From NCBI RefSeq assembly GCF_002950575.1, contig NZ_CP026923.1:62001-126000 (forward strand): a stretch of DNA of 64,000 nucleotides. Direction: 5' to 3'. The translations under genes were made by a program, and so were the position numbers. The DNA comes from Pontimonas salivibrio (GTDB taxonomy: Bacteria > Actinomycetota > Actinomycetes > Actinomycetales > Microbacteriaceae). Shown one piece after another: positions 1-64,000 of this stretch (positions within the stretch are counted from its first letter, which is position 1; every line of letters starts with the position of its first letter). A model generated the notes under the pieces. It was not told the origin of the DNA. It saw only the letters and a program-made list of their open reading frames with translations, and ran no database searches.

Positions 1-494
1 GCGACCAACGCGATCATCACGAACTGCTGTCCGGGGAAAGTCACCGGCCTGGTCGTCATCAGCTCTTGGAGTTTGAGGAAGGTGATGACAGAGCCGGAGA
101 AGGACACGCTTCCGACAAACACCGTGAACGCCACCGCGATGAGGAAGCCCAAAGTGTCAGCGTGTTGGAGCTCCAGCAGGGCCACGACGGCAGCTGCGCC
201 ACCACCGACACCGTTGAACAGTGCGACGAGCTGCGGCATTTGGGTCATCTGCACCATGCGGGAGGCGGGCACCGAGAGCACCGCACCCACCGCAATCACG
301 CCCAGAATCCAGCCAATGTTTTCCAACTCGTGGGACAAGAACACGGTGACCACACCGATCAGTGCACCGAGTGCACCGAGCAGGTTGCCGCGCCTCGCGG
401 ACTTCGGTGAGCTAAGCCCCTTCAGGGCGAGAATGAATAAGACCGCAGCGACAAGGTAGGCGAGCGCGGTAATAGTGGGGCTAAGAACGTTCAC
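1..494 (-). CDS. pntB: NAD(P) transhydrogenase subunit beta, N-terminal part
   Basis: Membrane subunit of the proton-translocating transhydrogenase that passes hydride between NADH and NADP. Only the first 164 codons are in the window; the rest lies off the left edge. The GTG start at 494 overlaps the stop of pntAb as GTGA, typical of translational coupling. The visible part is a string of hydrophobic helices with family-typical stretches such as SVPASRMVQMTQMPQ and LFNGVGGGAAA around residues 75-105. The NADP-binding domain is expected in the missing C-terminal half. It is the last of three genes pntAa-pntAb-pntB. Identification rests on translation by eye and on the operon, and is secure. 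Confidence 0.93.
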   Translation of the reverse strand, partial: MNVLSPTITALAYLVAAVLFILALKGLSSPKSARRGNLLGALGALIGVVTVFLSHELENIGWILGVIAVGAVLSVPASRMVQMTQMPQLVALFNGVGGGAAAVVALLELQHADTLGFLIAVAFTVFVGSVSFSGSVITFLKLQELMTTRPVTFPGQQFVMIALV

Positions 495-802
495 TTGGCG
501 GCCCCTTCAGTGGTTGGGTTGGGTTTTTTCTTACCCGAGAACATTTCCAACATGCGGTCGGTGACAACGAAACCTCCGACGAGGTTTACCGTCGCCATCA
601 GCACTGCGAGCAGTGCCACCGCGAGGATGAAAGCACTTTCTGCTTGGCCGGCGACCAGGATGGCGCCAACCAAAATGATTCCGTGGATGGCGTTTGCCCC
701 CGACATCAGTGGGGTGTGCAGGGTGCTGGAGACTTTCGAGATGACCTCGAAGCCGACAAACACCGACAGCACAAAGAAGGTCAACAGGGTAATGGCGTCC
801 AT
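491..802 (-). CDS. pntAb: NAD(P) transhydrogenase subunit alpha, part 2
   Basis: Small membrane subunit (103 aa) of the three-gene form of the transhydrogenase. It corresponds to the C-terminal membrane part of the fused PntA of enterobacteria. Three to four hydrophobic helices fill residues 5-85, with the conserved SKVSSTLHTPLMSGANAIHG stretch at about residues 23-42 and a short basic tail. It starts 3 bases after pntAa ends and overlaps pntB by 4 bases, so the three genes form one transcription unit. Confidence 0.93.
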   Translation of the reverse strand: MDAITLLTFFVLSVFVGFEVISKVSSTLHTPLMSGANAIHGIILVGAILVAGQAESAFILAVALLAVLMATVNLVGGFVVTDRMLEMFSGKKKPNPTTEGAAK

Positions 803-805
803 GGC

Positions 806-1963
806 CTAAGCCCCCTTCTTCGGTGAGGCCAACGCCTCACGGGTGGGTTCGTGTCGAATCTCGCCCTCATGGGTGAGGCATGCTCCCGCGACGACTTCGT
901 CTTCGAAGTCGGGCTGGATCGTGCCATCCACGTTCATCAGGGCAAGAAGGTTGGCGATGTTTTTCGCGTAAAGCCTGGAGGCGTCATAGGCCATCGCGGA
1001 GGGTACGTCTTTCATGCCCACCAGGGTGGCGTGACCTTTGCCGCCTTGGACTTTCACCGGGGTGTCCACACCGGCAACAGAGCCTTCGACGTTTCCGCCG
1101 GTTTCTGCTGCGAGGTCGATGAGTACTGATCCTGGTTTCATGTCAGCCATCATTTTTTTGGTAATCAGGCGGGGTGCCGGTCGGCCAGGAATGGCAGCCG
1201 TCGTGATAATCACGTCTGCTTGGGTGACATAGGGAGTGAGCAGCTCTTGCTGTCGCGCTTGGCGATCACTGGAGAGTTCTTTGGCGTAACCACCTTGGCC
1301 ATCGGCTTGGGCGTCCAAGTCCAGTTCGATGAACTGTCCACCCATCGAGCGCACCTCATCGGCGCTGGCAGCCCGGACGTCATACGCCTGAACTTTTGCG
1401 CCCAGGCGTTTCGCCGTGGCGATGGCTTGAAGGCCAGCCACTCCCGCTCCGAGTACCAACACGTTGGCCGGCGGCACCGTGCCGGCAGCGGTCATGTAGA
1501 GGGGGAAGAACCTGGGGAAGCGCATCGCTGCCTCCAACACGCAGCGATATCCGGCAACAAGGGCTTGTGAGGTGAGGGCGTCCATCGATTGGGCGCGGGA
1601 GATACGGGGCACTAATTCGAGCGCAAAAGACGTCACCTTCTTTTTAGCAAGTGCTTTCACGACGGGGCCCTCAGAGGCCGGTGAACCGAGGCCGACGGTG
1701 ATGGTTCCTGCCGGCAGCTTGTTCACCACAGTGGTCGACAGAGGACGTACGTGGGTGAGCACGTCGACTTTTTCGAGGTTGAGGGTGGCCACGATGCTGG
1801 CACCGGCGTCTTGGTAGTCCTTGTCGGGATACCCCGCCGCGACTCCTGCACCTTTGTGGACTTGGACTTTCAGCCCCATGTCGACGAGTTGTTTCACCGT
1901 CTCAGGGGTTTGTGCCACGCGGTTTTCACCGCTAATGGATTCGGTGGGAACACCGACAATCAT
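806..1963 (-). CDS. pntAa: NAD(P) transhydrogenase subunit alpha, part 1 (NAD-binding)
   Basis: Soluble NAD(H)-binding subunit (385 aa) of the transhydrogenase, related to alanine dehydrogenase. The N-terminal domain (about 1-135) ends in the PRISRAQSMDALTSQ motif at 119-133. The Rossmann fold follows with GAGVAG at 172-177 and an acidic strand end at VQAYDVR. Length fits split-type PntAa proteins. The ATG at 1963 is preceded by GGGAGAAC, a usable ribosome binding site. It is first in pntAa-pntAb-pntB and probably supplies NADPH for biosynthesis, a role inferred from the family. Confidence 0.95.
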   Translation of the reverse strand: MIVGVPTESISGENRVAQTPETVKQLVDMGLKVQVHKGAGVAAGYPDKDYQDAGASIVATLNLEKVDVLTHVRPLSTTVVNKLPAGTITVGLGSPASEGPVVKALAKKKVTSFALELVPRISRAQSMDALTSQALVAGYRCVLEAAMRFPRFFPLYMTAAGTVPPANVLVLGAGVAGLQAIATAKRLGAKVQAYDVRAASADEVRSMGGQFIELDLDAQADGQGGYAKELSSDRQARQQELLTPYVTQADVIITTAAIPGRPAPRLITKKMMADMKPGSVLIDLAAETGGNVEGSVAGVDTPVKVQGGKGHATLVGMKDVPSAMAYDASRLYAKNIANLLALMNVDGTIQPDFEDEVVAGACLTHEGEIRHEPTREALASPKKGA

Positions 1964-1985
1964 CTTGTTCTCCCAGCCTTCGCTA

Positions 1986-2005
1986 GCACCGCCTCAGTGC
2001 GGTGC
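1986..2005 (-). other. Hairpin between a small ORF and pntAa
   Basis: GCACCGC (1986-1992) and GCGGTGC (1999-2005) form a perfect 7-bp stem with a 6-base loop, 23 bases upstream of the pntAa start. There is no T-run, so it is not a classical terminator. It could be a weak terminator for the small ORF upstream or a 5' leader structure of the pnt operon. Confidence 0.4.
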
Positions 2006-2042
2006 GCCATGGACAGCGACGTCGTAACGCTAGCAGATGGGG

Positions 2043-2225
2043 TTAACGAACTTCACTGTCTCGCTCAGTCACACGGGAGGCTTCGCCGCGCCGGCGAATA
2101 TTTTCGCTCGGTGGGTTTTCTCTTCGGTGGACAGCAGCAGCCAGTGTGGCGAGAATTAGTGCGCCAATAAAAAGCCCCGCCGCGACGGGTACGGCAACAC
2201 CAAAATCGATGACGGCGACGAGCAC
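2043..2225 (-). CDS. Possible small single-span membrane protein
   Basis: A 60-residue reading frame with a GTG start at 2225 and no earlier start in frame (a TAA lies four codons upstream). Residues 3-32 form one strongly hydrophobic helix (VAVIDFGVAVPVAAGLFIGA and on), followed by a charged tail rich in Arg and Glu. It points the same way as the pnt genes, 79 bases upstream of pntAa, and could be co-transcribed. I recognise no family. The helix-then-charged-tail layout argues for a real protein, but the ribosome binding site is weak. Confidence 0.4.
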   Translation of the reverse strand: MLVAVIDFGVAVPVAAGLFIGALILATLAAAVHRRENPPSENIRRRGEASRVTERDSEVR

Positions 2226-2249
2226 AGCCCCAGATTACCATTAACTAAA

Positions 2250-2993
2250 TCAAATTAAGATAGTGGCAATCATTCGTTCGATGTGCCCCTCAATGAGGGC
2301 TTCCTTGTTGGCTTGAAGCTCTGTGACTCCTGCGGAGGCCAGATGTTGACCCGCGTTCCACACCGCCACACCCAAAGTGGACCACGCCATGGTGGCTGCT
2401 CTGGACATAGTCTGCGGGTCAGCCAAGAACTGTGCCCGCAAGGCACTGACATCAATCTGGTCGAGCGCGGTGTTTACGTTGTTGCGCGAGTCTTCAATCA
2501 ACACACCCAATCGAATGATGTTGGTTTCAAACAGACGCCGCATGTCCCCTCCGTAGCGCTCTTCGAGCAACCCGCTGATGTGCATTGAGCTTGACGGGTA
2601 GTTCAAAATGCCACCCCACCCACCAAGATCAGCGGTCCCTTCAATCTGTTGCACCATCCAGGCACGAAGCCGCGCTCTCGGGTCGGCGGGCGCCAGGCGC
2701 ACCGCCTTCCACAGGCTGTCGATATAGCGCTGGTAAACAACAAACGCGGTCTCGGCCAGCAAACTATCCCGACCCCCGAAATAGTGGTTCACCATCGGAT
2801 GGGTGACGCCCAGTCGATCACACACACTCGCGACGTTGAACACCGCCGGACCGACGGTGGCCCCTTCCTCTGAGGTCAAGAAAATGATTTTGTCGCGCAT
2901 TGACGGCTGCGGGAGTTCACCAAAACGCAGCCAATACTCATCATCTAGTGTGGTGTCGGGGTGAGAGGTGTCACTCAGTCTTCTGCGTGCCAT
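2250..2993 (-). CDS. TetR-family transcriptional regulator
   Basis: One-component repressor of 247 aa. The N-terminal domain carries a TetR-type helix-turn-helix (VASVCDRLGVTHPMVNHYF) in which an NHYFGGRDSLL stretch replaces the usual YYHFxxKxxLL. The C-terminal ligand domain is not diagnostic. I chose the ATG at 2993 because GGTGGGG lies just upstream; a GTG at 3029 would add 12 residues but has a poor site. No target is clear. The neighbouring methyltransferase-like and amidohydrolase genes on the same strand are possible targets. Confidence 0.85.
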   Translation of the reverse strand: MARRRLSDTSHPDTTLDDEYWLRFGELPQPSMRDKIIFLTSEEGATVGPAVFNVASVCDRLGVTHPMVNHYFGGRDSLLAETAFVVYQRYIDSLWKAVRLAPADPRARLRAWMVQQIEGTADLGGWGGILNYPSSSMHISGLLEERYGGDMRRLFETNIIRLGVLIEDSRNNVNTALDQIDVSALRAQFLADPQTMSRAATMAWSTLGVAVWNAGQHLASAGVTELQANKEALIEGHIERMIATILI

Positions 2994-3054
2994 GGCCCCA
3001 CCTTTACCAAACTTGACTGTCTCTGACACCCGATTTCGAGATCTGCCTATCTCA

Positions 3055-3519
3055 CTACTTTTTCAACAGGCCAATCCCCGGAAAAAACCGTCCCACCCGG
3101 GCGGCATATTCCGCATAGGCCTCATATTTCGTGAAAAGCATTTTCTCTTCAGCTCGCGCTTTCAACCCTAAAAGCATACTGAGAAACACGAAAACCACCA
3201 CATGCCCGGTGGACGCCCCCCACACCACCAGACCCAAAGACAGCGTCAACAGTGCCGTATAAATCGGGTGCCGTGCCCAGGCATACACCCCAGTGGTCTC
3301 CAAATGGCCATCTTCGCGAGGAATCGGGCTAGGAGTGAGCGTCCTACCCAAACGAAGAACGGCTGCGAGCCCAATCGCGACGCCGACACTCACCAAGACA
3401 CCGCCCAGGACGGTGACCAGTGTTCCGCCAGGCCACAGACCACCCTGGGGTAACACCACGAGGGCGGCAATAAAGAAAAACTGAAGAGCGACAAGGCTCC
3501 ACGCGCTGACTGGTTTCAC
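3055..3519 (-). CDS. Isoprenylcysteine methyltransferase-like membrane protein
   Basis: A 154-residue integral membrane protein with about four helices. The second half has the motif order of the ICMT/phospholipid methyltransferase superfamily: GVYAWARHPIYTALL at about 95-110, then LGLKARAEEKMLFTKYEAYAEY with paired Glu residues near 130. In this superfamily the RHP and EE motifs bind S-adenosylmethionine. The substrate is unknown; bacterial members often have no assigned target. It lies between a TetR regulator and an amidohydrolase, all on the same strand. Confidence 0.8.
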   Translation of the reverse strand: MKPVSAWSLVALQFFFIAALVVLPQGGLWPGGTLVTVLGGVLVSVGVAIGLAAVLRLGRTLTPSPIPREDGHLETTGVYAWARHPIYTALLTLSLGLVVWGASTGHVVVFVFLSMLLGLKARAEEKMLFTKYEAYAEYAARVGRFFPGIGLLKK

Positions 3520-3545
3520 AACGCCCCACGTTACGCCGAAAACCC

Positions 3546-5231
3546 TTAGCCGTGTTCACCAAAAACTCGCTGGCCACCCACCACGGTCCCCGAAATGGAA
3601 ATGGCAGATAACTCTTCCACCGCTGTCGCGAGTGGGTCTTTCGCGAGGACCACGTAATCAGCCAGCATCCCGCGCGCCAGCATGCCCTTGAAATCGGCAG
3701 AACCTGTGGCTTGTGCTGAGCCGACGGTGTAACTCCAGAGCGCCTGTTCCACACTCACCCGCTCGTGTTCACCGACGACCACACCTTCTGCATCGATGCG
3801 TTGCACCATCGACTGAATAATCTCCAACGGAACACCTGTAGCGACTGGGCGATCAGAACTGCCCGTCGCCATCGCGCCGGCATCCAGCAAGGACCGGTGG
3901 CGGTGAATCAACCCCTCACGGTGTGGACCCATTGCCGCCCGCATTTGCACCCCGAGCTCCGGCATGAAACCCGGTTGGGTCACTATCGCCACACCGAGTC
4001 GTGCCGCCTGCACCACTTGCTGATCGGTGACTACCCCGCCGTGTTCGATTCTGTGGGGCACCACTGGTGCACCAAAGCGAGACAGTGCTTTCTCAAAAGT
4101 ATCCAGAGCGAGTGCCACCGCGCGGTCGCCTATGGCGTGGGCGGCAACCGCCCACCCCGCCGCTGCGGCGCGGAGCATCGTCTCGCGGAGGGCTTCCTCT
4201 TCGGCTTGGAAATATCCGTAGTTGTCCGGTGGTCCCGCAGAAAAAGGCTCAGACACGGCACCCGTCCACGCCAACATGGAACCGTCAAGGAAGATTTTCA
4301 CCGGGCCAATAGAGAGGTGGTCATCACCCAGGCCTGTGCGAATGCCGGCATCTAGGGACAACACATTTGGGTCATTGGGGTGACCCTCCACGTCGTGGAA
4401 GACGTCGGAGACAACCATGAGTTGCGCCCTTTGAGCCAGCACGCCCTGCTGCTTGGCCAGTTGATAGGCCGCAAACTCCCTGGGGCTGTGGCCGATCCAG
4501 CCTCCGGCGATACCCGTTTCGGTGAAACTGGTGAGACCCTCTTGGGAATAGCGCGCACTCGCTCTGGCCAATGCCTGCACCATGTCATCCATCGATTTCG
4601 GCAACAACAATTGCTGAATAACCGACTGGGCGCGCTCTTCCAGCACCCCCGTTGGCTTCCCGTGCTCGTCCAACACAATCGCCCCGCCGGCTAGGTCGAC
4701 CTCCGATAACTGGGCGCCGCTAATGCCCGACGCCTCCAGCGCTTTGGTGTTCACAATGCAGGAGTGCCCGGACGTGTGTCGCATAAAGAGCGGGTGGTCG
4801 GGTAACACCCGATCCAACGCGCGAATGTCGGGATACTCACCCCCGAAGGCTTCCTGGTTGTACCCAGTCGCTAACACCCAACCACCAGCAGGCGTCTGGC
4901 GCGCCCGCTCCGCGAGCGCGCCATAGAGAGCATCGAGGTTCGAGTGGGCTTTCGCATCGACTTCACCGAGGGACAGCCCAAACCACATGGTGTGGCAGTG
5001 GGCGTCGTGAAAACCGGGTAAGACGGTCTGCCCAGAAACATCCTCGACCACTCGGGCCTGGGGTGCTTCCTCGTCGCGGGTACCCACAGCCACGACCCGG
5101 CCTTGGTGAAGCGCCATCCAGTGAGCTTCCGGCTGAGCGGGATTCATTGTCCAAATGAGACCACCGGTCACCACTTTGTCAACGCTCCACACACGCCACC
5201 TGCTTTCTTGGGGTTGCCCCATGCTACGCAT
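3546..5231 (-). CDS. YtcJ-like metal-dependent amidohydrolase
   Basis: Member of the amidohydrolase-3 family, which hydrolyses amide or ester bonds in small compounds; the substrate cannot be read from sequence. The opening strand VVTGGLIWTMNP is typical. Metal-site motifs are HDAHCHT near residue 75, AHAIGDRAV and PHRIEHGGV near 350-385, and GSSDRPV near 455. Length (about 560 aa) is usual. Start candidates are GTG 5237, ATG 5231 and ATG 5222; none has a strong ribosome binding site. It is divergent from trxA and the two start only about 80 bases apart. Confidence 0.88.
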   Translation of the reverse strand: MRSMGQPQESRWRVWSVDKVVTGGLIWTMNPAQPEAHWMALHQGRVVAVGTRDEEAPQARVVEDVSGQTVLPGFHDAHCHTMWFGLSLGEVDAKAHSNLDALYGALAERARQTPAGGWVLATGYNQEAFGGEYPDIRALDRVLPDHPLFMRHTSGHSCIVNTKALEASGISGAQLSEVDLAGGAIVLDEHGKPTGVLEERAQSVIQQLLLPKSMDDMVQALARASARYSQEGLTSFTETGIAGGWIGHSPREFAAYQLAKQQGVLAQRAQLMVVSDVFHDVEGHPNDPNVLSLDAGIRTGLGDDHLSIGPVKIFLDGSMLAWTGAVSEPFSAGPPDNYGYFQAEEEALRETMLRAAAAGWAVAAHAIGDRAVALALDTFEKALSRFGAPVVPHRIEHGGVVTDQQVVQAARLGVAIVTQPGFMPELGVQMRAAMGPHREGLIHRHRSLLDAGAMATGSSDRPVATGVPLEIIQSMVQRIDAEGVVVGEHERVSVEQALWSYTVGSAQATGSADFKGMLARGMLADYVVLAKDPLATAVEELSAISISGTVVGGQRVFGEHG

Positions 5232-5264
5232 GGTCACTGTTCGCTACGAGCGAGGCACAGCCCG

Positions 5265-5292
5265 TTGACGGCTATACCCCAAGGGGTATACT
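5265..5292 (+). promoter_or_regulatory. trxA promoter with a CsoR-type inverted repeat in the spacer
   Basis: A -35 box TTGACG (5265-5270) and a -10 box TATACT (5287-5292) are 16 bases apart. The inverted repeat TATACCCC-AA-GGGGTATA (5273-5290) fills the spacer and part of the -10 box. Arms of this C4/G4 type are what CsoR/CstR-family repressors, which sense copper or sulfide/persulfide, bind. A protein on this site would block RNA polymerase directly. No csoR-like gene is in the window, so the assignment to that family is by motif only. Confidence 0.7.
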
Positions 5293-5314
5293 TGGTGGCG
5301 ACGAAAGGACAGTA

Positions 5315-5698
5315 ATGCCAACGATTGAACTGACCGCCGCAGACTTTGAAGACACCGTCACCAAAGACGGAATCACCCTGGTCGATTTTTGGGCCGAATG
5401 GTGTGGCCCCTGCAAAGCGTTCGCTCCCGTCTATGAGGAAGCGAGTAATCAACACACCGACGTCCGATTCGGCAAGGTCGACACCGAAGCGGAACAGCAA
5501 CTGGCCGGTGCCGCCAACATCCGCTCCATCCCCACGCTGATGGCATTCCGTGACGGAATCCTGGTCTTCAGCCAGCCCGGCGCACTGCCCGGACCCGCCC
5601 TCGAAGAGGTCATCACCGCGGTGAAAGACCTCGACATGGACGATGTGCGCAAACAACTTGCCGAAGCAGAAGCGAAACAAAACGCCGACCAGGCCTAG
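5315..5698 (+). CDS. trxA: Thioredoxin
   Basis: Cytoplasmic disulfide reductase of 127 aa. The active site WCGPC is at residues 29-33, preceded by the usual FWAE, and a cis-proline region SIPTL is near residue 70. A charged tail of about 20 residues follows the fold and ends in AEAEAKQNADQA. The ATG at 5315 has AAAGGAC just upstream. Its promoter carries an operator-like repeat, so this copy is probably inducible, perhaps by copper or reactive sulfur, rather than the housekeeping thioredoxin. Confidence 0.93.
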   Translation: MPTIELTAADFEDTVTKDGITLVDFWAEWCGPCKAFAPVYEEASNQHTDVRFGKVDTEAEQQLAGAANIRSIPTLMAFRDGILVFSQPGALPGPALEEVITAVKDLDMDDVRKQLAEAEAKQNADQA

Positions 5699-5717
5699 GC
5701 CTTAATGTGATCGGTCT

Positions 5718-6428
5718 TTAGAGCCTGAAGCGCTCGAAGAACCGCCTACGAACCGTCTCCACAAGACCCTTGGGAGGCGGTTCGTTGTAGTGGGGAACCA
5801 CTTCTTGACCGGTGAGATCTGCAATGGCGGCCATCACCGCATCGGTTCCGTGGCGTCGGGCTTTGCCCGACTCCGCTTTGCCATAGGTCGTGAGGTCTAA
5901 CGGTTCACCAAAACGGATTCTGATTCGCGCAAACGAAATGCCCTTCGAACCGGGGGGTTGCACTTTGTCGGTGCCGTCAATTCCTACCGGGACCACCGGT
6001 GCACCCGATTTCAATGCCAACCACGCCACACCCGTTCGACCCCGATACAACCGGCCATCCAGGGAGCGAGTACCCTCTGGATAAATCGCAAACGCTTTGT
6101 CCTCTTCGAGTAGCTCTAAGCCCGCATCCAGGGCATCTTGGGCGGCCTGCCCCACACCGCGGGTGACCGGAATCGCTCCAATGGAGCGAAAGAACGCTCT
6201 CGAGGCAAACCCTTTGAGACCAGTGCCGTTGAAGTAAGAGTCTTTGGCCAAAAACGACACCGTTCGTGGCGCGAGAAGAGTAATCACCACACTGTCGATA
6301 AACGACAGGTGGTTGCTGGCCAAAATCACCGGGCCCTGCATGGGCACGTTCTTCTTACCTTCGACCTTGGCTCGGAACAACAACCGCACAAGGGGGGTGA
6401 GGAAGGCCCTCGACGCGAGTTTCAACAT
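5718..6428 (-). CDS. plsC: 1-acyl-sn-glycerol-3-phosphate acyltransferase
   Basis: Acylates lysophosphatidic acid to phosphatidic acid at the membrane. The catalytic HX4D motif is NHLSFID (H40, D45), the substrate-binding block YPEGTRS lies at 116-122, and a GAPVVPVGIDGT block follows near 140-151. The 236-residue length fits the family. It starts 3 bases after cysE ends, so it may be transcribed with cysK-cysE. A role in another acyl transfer cannot be excluded, since PlsC-like proteins vary in substrate. Confidence 0.88.
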   Translation of the reverse strand: MLKLASRAFLTPLVRLLFRAKVEGKKNVPMQGPVILASNHLSFIDSVVITLLAPRTVSFLAKDSYFNGTGLKGFASRAFFRSIGAIPVTRGVGQAAQDALDAGLELLEEDKAFAIYPEGTRSLDGRLYRGRTGVAWLALKSGAPVVPVGIDGTDKVQPPGSKGISFARIRIRFGEPLDLTTYGKAESGKARRHGTDAVMAAIADLTGQEVVPHYNEPPPKGLVETVRRRFFERFRL

Positions 6429-6431
6429 CCG

Positions 6432-6971
6432 CTAGGCCTGCCCTTCTCGAATTGTCGCTGGCACCCCCAGCGCCAACGCACCGGGAGGAACATCAATGGT
6501 GACCACAGATTGCGCACCAATCCGCGCATCGTCACCCACGACAATATCGCCCAATAAAAGGGCTCCTGCACCAATCGTCACGTTCGAGCCCACCTTGGGG
6601 TGGCGCCTACCCGGAATGTGGTTGCGGTCCCCCGGTTTTTTACCCCCCAACGTCACCCCGTGATAAATCAGACAGTCATCCCCAATTTCGGCCGTTTCAC
6701 CAATCACCACACCCATACCGTGGTCGATCACTAAACGACGCCCGATGGTTGCGCACGGATGTATTTCAATACCCGTGCGCCGCCTTGAGTGCGCAGCGAT
6801 CATTCGGGCAAGGAGCATCCACCCCGAATGCCACAGTCGATGCGAGATGCGATGCCAAAACAGCGCACGAACCCCCGGAGATGTGAGAAACACTTCGAGG
6901 GCACCCCTCGCGGCAGGGTCGCGCGCCAGCGTGGCCTGGATATCGTCACCGAGGCGAGTGCGAGGGGACAT
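6432..6971 (-). CDS. cysE: Serine O-acetyltransferase
   Basis: Makes O-acetylserine from serine and acetyl-CoA, the first step of cysteine synthesis. The 179-residue protein is the short form: an alpha-helical N-terminus to about residue 65, then a left-handed beta-helix of hexapeptide repeats with GIEIHPCATIG, IDHGMGVVIGETAEIG and YHGVTLGG. It starts right after cysK, whose product uses O-acetylserine, so the two steps are coupled. A TTG one codon upstream (6974) is an alternative start; ATG is preferred. Confidence 0.93.
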   Translation of the reverse strand: MSPRTRLGDDIQATLARDPAARGALEVFLTSPGVRALFWHRISHRLWHSGWMLLARMIAAHSRRRTGIEIHPCATIGRRLVIDHGMGVVIGETAEIGDDCLIYHGVTLGGKKPGDRNHIPGRRHPKVGSNVTIGAGALLLGDIVVGDDARIGAQSVVTIDVPPGALALGVPATIREGQA

Positions 6972-6974
6972 CAA

Positions 6975-7910
6975 CTAGTCGCCGAGTCCTTCAAACAGCG
7001 GGGTTGACAGGTAGCGCTCACCGTAACTGGCGAAAATCACCACAATGGTAGCTCCCTGAAATTCGGGACGATTCGCCAGTTCGACCGCAGCGTGGGCGGT
7101 GGCACCAGACGAAATACCCCCCAAGATTCCCTCTTCAGCCGCCAACCTCCGGCCCATCACCATGGCCTGTTCACTGGAGACATCAATGACCTCATCCGCG
7201 AGGTCCCGATCCAAAATCTCGGGAATAAAGTTCGCACCAATTCCTTGAATTTTGTGTGGGCCGGGCTCACCGCCGTTGAGCAGGGGCGATTCGGCGGGTT
7301 CAACACCCACTACCCGCACAGACGGTTTCTTTTCTTTCAACGCTTGGCCCGTCCCGGTCAAGGTGCCCCCGGTGCCCACACCGGCAACAAACACATCAAC
7401 ACTGCCGTCGGTGTCACGCCAAATTTCTTCTGCCGTCGTTTTGCGGTGAATTTCGGGGTTTGCTGGATTGGCAAACTGTTTGGCTAACACCGCACCGGGT
7501 GTGTCCGCGACAATCTTTTCCGCTACCGTGAGCGCCCCCGACATGCCCTCAGAGCCCGGAGTGAGGACCAATTCGGCGCCGTAAGCGCGAAGCAGCATGC
7601 GCCTCTCAGTACTCATCGTCTCGGGCATCGCAAGAATCGCCTTGTAACCTCTCGCGGCGGCCACCATGGCCAACGCGATACCGGTGTTACCACTGGTTGC
7701 CTCCACAATGGTCCCGCCGGGGCGAAGCTCACCAGACGCTTCAGCAGCATTAACCACTGAGATTGCTAAGCGATCTTTCACGCTCGCTGAAGGGTTATAG
7801 AACTCGAGTTTGGCGAGCACGGTCGCTTGGGTGTCACCCGGAACTCGATTGAGTCGCACCAGGGGAGTCTGACCGAATGCTTCGGTGATGTCACCGTATA
7901 CCGCTGCCAT
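6975..7910 (-). CDS. cysK: Cysteine synthase A (O-acetylserine sulfhydrylase)
   Basis: PLP enzyme that makes cysteine from O-acetylserine and sulfide. The PLP lysine is K45 in NPSASVKDR, the substrate loop TSGNTG is at 72-77, and the phosphate-binding GTGGTLTG follows near residue 180. I set the start at the ATG at 7910 because AGGAGGAGAA sits directly before it and family members begin MxxVYxDITExxGxTPLVRL; the longer open frame has 24 extra residues without support. The protein has 311 aa, usual for the family. The gene is followed by cysE and plsC. Confidence 0.95.
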
Positions 7911-8008
7911 TTCTCCTCCTTGGGGTATTGGGGTCCCGGCGAGAGCACCTCCAGCGTAGGCCTTACGGGCTGAACACGACATAGAGTTACAGTCATGCTG
8001 GTTCGGAA

Positions 8009-8881
8009 ATGCTGACTGTCCTCATCGGTCTTTTCGCCGCACTTTCTTTCGGGGCTGCCGATTTCGCGGGCGGTATGGGTACAAAGAGACTCCATGCGTT
8101 AGCTGTCACCGGTGTCGTCGCCATAGTGGGCTTAATTGTCCTCGTGAGCGTCTCACTACTCTCCGCCGATCAGTGGAGTGCACAGTCTTTATTGTGGGGC
8201 GGGCTGTCTGGCCTTGCGGGCCTCGGTGCGATCGGGTTGCTCTACGCCTGTTTGGCGCGTGGGCCCATGAGCGTACTTTCACCCACAACAGCGGTTCTGT
8301 CCGCGCTCGTTCCGATGACTTGGGGCGCACTCACCGGTGAGGCACTTTCTGGTTTTGTCTACCCCGCGTTAGCGCTCGCGTTGGTTGCGGCAGTCTTGGT
8401 CGGATTTATTCCGGACGAGCGGGCGGTTCGACCCACACCCACCGCGTTGCTGATGGCTGTTGGATCTGGACTGCTCATCGGACTGTTTTATATTTTCATT
8501 GATATCGCCCCGGCCGATTCGGGCATTACCCCCTTGGTCGCAAACCGAGGCATCCAAACCACTTTGGTCGTGGTGTTGCTTCTGGTGCTGGTGAGCCGAA
8601 AAGGTTTTGCCAGTCTGATTAAGCCCGACACCCAGTGGGTGATGTCGTGGAAAAAACTGTGGACCCTCGTCGTCATTGGCGGTGTGCTCGACGCCACAGC
8701 AAACATTTTGATTCTTACCGGCTTCCGATTGGGCGACATGACAATCGTCGCCGTGTTGACTGCCCTCTACCCGGCGGGCACCATCTTGTTGGCCGCCGTG
8801 GTGTTGCGTGAGCGTATCCAACCCGTCCAATGGGTGGGCTTGGCTCTCGCTCTGATTGCGAGCATGCTCCTTGCCCAATAA
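8009..8881 (+). CDS. EamA/DMT-family membrane transporter
   Basis: A 290-residue integral membrane protein with ten predicted helices in two halves, the pattern of the drug/metabolite transporter superfamily. The first half opens [20 protein letters not shown] and the second half has [19 protein letters not shown], the usual EamA repeat positions. The substrate is unknown. It is divergent from cysK (98 bases between starts) and runs into the next gene. Confidence 0.85.
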
Positions 8882-8903
8882 CTTTGCCCAAAAGGCCGCC
8901 AGG

Positions 8904-9512
8904 GTGTTCCACCTGACCCACAGAATGGTCCGACTCTTAATCGGACTGTTCTTTTTTGGTTTTGCCGCCGCGATGATGCTTCGCGCCCAAGTAGGTGTCG
9001 ACCCGTGGACAGTACTCGCCGAGGGGTTAATGCTTACCACCGGTATTGGCATCGGCTGGTGGGTGGTCATTTTGGGTCTGGTGGTGTTGCTGTTGTGGAT
9101 TCCCCTTCGACAGCGGCCTGGCTTCGGCACCGTGTTGAACGCCCTTCTGGTGGGGCCGTTCATGGAAATTGGCCTGTTGTATATCGACACACCGGACACG
9201 CTCGTTCAGCGGTGGTTGGTGTTTCTCACCGGAGTATTGATGCTCGCGATCGCCAGTGGCCTTTATATCGGTGCCGGTTTTGGGTCAGGACCAAGAGATG
9301 GGCTCATGACGGGAGCCAATAAACGCTTCGGTTGGCCCATCTGGATTGTCCGCACCAGTATCGAAGTGACGGTGTTGCTGATTGGTTGGGCACTTGGCGG
9401 CAACTTTGGGCTCGGAACCATCGTCTTTGCCTTCAGTATCGGGCCGCTCGTCCACCGCACCATCCCCGCGCTTCGGGTCCCGCCCTACTCGGTGAAAGAC
9501 ACCGGCAAATAA
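8904..9512 (+). CDS. YczE/YitT-like membrane protein
   Basis: A five-helix membrane protein of about 200 residues similar to Bacillus YczE. Family marks are MVRLLIGLFFFGFAAAMML followed by a GVDPWTVL motif, and GAGFGSGPRDGLM in the middle. Function is not settled for this family. The open frame reaches back to 8856, inside the previous gene, but the GTG at 8904 (preceded by AAAGGC) or the ATG at 8925 fit the family N-terminus better. It follows the DMT transporter closely, so co-transcription is likely. Confidence 0.75.
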   Translation: MFHLTHRMVRLLIGLFFFGFAAAMMLRAQVGVDPWTVLAEGLMLTTGIGIGWWVVILGLVVLLLWIPLRQRPGFGTVLNALLVGPFMEIGLLYIDTPDTLVQRWLVFLTGVLMLAIASGLYIGAGFGSGPRDGLMTGANKRFGWPIWIVRTSIEVTVLLIGWALGGNFGLGTIVFAFSIGPLVHRTIPALRVPPYSVKDTGK

Positions 9513-10228
9513 AGGTCCTGCATCCTGTTATCTAACGCGGTGTGGTCGTTTCGGGTGAAAAGTCCACAGTCTTCGCGGGTGCAGTCCACATACTCATCGG
9601 CCGCCGCAGGGATATCGATGTAGGCAGTGAAGGTGCCCAACTCGCGGTCATCAAACCCGCGGGCACCAAAAAGTTTCCACGCCCAGTCATCATTAATCCA
9701 GTTCGCTGGAGCCCACTGGGCCACCCGTTCACCATCGACATCAGTGTCAGCGTCCGCCGCATCAGCACTCGGTACCCCGCCAAGGCACGGCCCTGGCCGG
9801 CTCGTGGGGGCATCAGGAATGCGGCACACCGCGACATAAACGCCTCGCTGCGGGTTAAACCCCGCACCAGTCACCACCACACGATCACCCGGGCGAAGCA
9901 TGGACAGGTCAATTTCCGAACCATCCTCTGCGGTGACCGAAAGGGTGCGGGTGCGCCCGTCTTCACCAGTGGCGACCACACTTGTGGGATAGCCACTGAC
10001 CGGCTGTTGCCCTGATACACCAATGGCACCGGGAAAGAGGATTGGCCACGCCACATACACACCGAAGGCGAGGGCGAGCACTAACAAACCGGCGATCCCC
10101 CACAGCACGACACGCCCCAGCCGGCGAAACACCGAGGGGGAAGCTCCGACGGTTCGTCCTGAGCGTGAACCACCGCGGGCTCCCGCTGCTGTGTCTCTTG
10201 ACACCTCTCTTGACGGATCCTTTGTCAC
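9485..10228 (-). CDS. Membrane-anchored protein with an extracellular beta-sandwich-like domain
   Basis: Unassigned protein of 247 aa. After about 45 mostly polar residues, a helix (VVLWGIAGLLVLALAFGVYV) anchors it with the rest outside. The exterior part has LRPGDRVVVTGAGFNPQRGVY, four cysteines that could form two disulfides (CRIP...CLGG and CTREDCG) and a PVSF end. The order GxGFNPxxGVYVAxC ... DCTxxxCG resembles actinobacterial neocarzinostatin-like or Ig-like secreted domains; this is a pattern impression. The GTG at 10228 is chosen because the longer frame would run through the divergent crcB start. Its C-terminus overlaps the end of the YczE-like gene by 28 bases. Confidence 0.65.
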   Translation of the reverse strand: MTKDPSREVSRDTAAGARGGSRSGRTVGASPSVFRRLGRVVLWGIAGLLVLALAFGVYVAWPILFPGAIGVSGQQPVSGYPTSVVATGEDGRTRTLSVTAEDGSEIDLSMLRPGDRVVVTGAGFNPQRGVYVAVCRIPDAPTSRPGPCLGGVPSADAADADTDVDGERVAQWAPANWINDDWAWKLFGARGFDDRELGTFTAYIDIPAAADEYVDCTREDCGLFTRNDHTALDNRMQDLYLPVSFTE

Positions 10229-10266
10229 ACTCGTCAGTCTAAATCGGAGACAGTACCCTTCTACAC

Positions 10267-10740
10267 GTGTCCGGACTTTCCATAGGAGCCACACCAGACG
10301 GTGAGCCTTCCAGCCCGCGTCGAGACTCCGGCCAGGCGACAGCACCCACGGGCCTGCTCACCGCACTGGCCATCGCTATCGGTGGAGCACTAGGTGCACT
10401 GGCTCGAGTAGGTCTGAGCGAATGGTTCGGAGCAGATGCTTCGTCCACCAGCACTCTCGTCATCACCCTGGGCATCAACACGGTGGGGGCATTCGCCTTG
10501 GGCCTGCTTCGCCGCCCACAGGCGCTCAGGCCCACAGGATTTCTTTATTCAGGGCTCACGGTGGGTTTTCTGGGTGCGTTTACGACCTGGTCTGCTGTCA
10601 TGGTTCAACTCGCCGTCCTCCACGGTGGGGGTCATTGGATGCTGGGCATTGGTTACCTCTTCTTGACCCTCGTGTTAGGCCTTACTGCCGCGTGGTGGGG
10701 ACTGCGCTCTGGTGTGGCGAAGACGAAAGTGGCGTCATGA
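10267..10740 (+). CDS. crcB: CrcB/Fluc fluoride channel, first copy
   Basis: Fluoride export channel subunit of 157 aa. It has four helices with GGALGALARVGLSEWFG, an NTVGAFALGLL helix and the pore motif GFLGAFTTWSAVMVQ. A polar extension of about 28 residues precedes helix 1. It overlaps the second crcB by ATGA. Paired crcB genes are common in Gram-positive bacteria and their products often combine into heterodimers. No room for a fluoride riboswitch is left upstream (38 bases to the divergent gene). Confidence 0.9.
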   Translation: MSGLSIGATPDGEPSSPRRDSGQATAPTGLLTALAIAIGGALGALARVGLSEWFGADASSTSTLVITLGINTVGAFALGLLRRPQALRPTGFLYSGLTVGFLGAFTTWSAVMVQLAVLHGGGHWMLGIGYLFLTLVLGLTAAWWGLRSGVAKTKVAS

Positions 10741-11120
10741 GCGGCAGCGTCGTTGGGATCAGCGTCGTGGGCGGCAGTGAATGGCTCCTAGTCGCCGGTC
10801 TAGGGGCACTGGGCGCGCTCTTGCGCTGGGCAATGAGTGCTTGGGTGACCAGTTACCCGCGAGCTCTCATGATTGTGGTGGTGAACAGTGTGGGTGCGTG
10901 TGCTGCCGGGTGGGGTCTTGCCGGCGGTTGGGGTGTGTGGGGGATGGTGTTAGCTGCGGGCCTGTGGGGTTCACTCACCACATTTTCTACTCTCGCTGTC
11001 GATGTGGTGGAGTTTTCTGTCACCAAGAGACTTCGATCAGGTGTCACCCTTTTGCTCCTGCACGTACTGGGTGGCGCGTTGGGTGTCGGGGCGGGAATGG
11101 TCTTAGCGTCCGCGCTGTGA
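10737..11120 (+). CDS. crcB: CrcB/Fluc fluoride channel, second copy
   Basis: Second fluoride channel subunit, 127 aa. Motifs are GALGALLRWAM near the N-terminus, VVNSVGACAAGW, and the pore loop GLWGSLTTFSTLAVDV. The ATG at 10737 overlaps the stop of the first copy as ATGA; a longer frame starting at 10422 lies inside the first copy and is discarded. Coupled translation suggests the two products assemble together. Confidence 0.9.
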   Translation: MSGSVVGISVVGGSEWLLVAGLGALGALLRWAMSAWVTSYPRALMIVVVNSVGACAAGWGLAGGWGVWGMVLAAGLWGSLTTFSTLAVDVVEFSVTKRLRSGVTLLLLHVLGGALGVGAGMVLASAL

Positions 11121-11253
11121 CACTGGCACACAGCACGTGTTGTGGAGGTATCCTCGCCCCACTCAAGGGTGTGCGTGCTACAGTGTCATCGATTTCGCGC
11201 CCCCTGAGGCGCGTCCCTTCGCTGGGAAACGGTGACCTTTTTCAAGGAGTGGC

Positions 11254-11424
11254 ATGGGTCGCGGACGTCAGAAAGCAAAGCACACAAAAGTCGCTCGGGA
11301 GCTCAAATACAGCAGCCCGAACACTGACTTGACCCAACTGGAGCGCGAACTTGCCGCCCAGTCGGGTGAAGGTGAAGACCAGTATGTGGACCGCTGGGCC
11401 GATGACGCGGACGAAGACCGCTAG
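11254..11424 (+). CDS. DUF3073 family protein
   Basis: A 56-residue protein, too short for most gene lists: begins MGRGRQKAKHTKVARELKY and ends in an acidic tail (EDQYVDRWADDADEDR). DUF3073 proteins are found across actinobacteria, usually next to purM, as here. Function is unknown; the basic head and acidic tail suggest nucleic acid or ribosome contact, which is a guess. AAGGAG precedes the ATG at good spacing. The stop interlocks with the convergent purM stop in the sequence CTAG. Confidence 0.85.
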   Translation: MGRGRQKAKHTKVARELKYSSPNTDLTQLERELAAQSGEGEDQYVDRWADDADEDR

Positions 11425-12524
11425 TTCGGCCAGTGCCCCTCTAGGCGCACAGCGCCACCTTTAACGCCCTTCGCTGCTTCCGCGCTCATTGCGCCTGGCA
11501 CTTCGGTGGCATCGCGCACCGTGCCCACCACTTGTGCGTGAAAGCCTTTCTCGGCGAGGACCGAGACCACGTCGCCAGCTGAACCGGCTTTCACCATCAA
11601 GGCTGCGCCCATCCCGAGATTCCAGCTGTCTTCCACATCGTCCAGGCCCAAGCCGCCATGGGCGGTCAGCACAGAAAACACTGAAGGGAGAGCCCAACTG
11701 CCTCGCTCCAAGGTGAGCGCTGTTCCCAGTGGCAACACGCGTTGAATATTTTGTGCAATACCGCCACCGGTGATGTGACTGGCGGAGTGAACAACGCCCG
11801 GCATGCGCCGAAGCACGTCGAGAATTCCTGGTGTGTAGACCAGTGTGGGCTCCAGCAGCATGTCCCCAAGGCTTTGCTGTTGGCCAGAGAGGGACTCCTG
11901 CAAAGACAAGCCCGCATCAGACACGATTTTTCGAGCGAGGGAATACCCGTTGCTGTGGAGACCGCTAGAGGCAATAGCGACGACTTCATCGCCTGGTTGG
12001 ACCCGCTCCGGCCCCAAAAGCGCATCTTTTTCGACTACACCCGTAGCCGCAGCCGCCACGTCGTATTCGCGCTCGCCCAAAAGTCCCGGGTGTTCGGCAG
12101 TTTCTCCGCCGATCAGAGCAACACCACTTGCCGCGCAGGCACGGGCGATGCCCGACACGATTGAGGCAATCGTGTCGGGAAAGACTTTTCCGCACGCAAT
12201 GTAGTCGGTGAGAAACAGTGGGGTCGCCCCCACAACGACGATGTCATCGATGACCATGGCGACCAGGTCTTGACCGATGGTGTCGTGGCGATCTAAGGCT
12301 TGAGCAATCGCCACTTTGGTGCCGACGCCGTCTGTGGAGGTGGCCAAGACGGGGTGGTCGAAATCTTTCAGCGCCTTCGCGTCGAACAATCCCGCAAAGC
12401 CGCCGACACCCCCCAGGACCAAACCGCTGTGAGTTTTTTGCACATCGGCGCGCATCAATTCGATGGCCAAATCTCCGGCGGCAGTGTCCACACCTGAGCG
12501 CTGATAGGCAGTGGGCTCACTCAC
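11421..12524 (-). CDS. purM: Phosphoribosylformylglycinamidine cyclo-ligase
   Basis: Fifth step of purine synthesis: ATP-dependent ring closure of FGAM to AIR. The 367-residue protein opens YQRSGVDTAAGDLAIELM, has the glycine-rich GGVGGFAGLFD, the DGVGTKV motif and GGETAEHPGLL, all family marks. GTG start at 12524. It is convergent with DUF3073, sharing 3 bases. In many actinobacteria purM directly follows purF; here a large surface protein gene lies between them and purM is turned the other way. Confidence 0.95.
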   Translation of the reverse strand: MSEPTAYQRSGVDTAAGDLAIELMRADVQKTHSGLVLGGVGGFAGLFDAKALKDFDHPVLATSTDGVGTKVAIAQALDRHDTIGQDLVAMVIDDIVVVGATPLFLTDYIACGKVFPDTIASIVSGIARACAASGVALIGGETAEHPGLLGEREYDVAAAATGVVEKDALLGPERVQPGDEVVAIASSGLHSNGYSLARKIVSDAGLSLQESLSGQQQSLGDMLLEPTLVYTPGILDVLRRMPGVVHSASHITGGGIAQNIQRVLPLGTALTLERGSWALPSVFSVLTAHGGLGLDDVEDSWNLGMGAALMVKAGSAGDVVSVLAEKGFHAQVVGTVRDATEVPGAMSAEAAKGVKGGAVRLEGHWPN

Positions 12525-12735
12525 ACCTGAAGCCTAGCCGAGACAAGCCACCCCACATTCGTCGTGGACGGGTCAACAACACCACACCGAATCAGGGAGT
12601 GAAGGACGGCGCGGCTGGCCGACACTCGGCTTCGCTCAGTAGTCAACAAAAAGTGTTCTGTGGATAATTCTGACGACCGAAGAAAAGCCATTCCTACGCT
12701 CGAGCCCGCACGTGTTGTCACAACCGGAGGGCCCC

Positions 12736-14442
12736 ATGTCACCGAACCAGCCGATCTCACCCCACCAGCTGATTCCACCCCGCAATCACGGACGCCCGTG
12801 GGGCAGCAACGCCACGCCGCGAGCGTCGCATGTTGGGGTCGGGGACCCCTCCCGGTCAATTCTCACGGCCCTCACCATGTGTCTTGCGTTGCTTTTGGTG
12901 ATTGGGGCCGGCAGCCCTGTAGCGCTGGCGGCCGATAAGGGTGTCCTCCAGACGGCGAGTGTGAAGTGGGATAGCGCAGACTCGGATACCGCCATCTGGA
13001 CCGGTGGAGCTCCCGTCGATTTTGTGCGAGAAGAAAACGGTTGGCGCGACGCACCCTTTAGTGCGATTGGCCAGTTTGGTCTCGCGATGACCTTCCCCGG
13101 AATCGATTCGCGGCGGGTGGACTATGTCAACCGGAATGAGACGACCACCATCGAACAGGGCGTCATCCACACGATGGAATTGGATAACCGCATCATCATT
13201 GATGGCACTCGCAGGGCCCAGGTACAACCCACCATCACCGCTGAAGGCAGTTCGCTGCGATTTGATATCGACTTCGCTGATGAGCGACCAAACTCAATAA
13301 GCAGCCAGCGGGTGTACTTGAACGTCGATTTCGCTGCCGGTGGGACCATCGTCTACGACGATTCCGTCCCACAGGCAGTCATTGCCGCCGATAGTTCGGA
13401 TGAGAAAGCACTCGTCGTGCTCCACGTCGATTCCGATGACGGCGACGCCGTCATCGGAGGTCGCACACTACACACCGATCCGCTGGCAGACGGCGATTCC
13501 GAAGCCACCGCGTATGTGCGAAACATCACTGGCGCCAGTCTGACTGTCACCGTCCACGCTTTTGTCATCGACTATGAACCGTGTGCCAAACAGGCCGCTC
13601 TCGCTACTGCAGAAGCAATCGCTGCAGACCCGACAAGTTGGTTTGGCGAAGTGATCCCTGTCCACTCAGAATGCGTGAGCAACACGACGTGGGAATACAC
13701 CAGTGGTGTGGAGGAAGCCCAGACCATCTCACTCGCCCTCGACAACGCTCTGTCTGACCCCGAAGGCACCACCCGTCGATTTTCGATCGAGGGCCTCCCG
13801 AGCTTCCTCAACTCCAGCATCGACCTCGAGAGTGAGCCCGCCACACTTTCGCTCACGTCCCGCTCGGAAGAAACCACCGGTACCTACCCGCTCACGTTGC
13901 GCAGTTGGCGAGAAACACCCAGCGGTGAGACCACACTGCGCGAAGCGCCACTCATTTCCGACATCTCTCTCACAGTCGCCGCACCGCCACCGTCTCCCGA
14001 GCCAGAACCAGAACCAGAGCCAGAGCCAGAAGTGGAACCGGAACCCGAAACCGAAACCCCGCCTGTTTCCCGTTTGGATAAGCGCTCCTCATCGAAAGAC
14101 GACGATGACTCCGAGGCGCTCATCGTGCCACTCACACCGGCAATGCCGGCGCCGATCCCGGCGCCACAACCATCACCAGTGACGCCCGAATTGGTGGATG
14201 ATTCGGGTTTAGAAGCGGAAGACACCCCAGAGCCCGATTTCCAGCTTCAAGACTCTGGACCCACGACGCCGCTACCCGAGAGCCCCGAACTGCCTGAGGC
14301 GAGTGAAGTTGCCGCGCCACCAGAGCTCAACCTGTGGCGGAGTTTCTGGTGGGTGTGGGTCGCCACCGGTGGGGGGCTCATTAGCTGGGCCGTGTTGTTA
14401 GCCTGGAAGCGCAGAAAAGAGCCACAACGCCCGACCTATTAG
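12736..14442 (+). CDS. Large secreted surface protein with a Pro/Glu stalk and C-terminal anchor
   Basis: Not a recognised family. The 568-residue protein has an unusually long polar head of about 40 residues, then a signal-type helix ending GAGSPVALA, an extracellular region of about 370 residues with two cysteines, a stalk of Pro-Glu repeats near residues 415-440, a low-complexity Pro/Asp/Ser segment, and a final helix with a basic RKEPQRPTY tail. There is no LPxTG sortase signal. GGAGG at 12726-12730 supports the ATG at 12736. A stable hairpin follows the stop. It lies between purM and purF, so it may be an insertion into a conserved purine block. Surface display is inferred from layout. 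Confidence 0.75.
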   Translation: MSPNQPISPHQLIPPRNHGRPWGSNATPRASHVGVGDPSRSILTALTMCLALLLVIGAGSPVALAADKGVLQTASVKWDSADSDTAIWTGGAPVDFVREENGWRDAPFSAIGQFGLAMTFPGIDSRRVDYVNRNETTTIEQGVIHTMELDNRIIIDGTRRAQVQPTITAEGSSLRFDIDFADERPNSISSQRVYLNVDFAAGGTIVYDDSVPQAVIAADSSDEKALVVLHVDSDDGDAVIGGRTLHTDPLADGDSEATAYVRNITGASLTVTVHAFVIDYEPCAKQAALATAEAIAADPTSWFGEVIPVHSECVSNTTWEYTSGVEEAQTISLALDNALSDPEGTTRRFSIEGLPSFLNSSIDLESEPATLSLTSRSEETTGTYPLTLRSWRETPSGETTLREAPLISDISLTVAAPPPSPEPEPEPEPEPEVEPEPETETPPVSRLDKRSSSKDDDDSEALIVPLTPAMPAPIPAPQPSPVTPELVDDSGLEAEDTPEPDFQLQDSGPTTPLPESPELPEASEVAAPPELNLWRSFWWVWVATGGGLISWAVLLAWKRRKEPQRPTY

Positions 14443-14460
14443 GGCGGGCTGAGGCCCGCC
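14443..14460 (+). terminator. Hairpin directly after the surface protein gene
   Basis: GGCGGGC and GCCCGCC form a perfect 7-bp GC stem with a TGAG loop, beginning one base after the TAG stop. There is no T-run, so termination would be weak or Rho-assisted. It separates the surface protein gene from purF. Confidence 0.5.
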
Positions 14461-14597
14461 AGTGTCTGGGCGATGGCCAGGGCGTTGTGACCACCACGTG
14501 CACCCACACCAACCCGGGTGGGTGTGCCACACTTAAGGTCAAGGTTCATTCTCCTGGTGCGGATCAGGAGACCTCCGAAGGGGAGTCTGGCCGGGGC

Positions 14598-16055
14598 ATG
14601 TGTGGCATTGTGGGCATGGTCTCTACGGGCCCGGTTAATCAAGACATTTACGACTCTTTGGCCCTACTCCAACACCGCGGGCAAGATTCGACCGGGATGG
14701 CCACCCTCGAAGGTGGCGGCTTTCACATCCACAAGGCCAAAGGCCAAGTGAAAGAGGCTTACCGCACCCGCGATATGCGCAAACTGCGCGGTACGACGGG
14801 TCTTGGTCACGTGCGCTATGCCACCAAGGGAAGTGCGAAACGAGAAGAAGAAGCACAACCTTTTTACGTGAACTCGCCGTTTGGCATCGTGCTCGTGCAC
14901 AACGGGAACCTCACCAACACTCGCGAGTTAACCGCCCAACTTCACGACCAAGACCGCAGGCACTTAAACACCACCTCGGATACGGAACTCTTGGTCAACG
15001 TGTTAGCCCGTGAGCTCCAAGTTGCCCAGGATGGCAAAGACTTCAACCCACAACAGCTTTTCACGGCAATCACTCGCGTTCACGAACGAGTCGAGGGCTC
15101 CTATGCGGCGATTGCCCTCATCGCGGGCCATGGCTTGTTGGCTTTTCGGGATCCGTTTGGCATCAGACCTCTGGTGTTAGGGCGCCGGCAAGCAGGGCTT
15201 TTGGGAACCGAATGGGTTGTCGCCAGTGAATCGCTCGTACTCGAATCAGGCGACTACGACATTGTGAAAGACATCGCCCCCGGCGAAGCGGTGTTTATTT
15301 CCACTGGAGGTGAACTTTTCGAACAACAGTGTTCACCCTCCCCGCAGATGTACCCGTGCTCGTTTGAATACGTCTATTTGGCGAGACCAGACTCCACCAT
15401 GAACGGTATTTCGGTTTACGAAGCCCGGCTTCGACTCGGTGACCGACTCGCCGCCACCATCGCCAAACATGCCCCGGTGAAAGACATCGATGTGGTGATG
15501 CCCATTCCGGACTCCGCGCGACCCGCCGCGATGCAGGTCGCCAGACGCTTAGGCATCGAATACCGCGAAGGTTTCTATAAGAACAAATACGTCGGGCGGA
15601 CATTCATCATGCCGGGTCAAGCCCAGCGGACAAAAAGTGTGAAACAGAAACTCAACGCCCTCCCCAGCGAATTTGAGGGCAAAAACGTCCTCATTGTCGA
15701 CGACTCCATCGTCAGGGGCACCACATCGAAAGAGATTGTGGAAATGGCACGGCGTGCAGGTGCCAAATCGGTGACGTTTACCTCAGCGGCGCCACCGGTG
15801 CGCTACCCCCACGTGTACGGCATCAATATGCCAAGCAGTAGTGAATTGGTCGCCGCGGGGCGAACCATTCCCGAAATCACTCAAGAAATTGGTGCGGACT
15901 ACCTCATCTATCAAGAAGTTGAGGACATGAAGGACGCCATCCTCGAAGGCTCCGACATCACGGAGCTTGATATGAGCTGTTTCACCGGTGAATACTGCAC
16001 CGGCAACGTCGACCAGGAATACTTGGACTGGTTAGAGGGCAACCAGTCGAGTTAG
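14598..16055 (+). CDS. purF: Amidophosphoribosyltransferase
   Basis: First committed step of purine synthesis: PRPP plus glutamine to phosphoribosylamine. The start is the ATG at 14598, giving MCGIVGMV with the catalytic cysteine right after the initiator Met, so no propeptide is needed; the 37 residues upstream in the open frame look non-coding. The glutaminase domain has LLQHRGQDSTGMAT and HNGNLTN; the transferase domain has the PRPP motif VLIVDDSIVRGTTSKEIV near residue 370. The 485-residue length is usual. The end overlaps the convergent membrane protein gene by 4 bases. Confidence 0.95.
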   Translation: MCGIVGMVSTGPVNQDIYDSLALLQHRGQDSTGMATLEGGGFHIHKAKGQVKEAYRTRDMRKLRGTTGLGHVRYATKGSAKREEEAQPFYVNSPFGIVLVHNGNLTNTRELTAQLHDQDRRHLNTTSDTELLVNVLARELQVAQDGKDFNPQQLFTAITRVHERVEGSYAAIALIAGHGLLAFRDPFGIRPLVLGRRQAGLLGTEWVVASESLVLESGDYDIVKDIAPGEAVFISTGGELFEQQCSPSPQMYPCSFEYVYLARPDSTMNGISVYEARLRLGDRLAATIAKHAPVKDIDVVMPIPDSARPAAMQVARRLGIEYREGFYKNKYVGRTFIMPGQAQRTKSVKQKLNALPSEFEGKNVLIVDDSIVRGTTSKEIVEMARRAGAKSVTFTSAAPPVRYPHVYGINMPSSSELVAAGRTIPEITQEIGADYLIYQEVEDMKDAILEGSDITELDMSCFTGEYCTGNVDQEYLDWLEGNQSS

Positions 16056-16363
16056 TCTTCACGCTCCGCAGTAACCTGACGCTCACGCTTTTTCGACCGG
16101 CGATCGAGCACCAACCACACCACTATCCCGGCTCCGATTCCGCCCGTCACGCCGTAGAGGGAAAAATAGCCCGCGAGAACAGAAAAGCCAACGCTCGGAT
16201 CGGCGGGAAACAGTGACGTCGCCGCCAGTGTCCCAATCAGCCCCACCCCTGCACCCAACAGGACAAACGGTGCGAGCTTTGGTGCGCGCCGAAGGCGCAT
16301 CGGCTGCTCGTTACCATCCGCTGCAGGTGGTGCGGACTGGTCTTCTCCTGGGGTCTGGCTCAC
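16052..16363 (-). CDS. Small two-helix membrane protein
   Basis: Unrecognised 103-residue protein. A polar head of about 28 residues is followed by two hydrophobic helices (FVLLGAGVGLIGTLAATSLF and a glycine-rich YGVTGGIGAGIVVWLVL) and a basic tail KKRERQ. Similar small membrane proteins are common in actinobacteria near purine genes, but I cannot name a family. It follows the sterol-carrier-like gene by 4 bases on the same strand. Confidence 0.65.
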   Translation of the reverse strand: MSQTPGEDQSAPPAADGNEQPMRLRRAPKLAPFVLLGAGVGLIGTLAATSLFPADPSVGFSVLAGYFSLYGVTGGIGAGIVVWLVLDRRSKKRERQVTAERED

Positions 16364-16367
16364 GCGG

Positions 16368-16742
16368 TTAGCCTAACCGCCAGAGTGGAAAAAACTCTCG
16401 GAGGTCTGAGCGCTCCCCAGAGGCCTGGATGGCCCCCGCTTCGCTCAACTGCGACCAGTGAGCCTGGCCAGTCGCCAACTGAAGAAACGCGTCAGGGCTC
16501 AACTCGACCGTCGCCGGCGGTGTCCCCCTGGTGTGTCTGGTGCCCTCCACAATCTGGGCTGCCCCGAAAGGGGGCACTCGAATTTCGACACTTCGCCCCG
16601 GTGCGCGCACCTGGAGCACCTGAAGGGTGTAGCGCACGGCGAGGGCCAGGACGTCTGGATCCAGCTCGGAACCGTGCCCACCCGCGCTCCAGGCGTTGAC
16701 CGCCTGCATCCCCTCAGTATCGGGAATCTTCCTTCTGGACAT
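16368..16742 (-). CDS. Sterol-carrier-family protein (actinobacterial)
   Basis: A 124-residue cytoplasmic protein of the small SCP-2-like family found beside purF in actinobacteria, for example in mycobacteria. The signature region VEIRVPPFGAAQIVEG, HTRGTPPATVELSP, then LATGQAHWSQL is clear. No biochemical role is established. Its position between purF and purD continues the conserved purine neighbourhood. ATG at 16742. Confidence 0.82.
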   Translation of the reverse strand: MSRRKIPDTEGMQAVNAWSAGGHGSELDPDVLALAVRYTLQVLQVRAPGRSVEIRVPPFGAAQIVEGTRHTRGTPPATVELSPDAFLQLATGQAHWSQLSEAGAIQASGERSDLREFFPLWRLG

Positions 16743-16781
16743 AGCCCCACGCTAACAATGGGGGCTGTGTAGGGTGGCGTC

Positions 16782-18041
16782 GTGAAGATATTGGTTCTGG
16801 GCTCTGGCGCACGAGAGCATTCGCTGATTATGGCCCTCGCCAAAGAAAACGCCCACACTCTTTACGCCGCACCAGGAAACGCCGGCACCGCAGAGTGGGC
16901 AGAAAATGTGGCTCTCGATCCGACAAACAAGTCTGTGGTGGCCCAGATTGCCAAAGATCTGGATGTGGATCTCGTGGTTGTCGGACCCGAAGCACCCCTT
17001 GTTGCCGGTGTCGCAGACGCGTTGAAGAACGAAAACATCCCTGTCTTTGGGCCCAGCCACAAAGCAGCAGCAATTGAGGGTTCCAAATCTTTCGCCAAAG
17101 ACGTCATGGCCGCCGCCGGTGTCCCTACCGGTGAGAGTGAAACGGTCGCGGACGAAGCCACTCTTGTTGCGGCACTCGATCGAATGGGTGCGCCCTATGT
17201 GGTGAAGGCCGACGGCCTTGCCGCCGGTAAAGGGGTGTTGGTGACAGACGACCGTCAAGCCGCCATCGACCACGCCGCCTATTACCTGCAAGACGGAACT
17301 GTGGTCGTCGAAGAGTTTCTTGACGGCCCAGAAGTGTCGCTGTTTTTCCTCTCCGATGGTCACACCGTGGTGCCCTTAGCACCCGCGCAGGATTACAAAC
17401 GCGCATTTGATGGTGACCAGGGGCCTAACACGGGAGGCATGGGTGCTTACAGCCCTCTTCCCTGGTTGGACGACGATTTTGTGGAACTCGTCACGAACAC
17501 CGTGGCCAGACCCACCATCAACGAACTAGCCAGCAGGGGTGTTCCTTTTGTGGGGCTGCTCTACTGCGGCCTCATCGTCACCGCAAAAGGTGTCCGAGTC
17601 ATCGAATTCAATGCTCGCTTTGGTGACCCAGAAACCCAGGTCGTCTTGGCAAGGCTCACCTCAGACTTAGCCCCACTACTTCTGGCTGCTGCCAATGGCA
17701 CATTGGGCGAATATGAACCACCCGCCTTTTCCGATGATGTTGCCCTCACTGTGGTTCTCGCCAGTGAGGGTTACCCCGAAAAACCGATTACCGGTCGAGT
17801 GATCACCGGGCTTGATGACGCGTTGGCCATCCCCGGTGTCACCGTTGCCCACGCCGCAACTGCCCACAGTGACGATGGACTCATTGCCACAGGGGGTCGA
17901 GTCTTAAGCGTGATTGCCACAGGCACTACCTTCGATAGCGCCAGAAAAAGTGCCTACGATGCCCTCCAGGCCATCACCCTGGAGGGTGGCCACTATCGCC
18001 TCGACATTGCCCAACGAGTGAGCGATGACCACTCTGGCTGA
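16782..18041 (+). CDS. purD: Phosphoribosylamine--glycine ligase
   Basis: Second step of purine synthesis: joins glycine to phosphoribosylamine with ATP. The 419-residue protein opens KILVLGSGAREHSL, has the ATP-grasp segment PYVVKADGLAAGKGV near residue 140, the QDYKRAFDGDQGPNTGGMGA block, and the metal-binding EFNARFGDPETQ near 270. GTG start at 16782. It overlaps purC by 17 bases, so the two are co-transcribed. Confidence 0.95.
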   Translation: MKILVLGSGAREHSLIMALAKENAHTLYAAPGNAGTAEWAENVALDPTNKSVVAQIAKDLDVDLVVVGPEAPLVAGVADALKNENIPVFGPSHKAAAIEGSKSFAKDVMAAAGVPTGESETVADEATLVAALDRMGAPYVVKADGLAAGKGVLVTDDRQAAIDHAAYYLQDGTVVVEEFLDGPEVSLFFLSDGHTVVPLAPAQDYKRAFDGDQGPNTGGMGAYSPLPWLDDDFVELVTNTVARPTINELASRGVPFVGLLYCGLIVTAKGVRVIEFNARFGDPETQVVLARLTSDLAPLLLAAANGTLGEYEPPAFSDDVALTVVLASEGYPEKPITGRVITGLDDALAIPGVTVAHAATAHSDDGLIATGGRVLSVIATGTTFDSARKSAYDALQAITLEGGHYRLDIAQRVSDDHSG

Positions 18042-18888
18042 TTGGGCCCTCACCTACCAGGGCAAGGTTCGGGATATTTATATTCCACATAGCGCATCTA
18101 GTGCGGCTGATGCCGATCGGTTGCTCATTGTCGCCAGTGACAGAGTGAGCGCTTTCGACGTAGTCCTCGAGCCAAACATCCCCGGTAAGGGCGCTGCACT
18201 CACGCGGGTCAGTGCGTGGTGGATGTCCACCTTTGCTGATATTCCTCACCATCTGCTGGATGAGCGCCCCCCTGAGGAGGTGGCTGATCGCGCTGTCGTC
18301 GCCCGTTCCCTGTCCATGCTCCCAGTGGAATGTGTTGTTCGGGGGTACTTGGTCGGCTCGGGGTGGAAGGACTATCAGGCCACCGGCACCATCTGCGGCA
18401 TTGAACTACCCCCCGGATTACACGAAGGGGACAAGCTTCCGGAGCCCCTCTTCGCCCCGGCAACGAAAGCGGCCATCGGAGACCACGACGAAAACATCAG
18501 CTTCGAACAAGTCCTCGAACTCGTGGGGAAAAAAGACGCCCACGCCCTTCGCGACACCAGCCTCGACATTTACAACCGGGCCCATCAGATTGCTTGGGAG
18601 CGCGGGTTGATACTGGCAGACACCAAATTCGAATTTGGTCGCGGGGGTGAGCCCGGTGAGATTGTTCTAGCCGACGAATTGCTCACCCCTGACAGCAGTC
18701 GCTACTGGGATGTGGAGCGCTACCGCGCAGGCGGCGACGACCGGTTAGACAGTTTCGACAAACAGGTGATTCGCAACTGGTTGGCCGGCACCTGGGACAA
18801 GACCGGCGCTCCGCCACGCCTGCCGGCAGACATTGTGGCGACCACTCAGGAGCGCTACCTCGAACTGGAAAGACGTCTTCGGGGCTAA
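18025..18888 (+). CDS. purC: SAICAR synthetase (phosphoribosylaminoimidazole-succinocarboxamide synthase)
   Basis: Adds aspartate to CAIR in purine synthesis. The 287-residue protein has TYQGKVRDIY at the start, the ASDRVSAFDVVLEPNIPGKG block, VECVVRGYLVGSGWKDY, and the Asp-rich ADTKFEFG and DELLTPDSSRYW motifs. It is of the longer bacterial/eukaryotic type. The ATG lies inside the end of purD. Confidence 0.95.
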   Translation: MTTLADWALTYQGKVRDIYIPHSASSAADADRLLIVASDRVSAFDVVLEPNIPGKGAALTRVSAWWMSTFADIPHHLLDERPPEEVADRAVVARSLSMLPVECVVRGYLVGSGWKDYQATGTICGIELPPGLHEGDKLPEPLFAPATKAAIGDHDENISFEQVLELVGKKDAHALRDTSLDIYNRAHQIAWERGLILADTKFEFGRGGEPGEIVLADELLTPDSSRYWDVERYRAGGDDRLDSFDKQVIRNWLAGTWDKTGAPPRLPADIVATTQERYLELERRLRG

Positions 18889-18959
18889 GGCGCCCTCGCG
18901 GCGTGCTCCCACACGTTCGTCTTGGTGGCGAGCCCAGTGCGTGGAGGGACTGCGTCGGA

Positions 18960-19022
18960 ATGAACAGTGTGGGAATAAACAGTGTGGTTATGAACAGTGT
19001 GGGTAAGCACTCAAAGAACTAG
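18960..19022 (+). other. Possible micro-ORF built from a 15-base tandem repeat
   Basis: ATG at 18960 opens a 20-codon frame (MNSVGINSVVMNSVGKHSKN) ending at TAG 19020-19022. GGAGGG lies 11 bases before the ATG. The peptide repeats NSVG because the DNA beneath it is a 15-base tandem repeat. It lies in the 149-base gap between purC and a GDSL-type hydrolase and could be a leader peptide or chance. Confidence 0.25.
18961..19005 (+). repeat. Three tandem copies of a 15-base unit
   Basis: Units at 18961-18975, 18976-18990 and 18991-19005 share the core AACAGTGTGG and differ at a few positions (TGAACAGTGTGGGAA, TAAACAGTGTGGTTA, TGAACAGTGTGGGTA). The unit length is a multiple of three. It sits upstream of the GDSL-type hydrolase gene and may be a set of repeated regulator sites or a slippage product. 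Confidence 0.85.
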
Positions 19023-19037
19023 CGAGACAATAACAAG

Positions 19038-19832
19038 ATGGTTGTCAATCTCGACTCGGGTCCCCGCGTGCAGCCAGCACAGCTCTGGCACAAGTTGGCA
19101 CGACCTGCCGGACATGCCCTCGCCCCTCTGCTCATTGGACAGGGACGCCTCGCTCGGGCCAAACGTGGCCGGCTACCAAACGCTCCCATGCCGTGGTCCG
19201 GAGTAATCGAGGGACCCAAAGCGTTGAGCGTTCTTGGTCTCGGCGATTCAACTATCGCCGGTGTGGGAGTGTACAACCCCATGTTGGGTCTCACCTCGCA
19301 GTTTGCGAAAGCCCTCTACGCGCACACTTCCCGGGGTGTGGAGTGGGACAGTGTCGGGCAACGAGGGATCACCAGCGCGCAGCTTCTTGACCACTACCTT
19401 CCCTTGGCACTGGACGAACATGACGATGTGGATGTAGTGATGTTGTCCATTGGGGCCAATGATGCGAAAAATTTGGTGTCCGCCTCCCGTGCAGTAGGCA
19501 ACATTGTCCGCATCATCGACACCCTTCACCAGCATTACCCGAACGCTCTGGTCATTGCGTCGTCGCTACCCGCCTTCCACCTTTTCGACACATTGGCGCA
19601 ACCATTGCGTTCGATCATCGCCGGCCACGCTCAATCCATTGAGCGATCGGCGCGACCTCTGGTGGAAGCGAGGCGTTTCGCGGTAATGACACCTCCACCA
19701 CCGAACTACCCGCCCGGCTTCTTTGCTTCTGACGGTTTTCACCCCAGTGCTGAGGGATACCGCATCTGGGCGGGCTTTGCGTTGGATTATGTCGCGGGTC
19801 GAGGCGGGTTTGCCCACCTTGCCTCCCGGTAG
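19038..19832 (+). CDS. SGNH/GDSL-type hydrolase
   Basis: Esterase or lipase-like enzyme of 264 aa. The four SGNH blocks are visible: GLGDSTIAG (nucleophile Ser) near residue 70, the Gly block in VGQRG, the Asn block in IGANDAK, and the DGFHPS catalytic pair near 234-239. No signal peptide is seen, though a basic, mildly hydrophobic head of about 60 residues precedes the domain. The substrate is unknown. It sits between purC and purS without obvious link to purines. Confidence 0.85.
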   Translation: MVVNLDSGPRVQPAQLWHKLARPAGHALAPLLIGQGRLARAKRGRLPNAPMPWSGVIEGPKALSVLGLGDSTIAGVGVYNPMLGLTSQFAKALYAHTSRGVEWDSVGQRGITSAQLLDHYLPLALDEHDDVDVVMLSIGANDAKNLVSASRAVGNIVRIIDTLHQHYPNALVIASSLPAFHLFDTLAQPLRSIIAGHAQSIERSARPLVEARRFAVMTPPPPNYPPGFFASDGFHPSAEGYRIWAGFALDYVAGRGGFAHLASR

Positions 19833-19878
19833 ACTGTCACTGACTTACTGCCCACACAGGCCTAGGGGATGACATCTG

Positions 19879-20133
19879 GTGTCGACCATCATCATCGACG
19901 TGATGCCCAAGCGTGAACTTCTTGACCCCGCCGGCAAAGCCGTTCACCGCGCACTGCAACAAGACGGTCACAGCGACATCGCTGCCGTGCGAATCGGGAA
20001 ACGCTTCGAGCTCACCATTGACGGCGATGTCACCGAAGTGCACCTCGAGAAGGCACGTGCGCTGGCAGACGACCTGCTCTCCAACGGGGTGATTGAAGAC
20101 GTGGTCGCAATCCGAGTGGAGGACACACCCTGA
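19879..20133 (+). CDS. purS: Phosphoribosylformylglycinamidine synthase subunit PurS
   Basis: Small subunit (84 aa) of the three-part FGAM synthase, which bridges PurQ and PurL and helps channel ammonia. It shows the usual IIIDVMPKRELLDPAGKAVH start and ends VVAIRVEDTP. GTG start at 19879. The stop overlaps the purQ start (TGATG), so translation is coupled. Confidence 0.92.
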   Translation: MSTIIIDVMPKRELLDPAGKAVHRALQQDGHSDIAAVRIGKRFELTIDGDVTEVHLEKARALADDLLSNGVIEDVVAIRVEDTP

Positions 20134-20828
20134 TGCGAGTCGGGGTTGTCACCTTTCCTGGTTCACTCGATGACCGCGATGCCTTGCGGGCTGTCCGACT
20201 TGCCGGCCACACCCCGGTAGCACTGTGGCATAAAGACCACGACTTGCAGAATGTTGACGCCATTGTCTTGCCGGGCGGCTTCAGCTACGGCGACTATTTG
20301 CGATGTGGGGCGATTGCCGCCCGCTCACCCATCATGAGCGACATTCTGGACGCCATCGCTAAAGGAACACCCGTCTTGGGTATTTGTAACGGGTTCCAAA
20401 TTTTGGTTGAAGCGGGTGTACTTCCCGGTGGCCTGATCCACAACGACCACGGTCAATTTGTCTGCCGCGACCAAGAACTGGTGGTGGAAAACACTTCGAC
20501 GGCGTGGACGGGTGGTTTTCACGACAACCAACACATCACGATCCCGCTGAAAAACGGTGAAGGCGGTTACATCGCTGACGATGACACGCTGAAGCGGGTC
20601 GAAGGCGACGGCTTGGTCGTCTTTCGCTATTGGGGGGTAAACCCGAACGGTTCACTCCACGACATCGCGGGTCTTCGAAACGAGTCAGGCACGGTCGTGG
20701 GTTTGATGCCACACCCGGAACACGCCGCTGAGCCAGGCTTTGGGCCAGACACCGACTTGGCAATGCGAAGCGGTGTTGACGGACTCACCATGTTCACATC
20801 AGTGGCGTTGGAGGGGGTCCTTCGATGA
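20133..20828 (+). CDS. purQ: Phosphoribosylformylglycinamidine synthase subunit PurQ
   Basis: Glutaminase subunit (231 aa) that supplies ammonia to PurL. Class I glutamine amidotransferase marks are VLPGGFSYGDYLR, the nucleophile C85 in LGICNGFQIL, and the His/Glu pair in MPHPEHA near residue 192. It follows purS and is separated from purL by a membrane protein gene that overlaps it by ATGA. Confidence 0.95.
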   Translation: MRVGVVTFPGSLDDRDALRAVRLAGHTPVALWHKDHDLQNVDAIVLPGGFSYGDYLRCGAIAARSPIMSDILDAIAKGTPVLGICNGFQILVEAGVLPGGLIHNDHGQFVCRDQELVVENTSTAWTGGFHDNQHITIPLKNGEGGYIADDDTLKRVEGDGLVVFRYWGVNPNGSLHDIAGLRNESGTVVGLMPHPEHAAEPGFGPDTDLAMRSGVDGLTMFTSVALEGVLR

Positions 20829-21292
20829 CGCTGAAGCCGAAAAACCTTTACGGCATTGTGGCGGTGTCCGAAATGGTCACCTGGACGGGTCTGATTGTCG
20901 CGATGATTATTCGCTACGGCTTTGGCGAATACGGTCCATGGTTTTTCTATGCCGGGATCTCGCACGGCACAGTGTTTTTGGCCTACTGCACGGTGGCGTT
21001 GATTGTGGGGCACAATCAACGCTGGTCACTGGGTCGCCTCCTACTGGCTTTGGCGTCCGCCATTCCGCCCTACCTGACGGTGCCCTTTGACCGCTCCTTA
21101 CATAAACTAGGGCTCCTCGAAGGTGACTGGCGCACCACTGCCAGTGATGACCCGCGTGATCAACGCTTCCCCGACCCACTGTTTCGCTGGTTTATCGCCC
21201 GTCCGGTGTTGTTAATGCTCACTATTCTCGGCGTCGTCGTGGTGCTGACCGCGGTCGCTCTCGCCCTTGGCCCTCCCAGAGAGTGGGGATAG
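20825..21292 (+). CDS. DUF3817 family membrane protein
   Basis: A 155-residue membrane protein with about three to four helices, opening [20 protein letters not shown]. The N-terminal 90 residues match the DUF3817 pattern (R/K..a..Ea.ty..L......k, then a G..HG..f..Y helix region, here [13 protein letters not shown]). Function is unknown. It overlaps purQ by 4 bases and ends 5 bases before purL, so it is transcribed with the FGAM synthase genes; its presence there is common in Microbacteriaceae as I recall. Confidence 0.78.
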
Positions 21293-21297
21293 GCACA

Positions 21298-23604
21298 ATG
21301 TCTCACACAGTTGATTCGGTCACCAACGCGGAAAACACTCCGGAGCGCGAGCTTCCCTACACGGAGCTCGGGGTCACCCACGAGGAGTATCAAGACATTG
21401 TCGGCCTGCTCGGTAGGCGACCCACTTCAGGCGAATTAGCCATGTATTCGGTGATGTGGTCGGAGCACTGCTCCTATAAGAGCTCCAAAGTGCACCTCAA
21501 ACAATTCGGTCAAAAAATGACCGAATCGATGCGGAAAAACCTCATGGTGGGCATGGGCCAAAACGCGGGTGTGGTCGATGTGGGTGAAGGCTGGGCGGTC
21601 ACGTTCAAGATCGAAAGCCACAACCACCCCAGTTTCATTGAGCCCTTCCAGGGGGCAGCCACCGGTGTCGGCGGCATTGTGCGCGACATTATTTCGATGG
21701 GCGCACGGCCCATCGGAGTGATGGACGCTCTGCGTTTCGGTGAACTCGAGCATGAGGACACCGCCCGCGTGCTGCCCGGAGTGGTCTCCGGCATCAGTTT
21801 TTATGGCAACTGTTTAGGCCTGCCCAACATTGGTGGCGAAACCTGGTTTGACGCCAGCTACCAACAAAACCCTCTGGTCAACGCACTCGCAGTCGGCGTG
21901 ATGCGCCACGAAGACTTACGTCTCGCAAACGCCACCGGTGCGGGAAACAAAGTGGTGCTCTTTGGTGCGAGGACCGGCGGGGACGGTATTGGCGGGGCTT
22001 CTATCCTCGCCAGTGAAACCTTCGGTGATGATGGTCGGCCGGCGAAGCGCCCCGCCGTTCAAGTTGGTGACCCGTTTGCCGAAAAGGTTCTCATTGAGTG
22101 CTGCATGGAGTTATTCCAGGGCAGCTTGGTCGAAGCCATCCAAGACCTGGGCGCTGCCGGAATTAGTTGTGCGACCAGTGAACTGGCCGCCAACGGCGAC
22201 ACCGGCATGGTGGTCGACTTGGACAAAGTCCTCCTGCGCGATGACACCTTGACGGCAGAAGAAATCCTGATGTCGGAATCGCAAGAGCGGATGATGGCCA
22301 TCGTTTCGCCCGACAAACTCGACGCATTCCTCGCCGTCACCGACAAATGGGATGTCGAAACCAGTGTGTTGGGTGAAGTCACCGACACCGGCCGACTGGT
22401 CATCCACTGGCGTGGCGACACCATTGTCGATGTGGACCCGAAAACAGTCGCCATCGACTCCCCCGTCTATAACCGGCCCATGCAGCGACCTGGTTGGCTG
22501 AATGCCCTCCAAGCCGACACCATCCACAACACCACCAGGGCTAATGAACCCCCCGCGGTGATGGAGCAGATTCGAGCGGTGCTCACCCACCCCAACTTGC
22601 AGTCGATGGCCTGGATTACCAACCAGTACGACCAGTACGTGTTGGGCAACACTGCGCTGTCGACTCCAGATGATGGTGGCATGCTCCGCGTGGATGAGGA
22701 GTCTGGGTTGGGTGTCGCCCTCGCCACTGACGCCAACGGCAGATACAGCCAACTCGACCCCCGCCAGGGCGCCCTTCTTGCTCTCGCCGAGGCGTATCGA
22801 AACGTCGCCGCGACCGGCGCGACACCGGTCGCTGTGAGCGACTGTCTGAACTTTGGAAGCCCGGAAGATCCGGAAGTGATGTGGCAGTTCGCCGAAGCGG
22901 TCACCGGTCTCGCCGATGGCTGCGTGGTCCTTGAAATCCCTGTCACCGGCGGAAACGTCAGTCTGTATAACCAGACCGGGTCCACCCCCATCCAACCCAC
23001 CCCTGTAGTTGCCGTCATGGGTGTCATTGATGAGGTCGCCAGGCGTCTACCATCAGGCTGGCAAGACGACGGTGAAAACATTTACCTATTGGGAAGCACG
23101 GGGTTAGAACTCGATGGTTCGATCTGGGCCGATGCCATGCATCAGCACCTCGGTGGCACGCCACCCCGAGTGGACCTCACCAAAGAGAAAGCCCTCGCTG
23201 GCTTACTCCACCACGCAGCCCACGACGGGTTAGTCACTTCCGCTCACGACCTCTCCACTGGTGGTTTGATCCAGTCGCTCACCGAGGCGTGCCTGCGCCG
23301 CGGTGTGGGAGCCAGGGTGTGGCTCGGCGAAATGTTGGAAGAAGACAACGTTGATTTGGTGACGGCACTGTTTTCCGAATCTCAAACCCGGGTAATCGTG
23401 TCCGTCGCGAGAGAAGACGACGTGAAGTTCCGGGGCCTGTGTGCCGGCCGGGGTGTCCCCGTAATGCGCATTGGTGTAACCGACGCACCCGGAATGGCCC
23501 TGGATATCGCCGACGTGGGAACACTGAGCCTTGACGAACTTCGTGAGCTCCACGAATCAACCCTCCCGGGCGTCCTCGGACCCGTCGTCGGTGGACAGGT
23601 CTAA
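21298..23604 (+). CDS. purL: Phosphoribosylformylglycinamidine synthase subunit PurL
   Basis: Large subunit of the three-part FGAM synthase, converting FGAR to FGAM with ATP and ammonia. The small-type PurL is 768 aa here. Marks are [50 protein letters not shown] and [10 protein letters not shown] start at the ATG at 21298, preceded by GGGGATAGG, rather than the GTG at 21283 five codons earlier. With purS and purQ it completes the enzyme. Confidence 0.96.
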
Positions 23605-23616
23605 CCTAAAGTCACC

Positions 23617-24210
23617 GTGATTGAACAAGAGCGATTCCTCGTCCCCTCCAGTCAGCGCGAAAAGTGGTTGGAAGTGCGCCAACAGGGCGTCACCGCCACC
23701 GCAGTATCAAAAGCGGTCACCCCTGATGGTTACCGTGAAGTTCTCGAGCAGTTGCGTAAACCGACCGACATTCCCGACAACGACTACATGCGTTTCGGGC
23801 GGGAACAAGAAGGTCCCATCATTGAAAAATTGCAGTCACTTGTCGATATTCAACCGAACGACTGGCTGATCTCCAGAGACACGGGCGAGAAAAAGTGGAT
23901 GATGGCCACCCCTGACGGGCTATCCAGCAACCACGATGTGATTGCTGAGGTGAAAACGACTGGGCGTGATTGGGAGCGCTGGGCCAAAGTTCCCGGTAAC
24001 TATCACCGGCAAGTCCAATGGCAACTTTTTGTCACCGGTGCAGAGGTGTGTATTTTCGCCTGGATGCTGCGCGTCAAGCGCGGCAGTGTGATGGAACCGG
24101 CCTGGCCTGGACCAAAATTTCTGGAAGTCACCCGAGATGAAGTTCTGATTGAGCGGCTTCAAGAAACCGCCCACCGCCTCTACGCAGACTTACTCGCTAT
24201 CCGCAGCTAG
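23617..24210 (+). CDS. YqaJ-like exonuclease domain protein
   Basis: A 197-residue protein with the order of the YqaJ/lambda-exonuclease nuclease core: REKWLEVRQQGVTATAVSKA at 17-36, FGREQEGPII, the catalytic ATPDG (Asp) with EVKTT (Glu-x-Lys), and the QVQWQLFVTG helix. Family members usually sit in phages beside a RecT-type annealing protein; here it stands alone between purL and chorismate mutase with no phage genes. It may act in chromosomal repair or be a domesticated phage gene. GTG start. Its 3' end overlaps the convergent gene by 21 bases. Confidence 0.82.
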   Translation: MIEQERFLVPSSQREKWLEVRQQGVTATAVSKAVTPDGYREVLEQLRKPTDIPDNDYMRFGREQEGPIIEKLQSLVDIQPNDWLISRDTGEKKWMMATPDGLSSNHDVIAEVKTTGRDWERWAKVPGNYHRQVQWQLFVTGAEVCIFAWMLRVKRGSVMEPAWPGPKFLEVTRDEVLIERLQETAHRLYADLLAIRS

Positions 24211-24486
24211 GGCTTCGTGATGCTGAATGACTTCAGCAAGAATGAATTCTAAGAATTTTTCCGCAAAGGCCGGGTCGAGATCGGCTTCTTCAGCCAAACG
24301 GCGCAGGCGGGCAATCTGTGTGGCTTCCCTCGCCGGATCAGACGGCGGCATGGACGATTCGGCTTTCAGCCGGCCCACCTTTTTGGTGTTTTTAAACCGC
24401 TCCGCCAACAGGTGAACGAGTGCCGCATCGATGTTGTCGATGCTGCCACGCAGTTCGTGCAGTTCGGCCATGGGATCCAAGGACAT
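24190..24486 (-). CDS. Chorismate mutase
   Basis: AroQ-type enzyme of 98 aa converting chorismate to prephenate for Phe/Tyr synthesis. The three-helix family pattern is seen: LHELRGSIDNIDAALVHLLAER at the start with the catalytic Arg, KKVGRLKAE in the middle, then DPAREATQIARLRRLA and a long C-terminal helix ending VIQHHEALAADS. It is of the small actinobacterial type that in mycobacteria needs DAHP synthase for full activity. It is convergent with the YqaJ gene. Confidence 0.9.
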   Translation of the reverse strand: MSLDPMAELHELRGSIDNIDAALVHLLAERFKNTKKVGRLKAESSMPPSDPAREATQIARLRRLAEEADLDPAFAEKFLEFILAEVIQHHEALAADSE

Positions 24487-24509
24487 GTGTGACAGCCTAA
24501 CCCGCAGGC

Positions 24510-25802
24510 TTAAGCCCCACCCAGCAAATCGTGTCGAACAATGACCTCATCGCGACCAGGACCCACACCAATCACCGAAATGCGCTGGTGAATCATCTGC
24601 TCAAGCGCGACAACGTAATCTTGCGCGGCCTGGGGAAGGTCACTAAATTCCCTGGCGCCCTCAATGTTTTCACTCCAACCGGGATGCGATTCGTACACGG
24701 GGGTGGCGTGGTGGAAATCACTTTGCGACCAGGGCACCTCATCCACGCGGACACCGTCAACCTCGTAGCCAACACAGACAGGGATTTCTTCCAACCCGGT
24801 CAACACATCCAATTTGGTCAACACGTAATCGGTGATGCCGTTGATTCTGGTCGCATAGCGGGCAATCGGTGCATCGAACCAACCGGTGCGGCGGGGCCGT
24901 CCCGTGGTGGTTCCAAACTCGTGACCACGTTCACGCAACCAGTCGCCCCACTCGTCTTCTAATTCGGTGGGGAAAGGCCCTGAGCCGACTCGGGTGGTGT
25001 ACGCCTTCACAATTCCCACGACCGTGTCGAGGCGCCCCGGGGCGATACCGGAACCTGTTGCTGCACCACCTGCTGTGGCGTTAGACGACGTCACAAACGG
25101 ATATGTGCCGTGGTCAACATCCAACATGGTGGCCTGACCGCCCTCAAACAGCACGGTGTCACCGCGATCTAGGGCGCGGTGTAGTTCAAGTGCGGTGTCC
25201 GCCACCATGGGTTCTAAACGCTCACGGTGGGCCAACAAATCGTCAACGACTTCGTCGACACTGATTGCTCTGCGGTTGTACACCTTCACCAGTAGATGAT
25301 TTTTGACATCCAAGGCACCTTCGACTTTTTGGCGAAGGATGCCTTCGTCGAAAATGTCTTGGATGCGCACACCGATTCGGTTGATCTTGTCCGCATAGGT
25401 GGGACCAATTCCTCGGCCCGTCGTACCAATTTGGCGCTTCCCCAAGAATCGTTCCGTGACTTTGTCCAACGTGCGGTGATACAGCGTAACGACGTGCGCG
25501 TCGGAGCTCACCAACAGCTTGGACACATCGAGTCCGCGCTCGATCAGGCCATCTAACTCTTCGGCCAAGACATCCAAATCGACTACGACGCCGTTACCGA
25601 TTACGGGGATCACACCAGGGGTCAAAATGCCGCTAGGGAGAAGATGCAGTGCGTATTTTTCATCGCCGATGACGACGGTGTGACCGGCGTTGTTACCGCC
25701 GTTGAATTTGACGACATAGTCAATGCGCCCGCCCAGAAGGTCAGTCGCTTTCCCTTTGCCCTCGTCGCCCCATTGGGCGCCCACAATCACCACTGCAGAC
25801 AT
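24510..25802 (-). CDS. purA: Adenylosuccinate synthetase
   Basis: GTP-dependent first step from IMP to AMP. The 430-residue protein has the GTP-binding WGDEGKGK at 11-18, NNAGHTVV near 36-43, [16 protein letters not shown] near 130, and [12 protein letters not shown] near 300. The ATG at 25802 follows a normal leader. It completes the adenine branch in a window holding most of the pathway; purB, purE, purK, purN and purH are not seen here. Confidence 0.96.
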
Positions 25803-25842
25803 GCAAAATCCTCAGCTAACCTCAGGCATCAACCTTTTCAGT

Positions 25843-26496
25843 CTAGTCGCCAGGCGCGGGTGCCACACCGAAACGGTTTTGCATCACCCACTGGTGCATC
25901 ACTATCGCTGCCGCCGCTGAGGCGTTAATTGAGCGGGTCGACCCAAACTGGGTGATTTCGATGACCTGGTCGGACGCCGCCAAGGCTTCTTCGGACAATC
26001 CCGGTCCCTCTTGTCCAAAAAGAAAAACACACTTTTCGGGTAGAACAGTGTGTTCAATGGGGGTCGAGCCTGGCACATTGTCGACACCGATAATGCTGAG
26101 GCCCGCGCCCTCGGCATAGTCGACAAAGCCCTGTACTTCGGGGTGGTGTTGGACGTGCTGGTAGCGGTCGGTGACCATTGCGCCCCGGCGGTTCCAGCGC
26201 TTGCGTCCCACAATGTGGACCTCTTTGGCCAAAAAAGCATTCGCCGTGCGGACAATGGAGCCAATGTTTAAATCGTGTTGCCAGTTTTCGATGGCGACAT
26301 GGAACGAATGCCTGCGTTGATCCAGGTCAGCGACGATTGCTTCCATGCTCCAATACCGGTAATGGTCGGCAACGTTCCTCGAATCGCCGTGCGCGAGAAG
26401 CTCAGCGTCATATTCCGGCCCGGTGGGAAGAGGACCCACCCATGGTCCTACTCCGTGGGTGGAGCGTTCAGGGTGGCTCTCTGGCTGATCAGTCAC
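25843..26496 (-). CDS. TrmH-family RNA 2'-O-methyltransferase
   Basis: SPOUT-fold methyltransferase of 217 aa that uses S-adenosylmethionine to methylate ribose in tRNA or rRNA. Motif 1 is LNIGSIVRTANAF, motif 2 FLFGQEGPGLSEEAL and motif 3 FGSTRSINASAAAAIVMHQWV, which form the trefoil knot. About 65 residues precede the domain. Which RNA is modified cannot be told; the short length without an L30e-like head suggests a TrmL/TrmH-type tRNA target. Confidence 0.87.
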   Translation of the reverse strand: MTDQPESHPERSTHGVGPWVGPLPTGPEYDAELLAHGDSRNVADHYRYWSMEAIVADLDQRRHSFHVAIENWQHDLNIGSIVRTANAFLAKEVHIVGRKRWNRRGAMVTDRYQHVQHHPEVQGFVDYAEGAGLSIIGVDNVPGSTPIEHTVLPEKCVFLFGQEGPGLSEEALAASDQVIEITQFGSTRSINASAAAAIVMHQWVMQNRFGVAPAPGD

Positions 26497-26535
26497 GGCC
26501 TCAGCCTAAGCGCCAGCGAGAATCGTGATGCCCCC

Positions 26536-27147
26536 TCAGTCCACCAGTTGATCATCGAGCAGCTCCCCGCTCTCACGGTAGATAAAGCAGCCCGCCACCC
26601 GCTGGCCCTTTTCCCATTGGGTCTGACCAATCGAATAGCTGGGGACCACAACAAGATCGTCGTAGCGTTCTGGTTCCCTCAAATCCGCAAGGTCCCACTG
26701 CTCACACAACCCACTGGCCTGATCACGCACGAATTGATCCCCGGGGTAGTCGGCATCCGGATCGTCATTGAGTAGTTGTGCTCGGTGAAACTCTGCCTGA
26801 TGGGGTTGCTCGCAGCCGACCACCTCAAATTCAGCGGCAAACGGTCCGTCAAAAGATGTCAGGCATTCACCGCCCAGAAGTTCCTCCCAAGACCACGACC
26901 CCGCAGGCCGTGGGCCGCTTCCCACGGCGGGAAAATCGACCACCACTGGCGGTGTGGACGCCTCACCCGGCGGGGTCCCTGTAGTGGCTTCAGAAATGGG
27001 CGGCTCGGCGGTCGCGACATCCTCCACGCTCTGGTTCTGATTGGCTTCGGACACACTGAGCCAGTAGCCCACGGCGAGCGCGGGGAGCACGCCCACGGCG
27101 GTGACAATGAACCACCGGGAGCGAAGCAAGTGTGGGCGCTCGGTCAC
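26536..27147 (-). CDS. Membrane-anchored septum-formation-like protein
   Basis: A 203-residue protein with one N-terminal helix (FIVTAVGVLPALAVGYWL) and an exterior part. After a polar linker rich in Glu, Thr and Pro comes a domain with GECLTSF, then VVGCEQPHQAEFHRA, then SGLCEQW and RVAGCFIY: four cysteines and a C-x-x-PH motif, as in the actinobacterial Septum_form domain. The family's role is loosely tied to the cell envelope. The GTG start overlaps the pyrE stop as GTGA. Confidence 0.68.
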   Translation of the reverse strand: MTERPHLLRSRWFIVTAVGVLPALAVGYWLSVSEANQNQSVEDVATAEPPISEATTGTPPGEASTPPVVVDFPAVGSGPRPAGSWSWEELLGGECLTSFDGPFAAEFEVVGCEQPHQAEFHRAQLLNDDPDADYPGDQFVRDQASGLCEQWDLADLREPERYDDLVVVPSYSIGQTQWEKGQRVAGCFIYRESGELLDDQLVD

Positions 27148-27704
27148 GCCAAGCCGAGGTCGCTTAGTCCCAAAGCCGCCCGGTAGGGGTAGCCCGCTTG
27201 TTCGATGACCTGCTTGGCTCCGGTGTCGCGGTCAACAACCACCAACACGGCGACAATTTCTGCCCCCGCTTTTTCTAACGCTTCGGCTGCCTTCAACGGT
27301 GAGCCACCCGTGGTGGAAGTGTCTTCGACAACGACCACTTTTTTGCCCGCCACATCAGGGCCTTCAACCTGTTTACCCATGCCGTGATCTTTGGGTTCTT
27401 TTCTCACCACGCAGGCATCTAACGCTCGCCCGCGCACTACGGCTCGGTGCAACATGGCCGACGCTATGGGGTCGGCCCCCATGGTCAACCCTCCGACGAT
27501 TTCCACTTCGGGAAACTCGTCCAAAAGCTCGAGCATGACATCACCGATTAGTGGAGCAACCCGGTGGTCGAGGCTCACTTGGCGCAAGTCGATATAAAAG
27601 GTGGCCTTTTTGCCACTGGTGAGGGTGAAATCTCCCCGCTGCACGGCCATCTGAGAGATGTGTGTGGCGAGTTGTTCCCGGGACTTCGTGTCGTGGCCTG
27701 TCAC
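27144..27704 (-). CDS. pyrE: Orotate phosphoribosyltransferase
   Basis: Joins orotate and PRPP to OMP in pyrimidine synthesis. The 186-residue protein has TSGKKATFYIDLRQVSL, VGGLTMGADPIASAM and the PRPP-binding VVVVEDTSTTGGSPLKAAEA near residue 120. The start is set at the GTG at 27704, giving MTGHDTKSREQLATHI; the open frame runs 50 codons further but overlaps the divergent glycosyltransferase leader and looks non-coding. It is coupled to the septum-like gene downstream. Confidence 0.92.
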   Translation of the reverse strand: MTGHDTKSREQLATHISQMAVQRGDFTLTSGKKATFYIDLRQVSLDHRVAPLIGDVMLELLDEFPEVEIVGGLTMGADPIASAMLHRAVVRGRALDACVVRKEPKDHGMGKQVEGPDVAGKKVVVVEDTSTTGGSPLKAAEALEKAGAEIVAVLVVVDRDTGAKQVIEQAGYPYRAALGLSDLGLA

Positions 27705-27785
27705 GGGGTTAGTGTATCGCCGACCCAGCGACTGGCCACTTTGGCTCGTAGGATGGGGAGTCGGCATGAGGCGGGGGCAATCGCG

Positions 27786-28736
27786 ATGATGGATATCCAG
27801 TTTTACGGGTTTCTTCACCTTCGCGACTCTCAACAGTCCACCGTGAACGTGCAAGTGTCGTCATTTCTCGATCAAGTGCGCATTTACGCCTCTAACGCGC
27901 TCACGGTCAGTCGATCCTTGGCGGCTTACGACCTCCCTTTTACTCTTCTGACCAACCAGCCTGAGCTGATTCGTACCGCACACCCTGAGGCGGCCAATGA
28001 AGTCAATGTGGTCGAAATCCCCTTTTCGACCCACGTGCCCGAAGGGGTGCGATTCTTTTCCGGTCATTACAAACTGGATGTTTTTCGCTACCTCGGCCAA
28101 CACACACACCGCTACATGGCGGCGATTGATCTGGACATGCTGGCAATTAATCCGCCCCCCGAATCTCTTCGCTACTACGTCGAAAATGGCGTCGCGCTGG
28201 CTTATGACATCACTGCCCAAGTGGCTCCCTCCACCACACCCGATGCGCTGCGCAACCAACTAGAGGACATCTTGGGCCGGCCCAGTCCGGGCCGTTGGTC
28301 GGGCGGGGAATTCTTGGCCGGGCCACCGGAGTTTTTTAGTGCGCTCACTCGCGCTTCGGAGAGCATCTACGAGCGCTACCTCGAACTCATTCCCTCTGCC
28401 GCAAGGGTGGGCAACGAGCCCTACCAGGCTGCCGCCTTGGACATTCTTCGACATGAGGGCTACCGCATCGACGATGCGGGAACCCTCGGATTGGTGGCCC
28501 GGTATTGGAACATGCCGACGAAACACCACCAAGCTCCGTTTCGCACCTTCGCACACCATTTCATGCTTCACCTGCCGGTCGACAAGTTCATTCTCGAAAA
28601 AATTTCCCGTCGGGGTCGCCTCGCCCCAGGTGACGCCCTTCGCCACTACCGTCACCTGAAATGGCAGTGGTTAGCGTTAGAGCTAGCGGCCAGGGTGCGA
28701 AAAGCTCTGCACACCTCTAAGGCAAAAAGGGGGTAG
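27786..28736 (+). CDS. Putative GT-A fold glycosyltransferase
   Basis: A soluble protein of 316 aa from the ATG at 27786 (GAGGCGGGGG upstream; ATG 27753 and ATG 27789 are alternatives). A nucleotide-binding half leads to the acidic motif AAIDLDMLAINPP near residue 115, like the DxD motif of GT8-type enzymes. Later stretches include GEFLAGPPEFF and GNEPYQAAALDIL. The C-terminus is basic. It is divergent from pyrE and 3 bases before the exonuclease gene. Donor and acceptor are unknown. The DxD region is loosely like that of the fusion protein at 53336-54829. Confidence 0.62.
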   Translation: MMDIQFYGFLHLRDSQQSTVNVQVSSFLDQVRIYASNALTVSRSLAAYDLPFTLLTNQPELIRTAHPEAANEVNVVEIPFSTHVPEGVRFFSGHYKLDVFRYLGQHTHRYMAAIDLDMLAINPPPESLRYYVENGVALAYDITAQVAPSTTPDALRNQLEDILGRPSPGRWSGGEFLAGPPEFFSALTRASESIYERYLELIPSAARVGNEPYQAAALDILRHEGYRIDDAGTLGLVARYWNMPTKHHQAPFRTFAHHFMLHLPVDKFILEKISRRGRLAPGDALRHYRHLKWQWLALELAARVRKALHTSKAKRG

Positions 28737-28739
28737 TCG

Positions 28740-29573
28740 GTGCGGATCGCCACCTGGAATGTGAACTCCATTAGGACGCGAAAACTTCGGGTCGTGGATT
28801 TTCTTGTCGACGCCGACATTGATGTCGCCCTATTACAAGAAACCAAATGCACCAACGAACAGTTCCCGTTGGAAGAATTTGAGGCTGCCGGCTACGAAGT
28901 GTTCCATTGGGGTCTGAACCAATGGAACGGTGTGGCGATCGTGTCTCGCCGCGGCATCAGCCACGGCGAACAGGGTTTTGTCGGCATGCCCGGTTTCGAC
29001 AAGAACGGTACTGACCCACAACCAGAAGCCAGAGCAGTCTCAGCCACGGTCGGAAACATGCGGTTGTGGAGTGTGTATGTACCAAACGGTCGCGGGCTAA
29101 ACGACCCCCACATGGCCTACAAACTGGACTGGATAGAAGCACTCGGCCAGGCCATGGCTGACTACTCGAAAGAAAATCCTCACATCGGAACACTTGTCGG
29201 CGGTGACTTCAACGTCGCCCCACAACCAGAAGATGTGGGGGATCCCGATTTTGTCGAAGGGGTGTCGACACATATTTCCCCCGCGGAGCGTGGAGCGCTC
29301 GATTCGATGCTCCACACGGCAGGCCTCAGCGACTTGGTGCGGCCACTTGTTCCCGAAGGATTCAGCTACTTCGACTACAAGCAGGGGAAATTTCGAAAAA
29401 ACCACGGCATCCGCATCGATTTTCTCTTCGGGAACCACACGGTGGCCGATGCTGTGGTCGGCGCCTCCATTGAACGCGACCAGCGCACCGGTGAACAACC
29501 CAGTGACCACGTTCCCGTCGTCGTGGACCTACACGAAGAGGAAGAAGATTTCGATGCACCCATGGTGTTTTAG
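28740..29573 (+). CDS. xth: Exodeoxyribonuclease III
   Basis: AP endonuclease/3'-5' exonuclease of base excision repair, 277 aa. Marks are RIATWNVNSIRTR at the start, the metal-binding Glu in LLQETKC, YVPNGR, GGDFNVAP and the catalytic SDHVPVVVD end block. GTG start at 28740, 3 bases after the glycosyltransferase gene. The acidic tail EEEEDFDAPMVF is slightly longer than usual. Confidence 0.94.
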   Translation: MRIATWNVNSIRTRKLRVVDFLVDADIDVALLQETKCTNEQFPLEEFEAAGYEVFHWGLNQWNGVAIVSRRGISHGEQGFVGMPGFDKNGTDPQPEARAVSATVGNMRLWSVYVPNGRGLNDPHMAYKLDWIEALGQAMADYSKENPHIGTLVGGDFNVAPQPEDVGDPDFVEGVSTHISPAERGALDSMLHTAGLSDLVRPLVPEGFSYFDYKQGKFRKNHGIRIDFLFGNHTVADAVVGASIERDQRTGEQPSDHVPVVVDLHEEEEDFDAPMVF

Positions 29574-29594
29574 TCACCCGCAGAGGCCTACACA

Positions 29595-30659
29595 GTGAGC
29601 ACTCCCGCGAATTCGAGAGGTTTCGCCAGCGACAATTACGCGGGTGTTCACCCCACCGTGTTGAAAGCGATGGAAGCTGCCAATGGGGGCCACCAGACCT
29701 CTTACGGCCAAGACGACACGACGGCGAAACTTGCCGAGACTATCCGGGTCGAATTTGGTGAACAGGCTGAAGTGTTCCCCGTGTTTAACGGCACAGGAGC
29801 AAACGTCATTGCCCTCACTGCGGCAATGCCCCGGTGGGGCGGGGTAATCGCGACCGACTCGGCACACATCAACACCGATGAAGGTGGTGCACCCGAACGT
29901 GTGAGTGGTTTGAAACTTCTCACCACACCCGCAGTGGGAGGAAAGCTCACCCCGGAGGGGTTACTCAGCCAAGCTGGGGGGCGCGGTGATGAACACCACG
30001 CCCAACCCTTAGCGGTATCGATCACCCAGTCCACAGAGCTCGGTACGCTCTACACCCCAGACGAGATTCGCACCCTGGCGGGTCTCGCCCACGAGCGCGG
30101 AATGGTCGTTCACGTCGATGGTGCGAGGCTGTGGAATGCCGCAGCCGCGTTGGGGATGTCCTTTCGCGAATTCACCACCGATGTTGGGGTCGACCTCGTG
30201 AGTTTGGGGGCGACCAAGAATGGCGCGATGGCGGCCGAAGCTATCGTGGTGATTAATCCCGATGCTGTGGACGGGATGCTGTATTTGAGGAAGCTCAGTA
30301 TGCAGCTGGCCTCCAAAATGCGTTTTCTCTCTGCACAGATCCAAGCCCTGTTCGACGATCAACTGGGCCTCCAGCTCGCCAGTCACGCCAATGCGATGGC
30401 CCGCATGTTGCGCAGCCGTCTGGACGCGGCAATCGAAAGTGGTGACATCACAGGTCTCGACTTTTCCCACCCCACGCAGGCCAACGCTGTCTTCGCCGTC
30501 TTAGACAATGCGGCAGCGGACCGGCTGCGGCTTACCCACCAGTTTTATGACTGGGACCGACCGGCTGGAGAAGTCCGTTGGATGTGTGCGTTTGACACCA
30601 CCGAGGACGACATCGAAGCGTTTGTGGGCGACATCATCTCCGCACTGAACAATCAGTAA
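29595..30659 (+). CDS. ltaE: Low-specificity L-threonine aldolase
   Basis: PLP enzyme cleaving threonine or allo-threonine to glycine and acetaldehyde. The 354-residue protein has the fold-type I pattern: NDYAG-like start (SDNYAGVHPTVLKAM), FNGTGANVIAL, VHVDGARLWNAAAALG with the PLP-binding Asp, and the lysine loop SLGATKNGAMAAEA. The GTG at 29595 is the start. Other beta-eliminating lyases of the same superfamily are possible but the motifs favour threonine aldolase. Confidence 0.88.
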   Translation: MSTPANSRGFASDNYAGVHPTVLKAMEAANGGHQTSYGQDDTTAKLAETIRVEFGEQAEVFPVFNGTGANVIALTAAMPRWGGVIATDSAHINTDEGGAPERVSGLKLLTTPAVGGKLTPEGLLSQAGGRGDEHHAQPLAVSITQSTELGTLYTPDEIRTLAGLAHERGMVVHVDGARLWNAAAALGMSFREFTTDVGVDLVSLGATKNGAMAAEAIVVINPDAVDGMLYLRKLSMQLASKMRFLSAQIQALFDDQLGLQLASHANAMARMLRSRLDAAIESGDITGLDFSHPTQANAVFAVLDNAAADRLRLTHQFYDWDRPAGEVRWMCAFDTTEDDIEAFVGDIISALNNQ

Positions 30660-30728
30660 AGCGCCACCGTGGCGGACGGTGAGCCCGCACAGCCACCAGT
30701 AAAAGAACAGCCTTTCGCGGCGAGAAAA

Positions 30729-31304
30729 CTACTGGCGCCAGCCTGGAGCAATTTCATCGAGAGGCTTACGCACGCGGGGGTTTTTCTCTCGTTCTTGGAG
30801 CTTTTCTGGCAAAAGCGCAGGATCCCCTTGGTGCCCCACTGCGAGGACTGCCCACGGTTGGTGAGCGTCATCCAGGTTCAGGGCGCCATGCATCGCTTCT
30901 TTGTCAAAACCACCCATTTGGTGCACGATGAGGCCCATGTGGGTGGCCTGGATGCTCAAATGTGCCGCTGCTTGACCGATGTCATAGACCGCCCACTTCT
31001 CGTCTTTTCCCTCGTCAGTGACCATCTTGGCCACATTCACAATCAGTGCTGATGCGTGGACAGCCCACGCCTGATTACCCGACGCCAAGGCGTCCACCAT
31101 GGAATCAAACAGTGGTGTTCCGCGCTTTGCCACGAACAGCCGCCACGGTTGTGAGTTCGATGACGACGCCGACCAGCGCGCAGCCTCCAGCAGTGAACCC
31201 AACTGTTCATCAGTAAGAGTCGCATCGTGATCAAACGCTCTGGGGCTGTGGCGCCTGGCCAATTCCGGCATCAGTGGATAGTCGGTGTGGGCAGAAGTGT
31301 CCAT
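30729..31304 (-). CDS. Nitroreductase-family protein
   Basis: Flavin-dependent oxidoreductase of 191 aa. The FMN phosphate contact RRHSPRAFD is at 18-26, AARWSASSSNSQPWRLFV at about 41-58, and the C-terminal FMN region AVLAVGHQGDP near 157. A dimer that reduces nitro groups, quinones or similar is expected; the substrate is unknown. It sits 10 bases upstream of the clpB stop in the other direction of reading, i.e. downstream of nothing obvious on its strand. Confidence 0.85.
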   Translation of the reverse strand: MDTSAHTDYPLMPELARRHSPRAFDHDATLTDEQLGSLLEAARWSASSSNSQPWRLFVAKRGTPLFDSMVDALASGNQAWAVHASALIVNVAKMVTDEGKDEKWAVYDIGQAAAHLSIQATHMGLIVHQMGGFDKEAMHGALNLDDAHQPWAVLAVGHQGDPALLPEKLQEREKNPRVRKPLDEIAPGWRQ

Positions 31305-31313
31305 GGTCTCTTT

Positions 31314-33476
31314 CTAGTGTTCGGGGCTAGCGGAAAGGTCGAAGCGCGTCAGCTCAAGCCCGCTGTGGTCATCATTGATGTCGACTTTGACCGTGTCACC
31401 GTCATGAATGTCGCCAGCGAGAAGCTTGGTCGCCAGTCTGTCATCGATATGTCGTTGCATCAGTCGACGAAGCGGGCGCGCCCCGTAAGTCGGGTCGAAC
31501 CCGTTTTCGGCCAACCACGCCCTCGCCGCCGGAGTGACCGCCAACTCGAGCCGGCGCTCTGCAAGACGGTGTTGAAGTCGATCGATGGTGATTTCGACAA
31601 TCTGCCCCAACTCTTCGGTGGACAGGGAAGAAAACACGACAATGTCATCCAGCCGGTTCACAAATTCCGGCTTGAAGGCTTTGCGCACTTCCTGGTGCAC
31701 AGCGTCGGTTTTTTCGGTCCAACTCAACGTCGAATCCGTCAAATAGCCAGAGCCCAGGTTCGAGGTCAGGATGAGAATCGTGTTTCTAAAGTCCACGGTC
31801 CGACCTTGACCATCCGTCAGTCGACCGTCATCAAGTACCTGAAGTAACAGGTCAAACACTTCGGGGTGTGCTTTTTCGACCTCGTCGAGCAAGATGACCG
31901 AATAGGGGCGCCTGCGCACCGCTTCAGTGAGCTGGCCACCCTGTTCGTAACCGACATACCCCGGAGGGGCACCAATGAGTCTGGAGACGGAGAACTTTTC
32001 ACCGTATTCACTCATGTCAATACGAATGAGTGCTTTTTCGTCGTCAAAAAGGTAATCTGCGAGCGCTTTCGCGAGTTCTGTTTTTCCAACACCGGTCGGG
32101 CCTAAGAACATGAACGAACCCGTGGGCCGATCCGGGTCAGATAGGCCCGCCCGGGTGCGCCGGACTGCTTCACTCACCGCGCGCACTGCATCTTTCTGGC
32201 CGACTAACCGTTTGGCCAGTTCGGATTCGAGGTGCAACAGGCGCTCGGTTTCACCTTGGGTGAGTTTGTCGACGGGGATCCCCGTCCATGCCGCCACCAC
32301 AGCGGCAATATCTTCGTCGCCTACTTGGTCGTTCACCATGCGCTCCTCAGAGCGCTCCGCAGATTCCGCTTCCGAAATGGACGCTTCGATACCGGGAATC
32401 ACTTCGTAGTTCAGTTTGGAGGCGTGCTGGTAGTCGCCTTCGCGCATGGCTCGGTCTAAGTCGATGCGCGCTTCGCTGAGCTTAGTTTTCAACTCACCCA
32501 CGTCTTGGAGGGACGCTTTTTCACTGGCCCAGCGCTCCTGTAAGGCACCGAGCTCTTGTTCGCGCTTGGCCATGTCTTCGCGAAGTTTGGCGAGGCGTTC
32601 TTTCGACGCCTCATCTTTTTCTTTCTTCAAGGCGAGCTCTTCGATTTTCATGCGATCGACGATCCGCCGAAGCTCATCTATTTCGACCGGGGATGATTCG
32701 ATCTCCATTTTGAGGCGGCTGGCCGCCTCATCAATCAGGTCGATTGCTTTATCGGGTAGTTGCCTCGACGGGATGTAGCGGTTGGACAGGGAGGCCGCGG
32801 CAACCAACGCGCTGTCAGCGATTGCCACCTTGTGGTGTGCCTCATAGCGGTCTTTCAGACCGCGCAAAATGGCGACCGTGTCTTCGACGCTTGGTTCACC
32901 GACAAAGACCTGTTGGAATCGTCGCTCCAGAGCGGCATCTTTTTCAATGTATTCGCGGTATTCGTTCAAGGTGGTGGCCCCAATGAGCCGCAATTCACCA
33001 CGGGCCAGCATGGGTTTCAGCATGTTGGCGGCAGCGACCGATCCTTCACCACCGCCGGCACCCATCAGGGTGTGTAATTCGTCGACAAAGGTGATGATTT
33101 GGCCTTCGGCGTCGTTGATTTCTTTCAACACGGCTTTCAGGCGCTCTTCAAACTCACCGCGATATTTCGCACCGGCGACCAAGGCGGCCATGTCGAGGGC
33201 GATGAGCTGTTTGTCTTTCAGCGAATCGGCCACATCGCCCGCGACGATGCGCTGCGCGAGCCCTTCAACGACAGCTGTTTTTCCCACACCGGGTTCACCG
33301 ATCAAGACAGGATTATTTTTGGTGCGCCTGGTCAACACTTGGGACACTCGACGGATTTCTTGATCGCGCCCAATCACCGGGTCGAGTTTGCCTTGCGCGG
33401 CAATCTCGGTCAGGTTTTGGCCAAACTGTTCTAACGCAGACTGGTTCTCCCCACCTTGGGGTTGTGCCTCTGCCAT
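31314..33476 (-). CDS. clpB: ClpB-type disaggregase without the N-terminal domain
   Basis: Hexameric AAA+ chaperone that pulls proteins out of aggregates together with DnaK. At 720 aa it lacks the Clp N-terminal repeat domain (about 145 residues) and starts just before the first AAA module: Walker A GEPGVGKT at 60-67, Walker B region in [11 protein letters not shown]. The coiled-coil M domain is complete (about 265-390, with [19 protein letters not shown]). The second module has [15 protein letters not shown] near 465 and [14 protein letters not shown]. The start overlaps the hspR stop (TAATG), making it the last gene of the dnaK operon. Confidence 0.93.
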
Positions 33477-33961
33477 TAGCGCTTCTCCACTTCTGTCCCA
33501 CCAGAACGGGGGGGACTAAACCATTCATTCCACATTCGCCACAGCGGATTCCAGACCACCATTTGGCCACCGCGTTGAGCCCGCTCACCAGCTCGGAGGG
33601 GTATTACTTCACCCTCTGCTCCGGCTGCAAAGACTCGCCGACCTTGGCGTTTGAGCACCTCGTCAGCGAGCGCACTTTCTAATTCCCGCACTCGAGCGGT
33701 GAGGTCACCCACTTCTCGTTGAAGCTCCAAAATTCTCTTAATGCCCTCGAGGTTTAACCCCTCGTTGCTGAGTGTCTGAATTTCTCGAAGTGCCACTACA
33801 TCACGCATCGAATACCGCCTGGTGCGCCCTGCGGTTCGGGTGGGGCTCACTAACCCCAACTTGTCGTACTGACGCAGTGTTTGGGGGTGTAATCCGCTGA
33901 GTTCCGCTGCGGTAGCAATGGCAAACAGGGGAGTGTTCTCATCCATATCGGGCGAGACCAT
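33476..33961 (-). CDS. hspR: Heat-shock repressor HspR
   Basis: MerR-type repressor (161 aa) that binds HAIR sites and is released on heat shock; in Streptomyces it needs DnaK as partner. The helix-turn-helix reads [20 protein letters not shown], followed by [22 protein letters not shown] and a coiled-coil stretch. The ATG at 33961 has AGGAGG 5 bases upstream; the GTG at 33967 would abut that site. A HAIR-like element lies over the promoter of its own operon at 37514-37534, so autoregulation is expected. Confidence 0.93.
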
Positions 33962-33970
33962 GTTCACCTC

Positions 33971-34945
33971 CTACCTTTTGGCTTTCGCAATCAGGTCATC
34001 CCGCGGGTTTTCCTGCGGGAGCGTCTCGAAGAGTTTGTCCAGGTGGGCTTTAGCCGTTTTTGACAGGTGGCTTGGCACAGCGACACGGATTTCGACTAAC
34101 AGGTCGCCAAGGCCTTGGCTGGAGGTAACTCCACGGCCGCGAACGCGCATCACTTGACCGCTTTGGGTTCCAGGCGGCACTTTCACTTTCACAATGTCAC
34201 CCGAGAGGGTAGGCACCTCGATGGTGTCGCCCAGGCTTGCTTCTTGGAAGGTCACCGGAACGACCACTCGGAGGTTTTGGTCTTCCCTGGCAAACACGGG
34301 GTGTTTGGGAACTCCGACGGTGATGATCACATCACCGGCTTTTCCGCCGTCCGGGCTTGGTCGCCCTTTACCGCGTAGGCGCACTTTTTGTCCGTCTTTT
34401 ACTCCTGCCGGAATTTTGGCGGACACTTTTTTCCCCGACGCGGTATCAACCGAAACGGTTGTCCCTTCCACAGCGGTGGCCAGGTCGAGCGTGATACGGG
34501 CTTGCACGTCTTGGCCTTTAGTGGGCTCGCGGTAGCGGGGGTAACCTCCGGGACCACCGGGTCCCATACCGCCATCGAACAGTCCATCGAAGAGGCCGCC
34601 ACCGAAACCGGCTGGGCCACCTCGTGGCGCTCCGCCACCGAACATGCCTCCGAAGATGTCTTCGAAGCCGCTTGCTCCTTGACCGCCCGCGGTGAAACGG
34701 GGGCCGCCTTGAGCCATGGCGCGAATTTGGTCATATTCGGAGCGTTGCTCAGCATCGGACAGTACCGAATAGGCTTCCGAGATTTCTTTGAAGCGCTGTT
34801 CGGCTTTGTCATCACCCGGGTTGGAATCGGGGTGGTTTTCCCGCGCCAGCTTGCGGTACACCTTCTTAATTTCCGCTTCGGAGGCGTCTTTGGACACGCC
34901 AAGGATGGCGTAAAAGTCTTTTTCTAACCAGTCTTGACTTGCCAT
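33971..34945 (-). CDS. dnaJ: DnaJ-type co-chaperone without zinc finger
   Basis: J-domain protein of 324 aa that stimulates DnaK. The J domain covers about residues 8-75 with the HPD motif in ENHPDSNPGDDK. A long Gly/Phe/Pro linker follows to about 140, then two beta-sandwich C-terminal domains. No CxxCxGxG motifs are present, so this is the CbpA-like class. GGAGGAG before the ATG at 34945 is a strong ribosome site. It lies between grpE and hspR. Confidence 0.93.
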   Translation of the reverse strand: MASQDWLEKDFYAILGVSKDASEAEIKKVYRKLARENHPDSNPGDDKAEQRFKEISEAYSVLSDAEQRSEYDQIRAMAQGGPRFTAGGQGASGFEDIFGGMFGGGAPRGGPAGFGGGLFDGLFDGGMGPGGPGGYPRYREPTKGQDVQARITLDLATAVEGTTVSVDTASGKKVSAKIPAGVKDGQKVRLRGKGRPSPDGGKAGDVIITVGVPKHPVFAREDQNLRVVVPVTFQEASLGDTIEVPTLSGDIVKVKVPPGTQSGQVMRVRGRGVTSSQGLGDLLVEIRVAVPSHLSKTAKAHLDKLFETLPQENPRDDLIAKAKR

Positions 34946-35005
34946 GGTGACTCCTCCTTCCGAATGTGTTGTCGCAAACTGCGGTGCCGCTACTGTGAAG
35001 CGGCG

Positions 35006-35623
35006 TTACTTGTCGTTTTCTGATGTGGACTGTTGTGGCGGTGAGGACACAGCCACTTTGGCCGGGCGAATAAGTCGCTCACCCAGTTGGTATCCCACTT
35101 CGATGACATCGGCAACGGTGTCGACCTGAACCTCATCGGAGGGCATGTGCACCATGGCCTCGTGAATGGCGGGGTCAAATGCTTCGCCGGCTTCACCCAC
35201 GGCGCTCATGCCGTAGCGCTCAAAAGATTGACGCATCTTTTGCGCCACGATTTCCAGCGGTGTTCCGGCGAGGTCGCCGTGCTTTTCCGCACGATCTAAG
35301 TCATCAATTGCGGGCAGCAGTGACCGAATCACTTCGACAATGATGGCTTCGCGATTGGACTGACGGTCGCGTTCCACCCGAGAGCGGAAGTTCGCGAGCT
35401 CTGCTTCTGCCCTGGCCGCACGGTCACGGTATTCGGCCACCAGATCACGTTCAGCCTCATCCAGGATTTCCAGATCCTCGTCGCCTAACGCTTCCGGTTC
35501 GCCCTCCGGAGAGGGGGACCTCACGTCCCCCGTCTCCGGGTCGATCCGGCGCTTGTCAAACACGACGGGTTCTTCGTGCTCTTCAGGCTCCTGATCGGGG
35601 CCTTTATTACTGTGCTTGGCCAT
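35006..35623 (-). CDS. grpE: Nucleotide exchange factor GrpE
   Basis: Exchanges ADP for ATP on DnaK. The 205-residue protein has an acidic disordered head (about 1-45), a long helix (EAERDLVAEYRDRAARAEAEL and on) and the beta domain with the signature HMPSDEVQVDTVADVIEVGY near 160-180. Its ATG shares a base with the dnaK stop (TAATG), so translation is coupled. Confidence 0.95.
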   Translation of the reverse strand: MAKHSNKGPDQEPEEHEEPVVFDKRRIDPETGDVRSPSPEGEPEALGDEDLEILDEAERDLVAEYRDRAARAEAELANFRSRVERDRQSNREAIIVEVIRSLLPAIDDLDRAEKHGDLAGTPLEIVAQKMRQSFERYGMSAVGEAGEAFDPAIHEAMVHMPSDEVQVDTVADVIEVGYQLGERLIRPAKVAVSSPPQQSTSENDK

Positions 35624-37479
35624 TACTTCTTGTCGTCCGACTTCTCATCGGTTTCATCGTCGACCACTTCGGCGTCCACGATGGTCTCGTCTGATTCGTC
35701 TTCGGTGGCACCGTCGGCGGGAGCGTCTTCTCCGGTTTGGTAGAGGGCTTCGCCGAGTTTCGTTTGGCTTGCTGCGAGAGTGTCGGCTGCTTTTTGAACG
35801 GCATCTGCATCCTCGCCGGCCAGTGCGCTTTTTAGAGCATCCAGGTCGGTGCGGACTTCAGACTTCACATCGTCAGGCAACTTCTCGTCGTTGTCGGTGA
35901 GGATTTTTTCCACCGAGTAAGCGAGCTGTTCGGCGTTGTTGCGGGCTTCCGCTGCTTCACGACGCTTTTTGTCTTCTTCGGCGTGTTCTTCAGCTTCGCG
36001 CACCATCCGCTCGATGTCTTCTTCCGCGAGGGAGCTCCCACCGGTGATGGTCATCGACTGTTCTTTACCGGTGCCCTTATCGGTGGCACTGACGTGGACG
36101 ATGCCGTTGGCGTCGATATCGAAGGTCACCTCGACCTGGGGGACGCCCCTCGGAGCGGGGGCAATTCCGGTCAGTTCGAAGGTACCGAGTTGTTTGTTGT
36201 CCCTGGTGAATTCGCGCTCACCTTGGAACACCTGAATCGACACGGAGGGCTGGTTGTCTTCTGCGGTGGTGAACGTTTCACTGCGCTTGGTCGGAATCGC
36301 GGTGTTGCGCTCGATCAGTTTGGTCATGATGCCACCCTTGGTTTCAATTCCGAGGCTTAGCGGCGTGACATCGATGAGCAACACATCTTTTCGCTCACCC
36401 TTCAACACACCAGCCTGCAGGGCGGCCCCCACAGCGACTACCTCATCGGGGTTCACCGACTTGTTGGGTTCTTTACCCCCGGTGAGCTCGGTCACCAGCT
36501 TGGTCACCGCCGGCATACGGGTGGAGCCACCGACCAAGACGACGTGGGCAATGTCGCCGACTTTCACACCGGCTTCTTTGATGACGTCTTGGAAGGGCTT
36601 GCGGGTGCGCTCGAGCAGATCGGCGGTCAGCTCTTCGAACTTCGAGCGTGAGAGCGTCTCGTCGAGGTTCGCCGGACCCGATTCGGTCAGTGACAGGTAG
36701 GGCAACTGAATTTGGGCTTGGCTGGATCCGGAGAGTTCCTTCTTGGCTTGCTCTGCGGCTTCCTTCAGGCGCTGTTTGGCAATTTTGTCGTTCGAGATGT
36801 CCACACCGGTGGTGTCTTTGAACCGTTCGGCGAGGTAGTCCATGACGCGGTGGTCCCAGTCGTCACCACCGAGTCGGTTGTCACCGGCGGTGGAGCGCAC
36901 CTGAATGGTGGAGAAGTCGTCGTCTTTACCCACTTCGAGAAGGCTGACGTCGAAGGTTCCGCCACCGAGGTCGAAGACCAAGATGAGTTCGTCTTCTTTA
37001 CCTTTGTCCAGGCCGTAGGCGAGGGCTGCAGCGGTGGGCTCGTTGATGATGCGCAACACGTTGAGTCCGGCGATTTCGCCGGCTTCTTTGGTTGCTTGAC
37101 GCTCGGCGTCATTGAAGTATGCAGGAACGGTGATGACCGCGTCGGTGACGGCTTCGCCGAGGTACTGTTCGGCGTCACGCTTCAGTTTCTGCAGGATACG
37201 GGCAGAAATTTCCTGCGGGGTGTACTTTTTGTCGTCAATCTGCGTGGTCCAGTCGGTCCCCATGTGGCGTTTCACCGAGGACATGGTGCGCTCGACGTTG
37301 GTGACGGCTTGACGTTTGGCGGTTTCTCCGACGAGAACTTCGCCATCTTTGGTGAAGGCCACCACTGAGGGGGTGGTCCTAAACCCTTCGGCATTGGAAA
37401 TTACGGTGGGTTCGCCACCTTCCAGTACGGAGACCACCGAGTTGGTGGTTCCGAGGTCAATTCCTACTGCACGGGACAT
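35623..37479 (-). CDS. dnaK: Chaperone DnaK (Hsp70)
   Basis: ATP-driven protein folding chaperone, 618 aa. Hsp70 signatures are present: [11 protein letters not shown] at the start, [16 protein letters not shown] near 170 and [16 protein letters not shown] near 310. The linker and substrate domain follow ([20 protein letters not shown]), ending in an acidic disordered tail. It heads the operon dnaK-grpE-dnaJ-hspR-clpB and has AAAGGAG in front of its ATG. Confidence 0.97.
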
Positions 37480-37513
37480 CTACTGTGCTCCTTTTATGTC
37501 GTGGGGCCGACAA

Positions 37514-37534
37514 CTTGAGTCGGCACAAATCAAG
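37514..37534 (-). promoter_or_regulatory. HAIR-type HspR operator upstream of dnaK
   Basis: CTTGAGT-N7-AATCAAG on the plus strand differs at one base from the consensus HspR site CTTGAGT-N7-ACTCAAG. It is 35 bases upstream of the dnaK start, and its left-facing edge overlaps the likely -10 box, so bound HspR would block transcription. Confidence 0.85.
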
Positions 37535-37561
37535 TTTGCAGAGGGAAGGGGCGTTCGTCAA
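37533..37561 (-). promoter_or_regulatory. Likely dnaK operon promoter
   Basis: On the minus strand TTGACG (37561-37556) and CAAACT (37538-37533) are 17 bases apart. The -35 box is good; the -10 box matches TATAAT at three of six positions. The HAIR-type site begins inside the -10 box, supporting this as the HspR-controlled promoter. Confidence 0.5.
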
Positions 37562-37573
37562 GTCTGAATCGAC

Positions 37574-37600
37574 AAATATGAGTCATGTTGGCTCATATTT
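37574..37600. repeat. 9-9-9 inverted repeat between dnaK and the UMF1-type transporter
   Basis: AAATATGAG (37574-37582) and CTCATATTT (37592-37600) are perfect complements separated by 9 bases. The spacing equals that of a CIRCE element, but the arm sequence is unlike CIRCE and unlike the nearby HAIR site. It lies 13 bases upstream of the dnaK -35 box and 89 bases before the divergent transporter start, so it could serve either gene as an operator. Confidence 0.6.
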
Positions 37601-37688
37601 CGCCACCAGCGGACGAAGTGGCCCCGGTTCACTGACAATTCAACGCCAGATCGCTCCAAAGACCCAGGCTTTGGCTACGGTTGGGGGT

Positions 37689-39095
37689 ATGAACGCCCGT
37701 GGCGAGGCACGCCCCCCGCGAAAGCTCCCGCCTGCAATCGACAACGACACCCTGCCGGTCATGGGACTGGCCGCCAACGACGGTGCCGCTATCCCCAAAA
37801 GCCGAGTATTTGCCTGGGCCCTGTGGGATTGGGCCACCCAACCCTTCGCCACAGTCATCACGACCTTTGTCTTCAGTGTGTACCTCACCTCGGAACTGTT
37901 CCTTCCCGACGAGATTCGGGCCTTGGGCAGTGGCGCCGAATATGACTTGGCGTTATCTGTCCTCTCCCGAGATTTTGGGTTTGCTGTGGCCATAGCCGGC
38001 ATCGCGGTCGCGATCCTCGCCCCCGTCCTCGGCCAACGTGCCGATCGTTCCGGGCGGCGCAAACGACTACTCGCCATCAACACGGTGTTGTTGGTCGCGG
38101 TTCAAGCGAGCCTCTTTTTCGCCACCATCGAACCCAACATGTTCATCTTTGGCATCACCATGGTTGCCATTGGCAACATTTTTTCCGAAATTGCCAACGT
38201 CAACTACAACGCGCTCATCACCCAAGTGGCCACACCCCGCACCGTGGGTCGAGTAAGCGGGCTGGGGTGGGGTTTTGGTTACCTCGGCGGCATCAGCATG
38301 CTGCTGGTGTCCTACTTCGGGTTCATCCAATTCGACGTATTCGGGTTGGGTTCTGACAACGGAATCGATATTCGAGCAATCGCTGTCGCCTGTGCCGCAT
38401 GGACCGTCATTTTTGCCATCCCCATATTGATCTCTGTGCCCGAAGTGCACTCAGCCGAGGGGTTACCCAAAACCGGTTTCTTCGCCAGCTACCGTGTGCT
38501 CTTTCAGGACATCGCCCACCTTTACCGCACCGCCCGCACTACTTTTTGGTTTCTTCTGGCGAGCGCCATCTTCCGCGACGGCCTCGCAGGTGTGTTCACC
38601 TTTGGTGGTGTCCTCGCCGCAATTACCTTCGGTTTTTCTGCCACCGAGGTACTCATCTTCGGCATTGTGGCCAACCTGGTTGCCGGCATCTCCACCATGG
38701 CTGCCGGGAAACTAGATGACTGGTTCGGACCCCGGTCGGTCATCATCGGATCCTTGACCCTGCTGCTCGCCTCCGGTCTGGCGTTGTTTTTCCTGCGGGA
38801 TGCCGGAGCGTTAGCGTTCTGGATTGGGGGGCTTGTCCTCGGGGCGTCGGTCGGCCCCGCTCAAGCAGCCGGTAGGTCGTTTCTTGCCCGGGTCACTCCC
38901 GCCGGTCAAGAAGGCCAAATCTTTGGCCTTTACGCCACCACTGGAAGAGCGGTGAGTTTCCTCACTCCGACCCTGTGGTCGCTGTTTATCGCCATTGGTG
39001 GTGCCCAGTATTGGGGGATTCTCGGAATCATGGTGGTCCTGGCCATCGGCCTGGTCCTCATGATTCTGGTGAAACTCCCCACCCACGTGCGCTGA
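37689..39095 (+). CDS. UMF1-type MFS transporter (Atg22-like)
   Basis: A 468-residue protein with twelve membrane helices. The opening SRVFAWALWDWATQPFATVI is the typical start of the UMF1/Atg22 branch of the major facilitator superfamily, and AQAAGRSFLARVTP near residue 400 is a conserved loop. Substrates of bacterial members are not established (amino acid or small metabolite efflux has been suggested for the family). I set the ATG at 37689; the open frame runs back over the dnaK promoter. It is divergent from dnaK and convergent with crtEb. Confidence 0.85.
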   Translation: MNARGEARPPRKLPPAIDNDTLPVMGLAANDGAAIPKSRVFAWALWDWATQPFATVITTFVFSVYLTSELFLPDEIRALGSGAEYDLALSVLSRDFGFAVAIAGIAVAILAPVLGQRADRSGRRKRLLAINTVLLVAVQASLFFATIEPNMFIFGITMVAIGNIFSEIANVNYNALITQVATPRTVGRVSGLGWGFGYLGGISMLLVSYFGFIQFDVFGLGSDNGIDIRAIAVACAAWTVIFAIPILISVPEVHSAEGLPKTGFFASYRVLFQDIAHLYRTARTTFWFLLASAIFRDGLAGVFTFGGVLAAITFGFSATEVLIFGIVANLVAGISTMAAGKLDDWFGPRSVIIGSLTLLLASGLALFFLRDAGALAFWIGGLVLGASVGPAQAAGRSFLARVTPAGQEGQIFGLYATTGRAVSFLTPTLWSLFIAIGGAQYWGILGIMVVLAIGLVLMILVKLPTHVR

Positions 39096-39120
39096 AGACG
39101 TGTGGGCTAAACACCTGGGC

Positions 39121-39160
39121 GCTAAACACGTGTGGAGTATTTAGCCGGGTAGATACCCGG
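39121..39160. terminator. Inverted repeats between the convergent UMF1-type transporter gene and crtEb
   Basis: Two hairpins are visible: GCTAAA (39121-39126) with TTTAGC (39140-39145), and CCGGGTA (39145-39151) with TACCCGG (39154-39160). The second overlaps the last codons of crtEb. A GCTAAACAC motif occurs twice (39106 and 39121). The position between two converging genes suggests a bidirectional terminator. Confidence 0.4.
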
Positions 39161-40037
39161 CGTTAATCCCGACCAGGGTGACCACGGCCCCCGCGAAAAA
39201 GTTGATGCCTAGAAACCAGCGCCACCCGCCATGGGCTTTAGTGGCACTCTCATCAGTGATGGTGACAAACGGAAGCACTGCCGCCAAGTAGGGCACAGCA
39301 ATAATGGCGGTCAGAGCAATCGGCCAGGGAGCCAACAGCATGAGCCCGCCCGCAATGGCATACAGGGCGACGGCGATCCAGACCGCTGTTCTCGCCCCCC
39401 AAATGGTTGCCACCGAACCGATTCCCGCTTCGCGGTCAGAAATCACATCCTGCACGGCACCAAAAGCGTGTGAACCCATCCCCCACAAGAAAAAGGCGCT
39501 CAACACCAGCGCCGTGGTGGAACTGGGCGGCTCAGCACCCCACAGGCCGTCGCCCCACAGGCCACCACCGAGGGCCAAACCATAGAGCGCGGGGGATACA
39601 AAATGCACACTGGAGGTCACCGAATCCAGGCCAGGAATTTCTTTAAACCGCAAAGGTGGCGTCGAATACGCCACAACGCTAAAGAGGGACAGAGCCAGCA
39701 TCACCCACGACGGCCAACTCCCCTGGAAAACCAACCACACCACAAAAGGCAACGCCAAGAGTGTTGAGGTGAGCAACATGGGGCGGTGTAGTTCCGGAGG
39801 CAACAGGGCGCCTTCCGCACCACCCTTTCGGGGGTTGAGAACATCGGATTCGTAGTCAAAAACGTCATTGATTCCATACATCAACACGTTGTAGGGGATC
39901 AGGAAAAACACTGTCCCCACGAGGAACAGCGCATCGAATTGTCCGGTGCTGACGTAGTAGGCCACGGCAAACGGGAAAGCCGTATTGACCCAACTGAGCG
40001 GCCTAGAGCTCAGCACTAGCGACTGGAGAACACTCAT
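39141..40037 (-). CDS. crtEb: Lycopene elongase (UbiA-type prenyltransferase)
   Basis: Membrane prenyltransferase of 298 aa that adds C5 units to lycopene to make C45/C50 carotenoids. The prenyl-diphosphate motif is NVLMYGINDVFDYESD near residue 50-65, followed by NPRKGG; a second Asp-rich motif lies near 195 (AVQDVISDREAG). Eight to nine helices are expected. It overlaps crtYf by ATGA and is last in crtB-crtI-crtYe-crtYf-crtEb, the order known from C50-carotenoid producers such as Corynebacterium. Confidence 0.9.
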   Translation of the reverse strand: MSVLQSLVLSSRPLSWVNTAFPFAVAYYVSTGQFDALFLVGTVFFLIPYNVLMYGINDVFDYESDVLNPRKGGAEGALLPPELHRPMLLTSTLLALPFVVWLVFQGSWPSWVMLALSLFSVVAYSTPPLRFKEIPGLDSVTSSVHFVSPALYGLALGGGLWGDGLWGAEPPSSTTALVLSAFFLWGMGSHAFGAVQDVISDREAGIGSVATIWGARTAVWIAVALYAIAGGLMLLAPWPIALTAIIAVPYLAAVLPFVTITDESATKAHGGWRWFLGINFFAGAVVTLVGINAGYLPG

Positions 40038-40375
40038 GAGCTTTCCGAACGATTCGGACGCTTAGCCAAGAATGCCCACACCGAAGGAACAATCAGGGCG
40101 GCCGCGACCGTGTACGCGAAATCTTCTAGCGGGGCAAAACCCAACCGAACGCCGGAGATTTTGCTGGGGTCGTAATCCACAATGCCGAAACCGATAATGG
40201 CGTTATCGAATATGGCCGTGAGTACTAACACCACCGCGAGGGCGCCCAACGCGGCCCGGATATCGGGGCGTGTGCGTGTGCCCGCGGCCTGTGATTGCCG
40301 GGTCAGTAGCAGCGCGACGACGGCGATGAGCACTGCGGCGAGCAGAAACCACACGTTGATGAACCAATACGTCAT
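40034..40375 (-). CDS. crtYf: C50 carotenoid cyclase subunit
   Basis: A 113-residue, three-helix membrane protein of the heterodimeric lycopene-cyclase family. The motif FDNAIIGFGIVDYDPSKISG near 60-78 and PLEDFAYTVAAALIVP near the end are typical. With CrtYe it closes epsilon- or gamma-type rings on the C50 chain. It overlaps both neighbours by 4 bases. Ring type cannot be told from sequence. Confidence 0.88.
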   Translation of the reverse strand: MTYWFINVWFLLAAVLIAVVALLLTRQSQAAGTRTRPDIRAALGALAVVLVLTAIFDNAIIGFGIVDYDPSKISGVRLGFAPLEDFAYTVAAALIVPSVWAFLAKRPNRSESS

Positions 40376-40698
40376 CGCTTCGCCCTCGCAAAAAACCGCT
40401 CAAAGCCCAGATAACACAACAGTGTGACGTAACACAGCAGCGTCAAGAAAAACACTTCCTCCAACGGCAACTCAGGGCCGATGAGTATCCCCGTTTGGTA
40501 GGGGCCACCACCCCGGAAAAAAACACCCTGTGCGATACCCACCACATCCCAGATGAGGAAAAACACCACACCCACCAAAACGGTGATGAGCGTGCGTGTG
40601 ACGTTGCCGGCAAAAAGGGCCAACCGGTGTCGCCGATCAATTAAGCCAAGGCCCAACAGTGACACCACTAACGCGGTGAGGTAGGCAAATGACAACAC
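40372..40698 (-). CDS. crtYe: C50 carotenoid cyclase subunit
   Basis: Partner subunit of 108 aa, three helices, opening LSFAYLTALVVSLLGLGLID. The conserved FFLIWDVVGIAQGVFFRGGG block is near residue 45 and PLEEVFFLTLLCY near 80. GTG start at 40698 with TAGGAC upstream. It and CrtYf together form the active cyclase. Confidence 0.88.
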   Translation of the reverse strand: MLSFAYLTALVVSLLGLGLIDRRHRLALFAGNVTRTLITVLVGVVFFLIWDVVGIAQGVFFRGGGPYQTGILIGPELPLEEVFFLTLLCYVTLLCYLGFERFFARAKR

Positions 40699-40707
40699 CG
40701 GGACGTC

Positions 40708-42297
40708 CTAACGGTGCTGTGGCACCAGAGGCTCGGGCAGGGCCGTAGTGGAGGTGTCACCGCGCAGGCGCTTCAACATCACCTCTGCTGAGATGATGCA
40801 CATCGGGAGGCCAATTCCCGGAATGGTTGAACTTCCTGCGTAATACAGACCGTCCACTTTTTTGCTGACATTTCCTGTCCTAAACAGTGCACTCTGGGTC
40901 AACGTGTGGGCGGGGCCCAACGCAGAACCCATCCACGCGTTCAAATGCGATTCGAAGTCTGCCGGCCCCACACTACGACGAAGCACAATACGCTCAGCCA
41001 AATCATCCGCGCCGCTCCACTTGGCGATTTGTTCAATAGCGCGATCGGCAATTTCTTCAACGACCGGATCACCCGCACCATCGAGACCACCCTTACCCAT
41101 CGACACATCGGCGGGCATCGGCACCAAGACGAACAGGTTGGTGTGACCGTCCGGTGCAACATCAGGGTCGATGACACTGGGTTTGCAGACATAGAGAGAG
41201 GCAGGGTTTGGAATCTGGGGCGGGCTGGCGAAAATTTTGCCGAAGCTTCCCTCCCAGTCTTCGGTGAAGAACAGGCTGTGGTGGAGAAGCTCGGGCACCT
41301 CACCCTTCACACCCAAATACAACAACACGGCGGAAGGACCAGCGGTGCGCTTTTTCCAGTAGCTCTCGCCGTAGGTTTGCTCCGCCGTATCCAACAGGGT
41401 GGTTTCTGTGTGGTGCAGGTCAGCACCAGAGACCACAAGGTCTGCTTCGACCCGGTGGGTCACACCGTCGGTGTCCTGATAGGTCACCGCGGTGACTTTC
41501 GGTTTGCCAGAGCCTTTTTCGGTCTCAATTCCCGTCACACGAGAATTCAGCCGCAAGTCCACACCGTGATCAACCGCGATGTCTTTAATCGATTCCATCA
41601 CCCGGTTAAAACCACCCTGTGCGTAGAGCACGCCGTCTTCCAAGTCGAGGTGGCTCATCAGGTGGAACATTGCCGGCGCCAAATAGGGGCTGGAGCCCAA
41701 AAACACTGCGGGGTAACCCAATAATTGGCGGGCTCGGTGTGATTTCACGTGTTTGGACGCAAAACTCCAGATGGGGGTTGTTAGCAGGCGATACAGGGTT
41801 CCCACCCGCTTCAACACCTCGCCAACAAATAGTGGCCGTAGGTCTTGGAATGACGTAAAGAGGAAGTACTTTTTGGCAATGTCGTACGTTTCTTTTGCCG
41901 AATCGAGGTAGCGCTCCATCGCGGGTCTGGAACCGGGCTCCAACTGTTCAAACATTTGCAGGTTGGATTCCCGGTCACCCATCACATCGACCGAATCTGC
42001 CGGCTTGCCCTCTTCGGGTTCGAAGTACACCCGGTAGGCGGGATCGAGTCGTTGCAGATCCAACTGTTCGGCAGCGCTGGTGCCCATCAGTTTGTAAAAG
42101 TGATCAAAGACTTCCGGCATCAGATACCAGGACGGACCCGTGTCGAAACGGAAACCGTCTTTTTCCCAATTGCCCGCGCGACCACCGACGTGATCTAGCG
42201 CTTCCAGCAACACCACGTCGTAACCGTCTTTCGCGAGCAGTGAAGCCGAAGCCAAACCGCCCATACCGGCACCAATGACGACCACGCGTTGTGTCAT
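40708..42297 (-). CDS. crtI: Phytoene desaturase
   Basis: FAD-dependent enzyme that converts phytoene to lycopene in four desaturations, 529 aa. The N-terminal dinucleotide motif is VVVIGAGMGGLASASLLAKDG, with GGRAGNWEKDGFRFDTGPSWYL after it, and the CrtI C-terminal signature YYAGSSTIPGIGLPMCI near residue 490. It overlaps crtB by ATGA, so the first two pathway enzymes are coupled. Confidence 0.95.
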   Translation of the reverse strand: MTQRVVVIGAGMGGLASASLLAKDGYDVVLLEALDHVGGRAGNWEKDGFRFDTGPSWYLMPEVFDHFYKLMGTSAAEQLDLQRLDPAYRVYFEPEEGKPADSVDVMGDRESNLQMFEQLEPGSRPAMERYLDSAKETYDIAKKYFLFTSFQDLRPLFVGEVLKRVGTLYRLLTTPIWSFASKHVKSHRARQLLGYPAVFLGSSPYLAPAMFHLMSHLDLEDGVLYAQGGFNRVMESIKDIAVDHGVDLRLNSRVTGIETEKGSGKPKVTAVTYQDTDGVTHRVEADLVVSGADLHHTETTLLDTAEQTYGESYWKKRTAGPSAVLLYLGVKGEVPELLHHSLFFTEDWEGSFGKIFASPPQIPNPASLYVCKPSVIDPDVAPDGHTNLFVLVPMPADVSMGKGGLDGAGDPVVEEIADRAIEQIAKWSGADDLAERIVLRRSVGPADFESHLNAWMGSALGPAHTLTQSALFRTGNVSKKVDGLYYAGSSTIPGIGLPMCIISAEVMLKRLRGDTSTTALPEPLVPQHR

Positions 42298-43208
42298 GCG
42301 TTATTCCTTTTCTCTTGTCTCCATTTGGCACCCGGCAACCAACCAGCCGCAACCGCGACCGCCAACTGGGCTTTTCTGGCACTGGGAACACTGACCCTCT
42401 GGGTCAACAGTTTTTCGGCAGGTGTCTGTCGCAGTTTCACACCCAGCTCGTCAAAAAGTGCTTGGGCAAGGGCGACCGCTTTCCTCGAGCGCGCCGGCAA
42501 CAGCGGCAACGCTCTCGCCGATTCAGCCAAATCCTTATCGATGTCATCGAGGAGACGGTTTTTTGTGTCCTCATCCATCGAATCAGGAGTCACGCCGGGG
42601 AAGTAGCTTCGCCCCAACGCATCAAAATCGACGGCAAGGTCGCGCAGAAAGTTGACCTTCTGAAACGCTGCACCCAACGCCCTGGCTCCAGAAATCATCT
42701 GTTCGTGTTGAGCCGGGCTGTAGTCGAGGTCTTTCACAAACGCTTTCAAACACATCAACCCGACGACTTCGGCTGAGCCGTAGACGTAGAGGGAGAAGCT
42801 TTCCTCATCGTGGGAGGTTTCCGACAGGTCAGCGCGCATCGACGCGAAAAACGGCCCGGTGAGCTCTGGCGTAATTCCCACACTGCGGGCGGAATGGGCG
42901 AAAGCGTGAACAATGAGGTTGGTGCTGTAGCCGGTTTCCATTGCCCGCTCAGTGTCCGACTCCAACCGATCGAGCATGTGACCCGCTTCGGCCTGATCAA
43001 TTCCCGCCTCGCCGGCCACACCGTCAACCACCTCGTCCGCTAAGCGCACCAGGGAATAAATGTTTTCAATGTGTCGACGACACAGCGGGTCAAGCAGGCG
43101 GGAGGCCAAACCAAACGATGTCGAATAAAGCCGAATGACACCCGACGCAGTTTCTTCCGCAGCCCTCGTATAAAGGTCAATTCGAGTGTCCAACTGCGTC
43201 ATCGACAC
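42294..43208 (-). CDS. crtB: Phytoene synthase
   Basis: Condenses two GGPP to phytoene, 304 aa. The Asp-rich motifs are SLVRLADEVVDG near residue 55 and NFLRDLAVDFDALGR near 190 (the usual DxxxD sites). It is first in the carotenoid operon. No crtE (GGPP synthase) is in the window, so GGPP must come from a gene elsewhere. The promoter region is shared with idi and contains an inverted repeat. Confidence 0.95.
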   Translation of the reverse strand: MSMTQLDTRIDLYTRAAEETASGVIRLYSTSFGLASRLLDPLCRRHIENIYSLVRLADEVVDGVAGEAGIDQAEAGHMLDRLESDTERAMETGYSTNLIVHAFAHSARSVGITPELTGPFFASMRADLSETSHDEESFSLYVYGSAEVVGLMCLKAFVKDLDYSPAQHEQMISGARALGAAFQKVNFLRDLAVDFDALGRSYFPGVTPDSMDEDTKNRLLDDIDKDLAESARALPLLPARSRKAVALAQALFDELGVKLRQTPAEKLLTQRVSVPSARKAQLAVAVAAGWLPGAKWRQEKRNNA

Positions 43209-43252
43209 TGACCTCTCTATCGTGCGTGGTTAGGCTCAATACTGGCAGGACA

Positions 43253-43270
43253 ACACGTCACCAGACGTGT
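43253..43270. promoter_or_regulatory. Inverted repeat between crtB and idi
   Basis: ACACGTC (43253-43259) and GACGTGT (43264-43270) are perfect complements with a 4-base spacer, in the 80-base gap between the two divergent starts. The position and symmetry suit a dimeric repressor controlling both transcripts. The regulator is not identifiable here; carotenoid regulators of MarR (CrtR) or MerR (LitR) type are known in related bacteria. Confidence 0.6.
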
Positions 43271-43288
43271 CCAACTGAAGGGTAGCGC

Positions 43289-43849
43289 GTGGAGAAAACA
43301 GAATCCTCCGAGCAGGTCGTCTTAGTAGACGAGCAGGGCACCGCAATCGGTGTGGCCGATAAAGCCACCGTGCACGACACGGACACTCCCCTGCACCTTG
43401 CCTTCTCCTGCCACATCTTTAATGGCGAAGGACACGTCCTGGTGACCAGGCGCGCATTGGGGAAAAAGACGTGGCCTGGGGTGTGGACCAATGCGGTGTG
43501 TGGCCATCCCGCTCCGGGTGAGGACATGCGTGAAGCGGTTGCCAGACGGGTCGAACACGAAATTGGGCTCAGAATTTCTCACATCGAGCCGATGCTTCCT
43601 GGCTTTCGATACAGGGCAGTGGACGCCTCCGGGGTGGTGGAAAACGAAATCTGTCCCGTCTTTACTGCTCTTACCGACTCCGACCCCACACCGTTAGACG
43701 ATGAAGTCTCAGAGTGGCAATGGGTTGACCCGACCCAGCTGCAACAAGCCGTCCGGGCAACACCGTTTGCGTTTAGCCCGTGGCTGGCAATGCAACTCGA
43801 GGCGTGGCCCGGTGACTACCGCGCGGCGTCGGAGACGTCGGTGCGGTGA
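43289..43849 (+). CDS. idi: Isopentenyl-diphosphate delta-isomerase, type I
   Basis: Interconverts IPP and DMAPP, feeding carotenoid synthesis. The 186-residue Nudix-fold protein has the active-site Cys in [13 protein letters not shown] and the Glu in ENEICPVF, with the [13 protein letters not shown] Nudix-like helix between. GTG start at 43289 with GAAGGG 6 bases upstream. It is divergent from crtB and its end overlaps the convergent dcd gene by 34 bases. Confidence 0.94.
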
Positions 43850-44406
43850 AAATTCGCCGACGAGCGTGATGCGGTGGGGCCGCGCTGGCCCTGATATCGG
43901 CTTCCGTAACGCTCGGAACCGTAAGGGTGTTCCGCGGGAGATGACAGTCTAAAGAAACACAGTTGGCCAATTTTCATCCCCGGCCAGAGGGTAATGGGCA
44001 GTGTGGCCACGTTGGAAAGCTCCAAGGTGACGTGCCCCGAAAAACCAGGATCAATAAAACCTGCCGTCGAGTGGGTCAATAGGCCCAGACGCCCCAGGGA
44101 GCTTTTTCCTTCCAACCTGGCCGCCACATCGTCAGGCAGTGTGACCACCTCGTAGGTGGCGCCTAAGACAAACTCACCCGGGTGCAAAACAAACGCTTCA
44201 GACGGTTCAACCTCGACCAGCCGGGTCAAATCGGGCTGGTCGATTGCTGGGTCAATGTGTTGGTACTTGTGATTATCGAAAAGTCGAAAAAATCGATCCA
44301 GTCGCACATCGACACTGGAGGGCTGAACCATCGATTCATCCCACGGGTCCAACAACACCCTCTTGGCGCTAACCTCAGCGCGAATGTCACCATCCGATAA
44401 GAGCAT
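43816..44406 (-). CDS. dcd: dCTP deaminase
   Basis: Nucleotide enzyme of 196 aa making dUTP from dCTP; actinobacterial forms are often bifunctional and go on to dUMP. The start [21 protein letters not shown], the [16 protein letters not shown] block, the active-site [21 protein letters not shown] and [13 protein letters not shown] are typical. The C-terminal tail is encoded by the 34-base overlap with idi on the other strand. Confidence 0.93.
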
Positions 44407-44452
44407 GAAGAGAGCCTAGTAGACTGCTGGCCACCAGCCCCGGCTGGCGCCG

Positions 44453-44526
44453 GCGAGTGTAGTTCAATGGTAGAACTTCAGCTTCCCAAGCTGATAGCGC
44501 GGGTTCGATTCCCGTCACTCGCTCCA
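44453..44526 (+). tRNA. tRNA-Gly(CCC)
   Basis: Acceptor GCGAGTG pairs with CACTCGC; the D arm is GTTC/GAAC; the anticodon stem TCAGC/GCTGA encloses TTCCCAA, giving anticodon CCC; the T arm reads GCGGGTTCGATTCCCGT. Discriminator T is followed by an encoded CCA (44524-44526). Confidence 0.93.
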
Positions 44527-44556
44527 CAGAAAAACTGCCCTCACCCGTTAGTGGGA

Positions 44557-45855
44557 CTACCAGAGCGCGTGGGCCTCATCCGATGCGGTGGCGAAAAACC
44601 TTTTGACATCCCCGTCGACGATGATGTCTGAAGGTTTTAGGGGCCGAGCAAGGTGCAGGCCGTCGAGGCTTGTGAGTCGGGAAAACGCCACATAGGTTTG
44701 TCCAGCCGCGAACGCCCTCGGGCCTAAATCGATAATGGCCCGGTCAAGCGTTTTACCCTGCGCCTTGTGAATAGTGACCGCCCAGGCGAGGCGCAGCGGA
44801 AACTGTGTGAACTCGGCGACCACGTCGCTGGTGATTTCTTTCGTACCCGGGTTGTATTCGTAACGAATTTTTTCCCAGGTGACCGGCTCCACTTCTACTG
44901 ACTCACCGTCAATATTCACCACGACCGTGTCCGCAATATCTTCGACAACACCCAATGACCCATTCACCCAGCGGGGGCCGTGATCATTCCCGGTGTCGTT
45001 TCGTAAAAACATCACCTGGGCGCCCGGTTTGAGGGCAAGTTCTTCATCTGCGGGGAATTGGCGGGATTTACCAAAATCTCCCTCAATATCCGCAACGGCG
45101 ATTTGGGTTTGGCCCGACAGCGCATCGAGGCGTGCGTGATTAATTCTTCGCACCGTCTCGTTGGTCGTGGCCAGCGTAATCGTGTCGGGGTCATCGGGAG
45201 GAATGGACCCCCGTTCGTTGAGCATCCGACCGGTGTCAGGGTCGATGCTGCCATCGCGCAGGGAGTTCAATACCGCCTGAAAGACGGGGTCTGACTGGCG
45301 AAACACTGTTTCCAACACCACGGTCCGGAGGCCCGCCTGCTGCCACACTTTGGCGTCAAAAAACCAGGCAGAGGCGTAGCGGTCGCGGTAATATTGTTTT
45401 TCCGTATCGCCGCTCACCACCGGAGCCAACTGATACAAATCGCCAAACATAATCAATTGAACCCCGCCGAAAGGAACCGTCTTTCGGCCCTTAGCCTGTC
45501 GAAGTCGCCGGTCGATAGCGTCCAACATGTCAGCACTAACCATGGACACTTCATCAATCACGAGCGCGTCAGCAGCGCGAAGCATTTGCAGCACTTCTTT
45601 TGGACAGAAACCTAAATCGCGGTCGCCAATAATCCCCAGCGGCAGTCGAAGCAGCGAATGCAGTGTTTGGCCGCCTACCGCCAGAGCCGCCACACCAGTG
45701 GGCGCTGCGACAACGACCTGTTTATTGGTCTGTTCAACAAACGCGTGCAGCAGCGTGGTTTTACCGGTCCCTGCTGGACCCGTAATAAACACGTGGTCGA
45801 AACTAGATTCCAATAACGCGAGGATGTCCTCGTTCTGGTCTGACGCGGTAGTCAT
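44557..45855 (-). CDS. PIF1-like DNA helicase
   Basis: Superfamily 1B helicase of 432 aa. Walker A is ITGPAGTGKTTLL near residue 24-36, the DEVSMVSADMLDAI Walker B block is near 100, GDLYQLAPV near 140, and the C-terminal VTIHKAQGKTLDRAIIDLG with YVAFSRLTSLDGL near 350-395. These are the PIF1/RecD-type motifs. Bacterial members unwind forked DNA or G-quadruplexes; the exact role here is unknown. No extra nuclease or HRDC domain is present. Confidence 0.87.
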   Translation of the reverse strand: MTTASDQNEDILALLESSFDHVFITGPAGTGKTTLLHAFVEQTNKQVVVAAPTGVAALAVGGQTLHSLLRLPLGIIGDRDLGFCPKEVLQMLRAADALVIDEVSMVSADMLDAIDRRLRQAKGRKTVPFGGVQLIMFGDLYQLAPVVSGDTEKQYYRDRYASAWFFDAKVWQQAGLRTVVLETVFRQSDPVFQAVLNSLRDGSIDPDTGRMLNERGSIPPDDPDTITLATTNETVRRINHARLDALSGQTQIAVADIEGDFGKSRQFPADEELALKPGAQVMFLRNDTGNDHGPRWVNGSLGVVEDIADTVVVNIDGESVEVEPVTWEKIRYEYNPGTKEITSDVVAEFTQFPLRLAWAVTIHKAQGKTLDRAIIDLGPRAFAAGQTYVAFSRLTSLDGLHLARPLKPSDIIVDGDVKRFFATASDEAHALW

Positions 45856-45921
45856 GGTCTCCCGACTGTTCCCTGTGACCAGGCTACCGGGCTGACACCA
45901 CCGGCTTCCTAGACTGGGGTG

Positions 45922-46860
45922 ATGAGGCGAGTCATCATCACCTGGGCAGTAGCGCTCGCCGGTGTGGTTGCCCTGTGGGCGGGTGGGGTGTCGTGGCTTA
46001 ACGCCACCGTGTACTCACCACAGGCACTCGTTACGGACTATTTGGAGGCCCTAGAAGACGGCGATGTGCTCGCCGCGAGTGCGATTGCTGGACTCGAGGC
46101 CACCCCGGCAGTGTCGCCCGTTGCTGAAGCGAAACTCACCAGTATTGCCATTACGGGTGTGCAGGACACAGAAGACAACCGGGTGTTGATTCGTGCCGAA
46201 TACCTCATGGCCGACACCGCTGAATCCTCTGTCTTTACGCTCTCTCGTCAAGGCCGCGTGTGGGGGCTTTTTGACCAGTGGGAGTTTTCTCTCACCCCCA
46301 CTGCCACCATTGAGACGACACTGACCGGTTTAGATCGGGTCATCATTTCGGGTCTCGGTTTCCCGACGGAGGGCTCTCTCAACACCACCGTTCTTGTTCC
46401 CGGTAGTTACACCGTGGAGGCAAAAACCCAATGGTTGGAAACCGAGTCGTATACGGCTGTTGTGTCTGAACCGGCTTCAGTGTGGAGCGTGGACCTACGA
46501 GCCCAACCCACCAGCGCCCTGCTCGATGAAGTCAATCTGGCACTCACCGAATACCTCGGGGAGTGTGCGATGCGGGAAGTGCTGCAGCCGTCATCGTGCC
46601 CGTTCGGTGTTCAAGTGACCGATCGGCTCTACACCTTGCCCGAGTGGTCAATTTCACAGGTTCCTGCGGTCTCGCTCGCACCTACCAACGACGACGGCAC
46701 GTGGGACATGGTGGCGCTAGGTGGCCGAGCAACCATTGACGCGACCTTGCAGTCTTTGTTTGACGGTTCGCTTCGCTCCTACAGCGAAGTGGTGTCCTTT
46801 GGGCTCACCGGTGACGTCACAGGCATAGATTCGAATTCACCAGCACTGCGCATTGATTGA
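45922..46860 (+). CDS. Secreted or membrane-anchored protein of unknown function
   Basis: A 312-residue protein with an N-terminal helix (VIITWAVALAGVVALWAGGV) and the rest outside the membrane. Several repeating beta-rich segments (ATIETTLTGLDRVIISGLGF and so on) follow. Two cysteines (GECAMREVL, SSCPF) may pair. An NTF2-like or lipoprotein-like beta domain is possible from the pattern VTDYLEALEDGDVLAASAI near residues 36-55, but I recognise no family. The ATG at 45922 is preferred over the GTG at 45919. Confidence 0.65.
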   Translation: MRRVIITWAVALAGVVALWAGGVSWLNATVYSPQALVTDYLEALEDGDVLAASAIAGLEATPAVSPVAEAKLTSIAITGVQDTEDNRVLIRAEYLMADTAESSVFTLSRQGRVWGLFDQWEFSLTPTATIETTLTGLDRVIISGLGFPTEGSLNTTVLVPGSYTVEAKTQWLETESYTAVVSEPASVWSVDLRAQPTSALLDEVNLALTEYLGECAMREVLQPSSCPFGVQVTDRLYTLPEWSISQVPAVSLAPTNDDGTWDMVALGGRATIDATLQSLFDGSLRSYSEVVSFGLTGDVTGIDSNSPALRID

Positions 46861-46885
46861 GAGTGCCCCCCGAGCGATTACCCAG

Positions 46886-48907
46886 CTAACGTGGGCCCGG
46901 CCGATTGGGCACCCGCTCATCCTGGGCGGCGCGCTGTTGAAGCATGGCGTTGTAGGCCTGCAGTTCGGCGTCATCGGTCCGATCCGCCAGACGGTCACGA
47001 CGTTTTTGTTCCCGCTCATCGCCTCGACTCCACGCCCAAGTCACCAGAATGGCCAAGACGAGGGTGGGGATTTCGCCCAAACCCCAGGCCAACTCGCCAC
47101 CTTGCTGTTGGTCTTCTAAGGGGGGTAGTCCCCATTCACGGCCCATCGCACCAAACCATTCAGGGACCAAAAGAGCTTCACCCATAATCAACCCGAGCCC
47201 GAAAAAGGCGTGGAACGCCATAGTGGCCAACACGATGACTAATCGAAGGGGATACGCCGGTCGGTGTGGGTGTGGGTCACCATCAACCAGCACTTGGGCA
47301 AAAAGATAACCGCTGAGCAGGAAGTGCAGCGTCATCCAGACGTGCCCGAGGTGGTCCTCCAAGGCCCACGCGAACAGTGGTGAGTAGTAGAACACAATCA
47401 GAGACACCGCGAACAAGGGTGCCGCCACTAAAGGGTGGCCAATGATGGCCAAATACCGCGAGTTCACGGCAGTGAGAATCCACTCCCGGGGACCCCTGGA
47501 GCCATCTTTTCTCGCCTCTATCGCTCTCGCCGCCAGAGTCACCGGTGTGGCTAACACCCACAGAAGGGGAATGGCCATACTGAGAATCATGTGCGCCACC
47601 ATGTGCACGCTGAAGAGAAACACCCCGTACACGTAAAGCCCCGAGCTGGTGGTGAACAACAGCAGGGCCATACCGATTACCCAAAACAGTGTTTTGCTGA
47701 TCGGCCAACGGTCACCTCTGGCTCGCAGACGCCAGACGCCCTGAAGATAAAAAGCCGTGCCCATGACGGCAATGAGAGCCCACAACAAATCCAACTCCCA
47801 CACGGTGAAGACCTTCGTCCAGTCAAACTCCGGAGGAAGAGGCTTTCCCGTCAGATATTCGGCAGGGGTGGGAGAAAGCAGTTCACTGGCTGGGGTGTCG
47901 TCAACCGGTGTTTCGGTTCTCGCCAAAGCGACCGCCAAACCCACTGCGACACCCATCACCACCAATTCGGCAGTAATTGTCCGCCACAGGGAACCAAGCG
48001 CCGAAACACCCCCCGCGGCCACCTGCCTAATTGTTCGAGTGCGATACCACGCACCCGCCCCAATCAACACCGCGAGCGCCGCGGTCTTCGCAATGACCAA
48101 CTGGCCGTAGGGGGTAGATAGTTCCGCAAAAGAGCCCACCCGAATGTAGGCGTTCAGCGCACCAGAAGACGCGACGACGACCACCGAAATCAGCGCAATG
48201 CTCGAAAACCGTTTCAGTGCGGCCAGCAACAGAGTGGGTCGGCGGCGAAGGGTGTTGAACACTAACGCAAAAGCGGCCAGACCGCCCACCCAGAAACCGA
48301 TAAAGACGTAGTGCAAAAACGCTGATGTGAGTGCTTGATTGTGCGACGCACTACCCGCGGTGTGACCCAACTCTGCAAGAGGCCACAGAGCCGCCACGGC
48401 GAGAAGACCCGCAACAAAGACAGGAGCGTAAGCCCTCGAAGCGATAGTCACAATGGTCACAGTCGCCGCCAACAGGGTGGAGATCAGCCACGCGCGACCA
48501 AACTCTGTTTGGCTAAAAAACAGCGCCAGTAGGCTTCCGAAACGATCATTGGCGGCGATGGGCTCCAAATACACCGACTGGAAAGTGAGAAATGCCGCGA
48601 GGGCACTGGATATCGTCCAGGTTGCCGCGGACCAGCCCGCGATCTGCATGGTCTTTTCGTATGCAGGCTCATCTTTGGGTAGTGCCACAGCGGCAAACAT
48701 CAGTGCACCCAGAGTCAGTGCGGAGGCGAGACGCAACACCAACATTGCCCCTGGCAAACCAAACCTCACGGCCACACCCGGATCGACCACCAAAGGAGCC
48801 AAGGCACCGCCACCCCACACGAGGCCAAACACCACAGCGGGAACACCACCCAGCACCAACAGTGCCAGGGGAAGACGACTGGTCGTCGCCGGCGTTGTCA
48901 CACTCAC
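46886..48907 (-). CDS. CopD-CtaG fusion membrane protein
   Basis: A 673-residue membrane protein with about 16 helices joining two families. The first half (to about 330) is CopD-like, tied to copper import (HTAGSASHNQALTSAFLHYVFIG near 190). The second half (about 390-620) is of the caa3-type CtaG family, tied to cytochrome oxidase assembly (FSVHMVAHMILSMAIPLLWVL, HPLVAAPLFAVS, MTLHFLLSGYLFAQ). The His-rich motifs suit copper binding. This fusion is common in actinobacteria and probably supplies copper to the oxidase. The basic, disordered tail is about 50 residues. Confidence 0.87.
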   Translation of the reverse strand: MSVTTPATTSRLPLALLVLGGVPAVVFGLVWGGGALAPLVVDPGVAVRFGLPGAMLVLRLASALTLGALMFAAVALPKDEPAYEKTMQIAGWSAATWTISSALAAFLTFQSVYLEPIAANDRFGSLLALFFSQTEFGRAWLISTLLAATVTIVTIASRAYAPVFVAGLLAVAALWPLAELGHTAGSASHNQALTSAFLHYVFIGFWVGGLAAFALVFNTLRRRPTLLLAALKRFSSIALISVVVVASSGALNAYIRVGSFAELSTPYGQLVIAKTAALAVLIGAGAWYRTRTIRQVAAGGVSALGSLWRTITAELVVMGVAVGLAVALARTETPVDDTPASELLSPTPAEYLTGKPLPPEFDWTKVFTVWELDLLWALIAVMGTAFYLQGVWRLRARGDRWPISKTLFWVIGMALLLFTTSSGLYVYGVFLFSVHMVAHMILSMAIPLLWVLATPVTLAARAIEARKDGSRGPREWILTAVNSRYLAIIGHPLVAAPLFAVSLIVFYYSPLFAWALEDHLGHVWMTLHFLLSGYLFAQVLVDGDPHPHRPAYPLRLVIVLATMAFHAFFGLGLIMGEALLVPEWFGAMGREWGLPPLEDQQQGGELAWGLGEIPTLVLAILVTWAWSRGDEREQKRRDRLADRTDDAELQAYNAMLQQRAAQDERVPNRPGPR

Positions 48908-49012
48908 CCCTTCAGGCTAAGACACCCCGCTACACAACTGCCCGGAGCGAGATACACAGCCTGGTCGCCAACGACGGACACCGTGAATCAACACCTCACA
49001 TCGAGTGAGAAA

Positions 49013-49038
49013 AGGCTGGCTTACTGAAAGTCCAGCCT
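49013..49038 (+). other. Hairpin in the ppsA leader
   Basis: AGGCTGG (49013-49019) and CCAGCCT (49032-49038) form a perfect 7-bp stem with a 12-base loop, 41 bases before the ppsA ATG. It could be a 5' leader structure or the end of a terminator for a transcript entering from upstream. The 172 bases between the CopD-CtaG gene and ppsA hold nothing else I can name. Confidence 0.4.
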
Positions 49039-49079
49039 GGACTCTGGAGACATTGAATAGTTATCCGTAGTCTGGCCAC

Positions 49080-51458
49080 ATGCGCCTAGTGAAGATGCTG
49101 ACCGAGTTGTCTTTGACTGATGTACCCCAAGTGGGAGGCAAAAATGCGTCTTTGGGTGAGATGGCCCAACAGCTGGTTCCGTTAGGTGTGCGGGTTGCTG
49201 AAGGTTTCGCCACCACTGCCGATGCCTACCGGGAATACCTCGACTACAACGGGTTGACCGAGAAGATCGCAGAGACAATTGACGGCCTCGACGAAGAAGA
49301 TGTTGCTGAGTTATCGAAAGTGGGCTCAGCCATTCGGGAAATAATTTTCGCCGGCTCCATTCCACCTGAACTAGAAGCAGATGTGCGCGCCGCATATGCC
49401 CAAATGGCCGAATCGCTCCCCAACGAGCAGGCTGCTTCCTGGGCGGTCCGCTCCAGTGCCACCGCCGAAGACCTCCCTGAAGCGTCGTTCGCGGGACAGC
49501 AAGAAACCTTCCTCAACGTCCGGGGCGAAGACGGAGTTTTAGAGGCTCTGCGCGGAGTTTTCGCGTCCCTTTACAACGACAGGGCAATTGCGTACCGAGT
49601 GCACCACGGTTTTGCACACGGTGAAGTCGCCATCTCTGCGGGTGTCCAACGAATGATTCGCTCTGATGTGGCTTCTTCCGGCGTGATGTTCACCGTCGAT
49701 ACCGAATCGGGTTTCGATGGGGCCGTCTTTATTACCTCCGCCTACGGTTTAGGTGAAGCTGTCGTCCAAGGTGCTGTCAGCCCCGACGAGTTTTACGTGT
49801 TTAAACCGACACTGCGCGAAGGCCACCGCTCCATCCTGCGTCGATCACTCGGCGAAAAGGCCGTCAAGATGATGTACACCGAAGACGCTGCGCTCGGCAA
49901 ATCAATCGACTTTTTCGATGTCGACCCTGCACAGCGAGGCCAATTTTCCCTCACCGACGACGAAGTACTGGAACTAGCGCAGCATGCCGTCACCATTGAA
50001 GACCATTACGGGCGGGCGATGGATATTGAGTGGGCCAAAGACGGTGTTGATGGTCTGCTCTACATCCTCCAAGCCCGCCCGGAGACGGTCACCTCACAGC
50101 GACAGGGTCGAATTCAGGAAACATTCCACCTGAGCGAGAAGGGGCCGCTGCTGGTTGAGGGCCGCGCAATCGGTCAAAAAATTGGTCAAGGTCGGGCCAC
50201 TGTGTTGGAGTCCATCGACCAGATGGTGAACTTCACCGAAGGCAACGTGTTAGTTGCAGATATGACCGACCCCGACTGGGAGCCGATCATGAAACGAGCT
50301 GCCGCCATCGTGACCAATCGTGGGGGTCGCACCTGCCATGCGGCGATTATCGCCAGAGAACTCGGCATACCTGCCGTGGTGGGCGCACTGGGTGCGACGG
50401 ATTCGCTGCGTGATGCGGGGGATGTCACGGTGTCGTGTGCAGAGGGCGAAACCGGCTTTATCTACGAAGGTCTGCTTCCTGTTGAAGTGCAGGAGCGCTC
50501 GCTGGAAGCCTTGCCGGAGATTCCCGTCGACATCATGATGAACGTTGGTACACCCGACCAAGCTTTTTCCTTTTCTCACCTGCCCCATAAGGGAGTGGGT
50601 TTGGCCCGTCTGGAATTCATCATCAATCGGGAACTCGGTATTCACCCCCTCGCACTATTAGACCCCGATGGCCAGGATGCGAAAACCCGTGACGCGATTG
50701 TTCACAAGACGGCTCACTATCCCACGCCGAGGGATTTTTACGTGCAGACATTGGCCAGTGGTGTGGCGATGATTGCAGCCGCTTTTTACCCCCAACCGGT
50801 CATTGTTCGCATGTCGGACTTTAAAACCAACGAATACGCCAACCTTTTGGGCGGCGTGGCGTTCGAGCCCCATGAAGAAAACCCGATGATCGGTTTCCGC
50901 GGGGCATCTCGTTACACGTCGGAACACTTTCGCCCCGCGTTCGACATGGAATGTGACGCAATCCGCCATGTCAGAAACGATGTGGGGCTAACCAACGTCA
51001 AAATCATGATTCCTTTTGTCCGAACAGTGGACGAAATGATTGCCGTCAATGAACTTCTCGCCGGCCAAGGCCTCGCCCGGGGCGAGAATGGGCTGGAAGT
51101 GATCATGATGTGTGAAATTCCCTCCAACGTGGTGTTGGCCGACCAGTTTCTCGAACACGTTGATGGATACTCCATCGGCTCAAACGATTTGACCCAACTG
51201 ACTTTGGGTCTCGACCGCGACTCAGGAATTGTTGCGGAACTGTTTGACGAGCGAAATGACGCGGTGACCAGACTGATGAGCCAGGCCATCACCGCATGCG
51301 TTGAACGGGGCAAATACATTGGAATCTGCGGGCAGGGACCGAGCGACCACCCAGAGTTAGCCATTTGGTTAGCAGATCAAGGAATTAGTTCGCTCTCACT
51401 CAACCCCGACAGTGTCGTTCCGGTATGGCAGCAACTGGCACAGCATTACGGAAAGTAG
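49080..51458 (+). CDS. ppsA: Phosphoenolpyruvate synthase
   Basis: Makes PEP from pyruvate with ATP, for gluconeogenesis. The 792-residue protein has the ATP-grasp head ([37 protein letters not shown]), the phospho-histidine in [16 protein letters not shown] near residue 420, and the PEP-binding barrel with [28 protein letters not shown] and [16 protein letters not shown]. It is followed at once by its regulator. Confidence 0.95.
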
Positions 51459-51465
51459 TGCCCCG

Positions 51466-52299
51466 GTGAGCGAGCCACAGCGTCGACCCGTCTTTTTCAT
51501 TTCCGATGGCACCGGAATTACCGCAGAAACGTTAGGGAACTCTCTGCTCACCCAATTTGTGGGCCACTACGACAAACGCCGCTACCCGTTCGTCTTAGAC
51601 ACCACAGAGGCAGACCATGTGGTTCGCGAAGTACACACAGCGGCAGAACACTCGGAACCCATTGTGTTTCTCACGGTGATGGACCGTAATGTTCGCCACG
51701 CCTTAGAGGGTCTACCGGGAATCGTCATTGACCTGGTCAACCATGGCCTGGAAACACTAGAGAGTGCACTAGGCCAAACCGCGACCAGGCGCTATGGGCA
51801 AGCTCACGGAATTGCTGATGCGGAAACCTATCGCGACCGCATGGCCGCTGTGGAGTTCGCCCTCGAACACGATGACGGCCAATCGCTTCGAGTACTCGGA
51901 CTATCCGACGTCGTTTTGGTCGGGCCCTCCCGTTGCGGCAAAACCCCCACCAGCATGTATTTGGCTATCCACCACGGTGTGCGGGCATCAAACTACCCAC
52001 TGCTCGATGAAGACTTTGACGCTCAAGTGCTACCCGAAAGCCTCCGCGAACTGCATGGCACACTGTATGGTTTGGTCTCTTCACCGCAACACCTCCACCA
52101 AGTGCGCACTGAACGCAGACCGCACTCCACCTATGCCTCGCTCGAACAGTGCCGGTTTGAAATTTCTGCCGCCAAACGCCTGTTTGCCGCACACGACATT
52201 CCCTACCTAGACACCAGCACACGGTCGATCGAAGAAATTTCTACCGTGATTCTGGGTTTCCTTCACCGCTTGAACTCTGACAATCGTTTTGTTCCGTAG
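51466..52299 (+). CDS. ppsR: PEP synthase regulatory protein (bifunctional kinase/phosphorylase)
   Basis: DUF299-family regulator of 277 aa that switches PEP synthase off by ADP-dependent phosphorylation and on by Pi-dependent removal. Marks are VFFISDGTGITAETLG at the start and the P-loop-like VLVGPSRCGKTPTSMYLA near residue 150. GTG at 51466 chosen because the family starts at this point and GTGAGC follows the ppsA stop by 7 bases. Adjacency with ppsA supports the assignment over a pyruvate phosphate dikinase regulator. Confidence 0.92.
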   Translation: MSEPQRRPVFFISDGTGITAETLGNSLLTQFVGHYDKRRYPFVLDTTEADHVVREVHTAAEHSEPIVFLTVMDRNVRHALEGLPGIVIDLVNHGLETLESALGQTATRRYGQAHGIADAETYRDRMAAVEFALEHDDGQSLRVLGLSDVVLVGPSRCGKTPTSMYLAIHHGVRASNYPLLDEDFDAQVLPESLRELHGTLYGLVSSPQHLHQVRTERRPHSTYASLEQCRFEISAAKRLFAAHDIPYLDTSTRSIEEISTVILGFLHRLNSDNRFVP

Positions 52300-52314
52300 T
52301 GCAACAATGGCGTG

Positions 52315-53283
52315 ATGCGGGCAATACAGATTTCACACACCGGTGGGCCTGACGTTCTGGAATATGTGGAACTGGATCCACCCTCAGCGGGAGACAACGA
52401 AGTCGTCGTCAAGGTTCACGCCATCGGCGTGAACTACATCGACACCTACCACCGAGAAGGTGCCTACCCGCTGCCACTGCCTTTCACCCCTGGTCAAGAA
52501 GGCGCCGGCGAGGTTGTGGAGGTTGGTCCGGGCATTTCCGAATGGTCGGTTGGTGACCGAGTCTGTTGGGCAATGGTCGGTGGTAGTTACGCCGAATACG
52601 TTGCCGTCCCCCTTGAGGCGTTGAACAAGGTGCCGGATTCCATTGATTTTTCCCAAGCAGCAGCCGCGATGCTTCAAGGTCTGACAGCGCACTACCTGTG
52701 CACCAATGTTTACCCTGTCGACCAGCACACCACTGCGGTAGTACACGCTGTCGCCGGCGGTGTCGGACTGTTACTCACCCAAATGATTCGCTCCAGGGGC
52801 GGGACAGTCATTGGGACGACGTCGAGCGCCGAAAAAGCACAGCGGGGCGTCGACGCGGGAGCCCAGCATGTCATTCGCTACGACAAAGAACCGTGGGCCG
52901 AGAGGGTTCAAGAGATCACAGGTGGCCGGGGAGTGGATGTTGTCTATGACGGCGTCGGTAAGGACACCTTTGAGGGCAGCCTTTCTAGCCTGCGCCCGCG
53001 GGGAACACTCGCTCTCTACGGGGCTGCCAGTGGGCCGGTGCCACCTTTTGACTTACAACGTTTAGGGGCACTGGGATCACTGATCGTGACCCGGCCCACT
53101 CTCGGTCATTTCATGGCCGACCACACAGAGCGAGCGTGGCGAACCAGTGAACTGTTCGGTGCGATCGAGTCGGGCCAGCTCAATGTAAGCATTGCCGCCA
53201 GCTTTGCCCTGTCTGATGCTCCTGAGGGACATCGGGCGATTCAATCCAGAGACTATTCGGGCAAAATTCTCCTCATTCCGTAA
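52315..53283 (+). CDS. NADPH:quinone oxidoreductase (zeta-crystallin-like)
   Basis: Medium-chain dehydrogenase/reductase of 322 aa without the catalytic zinc cysteines. The substrate domain opens ISHTGGPDVLEYVELD; VKVHAIGVNYIDTYHREG and TPGQEGAGEV follow, and the NADPH motif is VHAVAGGVGLLLTQMI near residue 145. One-electron or two-electron quinone reduction is expected. The ATG at 52315 is preferred over the GTG at 52312. Confidence 0.88.
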   Translation: MRAIQISHTGGPDVLEYVELDPPSAGDNEVVVKVHAIGVNYIDTYHREGAYPLPLPFTPGQEGAGEVVEVGPGISEWSVGDRVCWAMVGGSYAEYVAVPLEALNKVPDSIDFSQAAAAMLQGLTAHYLCTNVYPVDQHTTAVVHAVAGGVGLLLTQMIRSRGGTVIGTTSSAEKAQRGVDAGAQHVIRYDKEPWAERVQEITGGRGVDVVYDGVGKDTFEGSLSSLRPRGTLALYGAASGPVPPFDLQRLGALGSLIVTRPTLGHFMADHTERAWRTSELFGAIESGQLNVSIAASFALSDAPEGHRAIQSRDYSGKILLIP

Positions 53284-53335
53284 CACCGAATCAGCAACGC
53301 GTGCAAAAGCGAGCGCTCGGTAGGCTTGGAAGGTT

Positions 53336-54829
53336 ATGAAAAGGCTCCGTACGCTGCGCACACGGTTCACAAGAACACTCAACCTTGCCCAGCACAAGCT
53401 TCGGGCTCTTTTTCGTGGACACCCTGCGACCCACGTGATTGTGACCGGTTCGGACCTGCCGAGCCTGCACTACCTGGTTGAAGAAATCCGGCGCGTGGCG
53501 CCGGCGCTGAATCTTCCGGAAGATCCCACAACGGCCAGTGCCTTTCAGGATGATTTTCGGCCAGTGGTCTGGTCGTGGCACCCGGATGACAGCACACGCG
53601 CGAAAGAGCTAGTGAGCGATGTGGGCCGCTACCGACGCATTGTCCTGATCGCCACAAGCGCTGATCCTCGCGACAGCGTGTGCGCGAGTGATCCGCGGCT
53701 GCCTCATCAGTTTGTTGACAGTTTTGACTACCGTTTCCGGTTCGGCGCTGATGGCAGAAAGAGTTTCACCGGGCCAGGCGTGCTCGCGCGGATCGCTGGC
53801 CTCGACCAATGGGCCGAGCAACACCAGGCAAACCTTTTGACAATGACACGATCTGAACTCGAATCCGATCCGGGCAGTGTCATCGAATCACTCGTCAATG
53901 TCCTCGGCGAAAAAAACCGTTACCCCCACGCAGCATTGACTGCTCTCACAGAGCACATGATCTCGATGCCGCCCACCGCGGCATGGACAGGCAAAGACAG
54001 CACAACCCGTCGGGTTGTCCAACAAATTGCCTTGAGTCCCGAACTGGAGGCACGAGCGGTCGAGATGGGCTACCCGCAGGCAGAAAATCTGTTGCCTCCC
54101 CAGTCACGTCGGGTTGAGCCGACCTCCGGAACAGTCATCGCGTTTCATACCCCTGATGAGGTGTATCGCGCGGAAGCGGCCAGGCTTAAGTCAACGTTGG
54201 ATCGTCTGGGGCTGGAGTACCACTTCTTTGAAGTAGAACCGGAAAAGAATTGGGTGCGAACGACACTATTAAAACCCCTGTGGATGTCTCAAGCGCGGGA
54301 AAGTCTAGATGGTCCGCTTCTCTACATTGACGTGGACGCGTTTGTCCACGAAGATCCTTGGCCTTATTTGAACCATTACGACGGTGACCTTGCCGCGGTC
54401 TACAACAACGGCATCCTTAATAGCGCCACCATCTGGATTAATGACACTCCTGGCGCAGCGGAAATTCTCAAAAGGTGGGTGGAAAAATCTGACCTTCGTC
54501 GCGACGGAGACTCAGGTGAACTGCAGCAGACAGGCGAAGATTCGGACCAAACAGTCCTGCGCGACATTGTTGATCAGGCAGAAATGAACGGCGATAGCGG
54601 TTTTGTGTTCCAACGACTTCCCGACAACCTCGCCTACATTTTCGACTCTACAAAAACCGAATGGCTCGTCGGACCCGTCCTCATCGAACAGCTCCAGGCA
54701 AGCCGCGAGTCAACCCGCAATGAAAAACGCCTTGCCCGCCGGCGAGAGCGCCTACGCGAACTCGAGATGAGTGTAGGCGAGGGCACTCGCAGCGAGTCGC
54801 CAGAAAAGGCTTCGACCGAAGAGGGATAG
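53336..54829 (+). CDS. Sulfotransferase-like / GT-A glycosyltransferase fusion
   Basis: A 497-residue cytoplasmic protein with a basic head. Residues about 30-185 follow the order of sulfotransferase-fold proteins: an opening strand VIVTGSDLPSLHYLVEEI where the PAPS loop should be, a DPRDSVCASDPRLPHQFVDS block, and LLTMTRSELESDPGSVIESL near the end. The Arg-Ser-Gly-Thr of the PAPS loop is not seen, so this half may be inactive. Residues about 265-450 look like a GT-A glycosyltransferase with LLYIDVDAFVHEDPWPYL (DxD) and NNGILNSATIWIND. The C-terminus is a charged coiled-coil-like tail. The fusion, and loss of the PAPS loop, are my reading of motifs. Confidence 0.5.
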   Translation: MKRLRTLRTRFTRTLNLAQHKLRALFRGHPATHVIVTGSDLPSLHYLVEEIRRVAPALNLPEDPTTASAFQDDFRPVVWSWHPDDSTRAKELVSDVGRYRRIVLIATSADPRDSVCASDPRLPHQFVDSFDYRFRFGADGRKSFTGPGVLARIAGLDQWAEQHQANLLTMTRSELESDPGSVIESLVNVLGEKNRYPHAALTALTEHMISMPPTAAWTGKDSTTRRVVQQIALSPELEARAVEMGYPQAENLLPPQSRRVEPTSGTVIAFHTPDEVYRAEAARLKSTLDRLGLEYHFFEVEPEKNWVRTTLLKPLWMSQARESLDGPLLYIDVDAFVHEDPWPYLNHYDGDLAAVYNNGILNSATIWINDTPGAAEILKRWVEKSDLRRDGDSGELQQTGEDSDQTVLRDIVDQAEMNGDSGFVFQRLPDNLAYIFDSTKTEWLVGPVLIEQLQASRESTRNEKRLARRRERLRELEMSVGEGTRSESPEKASTEEG

Positions 54830-54860
54830 CGGGTTCGAGCCTTACCGCCGGAGCAAAAAA

Positions 54861-55256
54861 TTACCATCTGGAATCGCCAACCTTCTCCCACATTTTTGCC
54901 ACAACCCACCATTGACCGTCAAGGTAAGAAAGGTTCAGGTAGTCCTGCATTACCCCGCCAAACATTTCGAGTTGCATTTTCAACAGGGCAAGTGTGGGTG
55001 AAATCTGATCGAAGCCAAGAATCTCATCACGGCGGGGGTTGCCGAGTTCGGCAGGAGATTGGCGCGCCACGACAGCTTCGCGGTACATGGCACACGGCCG
55101 AATGTTCAACTGCCCATCGACCACTCCATAAAGGACTGAGTCGGGGTGGAAAACCCGATCGAACACGTCCATATCTTGATGGTGCATGAGGTCGAAATAG
55201 TCACGTGCGAGGGCGTGAATCTCGGCAGGAAGGGCGTCAATAGTGAGAGGGTTCAT
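54861..55256 (-). CDS. NTF2-like protein (lumazine-binding-like family)
   Basis: A 131-residue protein from the ATG at 55256; the open frame runs 57 codons further back without a convincing start. It has the pattern of the SnoaL/lumazine-binding-2 branch of the NTF2 fold: YFDLMHHQDMDVFDRVFHPDSVLYG, then YREAVVARQSP, RRDEILGFDQISPTLALLKMQLEM and a closing LDGQWWVVAKMWEKV. The substrate is unknown. It overlaps nothing and is convergent with the fusion gene. Confidence 0.75.
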   Translation of the reverse strand: MNPLTIDALPAEIHALARDYFDLMHHQDMDVFDRVFHPDSVLYGVVDGQLNIRPCAMYREAVVARQSPAELGNPRRDEILGFDQISPTLALLKMQLEMFGGVMQDYLNLSYLDGQWWVVAKMWEKVGDSRW

Positions 55257-55358
55257 ACTGTGAAGGGTAGGCCCTGTGTGTATCCAGCACTCGTTGTATT
55301 CGGCTTGCCCACATATCAGCCAATGACCGGCCAGTCGTTGGGGTAGCGCCGCCCTGGT

Positions 55359-55382
55359 GTCAATCACCCCAGCGTGATTGAC
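55359..55382 (+). promoter_or_regulatory. Inverted repeat just before the TspO-like gene
   Basis: GTCAATCAC (55359-55367) and GTGATTGAC (55374-55382) are perfect 9-base arms with a 6-base spacer. The right arm ends 7 bases before the ATG at 55390, so it covers the ribosome binding site region. It could be a repressor operator or an RNA hairpin that hides the start. Confidence 0.6.
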
Positions 55383-55389
55383 TGGCGTT

Positions 55390-56202
55390 ATGACCCAGCA
55401 ACGTTTTCTCCGAATTTTCGCGGCCATTGCTTACGTGTTCATGATTGTGATGAATACTCTGGCGACCACCCTTCCCCTTAATGGCATCCCCACGGGTGAT
55501 ATTTCGGACAAATACGACACACTGTTTGCCCCCATCGGGTTTACGTTCTCAATCTGGGGCGTCATCTACCTCCTTTTAGGTATCTACACTGTGGGCCAGT
55601 TGGTGCGCACCAACAGTGTGATTGACAGAATCACCCCGTGGTTTATTGCCAGCAGTCTGCTAAACGCTTCTTGGATTGTGATCTGGCACTTTGAAGTGTT
55701 GTGGTTGGCGCTGCTGATCATTATCGGTCTGCTGTACACCTTGATTCGCATCAACCAGGTCACCACCTCTGAGCGTGTGGACTGGCCCAACACCTTGGCG
55801 GTACGCCTACCGTTTGCCGTGTACTTCGGCTGGGTTACTGTCGCGACCGTGGCGAACGTTTCGGCCATGCTGGTCCAGTGGGGTTGGCAGGGCGAAGGCT
55901 TCTGGGGCCCCACAGGTTGGACTGTGGCCGTGTTGATTGTGGCGGCTACGATTGGTACCACTGTCGCATTGATCAACGCTTCCCCCGCTTATGCCCTGGT
56001 ATTGGTCTGGGCCTATTGGGGCATACTCGCCAGACACCTCTCACCCGAGGAGTGGAATCAGGAATACCCGGGAGTAATCCTTTCGCTCCAAGTGTTACTG
56101 CCGTTATTGGCTCTTGTGAGCGTGGTGGCATTGGTCCGGTGGGCCCGAAAGCCAGTAACACCACTACCCACGGCATCTTTGTGGGCGAAGCGGACCACGT
56201 AG
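55390..56202 (+). CDS. TspO/MBR-related tryptophan-rich membrane protein
   Basis: A 270-residue protein with about seven hydrophobic helices and frequent tryptophans (GFTFSIWGVIYLLLGIY, WIVIWHFEVLWLALLI, WGWQGEGFWGPTGW). It belongs to the longer bacterial group related to TspO, which binds tetrapyrroles and is often linked to light or stress responses. The ATG at 55390 is preferred over TTG at 55378. A strong inverted repeat lies over its leader. Carotenoid genes in the window make a photo-protective role plausible but unproven. Confidence 0.72.
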   Translation: MTQQRFLRIFAAIAYVFMIVMNTLATTLPLNGIPTGDISDKYDTLFAPIGFTFSIWGVIYLLLGIYTVGQLVRTNSVIDRITPWFIASSLLNASWIVIWHFEVLWLALLIIIGLLYTLIRINQVTTSERVDWPNTLAVRLPFAVYFGWVTVATVANVSAMLVQWGWQGEGFWGPTGWTVAVLIVAATIGTTVALINASPAYALVLVWAYWGILARHLSPEEWNQEYPGVILSLQVLLPLLALVSVVALVRWARKPVTPLPTASLWAKRTT

Positions 56203-56260
56203 GTCTGGTACCGGGCTTTCCCCGACTAGTTTCGCGGACAATATCCCTGAAATCGGATTT

Positions 56261-56346
56261 TGTGGAGCCTAATCGGCTCACAAGCCCTCTACATCGGCTT
56301 GTTTGAGGCGCTGTTTTGGGAAATTACAACAATAAATTACAACTAT
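56261..56346 (-). repeat. tRNA-Ala-end repeat, copy 1 (cassette boundary)
   Basis: An 86-base unit that begins TGTGGAGCCTA, the same 11 bases that span the 3' end of tRNA-Ala(TGC) at 58311-58321, and ends with two AAATTACAAC boxes (56321-56330 and 56334-56343). It aligns without gaps to copy 2 at 56874-56959, 67 of 86 identical by hand count. The stop codon of the GNAT gene lies in its last bases. Confidence 0.8.
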
Positions 56347-56849
56347 CTCTGGCTGAGCGACTTTCGGAGAAGCACCCTGTCTTCGCCCGCCCCGTCGTAG
56401 TCCCTCACGCCTTGCGCCTCGCTCGGTAACGCGGTCGACCCATTTGGCTCCACCGCCACAAAACCGAGTGCCTCGTGGAACGCCAAAGAGCTCTGGTTCG
56501 ACGGAGAAGTCACGGCTTCGATGTTTGAGCACCCAACAGACACAACCTGTTCTTCGAAATGTTGATATAGTCGCCGCCCGAGCCCTCTGCCCCTCTGTGT
56601 AGGGTCGACTCCTATGAAATGAACGTAAGCGGTTGCCTCGTCATTGTTTTGGACGTAGCCCACCAGAAATCCAACTGGTCGTCCTTCGTCATCCCGCACC
56701 GCGAAGCAGGTTTCCGAGAAATGCTTGAACCAGAGTCGGGGGAGCATGGCTGACATTGATCGGCCACCCCACCATTCGTCGAGGCGAGCCGACAGATAGT
56801 CAAAGTCCGCTTCCGTCAGCTGAGTGATGCCAATCATCTTCTTAGTCAA
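56343..56849 (-). CDS. GNAT-family N-acetyltransferase
   Basis: Acetyl-CoA-dependent acetyltransferase of 168 aa. The acetyl-CoA loop is GVDPTQRGRGLGRRLY near residues 75-95, with the preceding strand YVHFIG and a later NQSSLAFHEALGFVAVE typical of the fold. The acceptor is unknown; small-molecule or antibiotic acetylation are options. It is the only gene between copies 1 and 2 of the tRNA-end repeat, reads in the direction of the tRNA, and its stop codon is inside copy 1. Confidence 0.85.
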   Translation of the reverse strand: MTKKMIGITQLTEADFDYLSARLDEWWGGRSMSAMLPRLWFKHFSETCFAVRDDEGRPVGFLVGYVQNNDEATAYVHFIGVDPTQRGRGLGRRLYQHFEEQVVSVGCSNIEAVTSPSNQSSLAFHEALGFVAVEPNGSTALPSEAQGVRDYDGAGEDRVLLRKSLSQR

Positions 56850-56873
56850 GCAGACAGCTACAGATCATCAAAT

Positions 56874-56959
56874 TGTGGAGCCTAGTTGGATCCACTCGCC
56901 CCTACATCGGCTTGTATAAGCCTCTGTTTTTACAAATTACAACTAAAAATTACAACTAT
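56874..56959 (-). repeat. tRNA-Ala-end repeat, copy 2 (cassette boundary)
   Basis: Second 86-base unit, same layout as copy 1: TGTGGAGCCTA at 56874-56884, the shared ACATCGGCTTGT core in the middle, and AAATTACAAC boxes at 56934-56943 and 56947-56956. Read on the minus strand, its end resembles the 3' half of tRNA-Ala (CAAGC, AGGGG, GATCC, TAGGCTCCACA in the same order). It includes a short GGCTT/AAGCC hairpin. It lies between the GNAT gene and the MFS gene. Confidence 0.8.
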
Positions 56960-57053
56960 TCCAGTCAGTCTCTGTCACTATCTCAATATTGCGTCCACAG
57001 TCCGGAATACGACTACGCCGATTTTGCAAACACCGACGAACTAGACTTTCGCA

Positions 57054-58301
57054 ATGAAAAGAATTCACCCCGCTTGGATTGTCGGTGGTGTTACTTTTCT
57101 GACGCTCATCGCCGCTGCTGCTTTTCGCTCAACGACTTCGGTCATGTTCGTGCCTCTCGAAACGGAATTCGCCTGGACACGAACTCAAACATCTGCTGCG
57201 GTCACACTAAATCTCATTTTCTATGGCCTGACAGCTCCATTTGCTGCCGTATTCATGGAGAAGTATTCGGTAAAGAAAGTCGCTCTTGCCGCACTCGGAC
57301 TAATTGGGCTGGGAACTGTACTGACTGTTTGGATGACCAGCCTCTGGCAACTAGTTCTTTACTGGGGAGTGATGGTCGGGGCAGGGACAGGAGGCCTTGC
57401 TCTCGTGTTTGCCTCAATTGTCGCTAACCGTTGGTTCGTCAAACGCCGAGGGCTCGTGACGGGAATCTTTTCGGCTGCATACGCAACGGGTCAACTTGTC
57501 TTTCTTCCCCTCATCGCCAACATGGTCACACAACTCGGTTGGCGAACAGGCTCGCTGATTGTCGCGGGATTTGTGGCGGTGGTAATACCCATCTTCATTC
57601 TGTTTTTTAAAAATAGCCCTGCGGAAGCCAACAGCTCGGCATATGGGGCGACGGCGGATGAACCCACCTACACAGAAGCCCCGAGAAGCCTTCTGGACAC
57701 TTTTACAGTTTTGTTTGAAGTTGCTAGAACCCGGCAATTCTGGGTACTGAGCGGGACGTTTTTTGTGTGCGGTTGGACGACAAACGGACTTATCGGGGCA
57801 CACTTCATCCCAGCTGCTCATGACCACGGAATGCCTGCTACCACAGCAGCTGGGCTCCTGGCAGTCGTCGGCATCTTTGACTTCGTCGGGACAATCCTTT
57901 CTGGGTGGCTAACCGATCGTTTCGATTCTCGAATTCTGCTCGTCATTTACTACGGGCTCAGAGGTCTCGCTCTGTTCTCCGTGCCGTTCGTCCTTGGGCC
58001 GACTGTAGAGCCGCCTCTCCTCTTCTTTGTCGTTTTTTATGGGCTGGACTGGATTGCGACTGTGCCGCCGACAATCGAGCTGATCCGACGATATTTCGGA
58101 CTTGGCAAGACGGGAATCGTTTGGGGATGGGTCTTTGCAAGCCACATGGTCGGTGCGGGCGTCGCAGCAACCTATGCAGGGGTGATTCGTGATCTTGAAG
58201 GAAGCTATTTCCTCGCATGGATTACTGCAGCTGTCCTCTGCTTAGTTGCGGTCGCTGCTTTCTGGCTACTTCGGAAAGATGATGTTGCACCGAAACGATA
58301 A
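57054..58301 (+). CDS. MFS transporter of the monocarboxylate/OFA type
   Basis: A 415-residue membrane protein with twelve helices. The pattern FVPLETEFAWTRTQTSAAVTL after helix 1, and VGAGTGGLALVFASIVANRWFVKRRG with GIFSAAYATGQ near helices 4-5, is typical of the MCT/OFA branch (oxalate, formate or other organic anion exchange). The substrate cannot be told. The ATG at 57054 is clear. It reads against the tRNA direction, ends 10 bases before the tRNA-Ala repeat end, and appears somewhat more A+T-rich than core genes. It is the tRNA-proximal cassette gene. Confidence 0.85.
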   Translation: MKRIHPAWIVGGVTFLTLIAAAAFRSTTSVMFVPLETEFAWTRTQTSAAVTLNLIFYGLTAPFAAVFMEKYSVKKVALAALGLIGLGTVLTVWMTSLWQLVLYWGVMVGAGTGGLALVFASIVANRWFVKRRGLVTGIFSAAYATGQLVFLPLIANMVTQLGWRTGSLIVAGFVAVVIPIFILFFKNSPAEANSSAYGATADEPTYTEAPRSLLDTFTVLFEVARTRQFWVLSGTFFVCGWTTNGLIGAHFIPAAHDHGMPATTAAGLLAVVGIFDFVGTILSGWLTDRFDSRILLVIYYGLRGLALFSVPFVLGPTVEPPLLFFVVFYGLDWIATVPPTIELIRRYFGLGKTGIVWGWVFASHMVGAGVAATYAGVIRDLEGSYFLAWITAAVLCLVAVAAFWLLRKDDVAPKR

Positions 58302-58312
58302 GTGTTGCTTTG

Positions 58313-58385
58313 TGGAGCCTAGGGGAATCGAACCCCTGACCTCCTGCTTGCAAAGCAGGCGCTCTACCAATTGAGCTAAGGCCCC
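58313..58385 (-). tRNA. tRNA-Ala(TGC)
   Basis: Read on the minus strand: GGGGCCT acceptor pairs with AGGCTCC (one G-T pair), D arm AGCTC, anticodon stem CCTGC/GCAGG around TTTGCAA (anticodon TGC), T arm AGGGGTTCGATTCCCCT, discriminator A at 58313. CCA is not encoded (CA A follows). Its 3' end is the apparent attachment site of the accessory segment to the left. Confidence 0.95.
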
Positions 58386-58396
58386 TTAGTAAGGGG

Positions 58397-58470
58397 TGGG
58401 GCTACCAGGACTTGAACCTGGGACCTCTTCGTTATCAGCGAAGCGCTCTAACCGCCTGAGCTATAGCCCC
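58397..58470 (-). tRNA. tRNA-Ile(GAT)
   Basis: Minus-strand acceptor GGGGCTA pairs with TAGCCCC; D arm AGCTC with GAGC; the anticodon loop CTGATAA gives anticodon GAT; T arm CCAGGTTCAAGTCCTGG; discriminator A at 58397, CCA not encoded. The order gyrB-gyrA-DUF3566-tRNA-Ile-tRNA-Ala is the usual actinobacterial one. Confidence 0.95.
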
Positions 58471-58521
58471 GAACCGGATAAGAGCGTAGCGCAGGTTGCG
58501 CCCGCTCTCACAATCAGGCCA

Positions 58522-58932
58522 CTAATTTGATTGGAAACCCAGTAGGTAACCCCCTGTGATTTTCGCAATCGCGTTGTAGATGAGGGCTCCGAGTGAACCC
58601 AGAACAGTGATCGACACGAGGTTTATTACCGCACTGACCAACGAGAGGGCAAACACCTGGGAAAACTCAAGAAGCGCAAGAATTCCGCCAGCACCCTCAC
58701 CCAAAATGTCGGAAATCACTCCCTCGAGCGCGCCTAAAATGCCGGTGGCATTCAAAATGCCCCAAATCGCAATGTTCAACACCAAAATGGCGACGGCAAC
58801 AACGACCGCCACCATCGCCGACACTTTCACCGCGGACCACAGGTCAATGTAGGTCAGGCGCAAGCGCACCTGTTTCACGGGTGCGGGAGCTGGCTTGGTT
58901 TGGCGCATCTGCGGTGCAGCGGCTTCGGTCAT
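58522..58932 (-). CDS. DUF3566 membrane protein
   Basis: A 136-residue membrane protein found next to gyrA in actinobacteria. A short polar head is followed by [21 protein letters not shown], a second helical region ([20 protein letters not shown]) and a last helix ([24 protein letters not shown]) ending in [11 protein letters not shown]. Function is unknown. Its ATG overlaps the gyrA stop by ATGA. Confidence 0.9.
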
Positions 58933-61460
58933 GGGGTTGTCTCCTCAGCGGGCTGGTCATCTGACTCCTCGAGAGTACTATCCTCAACCTCCGCCTCGAT
59001 GACCTGCTCACTGCTCCTGGCGATGGCAAGCACTTTGTCTTCGTCAACGAGGCGACAGAATACGACCCCCATCGTGTCGCGGCCTTTTGCCGGCACTTCG
59101 GAGACCACACTTCGTACGACCTTGCCGCTTTCCAAGACGACCAATACTTCATCGTCTTCGCCAACAATCAACCCACCCGCGAGGTTTCCCCGGCTATCGC
59201 TCAGTTTGGCGATTTTGATCCCCATGCCGCCACGGCCTTGTTGGCGGTACTGGCCGACCGCGGTGCGCTTGGCGTAACCGCCTTCGGTGACCACGAAGAC
59301 ATACCAATCGTCATTAACAACGTCGGCAGTTAGTAGCTCATCGTCCCCACGGAAGTGCATTCCAATCACACCTGCGGTAGCTCGACCCATCGGACGAAGC
59401 GCGTCGTCGGTTGCACTAAAGCGCAGAGATTGCCCGGCTCTAGAAATCAGCATGATGTCCTCGTCAGCGTTGACCAACAAAGCACGGACTACTTCATCGC
59501 CTTCGCGGAGGTTGATGGCAATGACTCCACCCTGGCGGGGGGTGTCATAGGTGGTGAGCGCAGTCTTTTTGACCATTCCCTGCTTAGTGGCGAGCACCAG
59601 GTACTGAGCCACCTCGTAATCGGGGATATCCAACACTTGAGCGACATGCTCATCGGGTTGAAGAGCTAAGACATTGGCCACGTGCTGGCCTTTGGCATCC
59701 CGGCCGGCTTCAGCGATTTCGTAAGCTTTCGCGCGATACACCCGGCCAAGGTTGGTGAAAAACAGCAACCATCTGTGGGTACTGGTCACAAAGAAGTGTT
59801 CGACGACATCATCGGAGCGCAGCTGGGCGCCGCGAATACCTTTACCGCCTCGGTGTTGACGGCGGTAAGAATCCGCCCGAGTGCGTTTGATGTAACCGCC
59901 GCGGGTGAGGGTGACGACCATTTGCTCATCCGGGATGAGGTCCTCGTAGCGCATTTCAGGGTCAAACCCGGCGAGGATTTCGGTCCGACGGTCATCGCCA
60001 AACCGGTCCACCACATCGGTCAATTCTTCGACGATGATTTCCCTTTGGCGCTCTGGACTGCCCAGGATCACCTTGTATCCAGCGATTTCTTTTTCCAACT
60101 CGGCAGCTTGGTCGAGAATTTTTTGTCTCTCAAGAGCTGCCAAGCGCCGCAGTTGGAGGTTCAGGATTGCGGTGGCCTGTTCATCATCAACACCAAGAAG
60201 CTGTTGAAGACCTGTTTTCGCGTCGTCCACTGTGGGAGATTTACGGATCAGGTCGATTACCGCGTCGAGGGCATCCAAGGCCAGAAGGTAACCCTTCAGG
60301 ATGTGCCAGTCGGCTTCAGCTTTCGCCAAGCGATACTGCGTGCGACGGACAATCACTTCGACTTGGTGATCAGACCAATAACGGATGAATTGGTCGACTC
60401 GAAGGGTCTTGGGGACGCCATCCACAATGGCCAACATGTTTGCGCCAAAGTTTTCTTGCAATTGGGTGTGCTTGTACAGGTTGTTCAGCACCACTTGGGC
60501 AACCGCGTCGCGCTTGAGAACAATCACCAGACGCTGGCCGGTGCGACCAGAGGTTTCATCGCGAATGTCGGCGATGCCGGCAATCTTGCCCTCTTTGACA
60601 AGCTCAGCAATACGCATGGCCAGGTTGTCGGGGTTTACCTGATATGGCAACTGGGTGACGACAAGGACTGTCCGCCCGCCCTGTTCCTCCACGCTGACCA
60701 CAGCGCGCATGGTGATTGAGCCGCGACCGGTTCGGTAGGCATCGTGAATGCCCTTACTACCCAAAATCTGGGCACCGGTGGGGAAATCAGGGCCTTTGAT
60801 TCTCTCAATGCACGCCTCCAGCAGTTCCTCTGGGGCGGCATCCGGGTGTTGAAGGTGCCAGGTGGCAGCATCAGCAATTTCTCGGAGGTTGTGCGGCGGG
60901 ATATTGGTGGCCATTCCCACCGCAATACCCACGGAACCGTTCGCTAAAAGGTTCGGAAAGCGACTGGGCAAAATGGTGGGCTCTTCAGTTCGCCCGTCAT
61001 AGTTGTCTTGGAAATCGACAGTGTCTTCGTCGATATCGCGAACCATTTCCATGGCGAGCGGCGCCATGCGTGTTTCGGTGTACCTCGGTGCTGCAGCCCC
61101 GTCGTTACCGGGTGAGCCGAAGTTTCCTTGGCCGGAAGCTAACGGGTAGCGCATCGACCAGGGTTGCACCAGTCGCACCAGGGCGTCGTAAATAGCGGAG
61201 TCGCCGTGAGGGTGGTACTTACCCATGACGTCACCCACAACGCGAGAACATTTCGAGAACGCTTTGTCGGGACGGTACCCACCGTCAAACATCGCGTAGA
61301 GCACCCGGCGGTGGACGGGTTTTAACCCGTCCCGTACATCGGGGAGTGCTCGACCCACGATGACGCTCATCGCGTAGTCCAGGTAAGAGCGCTGCATCTC
61401 TAATTGCAGGTCCACCTGATCGATGCGGTCGGTGGGTCCTTCTACGGTGCTGTCTGCCAC
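58929..61460 (-). CDS. gyrA: DNA gyrase subunit A
   Basis: Breaks and rejoins DNA in negative supercoiling, 843 aa. The catalytic tyrosine is in [17 protein letters not shown] near residue 120, the quinolone region reads [15 protein letters not shown] with Ser and Asp present (a quinolone-sensitive type by analogy), and the GyrA box is QHRGGKG near 560. GTG start at 61460 with AGGAGG upstream. It follows gyrB by 27 bases. Confidence 0.97.
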
Positions 61461-61487
61461 AATGCCTCCTCCGGCTACGGAGTGTGT

Positions 61488-63455
<1,968 letters not shown>

Positions 63456-63600
63456 TCAGTTAGCTCCTACAGTGGTCAGAAACCGGATTTCCAACCCCCA
63501 CGGATTTCAAGGGCTAGACGGCTTCCAGTCTATCCCAGACCCCCTGCTAATACGGGGATATATGACCACCCTTAGACGTTTCTCTCACGCTATTCTGCGG

Positions 63601-64000
63601 CTAACCGTAGGTGTCTCTAGGGCCCCTCCCGGGCACACTGCGCGGTCCTTTTCTCCAACTGGGCGTGCCAGGAGCTTTGACGATGATTTTTTCGATTTGC
63701 GCTTCAGGTACTTTCTCGCCGAAACGCACAAGAAGTTCGTGGCGCATCATGCGCAACTGTGTGGCCCACGCCGAGGAATCACAGGAGACAGTGAGCGTTC
63801 CGGCGTTGATATCGACCACTTCTGTATGTTCGGCGATGTTTTCTCCCACCAACTCCGGCCAATGCAACGCAATCGAAGCTTCCGCCATCGAAGACGACCA
63901 CCCCATGTCTTTGCTTAATTTGTCCATTGCGCCTGACACCGAATGGGGGTCGCGTCCTGGCTGGAACGGTTGATCTTCGTCCGGAATAACCCTGTGTCTA
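63601..64000 (-). CDS. DUF721 family protein, N-terminus beyond the window
   Basis: Small protein encoded between recF and gyrB in actinobacteria (Zn-ribbon-like or nucleic-acid-linked family, function unknown). The visible part has ELVGENIAEHTEV and SSAWATQLRMMRHELLVRF, family marks. An internal ATG at 63939 opens a 112-residue frame, but the frame continues upstream without a stop to the window edge and encodes QPGRDPHSVSGAMDKLSKDMGW, which matches the conserved GRDPxxLxxxxDxLxxxxGW head of the family. The real start is therefore right of the window. Confidence 0.82.
   Translation of the reverse strand, partial: RHRVIPDEDQPFQPGRDPHSVSGAMDKLSKDMGWSSSMAEASIALHWPELVGENIAEHTEVVDINAGTLTVSCDSSAWATQLRMMRHELLVRFGEKVPEAQIEKIIVKAPGTPSWRKGPRSVPGRGPRDTYG

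Follow-up and report, generated by a model that had tools for sequence, protein, structure and literature searches.

Streamlined aquatic bacteria are known to carry additive flexible genomic islands in which the tRNA end is repeated, as exemplified by fGI-2 at tRNA-Lys in 'Ca. Methylopumilus', where units can be as small as one gene (PMC10872708), and by the tRNA direct-repeat cassettes of 'Ca. Actinomarinales' (PMC7771536). Tandem accretion at tRNA genes is also found in CIMEs, elements regarded as decayed forms of ICEs or IMEs (PMC5704250), and the tandem ssrA islands of Dehalococcoides are bounded by repeats of the RNA-gene 3' end, about half of them lacking an integration module (PMC3146451). 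Tycheposons measure 4-200 kb and encode a tyrosine recombinase (PMC10872708).

We describe here a tRNA-Ala(TGC) locus in the small marine actinobacterium Pontimonas salivibrio CL-TW6, for which we found no earlier report in the literature searched. It combines the two features that characterize additive islands, apparent serial insertions with a repeated tRNA end and gene content that differs between close relatives at the same locus. As in those islands, small gene sets are added serially at a tRNA of a streamlined aquatic bacterium, with one copy of the tRNA end per insertion. Unlike them, where the repeated tRNA end has 20 bases, the Pontimonas repeat is a structured site of ~87 bp with arms; almost every unit consists of just one gene, and an integrase family can be named. 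The units share with CIMEs the lack of an integrase, putative att-type boundaries, tandem arrangement at a tRNA 3' end and a probable reliance on another element, with the tRNA core on both sides and arms on the distal side only. They differ from CIMEs in consisting of single genes, with one type of site throughout the genus and one-sided arms, and we saw no ICE or IME remnant genes in them. The islands of Dehalococcoides are likewise tandem and bordered by RNA-gene 3' end repeats, but they involve serine recombinases and many kb, whereas the Pontimonas units measure <2 kb and their sites have tyrosine-integrase features. Tycheposons are also tRNA-anchored cargo of marine plankton with tyrosine-recombinase-type integration, but the units described here span 0.4-1.7 kb and have no recombinase, which places them outside that class. 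In kind, the locus is akin to the additive islands and CIMEs already known; its novelty lies in units of one gene that have a one-sided site in common.

Organization of the tRNA-Ala(TGC) locus

The genome of P. salivibrio CL-TW6 is complete (1,760,810 bp), and the window analysed here is a 64 kb stretch of it. The tRNA-Ala(TGC) gene, the putative attachment target, occupies 58312..58385 on the minus strand (ARAGORN and sequence), adjoins tRNA-Ile(GAT) (58395-58470), and ends on its own strand with TAGGCTCCAC. Starting from tRNA-Ala and following its direction, one meets an MFS transporter gene, an 87-bp repeat, a GNAT acetyltransferase gene, another 87-bp repeat and the core genome. Pfam and direct-repeat analyses agree here with the first-pass annotation, which had recognized two lone genes, each closed by a repeat on its tRNA-distal side.

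The MFS gene (57054..58301, plus strand; Pfam MFS_1, E 1.3e-36) forms the first unit. Its stop codon lies 10 bp from the tRNA junction, and its closest NCBIfam profiles, of the lactate and oxalate/formate type, scored below cut-off. The tRNA-proximal junction of this unit is the copy of the core located where the tRNA ends, TTGTGGAGCCTA (58310..58321, plus strand), an exact match to both repeats; its putative distal attachment half-site is the direct repeat at 56873..56959 (repeat 2, plus strand; core 56873-56884), a type of site also present in seven further genomes of the genus. Pattern searches of the genus and spacing analysis revealed within repeat 2 paired arm-type sites, AAATTACAACTAAAAATTACAACTA, with a 13-bp period (56934..56958, plus strand). 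The GNAT gene (56343..56849, minus strand; Pfam Acetyltransf_1, E 5e-21) forms the second unit, and its stop codon falls within the arm end of that unit's putative distal half-site, the direct repeat at 56260..56346 (repeat 1, plus strand; core 56260-56271), where the same analyses placed the paired arm-type sites AAATTACAACAATAAATTACAACTA, again with a 13-bp period (56321..56345, plus strand). The first core gene past the array (55378..56202, plus strand), identified by comparison with loci L045, L046 and L047, encodes a 274 aa membrane protein without a Pfam match and, where the site of a relative is empty, lies directly behind tRNA-Ala.

Within the window there are exactly three occurrences of the 12-mer TTGTGGAGCCTA (56260, 56873 and 58310), against an expectation of 0 and with this count reached in 0/100 shuffles, so that a chance match of the tRNA end was rejected. 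The two repeats are 78% identical without gaps; the tRNA end shares with the 87-bp repeat only ~12 exact bases (85% identity over 20 bases). Of the three places listed at first, those at 56260 and 56873 carry the repeat, of 87 bp rather than 86, and the one at 58310 is the tRNA end itself. The same proposal had called for genome-wide searches for the repeat and for a tyrosine recombinase. The first of these returned two copies in the whole genome, and the repeat is therefore not a general dispersed element.

Distribution of the repeat and variability of its cargo

BLAST and HMM searches of 19 genomes of the genus detected the 87-bp repeat in eight of them (G000, G001, G005, G006, G007, G009, G011 and G018), always at tRNA-Ala or its core flank. 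Outside the genus, a sequence model found none among 300 genomes of the family, using stricter filters that weak matches may escape. A weak match near tRNA-Ala(CGC) in G002 was discarded, having no core and being at chance level for 300 genomes. Repeats and tRNA-Ala(TGC) are on the same contig in G000, G001, G006 and G011. For G005 and G007 the link runs through contigs that overlap by 124 and 55 bp, respectively. The contigs of G009 and G018 stop short of the tRNA, their repeats adjoining core sequence that a relative has behind tRNA-Ala. The relatives are mostly draft genomes, many of them metagenome-derived, and the array often coincides with a contig break.

The repeat closes at least 11 different genes in these eight genomes, the 106-aa one only by a weak repeat. 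Each unit contains one main gene, in either orientation, and in the single-gene units the gene end is close to the site. In G005 the succession reads tRNA, a 112 aa gene with a TipAS domain, repeat, Asp/Glu racemase, repeat, DUF1349, repeat and core; the cargo consists of the 112-aa and 106-aa genes in G001, a 364-aa gene in G011, a multicopper oxidase in G018, 90-aa and 483-aa genes in G009, and a lipoprotein gene plus the 90-aa gene in G007. The 90-aa cassette adjoins the tRNA in G006, is the final unit ahead of the core in G007, and precedes the 483-aa unit in G009, keeping its own distal repeat in G006 and G009. Across the 19 genomes the site is filled in eight, empty in five and not assessable in six. 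Among the empty sites, those of G003 and G017 have the counterpart of the 55378-56202 gene within ~90 bp behind tRNA-Ala, G004 has it likewise but with a longer gap, and G008 and G014 have core genes behind tRNA-Ala and no repeat.

These comparisons lend good support to the first suggestion, made from the sequence alone, that units of one gene each were inserted serially at a tRNA attachment site: gene content varies among repeat carriers, empty sites exist, and one cassette has different neighbours. Gene order was not conserved among the relatives, in which variable genes are closed by the same repeat.

Some draft assemblies break at or just behind tRNA-Ala (L230, G018:C11, position 1; L228, G009:C2; L231, G007:C62; and G005:C91/C120); for G018 the break coincides exactly with the 3' end of the tRNA. 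These breaks fit a mixed population at the site, without proving it. Additionally, a terminator-like hairpin with a T-run opens some cassettes right after the core, behind tRNA-Ala (L228 and L231) or behind the first repeat (L028), and these cassettes look as if they replaced the terminator of the tRNA operon itself.

An alternative is that the units are not cassettes but fossils of larger integrative elements, accreted as in CIMEs, that lost the integrase and one arm pair and were reduced to single genes because small genomes delete the rest. Such accretion is established (PMC5704250), several repeat cores are mutated, and autonomous tRNA-Ala elements do exist (see below), two of them with a GNAT gene. 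Nevertheless, at least 11 different genes in eight genomes would each have been trimmed to one, with the gene end near the site, whereas neither intermediate-sized remnants nor integrase fragments were seen between repeats and the 90-aa unit is present in three genomes, each time among other neighbours. We consider this explanation unlikely, though more probable than the other alternatives.

We also compared the closely related arrays of G001 and G005, which are 94.1% identical along the 6.2 kb flanking them towards gyrA. The first cassette is common to both (96.5%), the later ones are unrelated, and the two arrays also differ by one 13-bp arm unit. Identity fades within the repeat, ~40 bp ahead of the core, which hints at some homologous recombination. 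Were recombination between repeats or flanks, following DNA uptake from relatives, the main force reshuffling the array, site-specific recombination could be old or rare. This seems improbable to us, since repeats that are ~70-80% identical and <90 bp long are poor substrates, and it would leave unexplained both the tRNA core in every repeat and the geometry of the arm sites.

Architecture of the sites and integrase-bearing elements

The composition of the repeat goes beyond what had been recognized in it at first: a core identical to the tRNA end is accompanied by spaced, arm-type direct repeats, as would be expected of a phage-type tyrosine-integrase site. Elements that encode such an enzyme and use the same tRNA end were found. 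Among the extra integrases of the genus, one is encoded on contig G004:C65 (4,350 bp), which starts with GTGGAGCCTAGTT, at the core used by the cassettes. This contig encodes the integrase (418 aa), a GNAT protein and a 619-aa DUF4379 protein, with direct arm pairs GTAGCCTAT near both contig ends. The two closest relatives of this integrase among 400 genomes of the family come from two other genera, in each of which the integrase gene immediately follows tRNA-Ile-tRNA-Ala(TGC). Our comparison involved three integrase elements, from the genus member G004 and from G335 and G146, other Microbacteriaceae. In the two from other genera, the tRNA end recurs 9.0 or 5.7 kb away, preceded by an arm pair, and the arms of the distal site also adjoin the tRNA. 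The GNAT gene and that for a large DUF4379 treble-clef protein are adjacent in both L233 (G004:C65, 427-3031) and L266 (G335, 13168-15854), constituting a recurrent cargo of tRNA-Ala elements from different genera.

An arm pair was recovered in five of the eight cassette sites examined and in all three integrase elements. The distance from inner arm to core was 49-53 bp in those five cassette sites and 55, 56 and 62 bp in the integrase elements, with an arm period of 12-13 bp throughout. Of random windows, ~1% contained a direct repeat with this kind of spacing that matched at 9/9 positions, and ~6% one that matched at 8/9 or more. The cassette arms, AATTACAAC, were unlike the arm sequences of all three integrase elements. 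No arm motif was present within 130 bp of 16 tRNA-proximal ends, indicating that the cassette arms are one-sided. The autonomous tRNA-Ala elements, in contrast, carry arms on both sides, and for this reason it is not certain that a unit could move alone.

A cassette-like arm pair lies away from tRNA-Ala (L254, G014:C14, 155-179), beside what looks by eye like a PIN-type toxin-antitoxin pair; the arm pair was rejected as a cassette site for want of a recognizable core, and is perhaps a degenerate or secondary site. In another genus of Microbacteriaceae (G100:C4, L294/L296), a lone alpha/beta hydrolase gene behind tRNA-Ala(TGC) is flanked by two ~100 bp copies with 97% identity (L296, 2133-2282 and 3047-3146), which start at the tRNA core and contain a terminator, the repeat being on the tRNA-proximal side; the same behaviour may have arisen here separately. 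In L269 (G038:C36), tRNA-Ala(TGC) is present twice (509-582 and 1504-1577), the downstream copy being complete and ~0.9 kb away from the other, perhaps through an insertion that restored the whole tRNA.

Cassette-sized single-gene units stacked at one site, each with one repeat of attC-like length, might also suggest a true integron, whose integrase would act on the repeats in the form of folded single-stranded DNA. RNAalifold, run on 11 sites without DNA parameters or attC-specific models, yielded no conserved base pair, and the genes are in both orientations. Furthermore, the genome encodes no integron integrase IntI, its XerC and XerD scoring far under the integron-integrase cut-offs. Membership among integrons or CALINs is consequently not supported, and we regard it as extremely improbable; the early description of the locus as integron-like survives as an analogy. 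The units do resemble integron cassettes in being single genes with one recombination site each, the newest presumably beside a fixed entry point, but differ from them by the lack of IntI and of a foldable attC, by the use of a tRNA gene as the entry and by the arm repeats in their sites.

Recombinases and search for a helper integrase

The genome paper does not confidently call a single gene phage-derived, and its text mentions neither integrase nor recombinase (PMC6106888). XerC and XerD were the only tyrosine recombinases that we found in the P. salivibrio CL-TW6 genome, with no recombinase of the resolvase type, and the single-gene units themselves contained no integrase, in agreement with the first-pass annotation.

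As the sole tyrosine recombinases of the host, XerC and XerD might themselves move the units. This is very unlikely: Xer proteins are not known to have an arm-binding domain, so the paired arm sites would have no reader, and the tRNA core does not seem to resemble the actinobacterial dif site.

We looked for a phage-type helper in the genus, in phages, plasmids and viral contigs and in a sample of the order. This search did not reveal any integrase with arms matching AATTACAAC. For the tycheposon-satellite reading raised at first, in which the units would use the integrase or capsid of a helper, the candidates are accordingly limited to the tRNA-Ala integrases of relatives, whose arms are different. 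The phage and viral records searched did not contain the repeat; core and arm patterns had no match in phages, short chance matches only in plasmids and unrelated matches only in viral contigs. Phages contained only distant relatives of the G004 integrase (<60% identity), and a profile built from the three tRNA-Ala integrases detected nothing in viral contigs and, at E 1e-50 and without a positive control, had no matches in 396 genomes of the order.

A model for the mobilization of single-gene units

Together, the architecture of the sites and their distribution lead us to favour, with reasonable though not full confidence, the view that the 87-bp repeat is an attachment half-site for a phage-type tyrosine integrase and that the units are non-autonomous single-gene elements mobilized in trans. 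Each unit would be a minimal non-autonomous element composed of one gene and one half-site, the latter comprising the core (TAGGCTCCAC plus the left core half) followed, ~50 bp away, by an arm-type site or a pair of them (AATTACAAC, 13-bp period). The integrase would be specific for the 3' end of tRNA-Ala(TGC) and would read these arms. The excised unit would form a circular intermediate recombining through its core (TAGGCTCCAC) with the tRNA 3' end, leaving the tRNA intact with the newest gene as its neighbour; earlier units would be shifted outward along with the core genome, behind their own repeats. Because the units have no integrase, the enzyme would act in trans from an incoming or co-resident element, most likely an autonomous tRNA-Ala element like those of G004, G335 and G146; the reader of the half-site may thus be an unseen member of that integrase family.

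More tentatively, and as a view we put forward with rather less conviction, Pontimonas could possess a tRNA-anchored counterpart of the integron: a pool of single-gene cassettes with one-sided half-sites of ~87 bp and an integrase encoded elsewhere in the community. Cassettes would then be captured, stacked and reshuffled at tRNA-Ala(TGC), and streamlined genomes need not keep the enzyme.

Streamlined marine bacteria seem poor in mobile elements. The half-site provides a search handle and, with related integrases now named, the idea is testable. If it is true, a docking tag of ~87 bp and a borrowed integrase would explain how such bacteria gain accessory genes, here transporters, acetyltransferases, a TipAS-type domain protein and a multicopper oxidase, without machinery of their own; P. 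salivibrio and its relatives would seem to swap accessory genes singly, with a borrowed enzyme.
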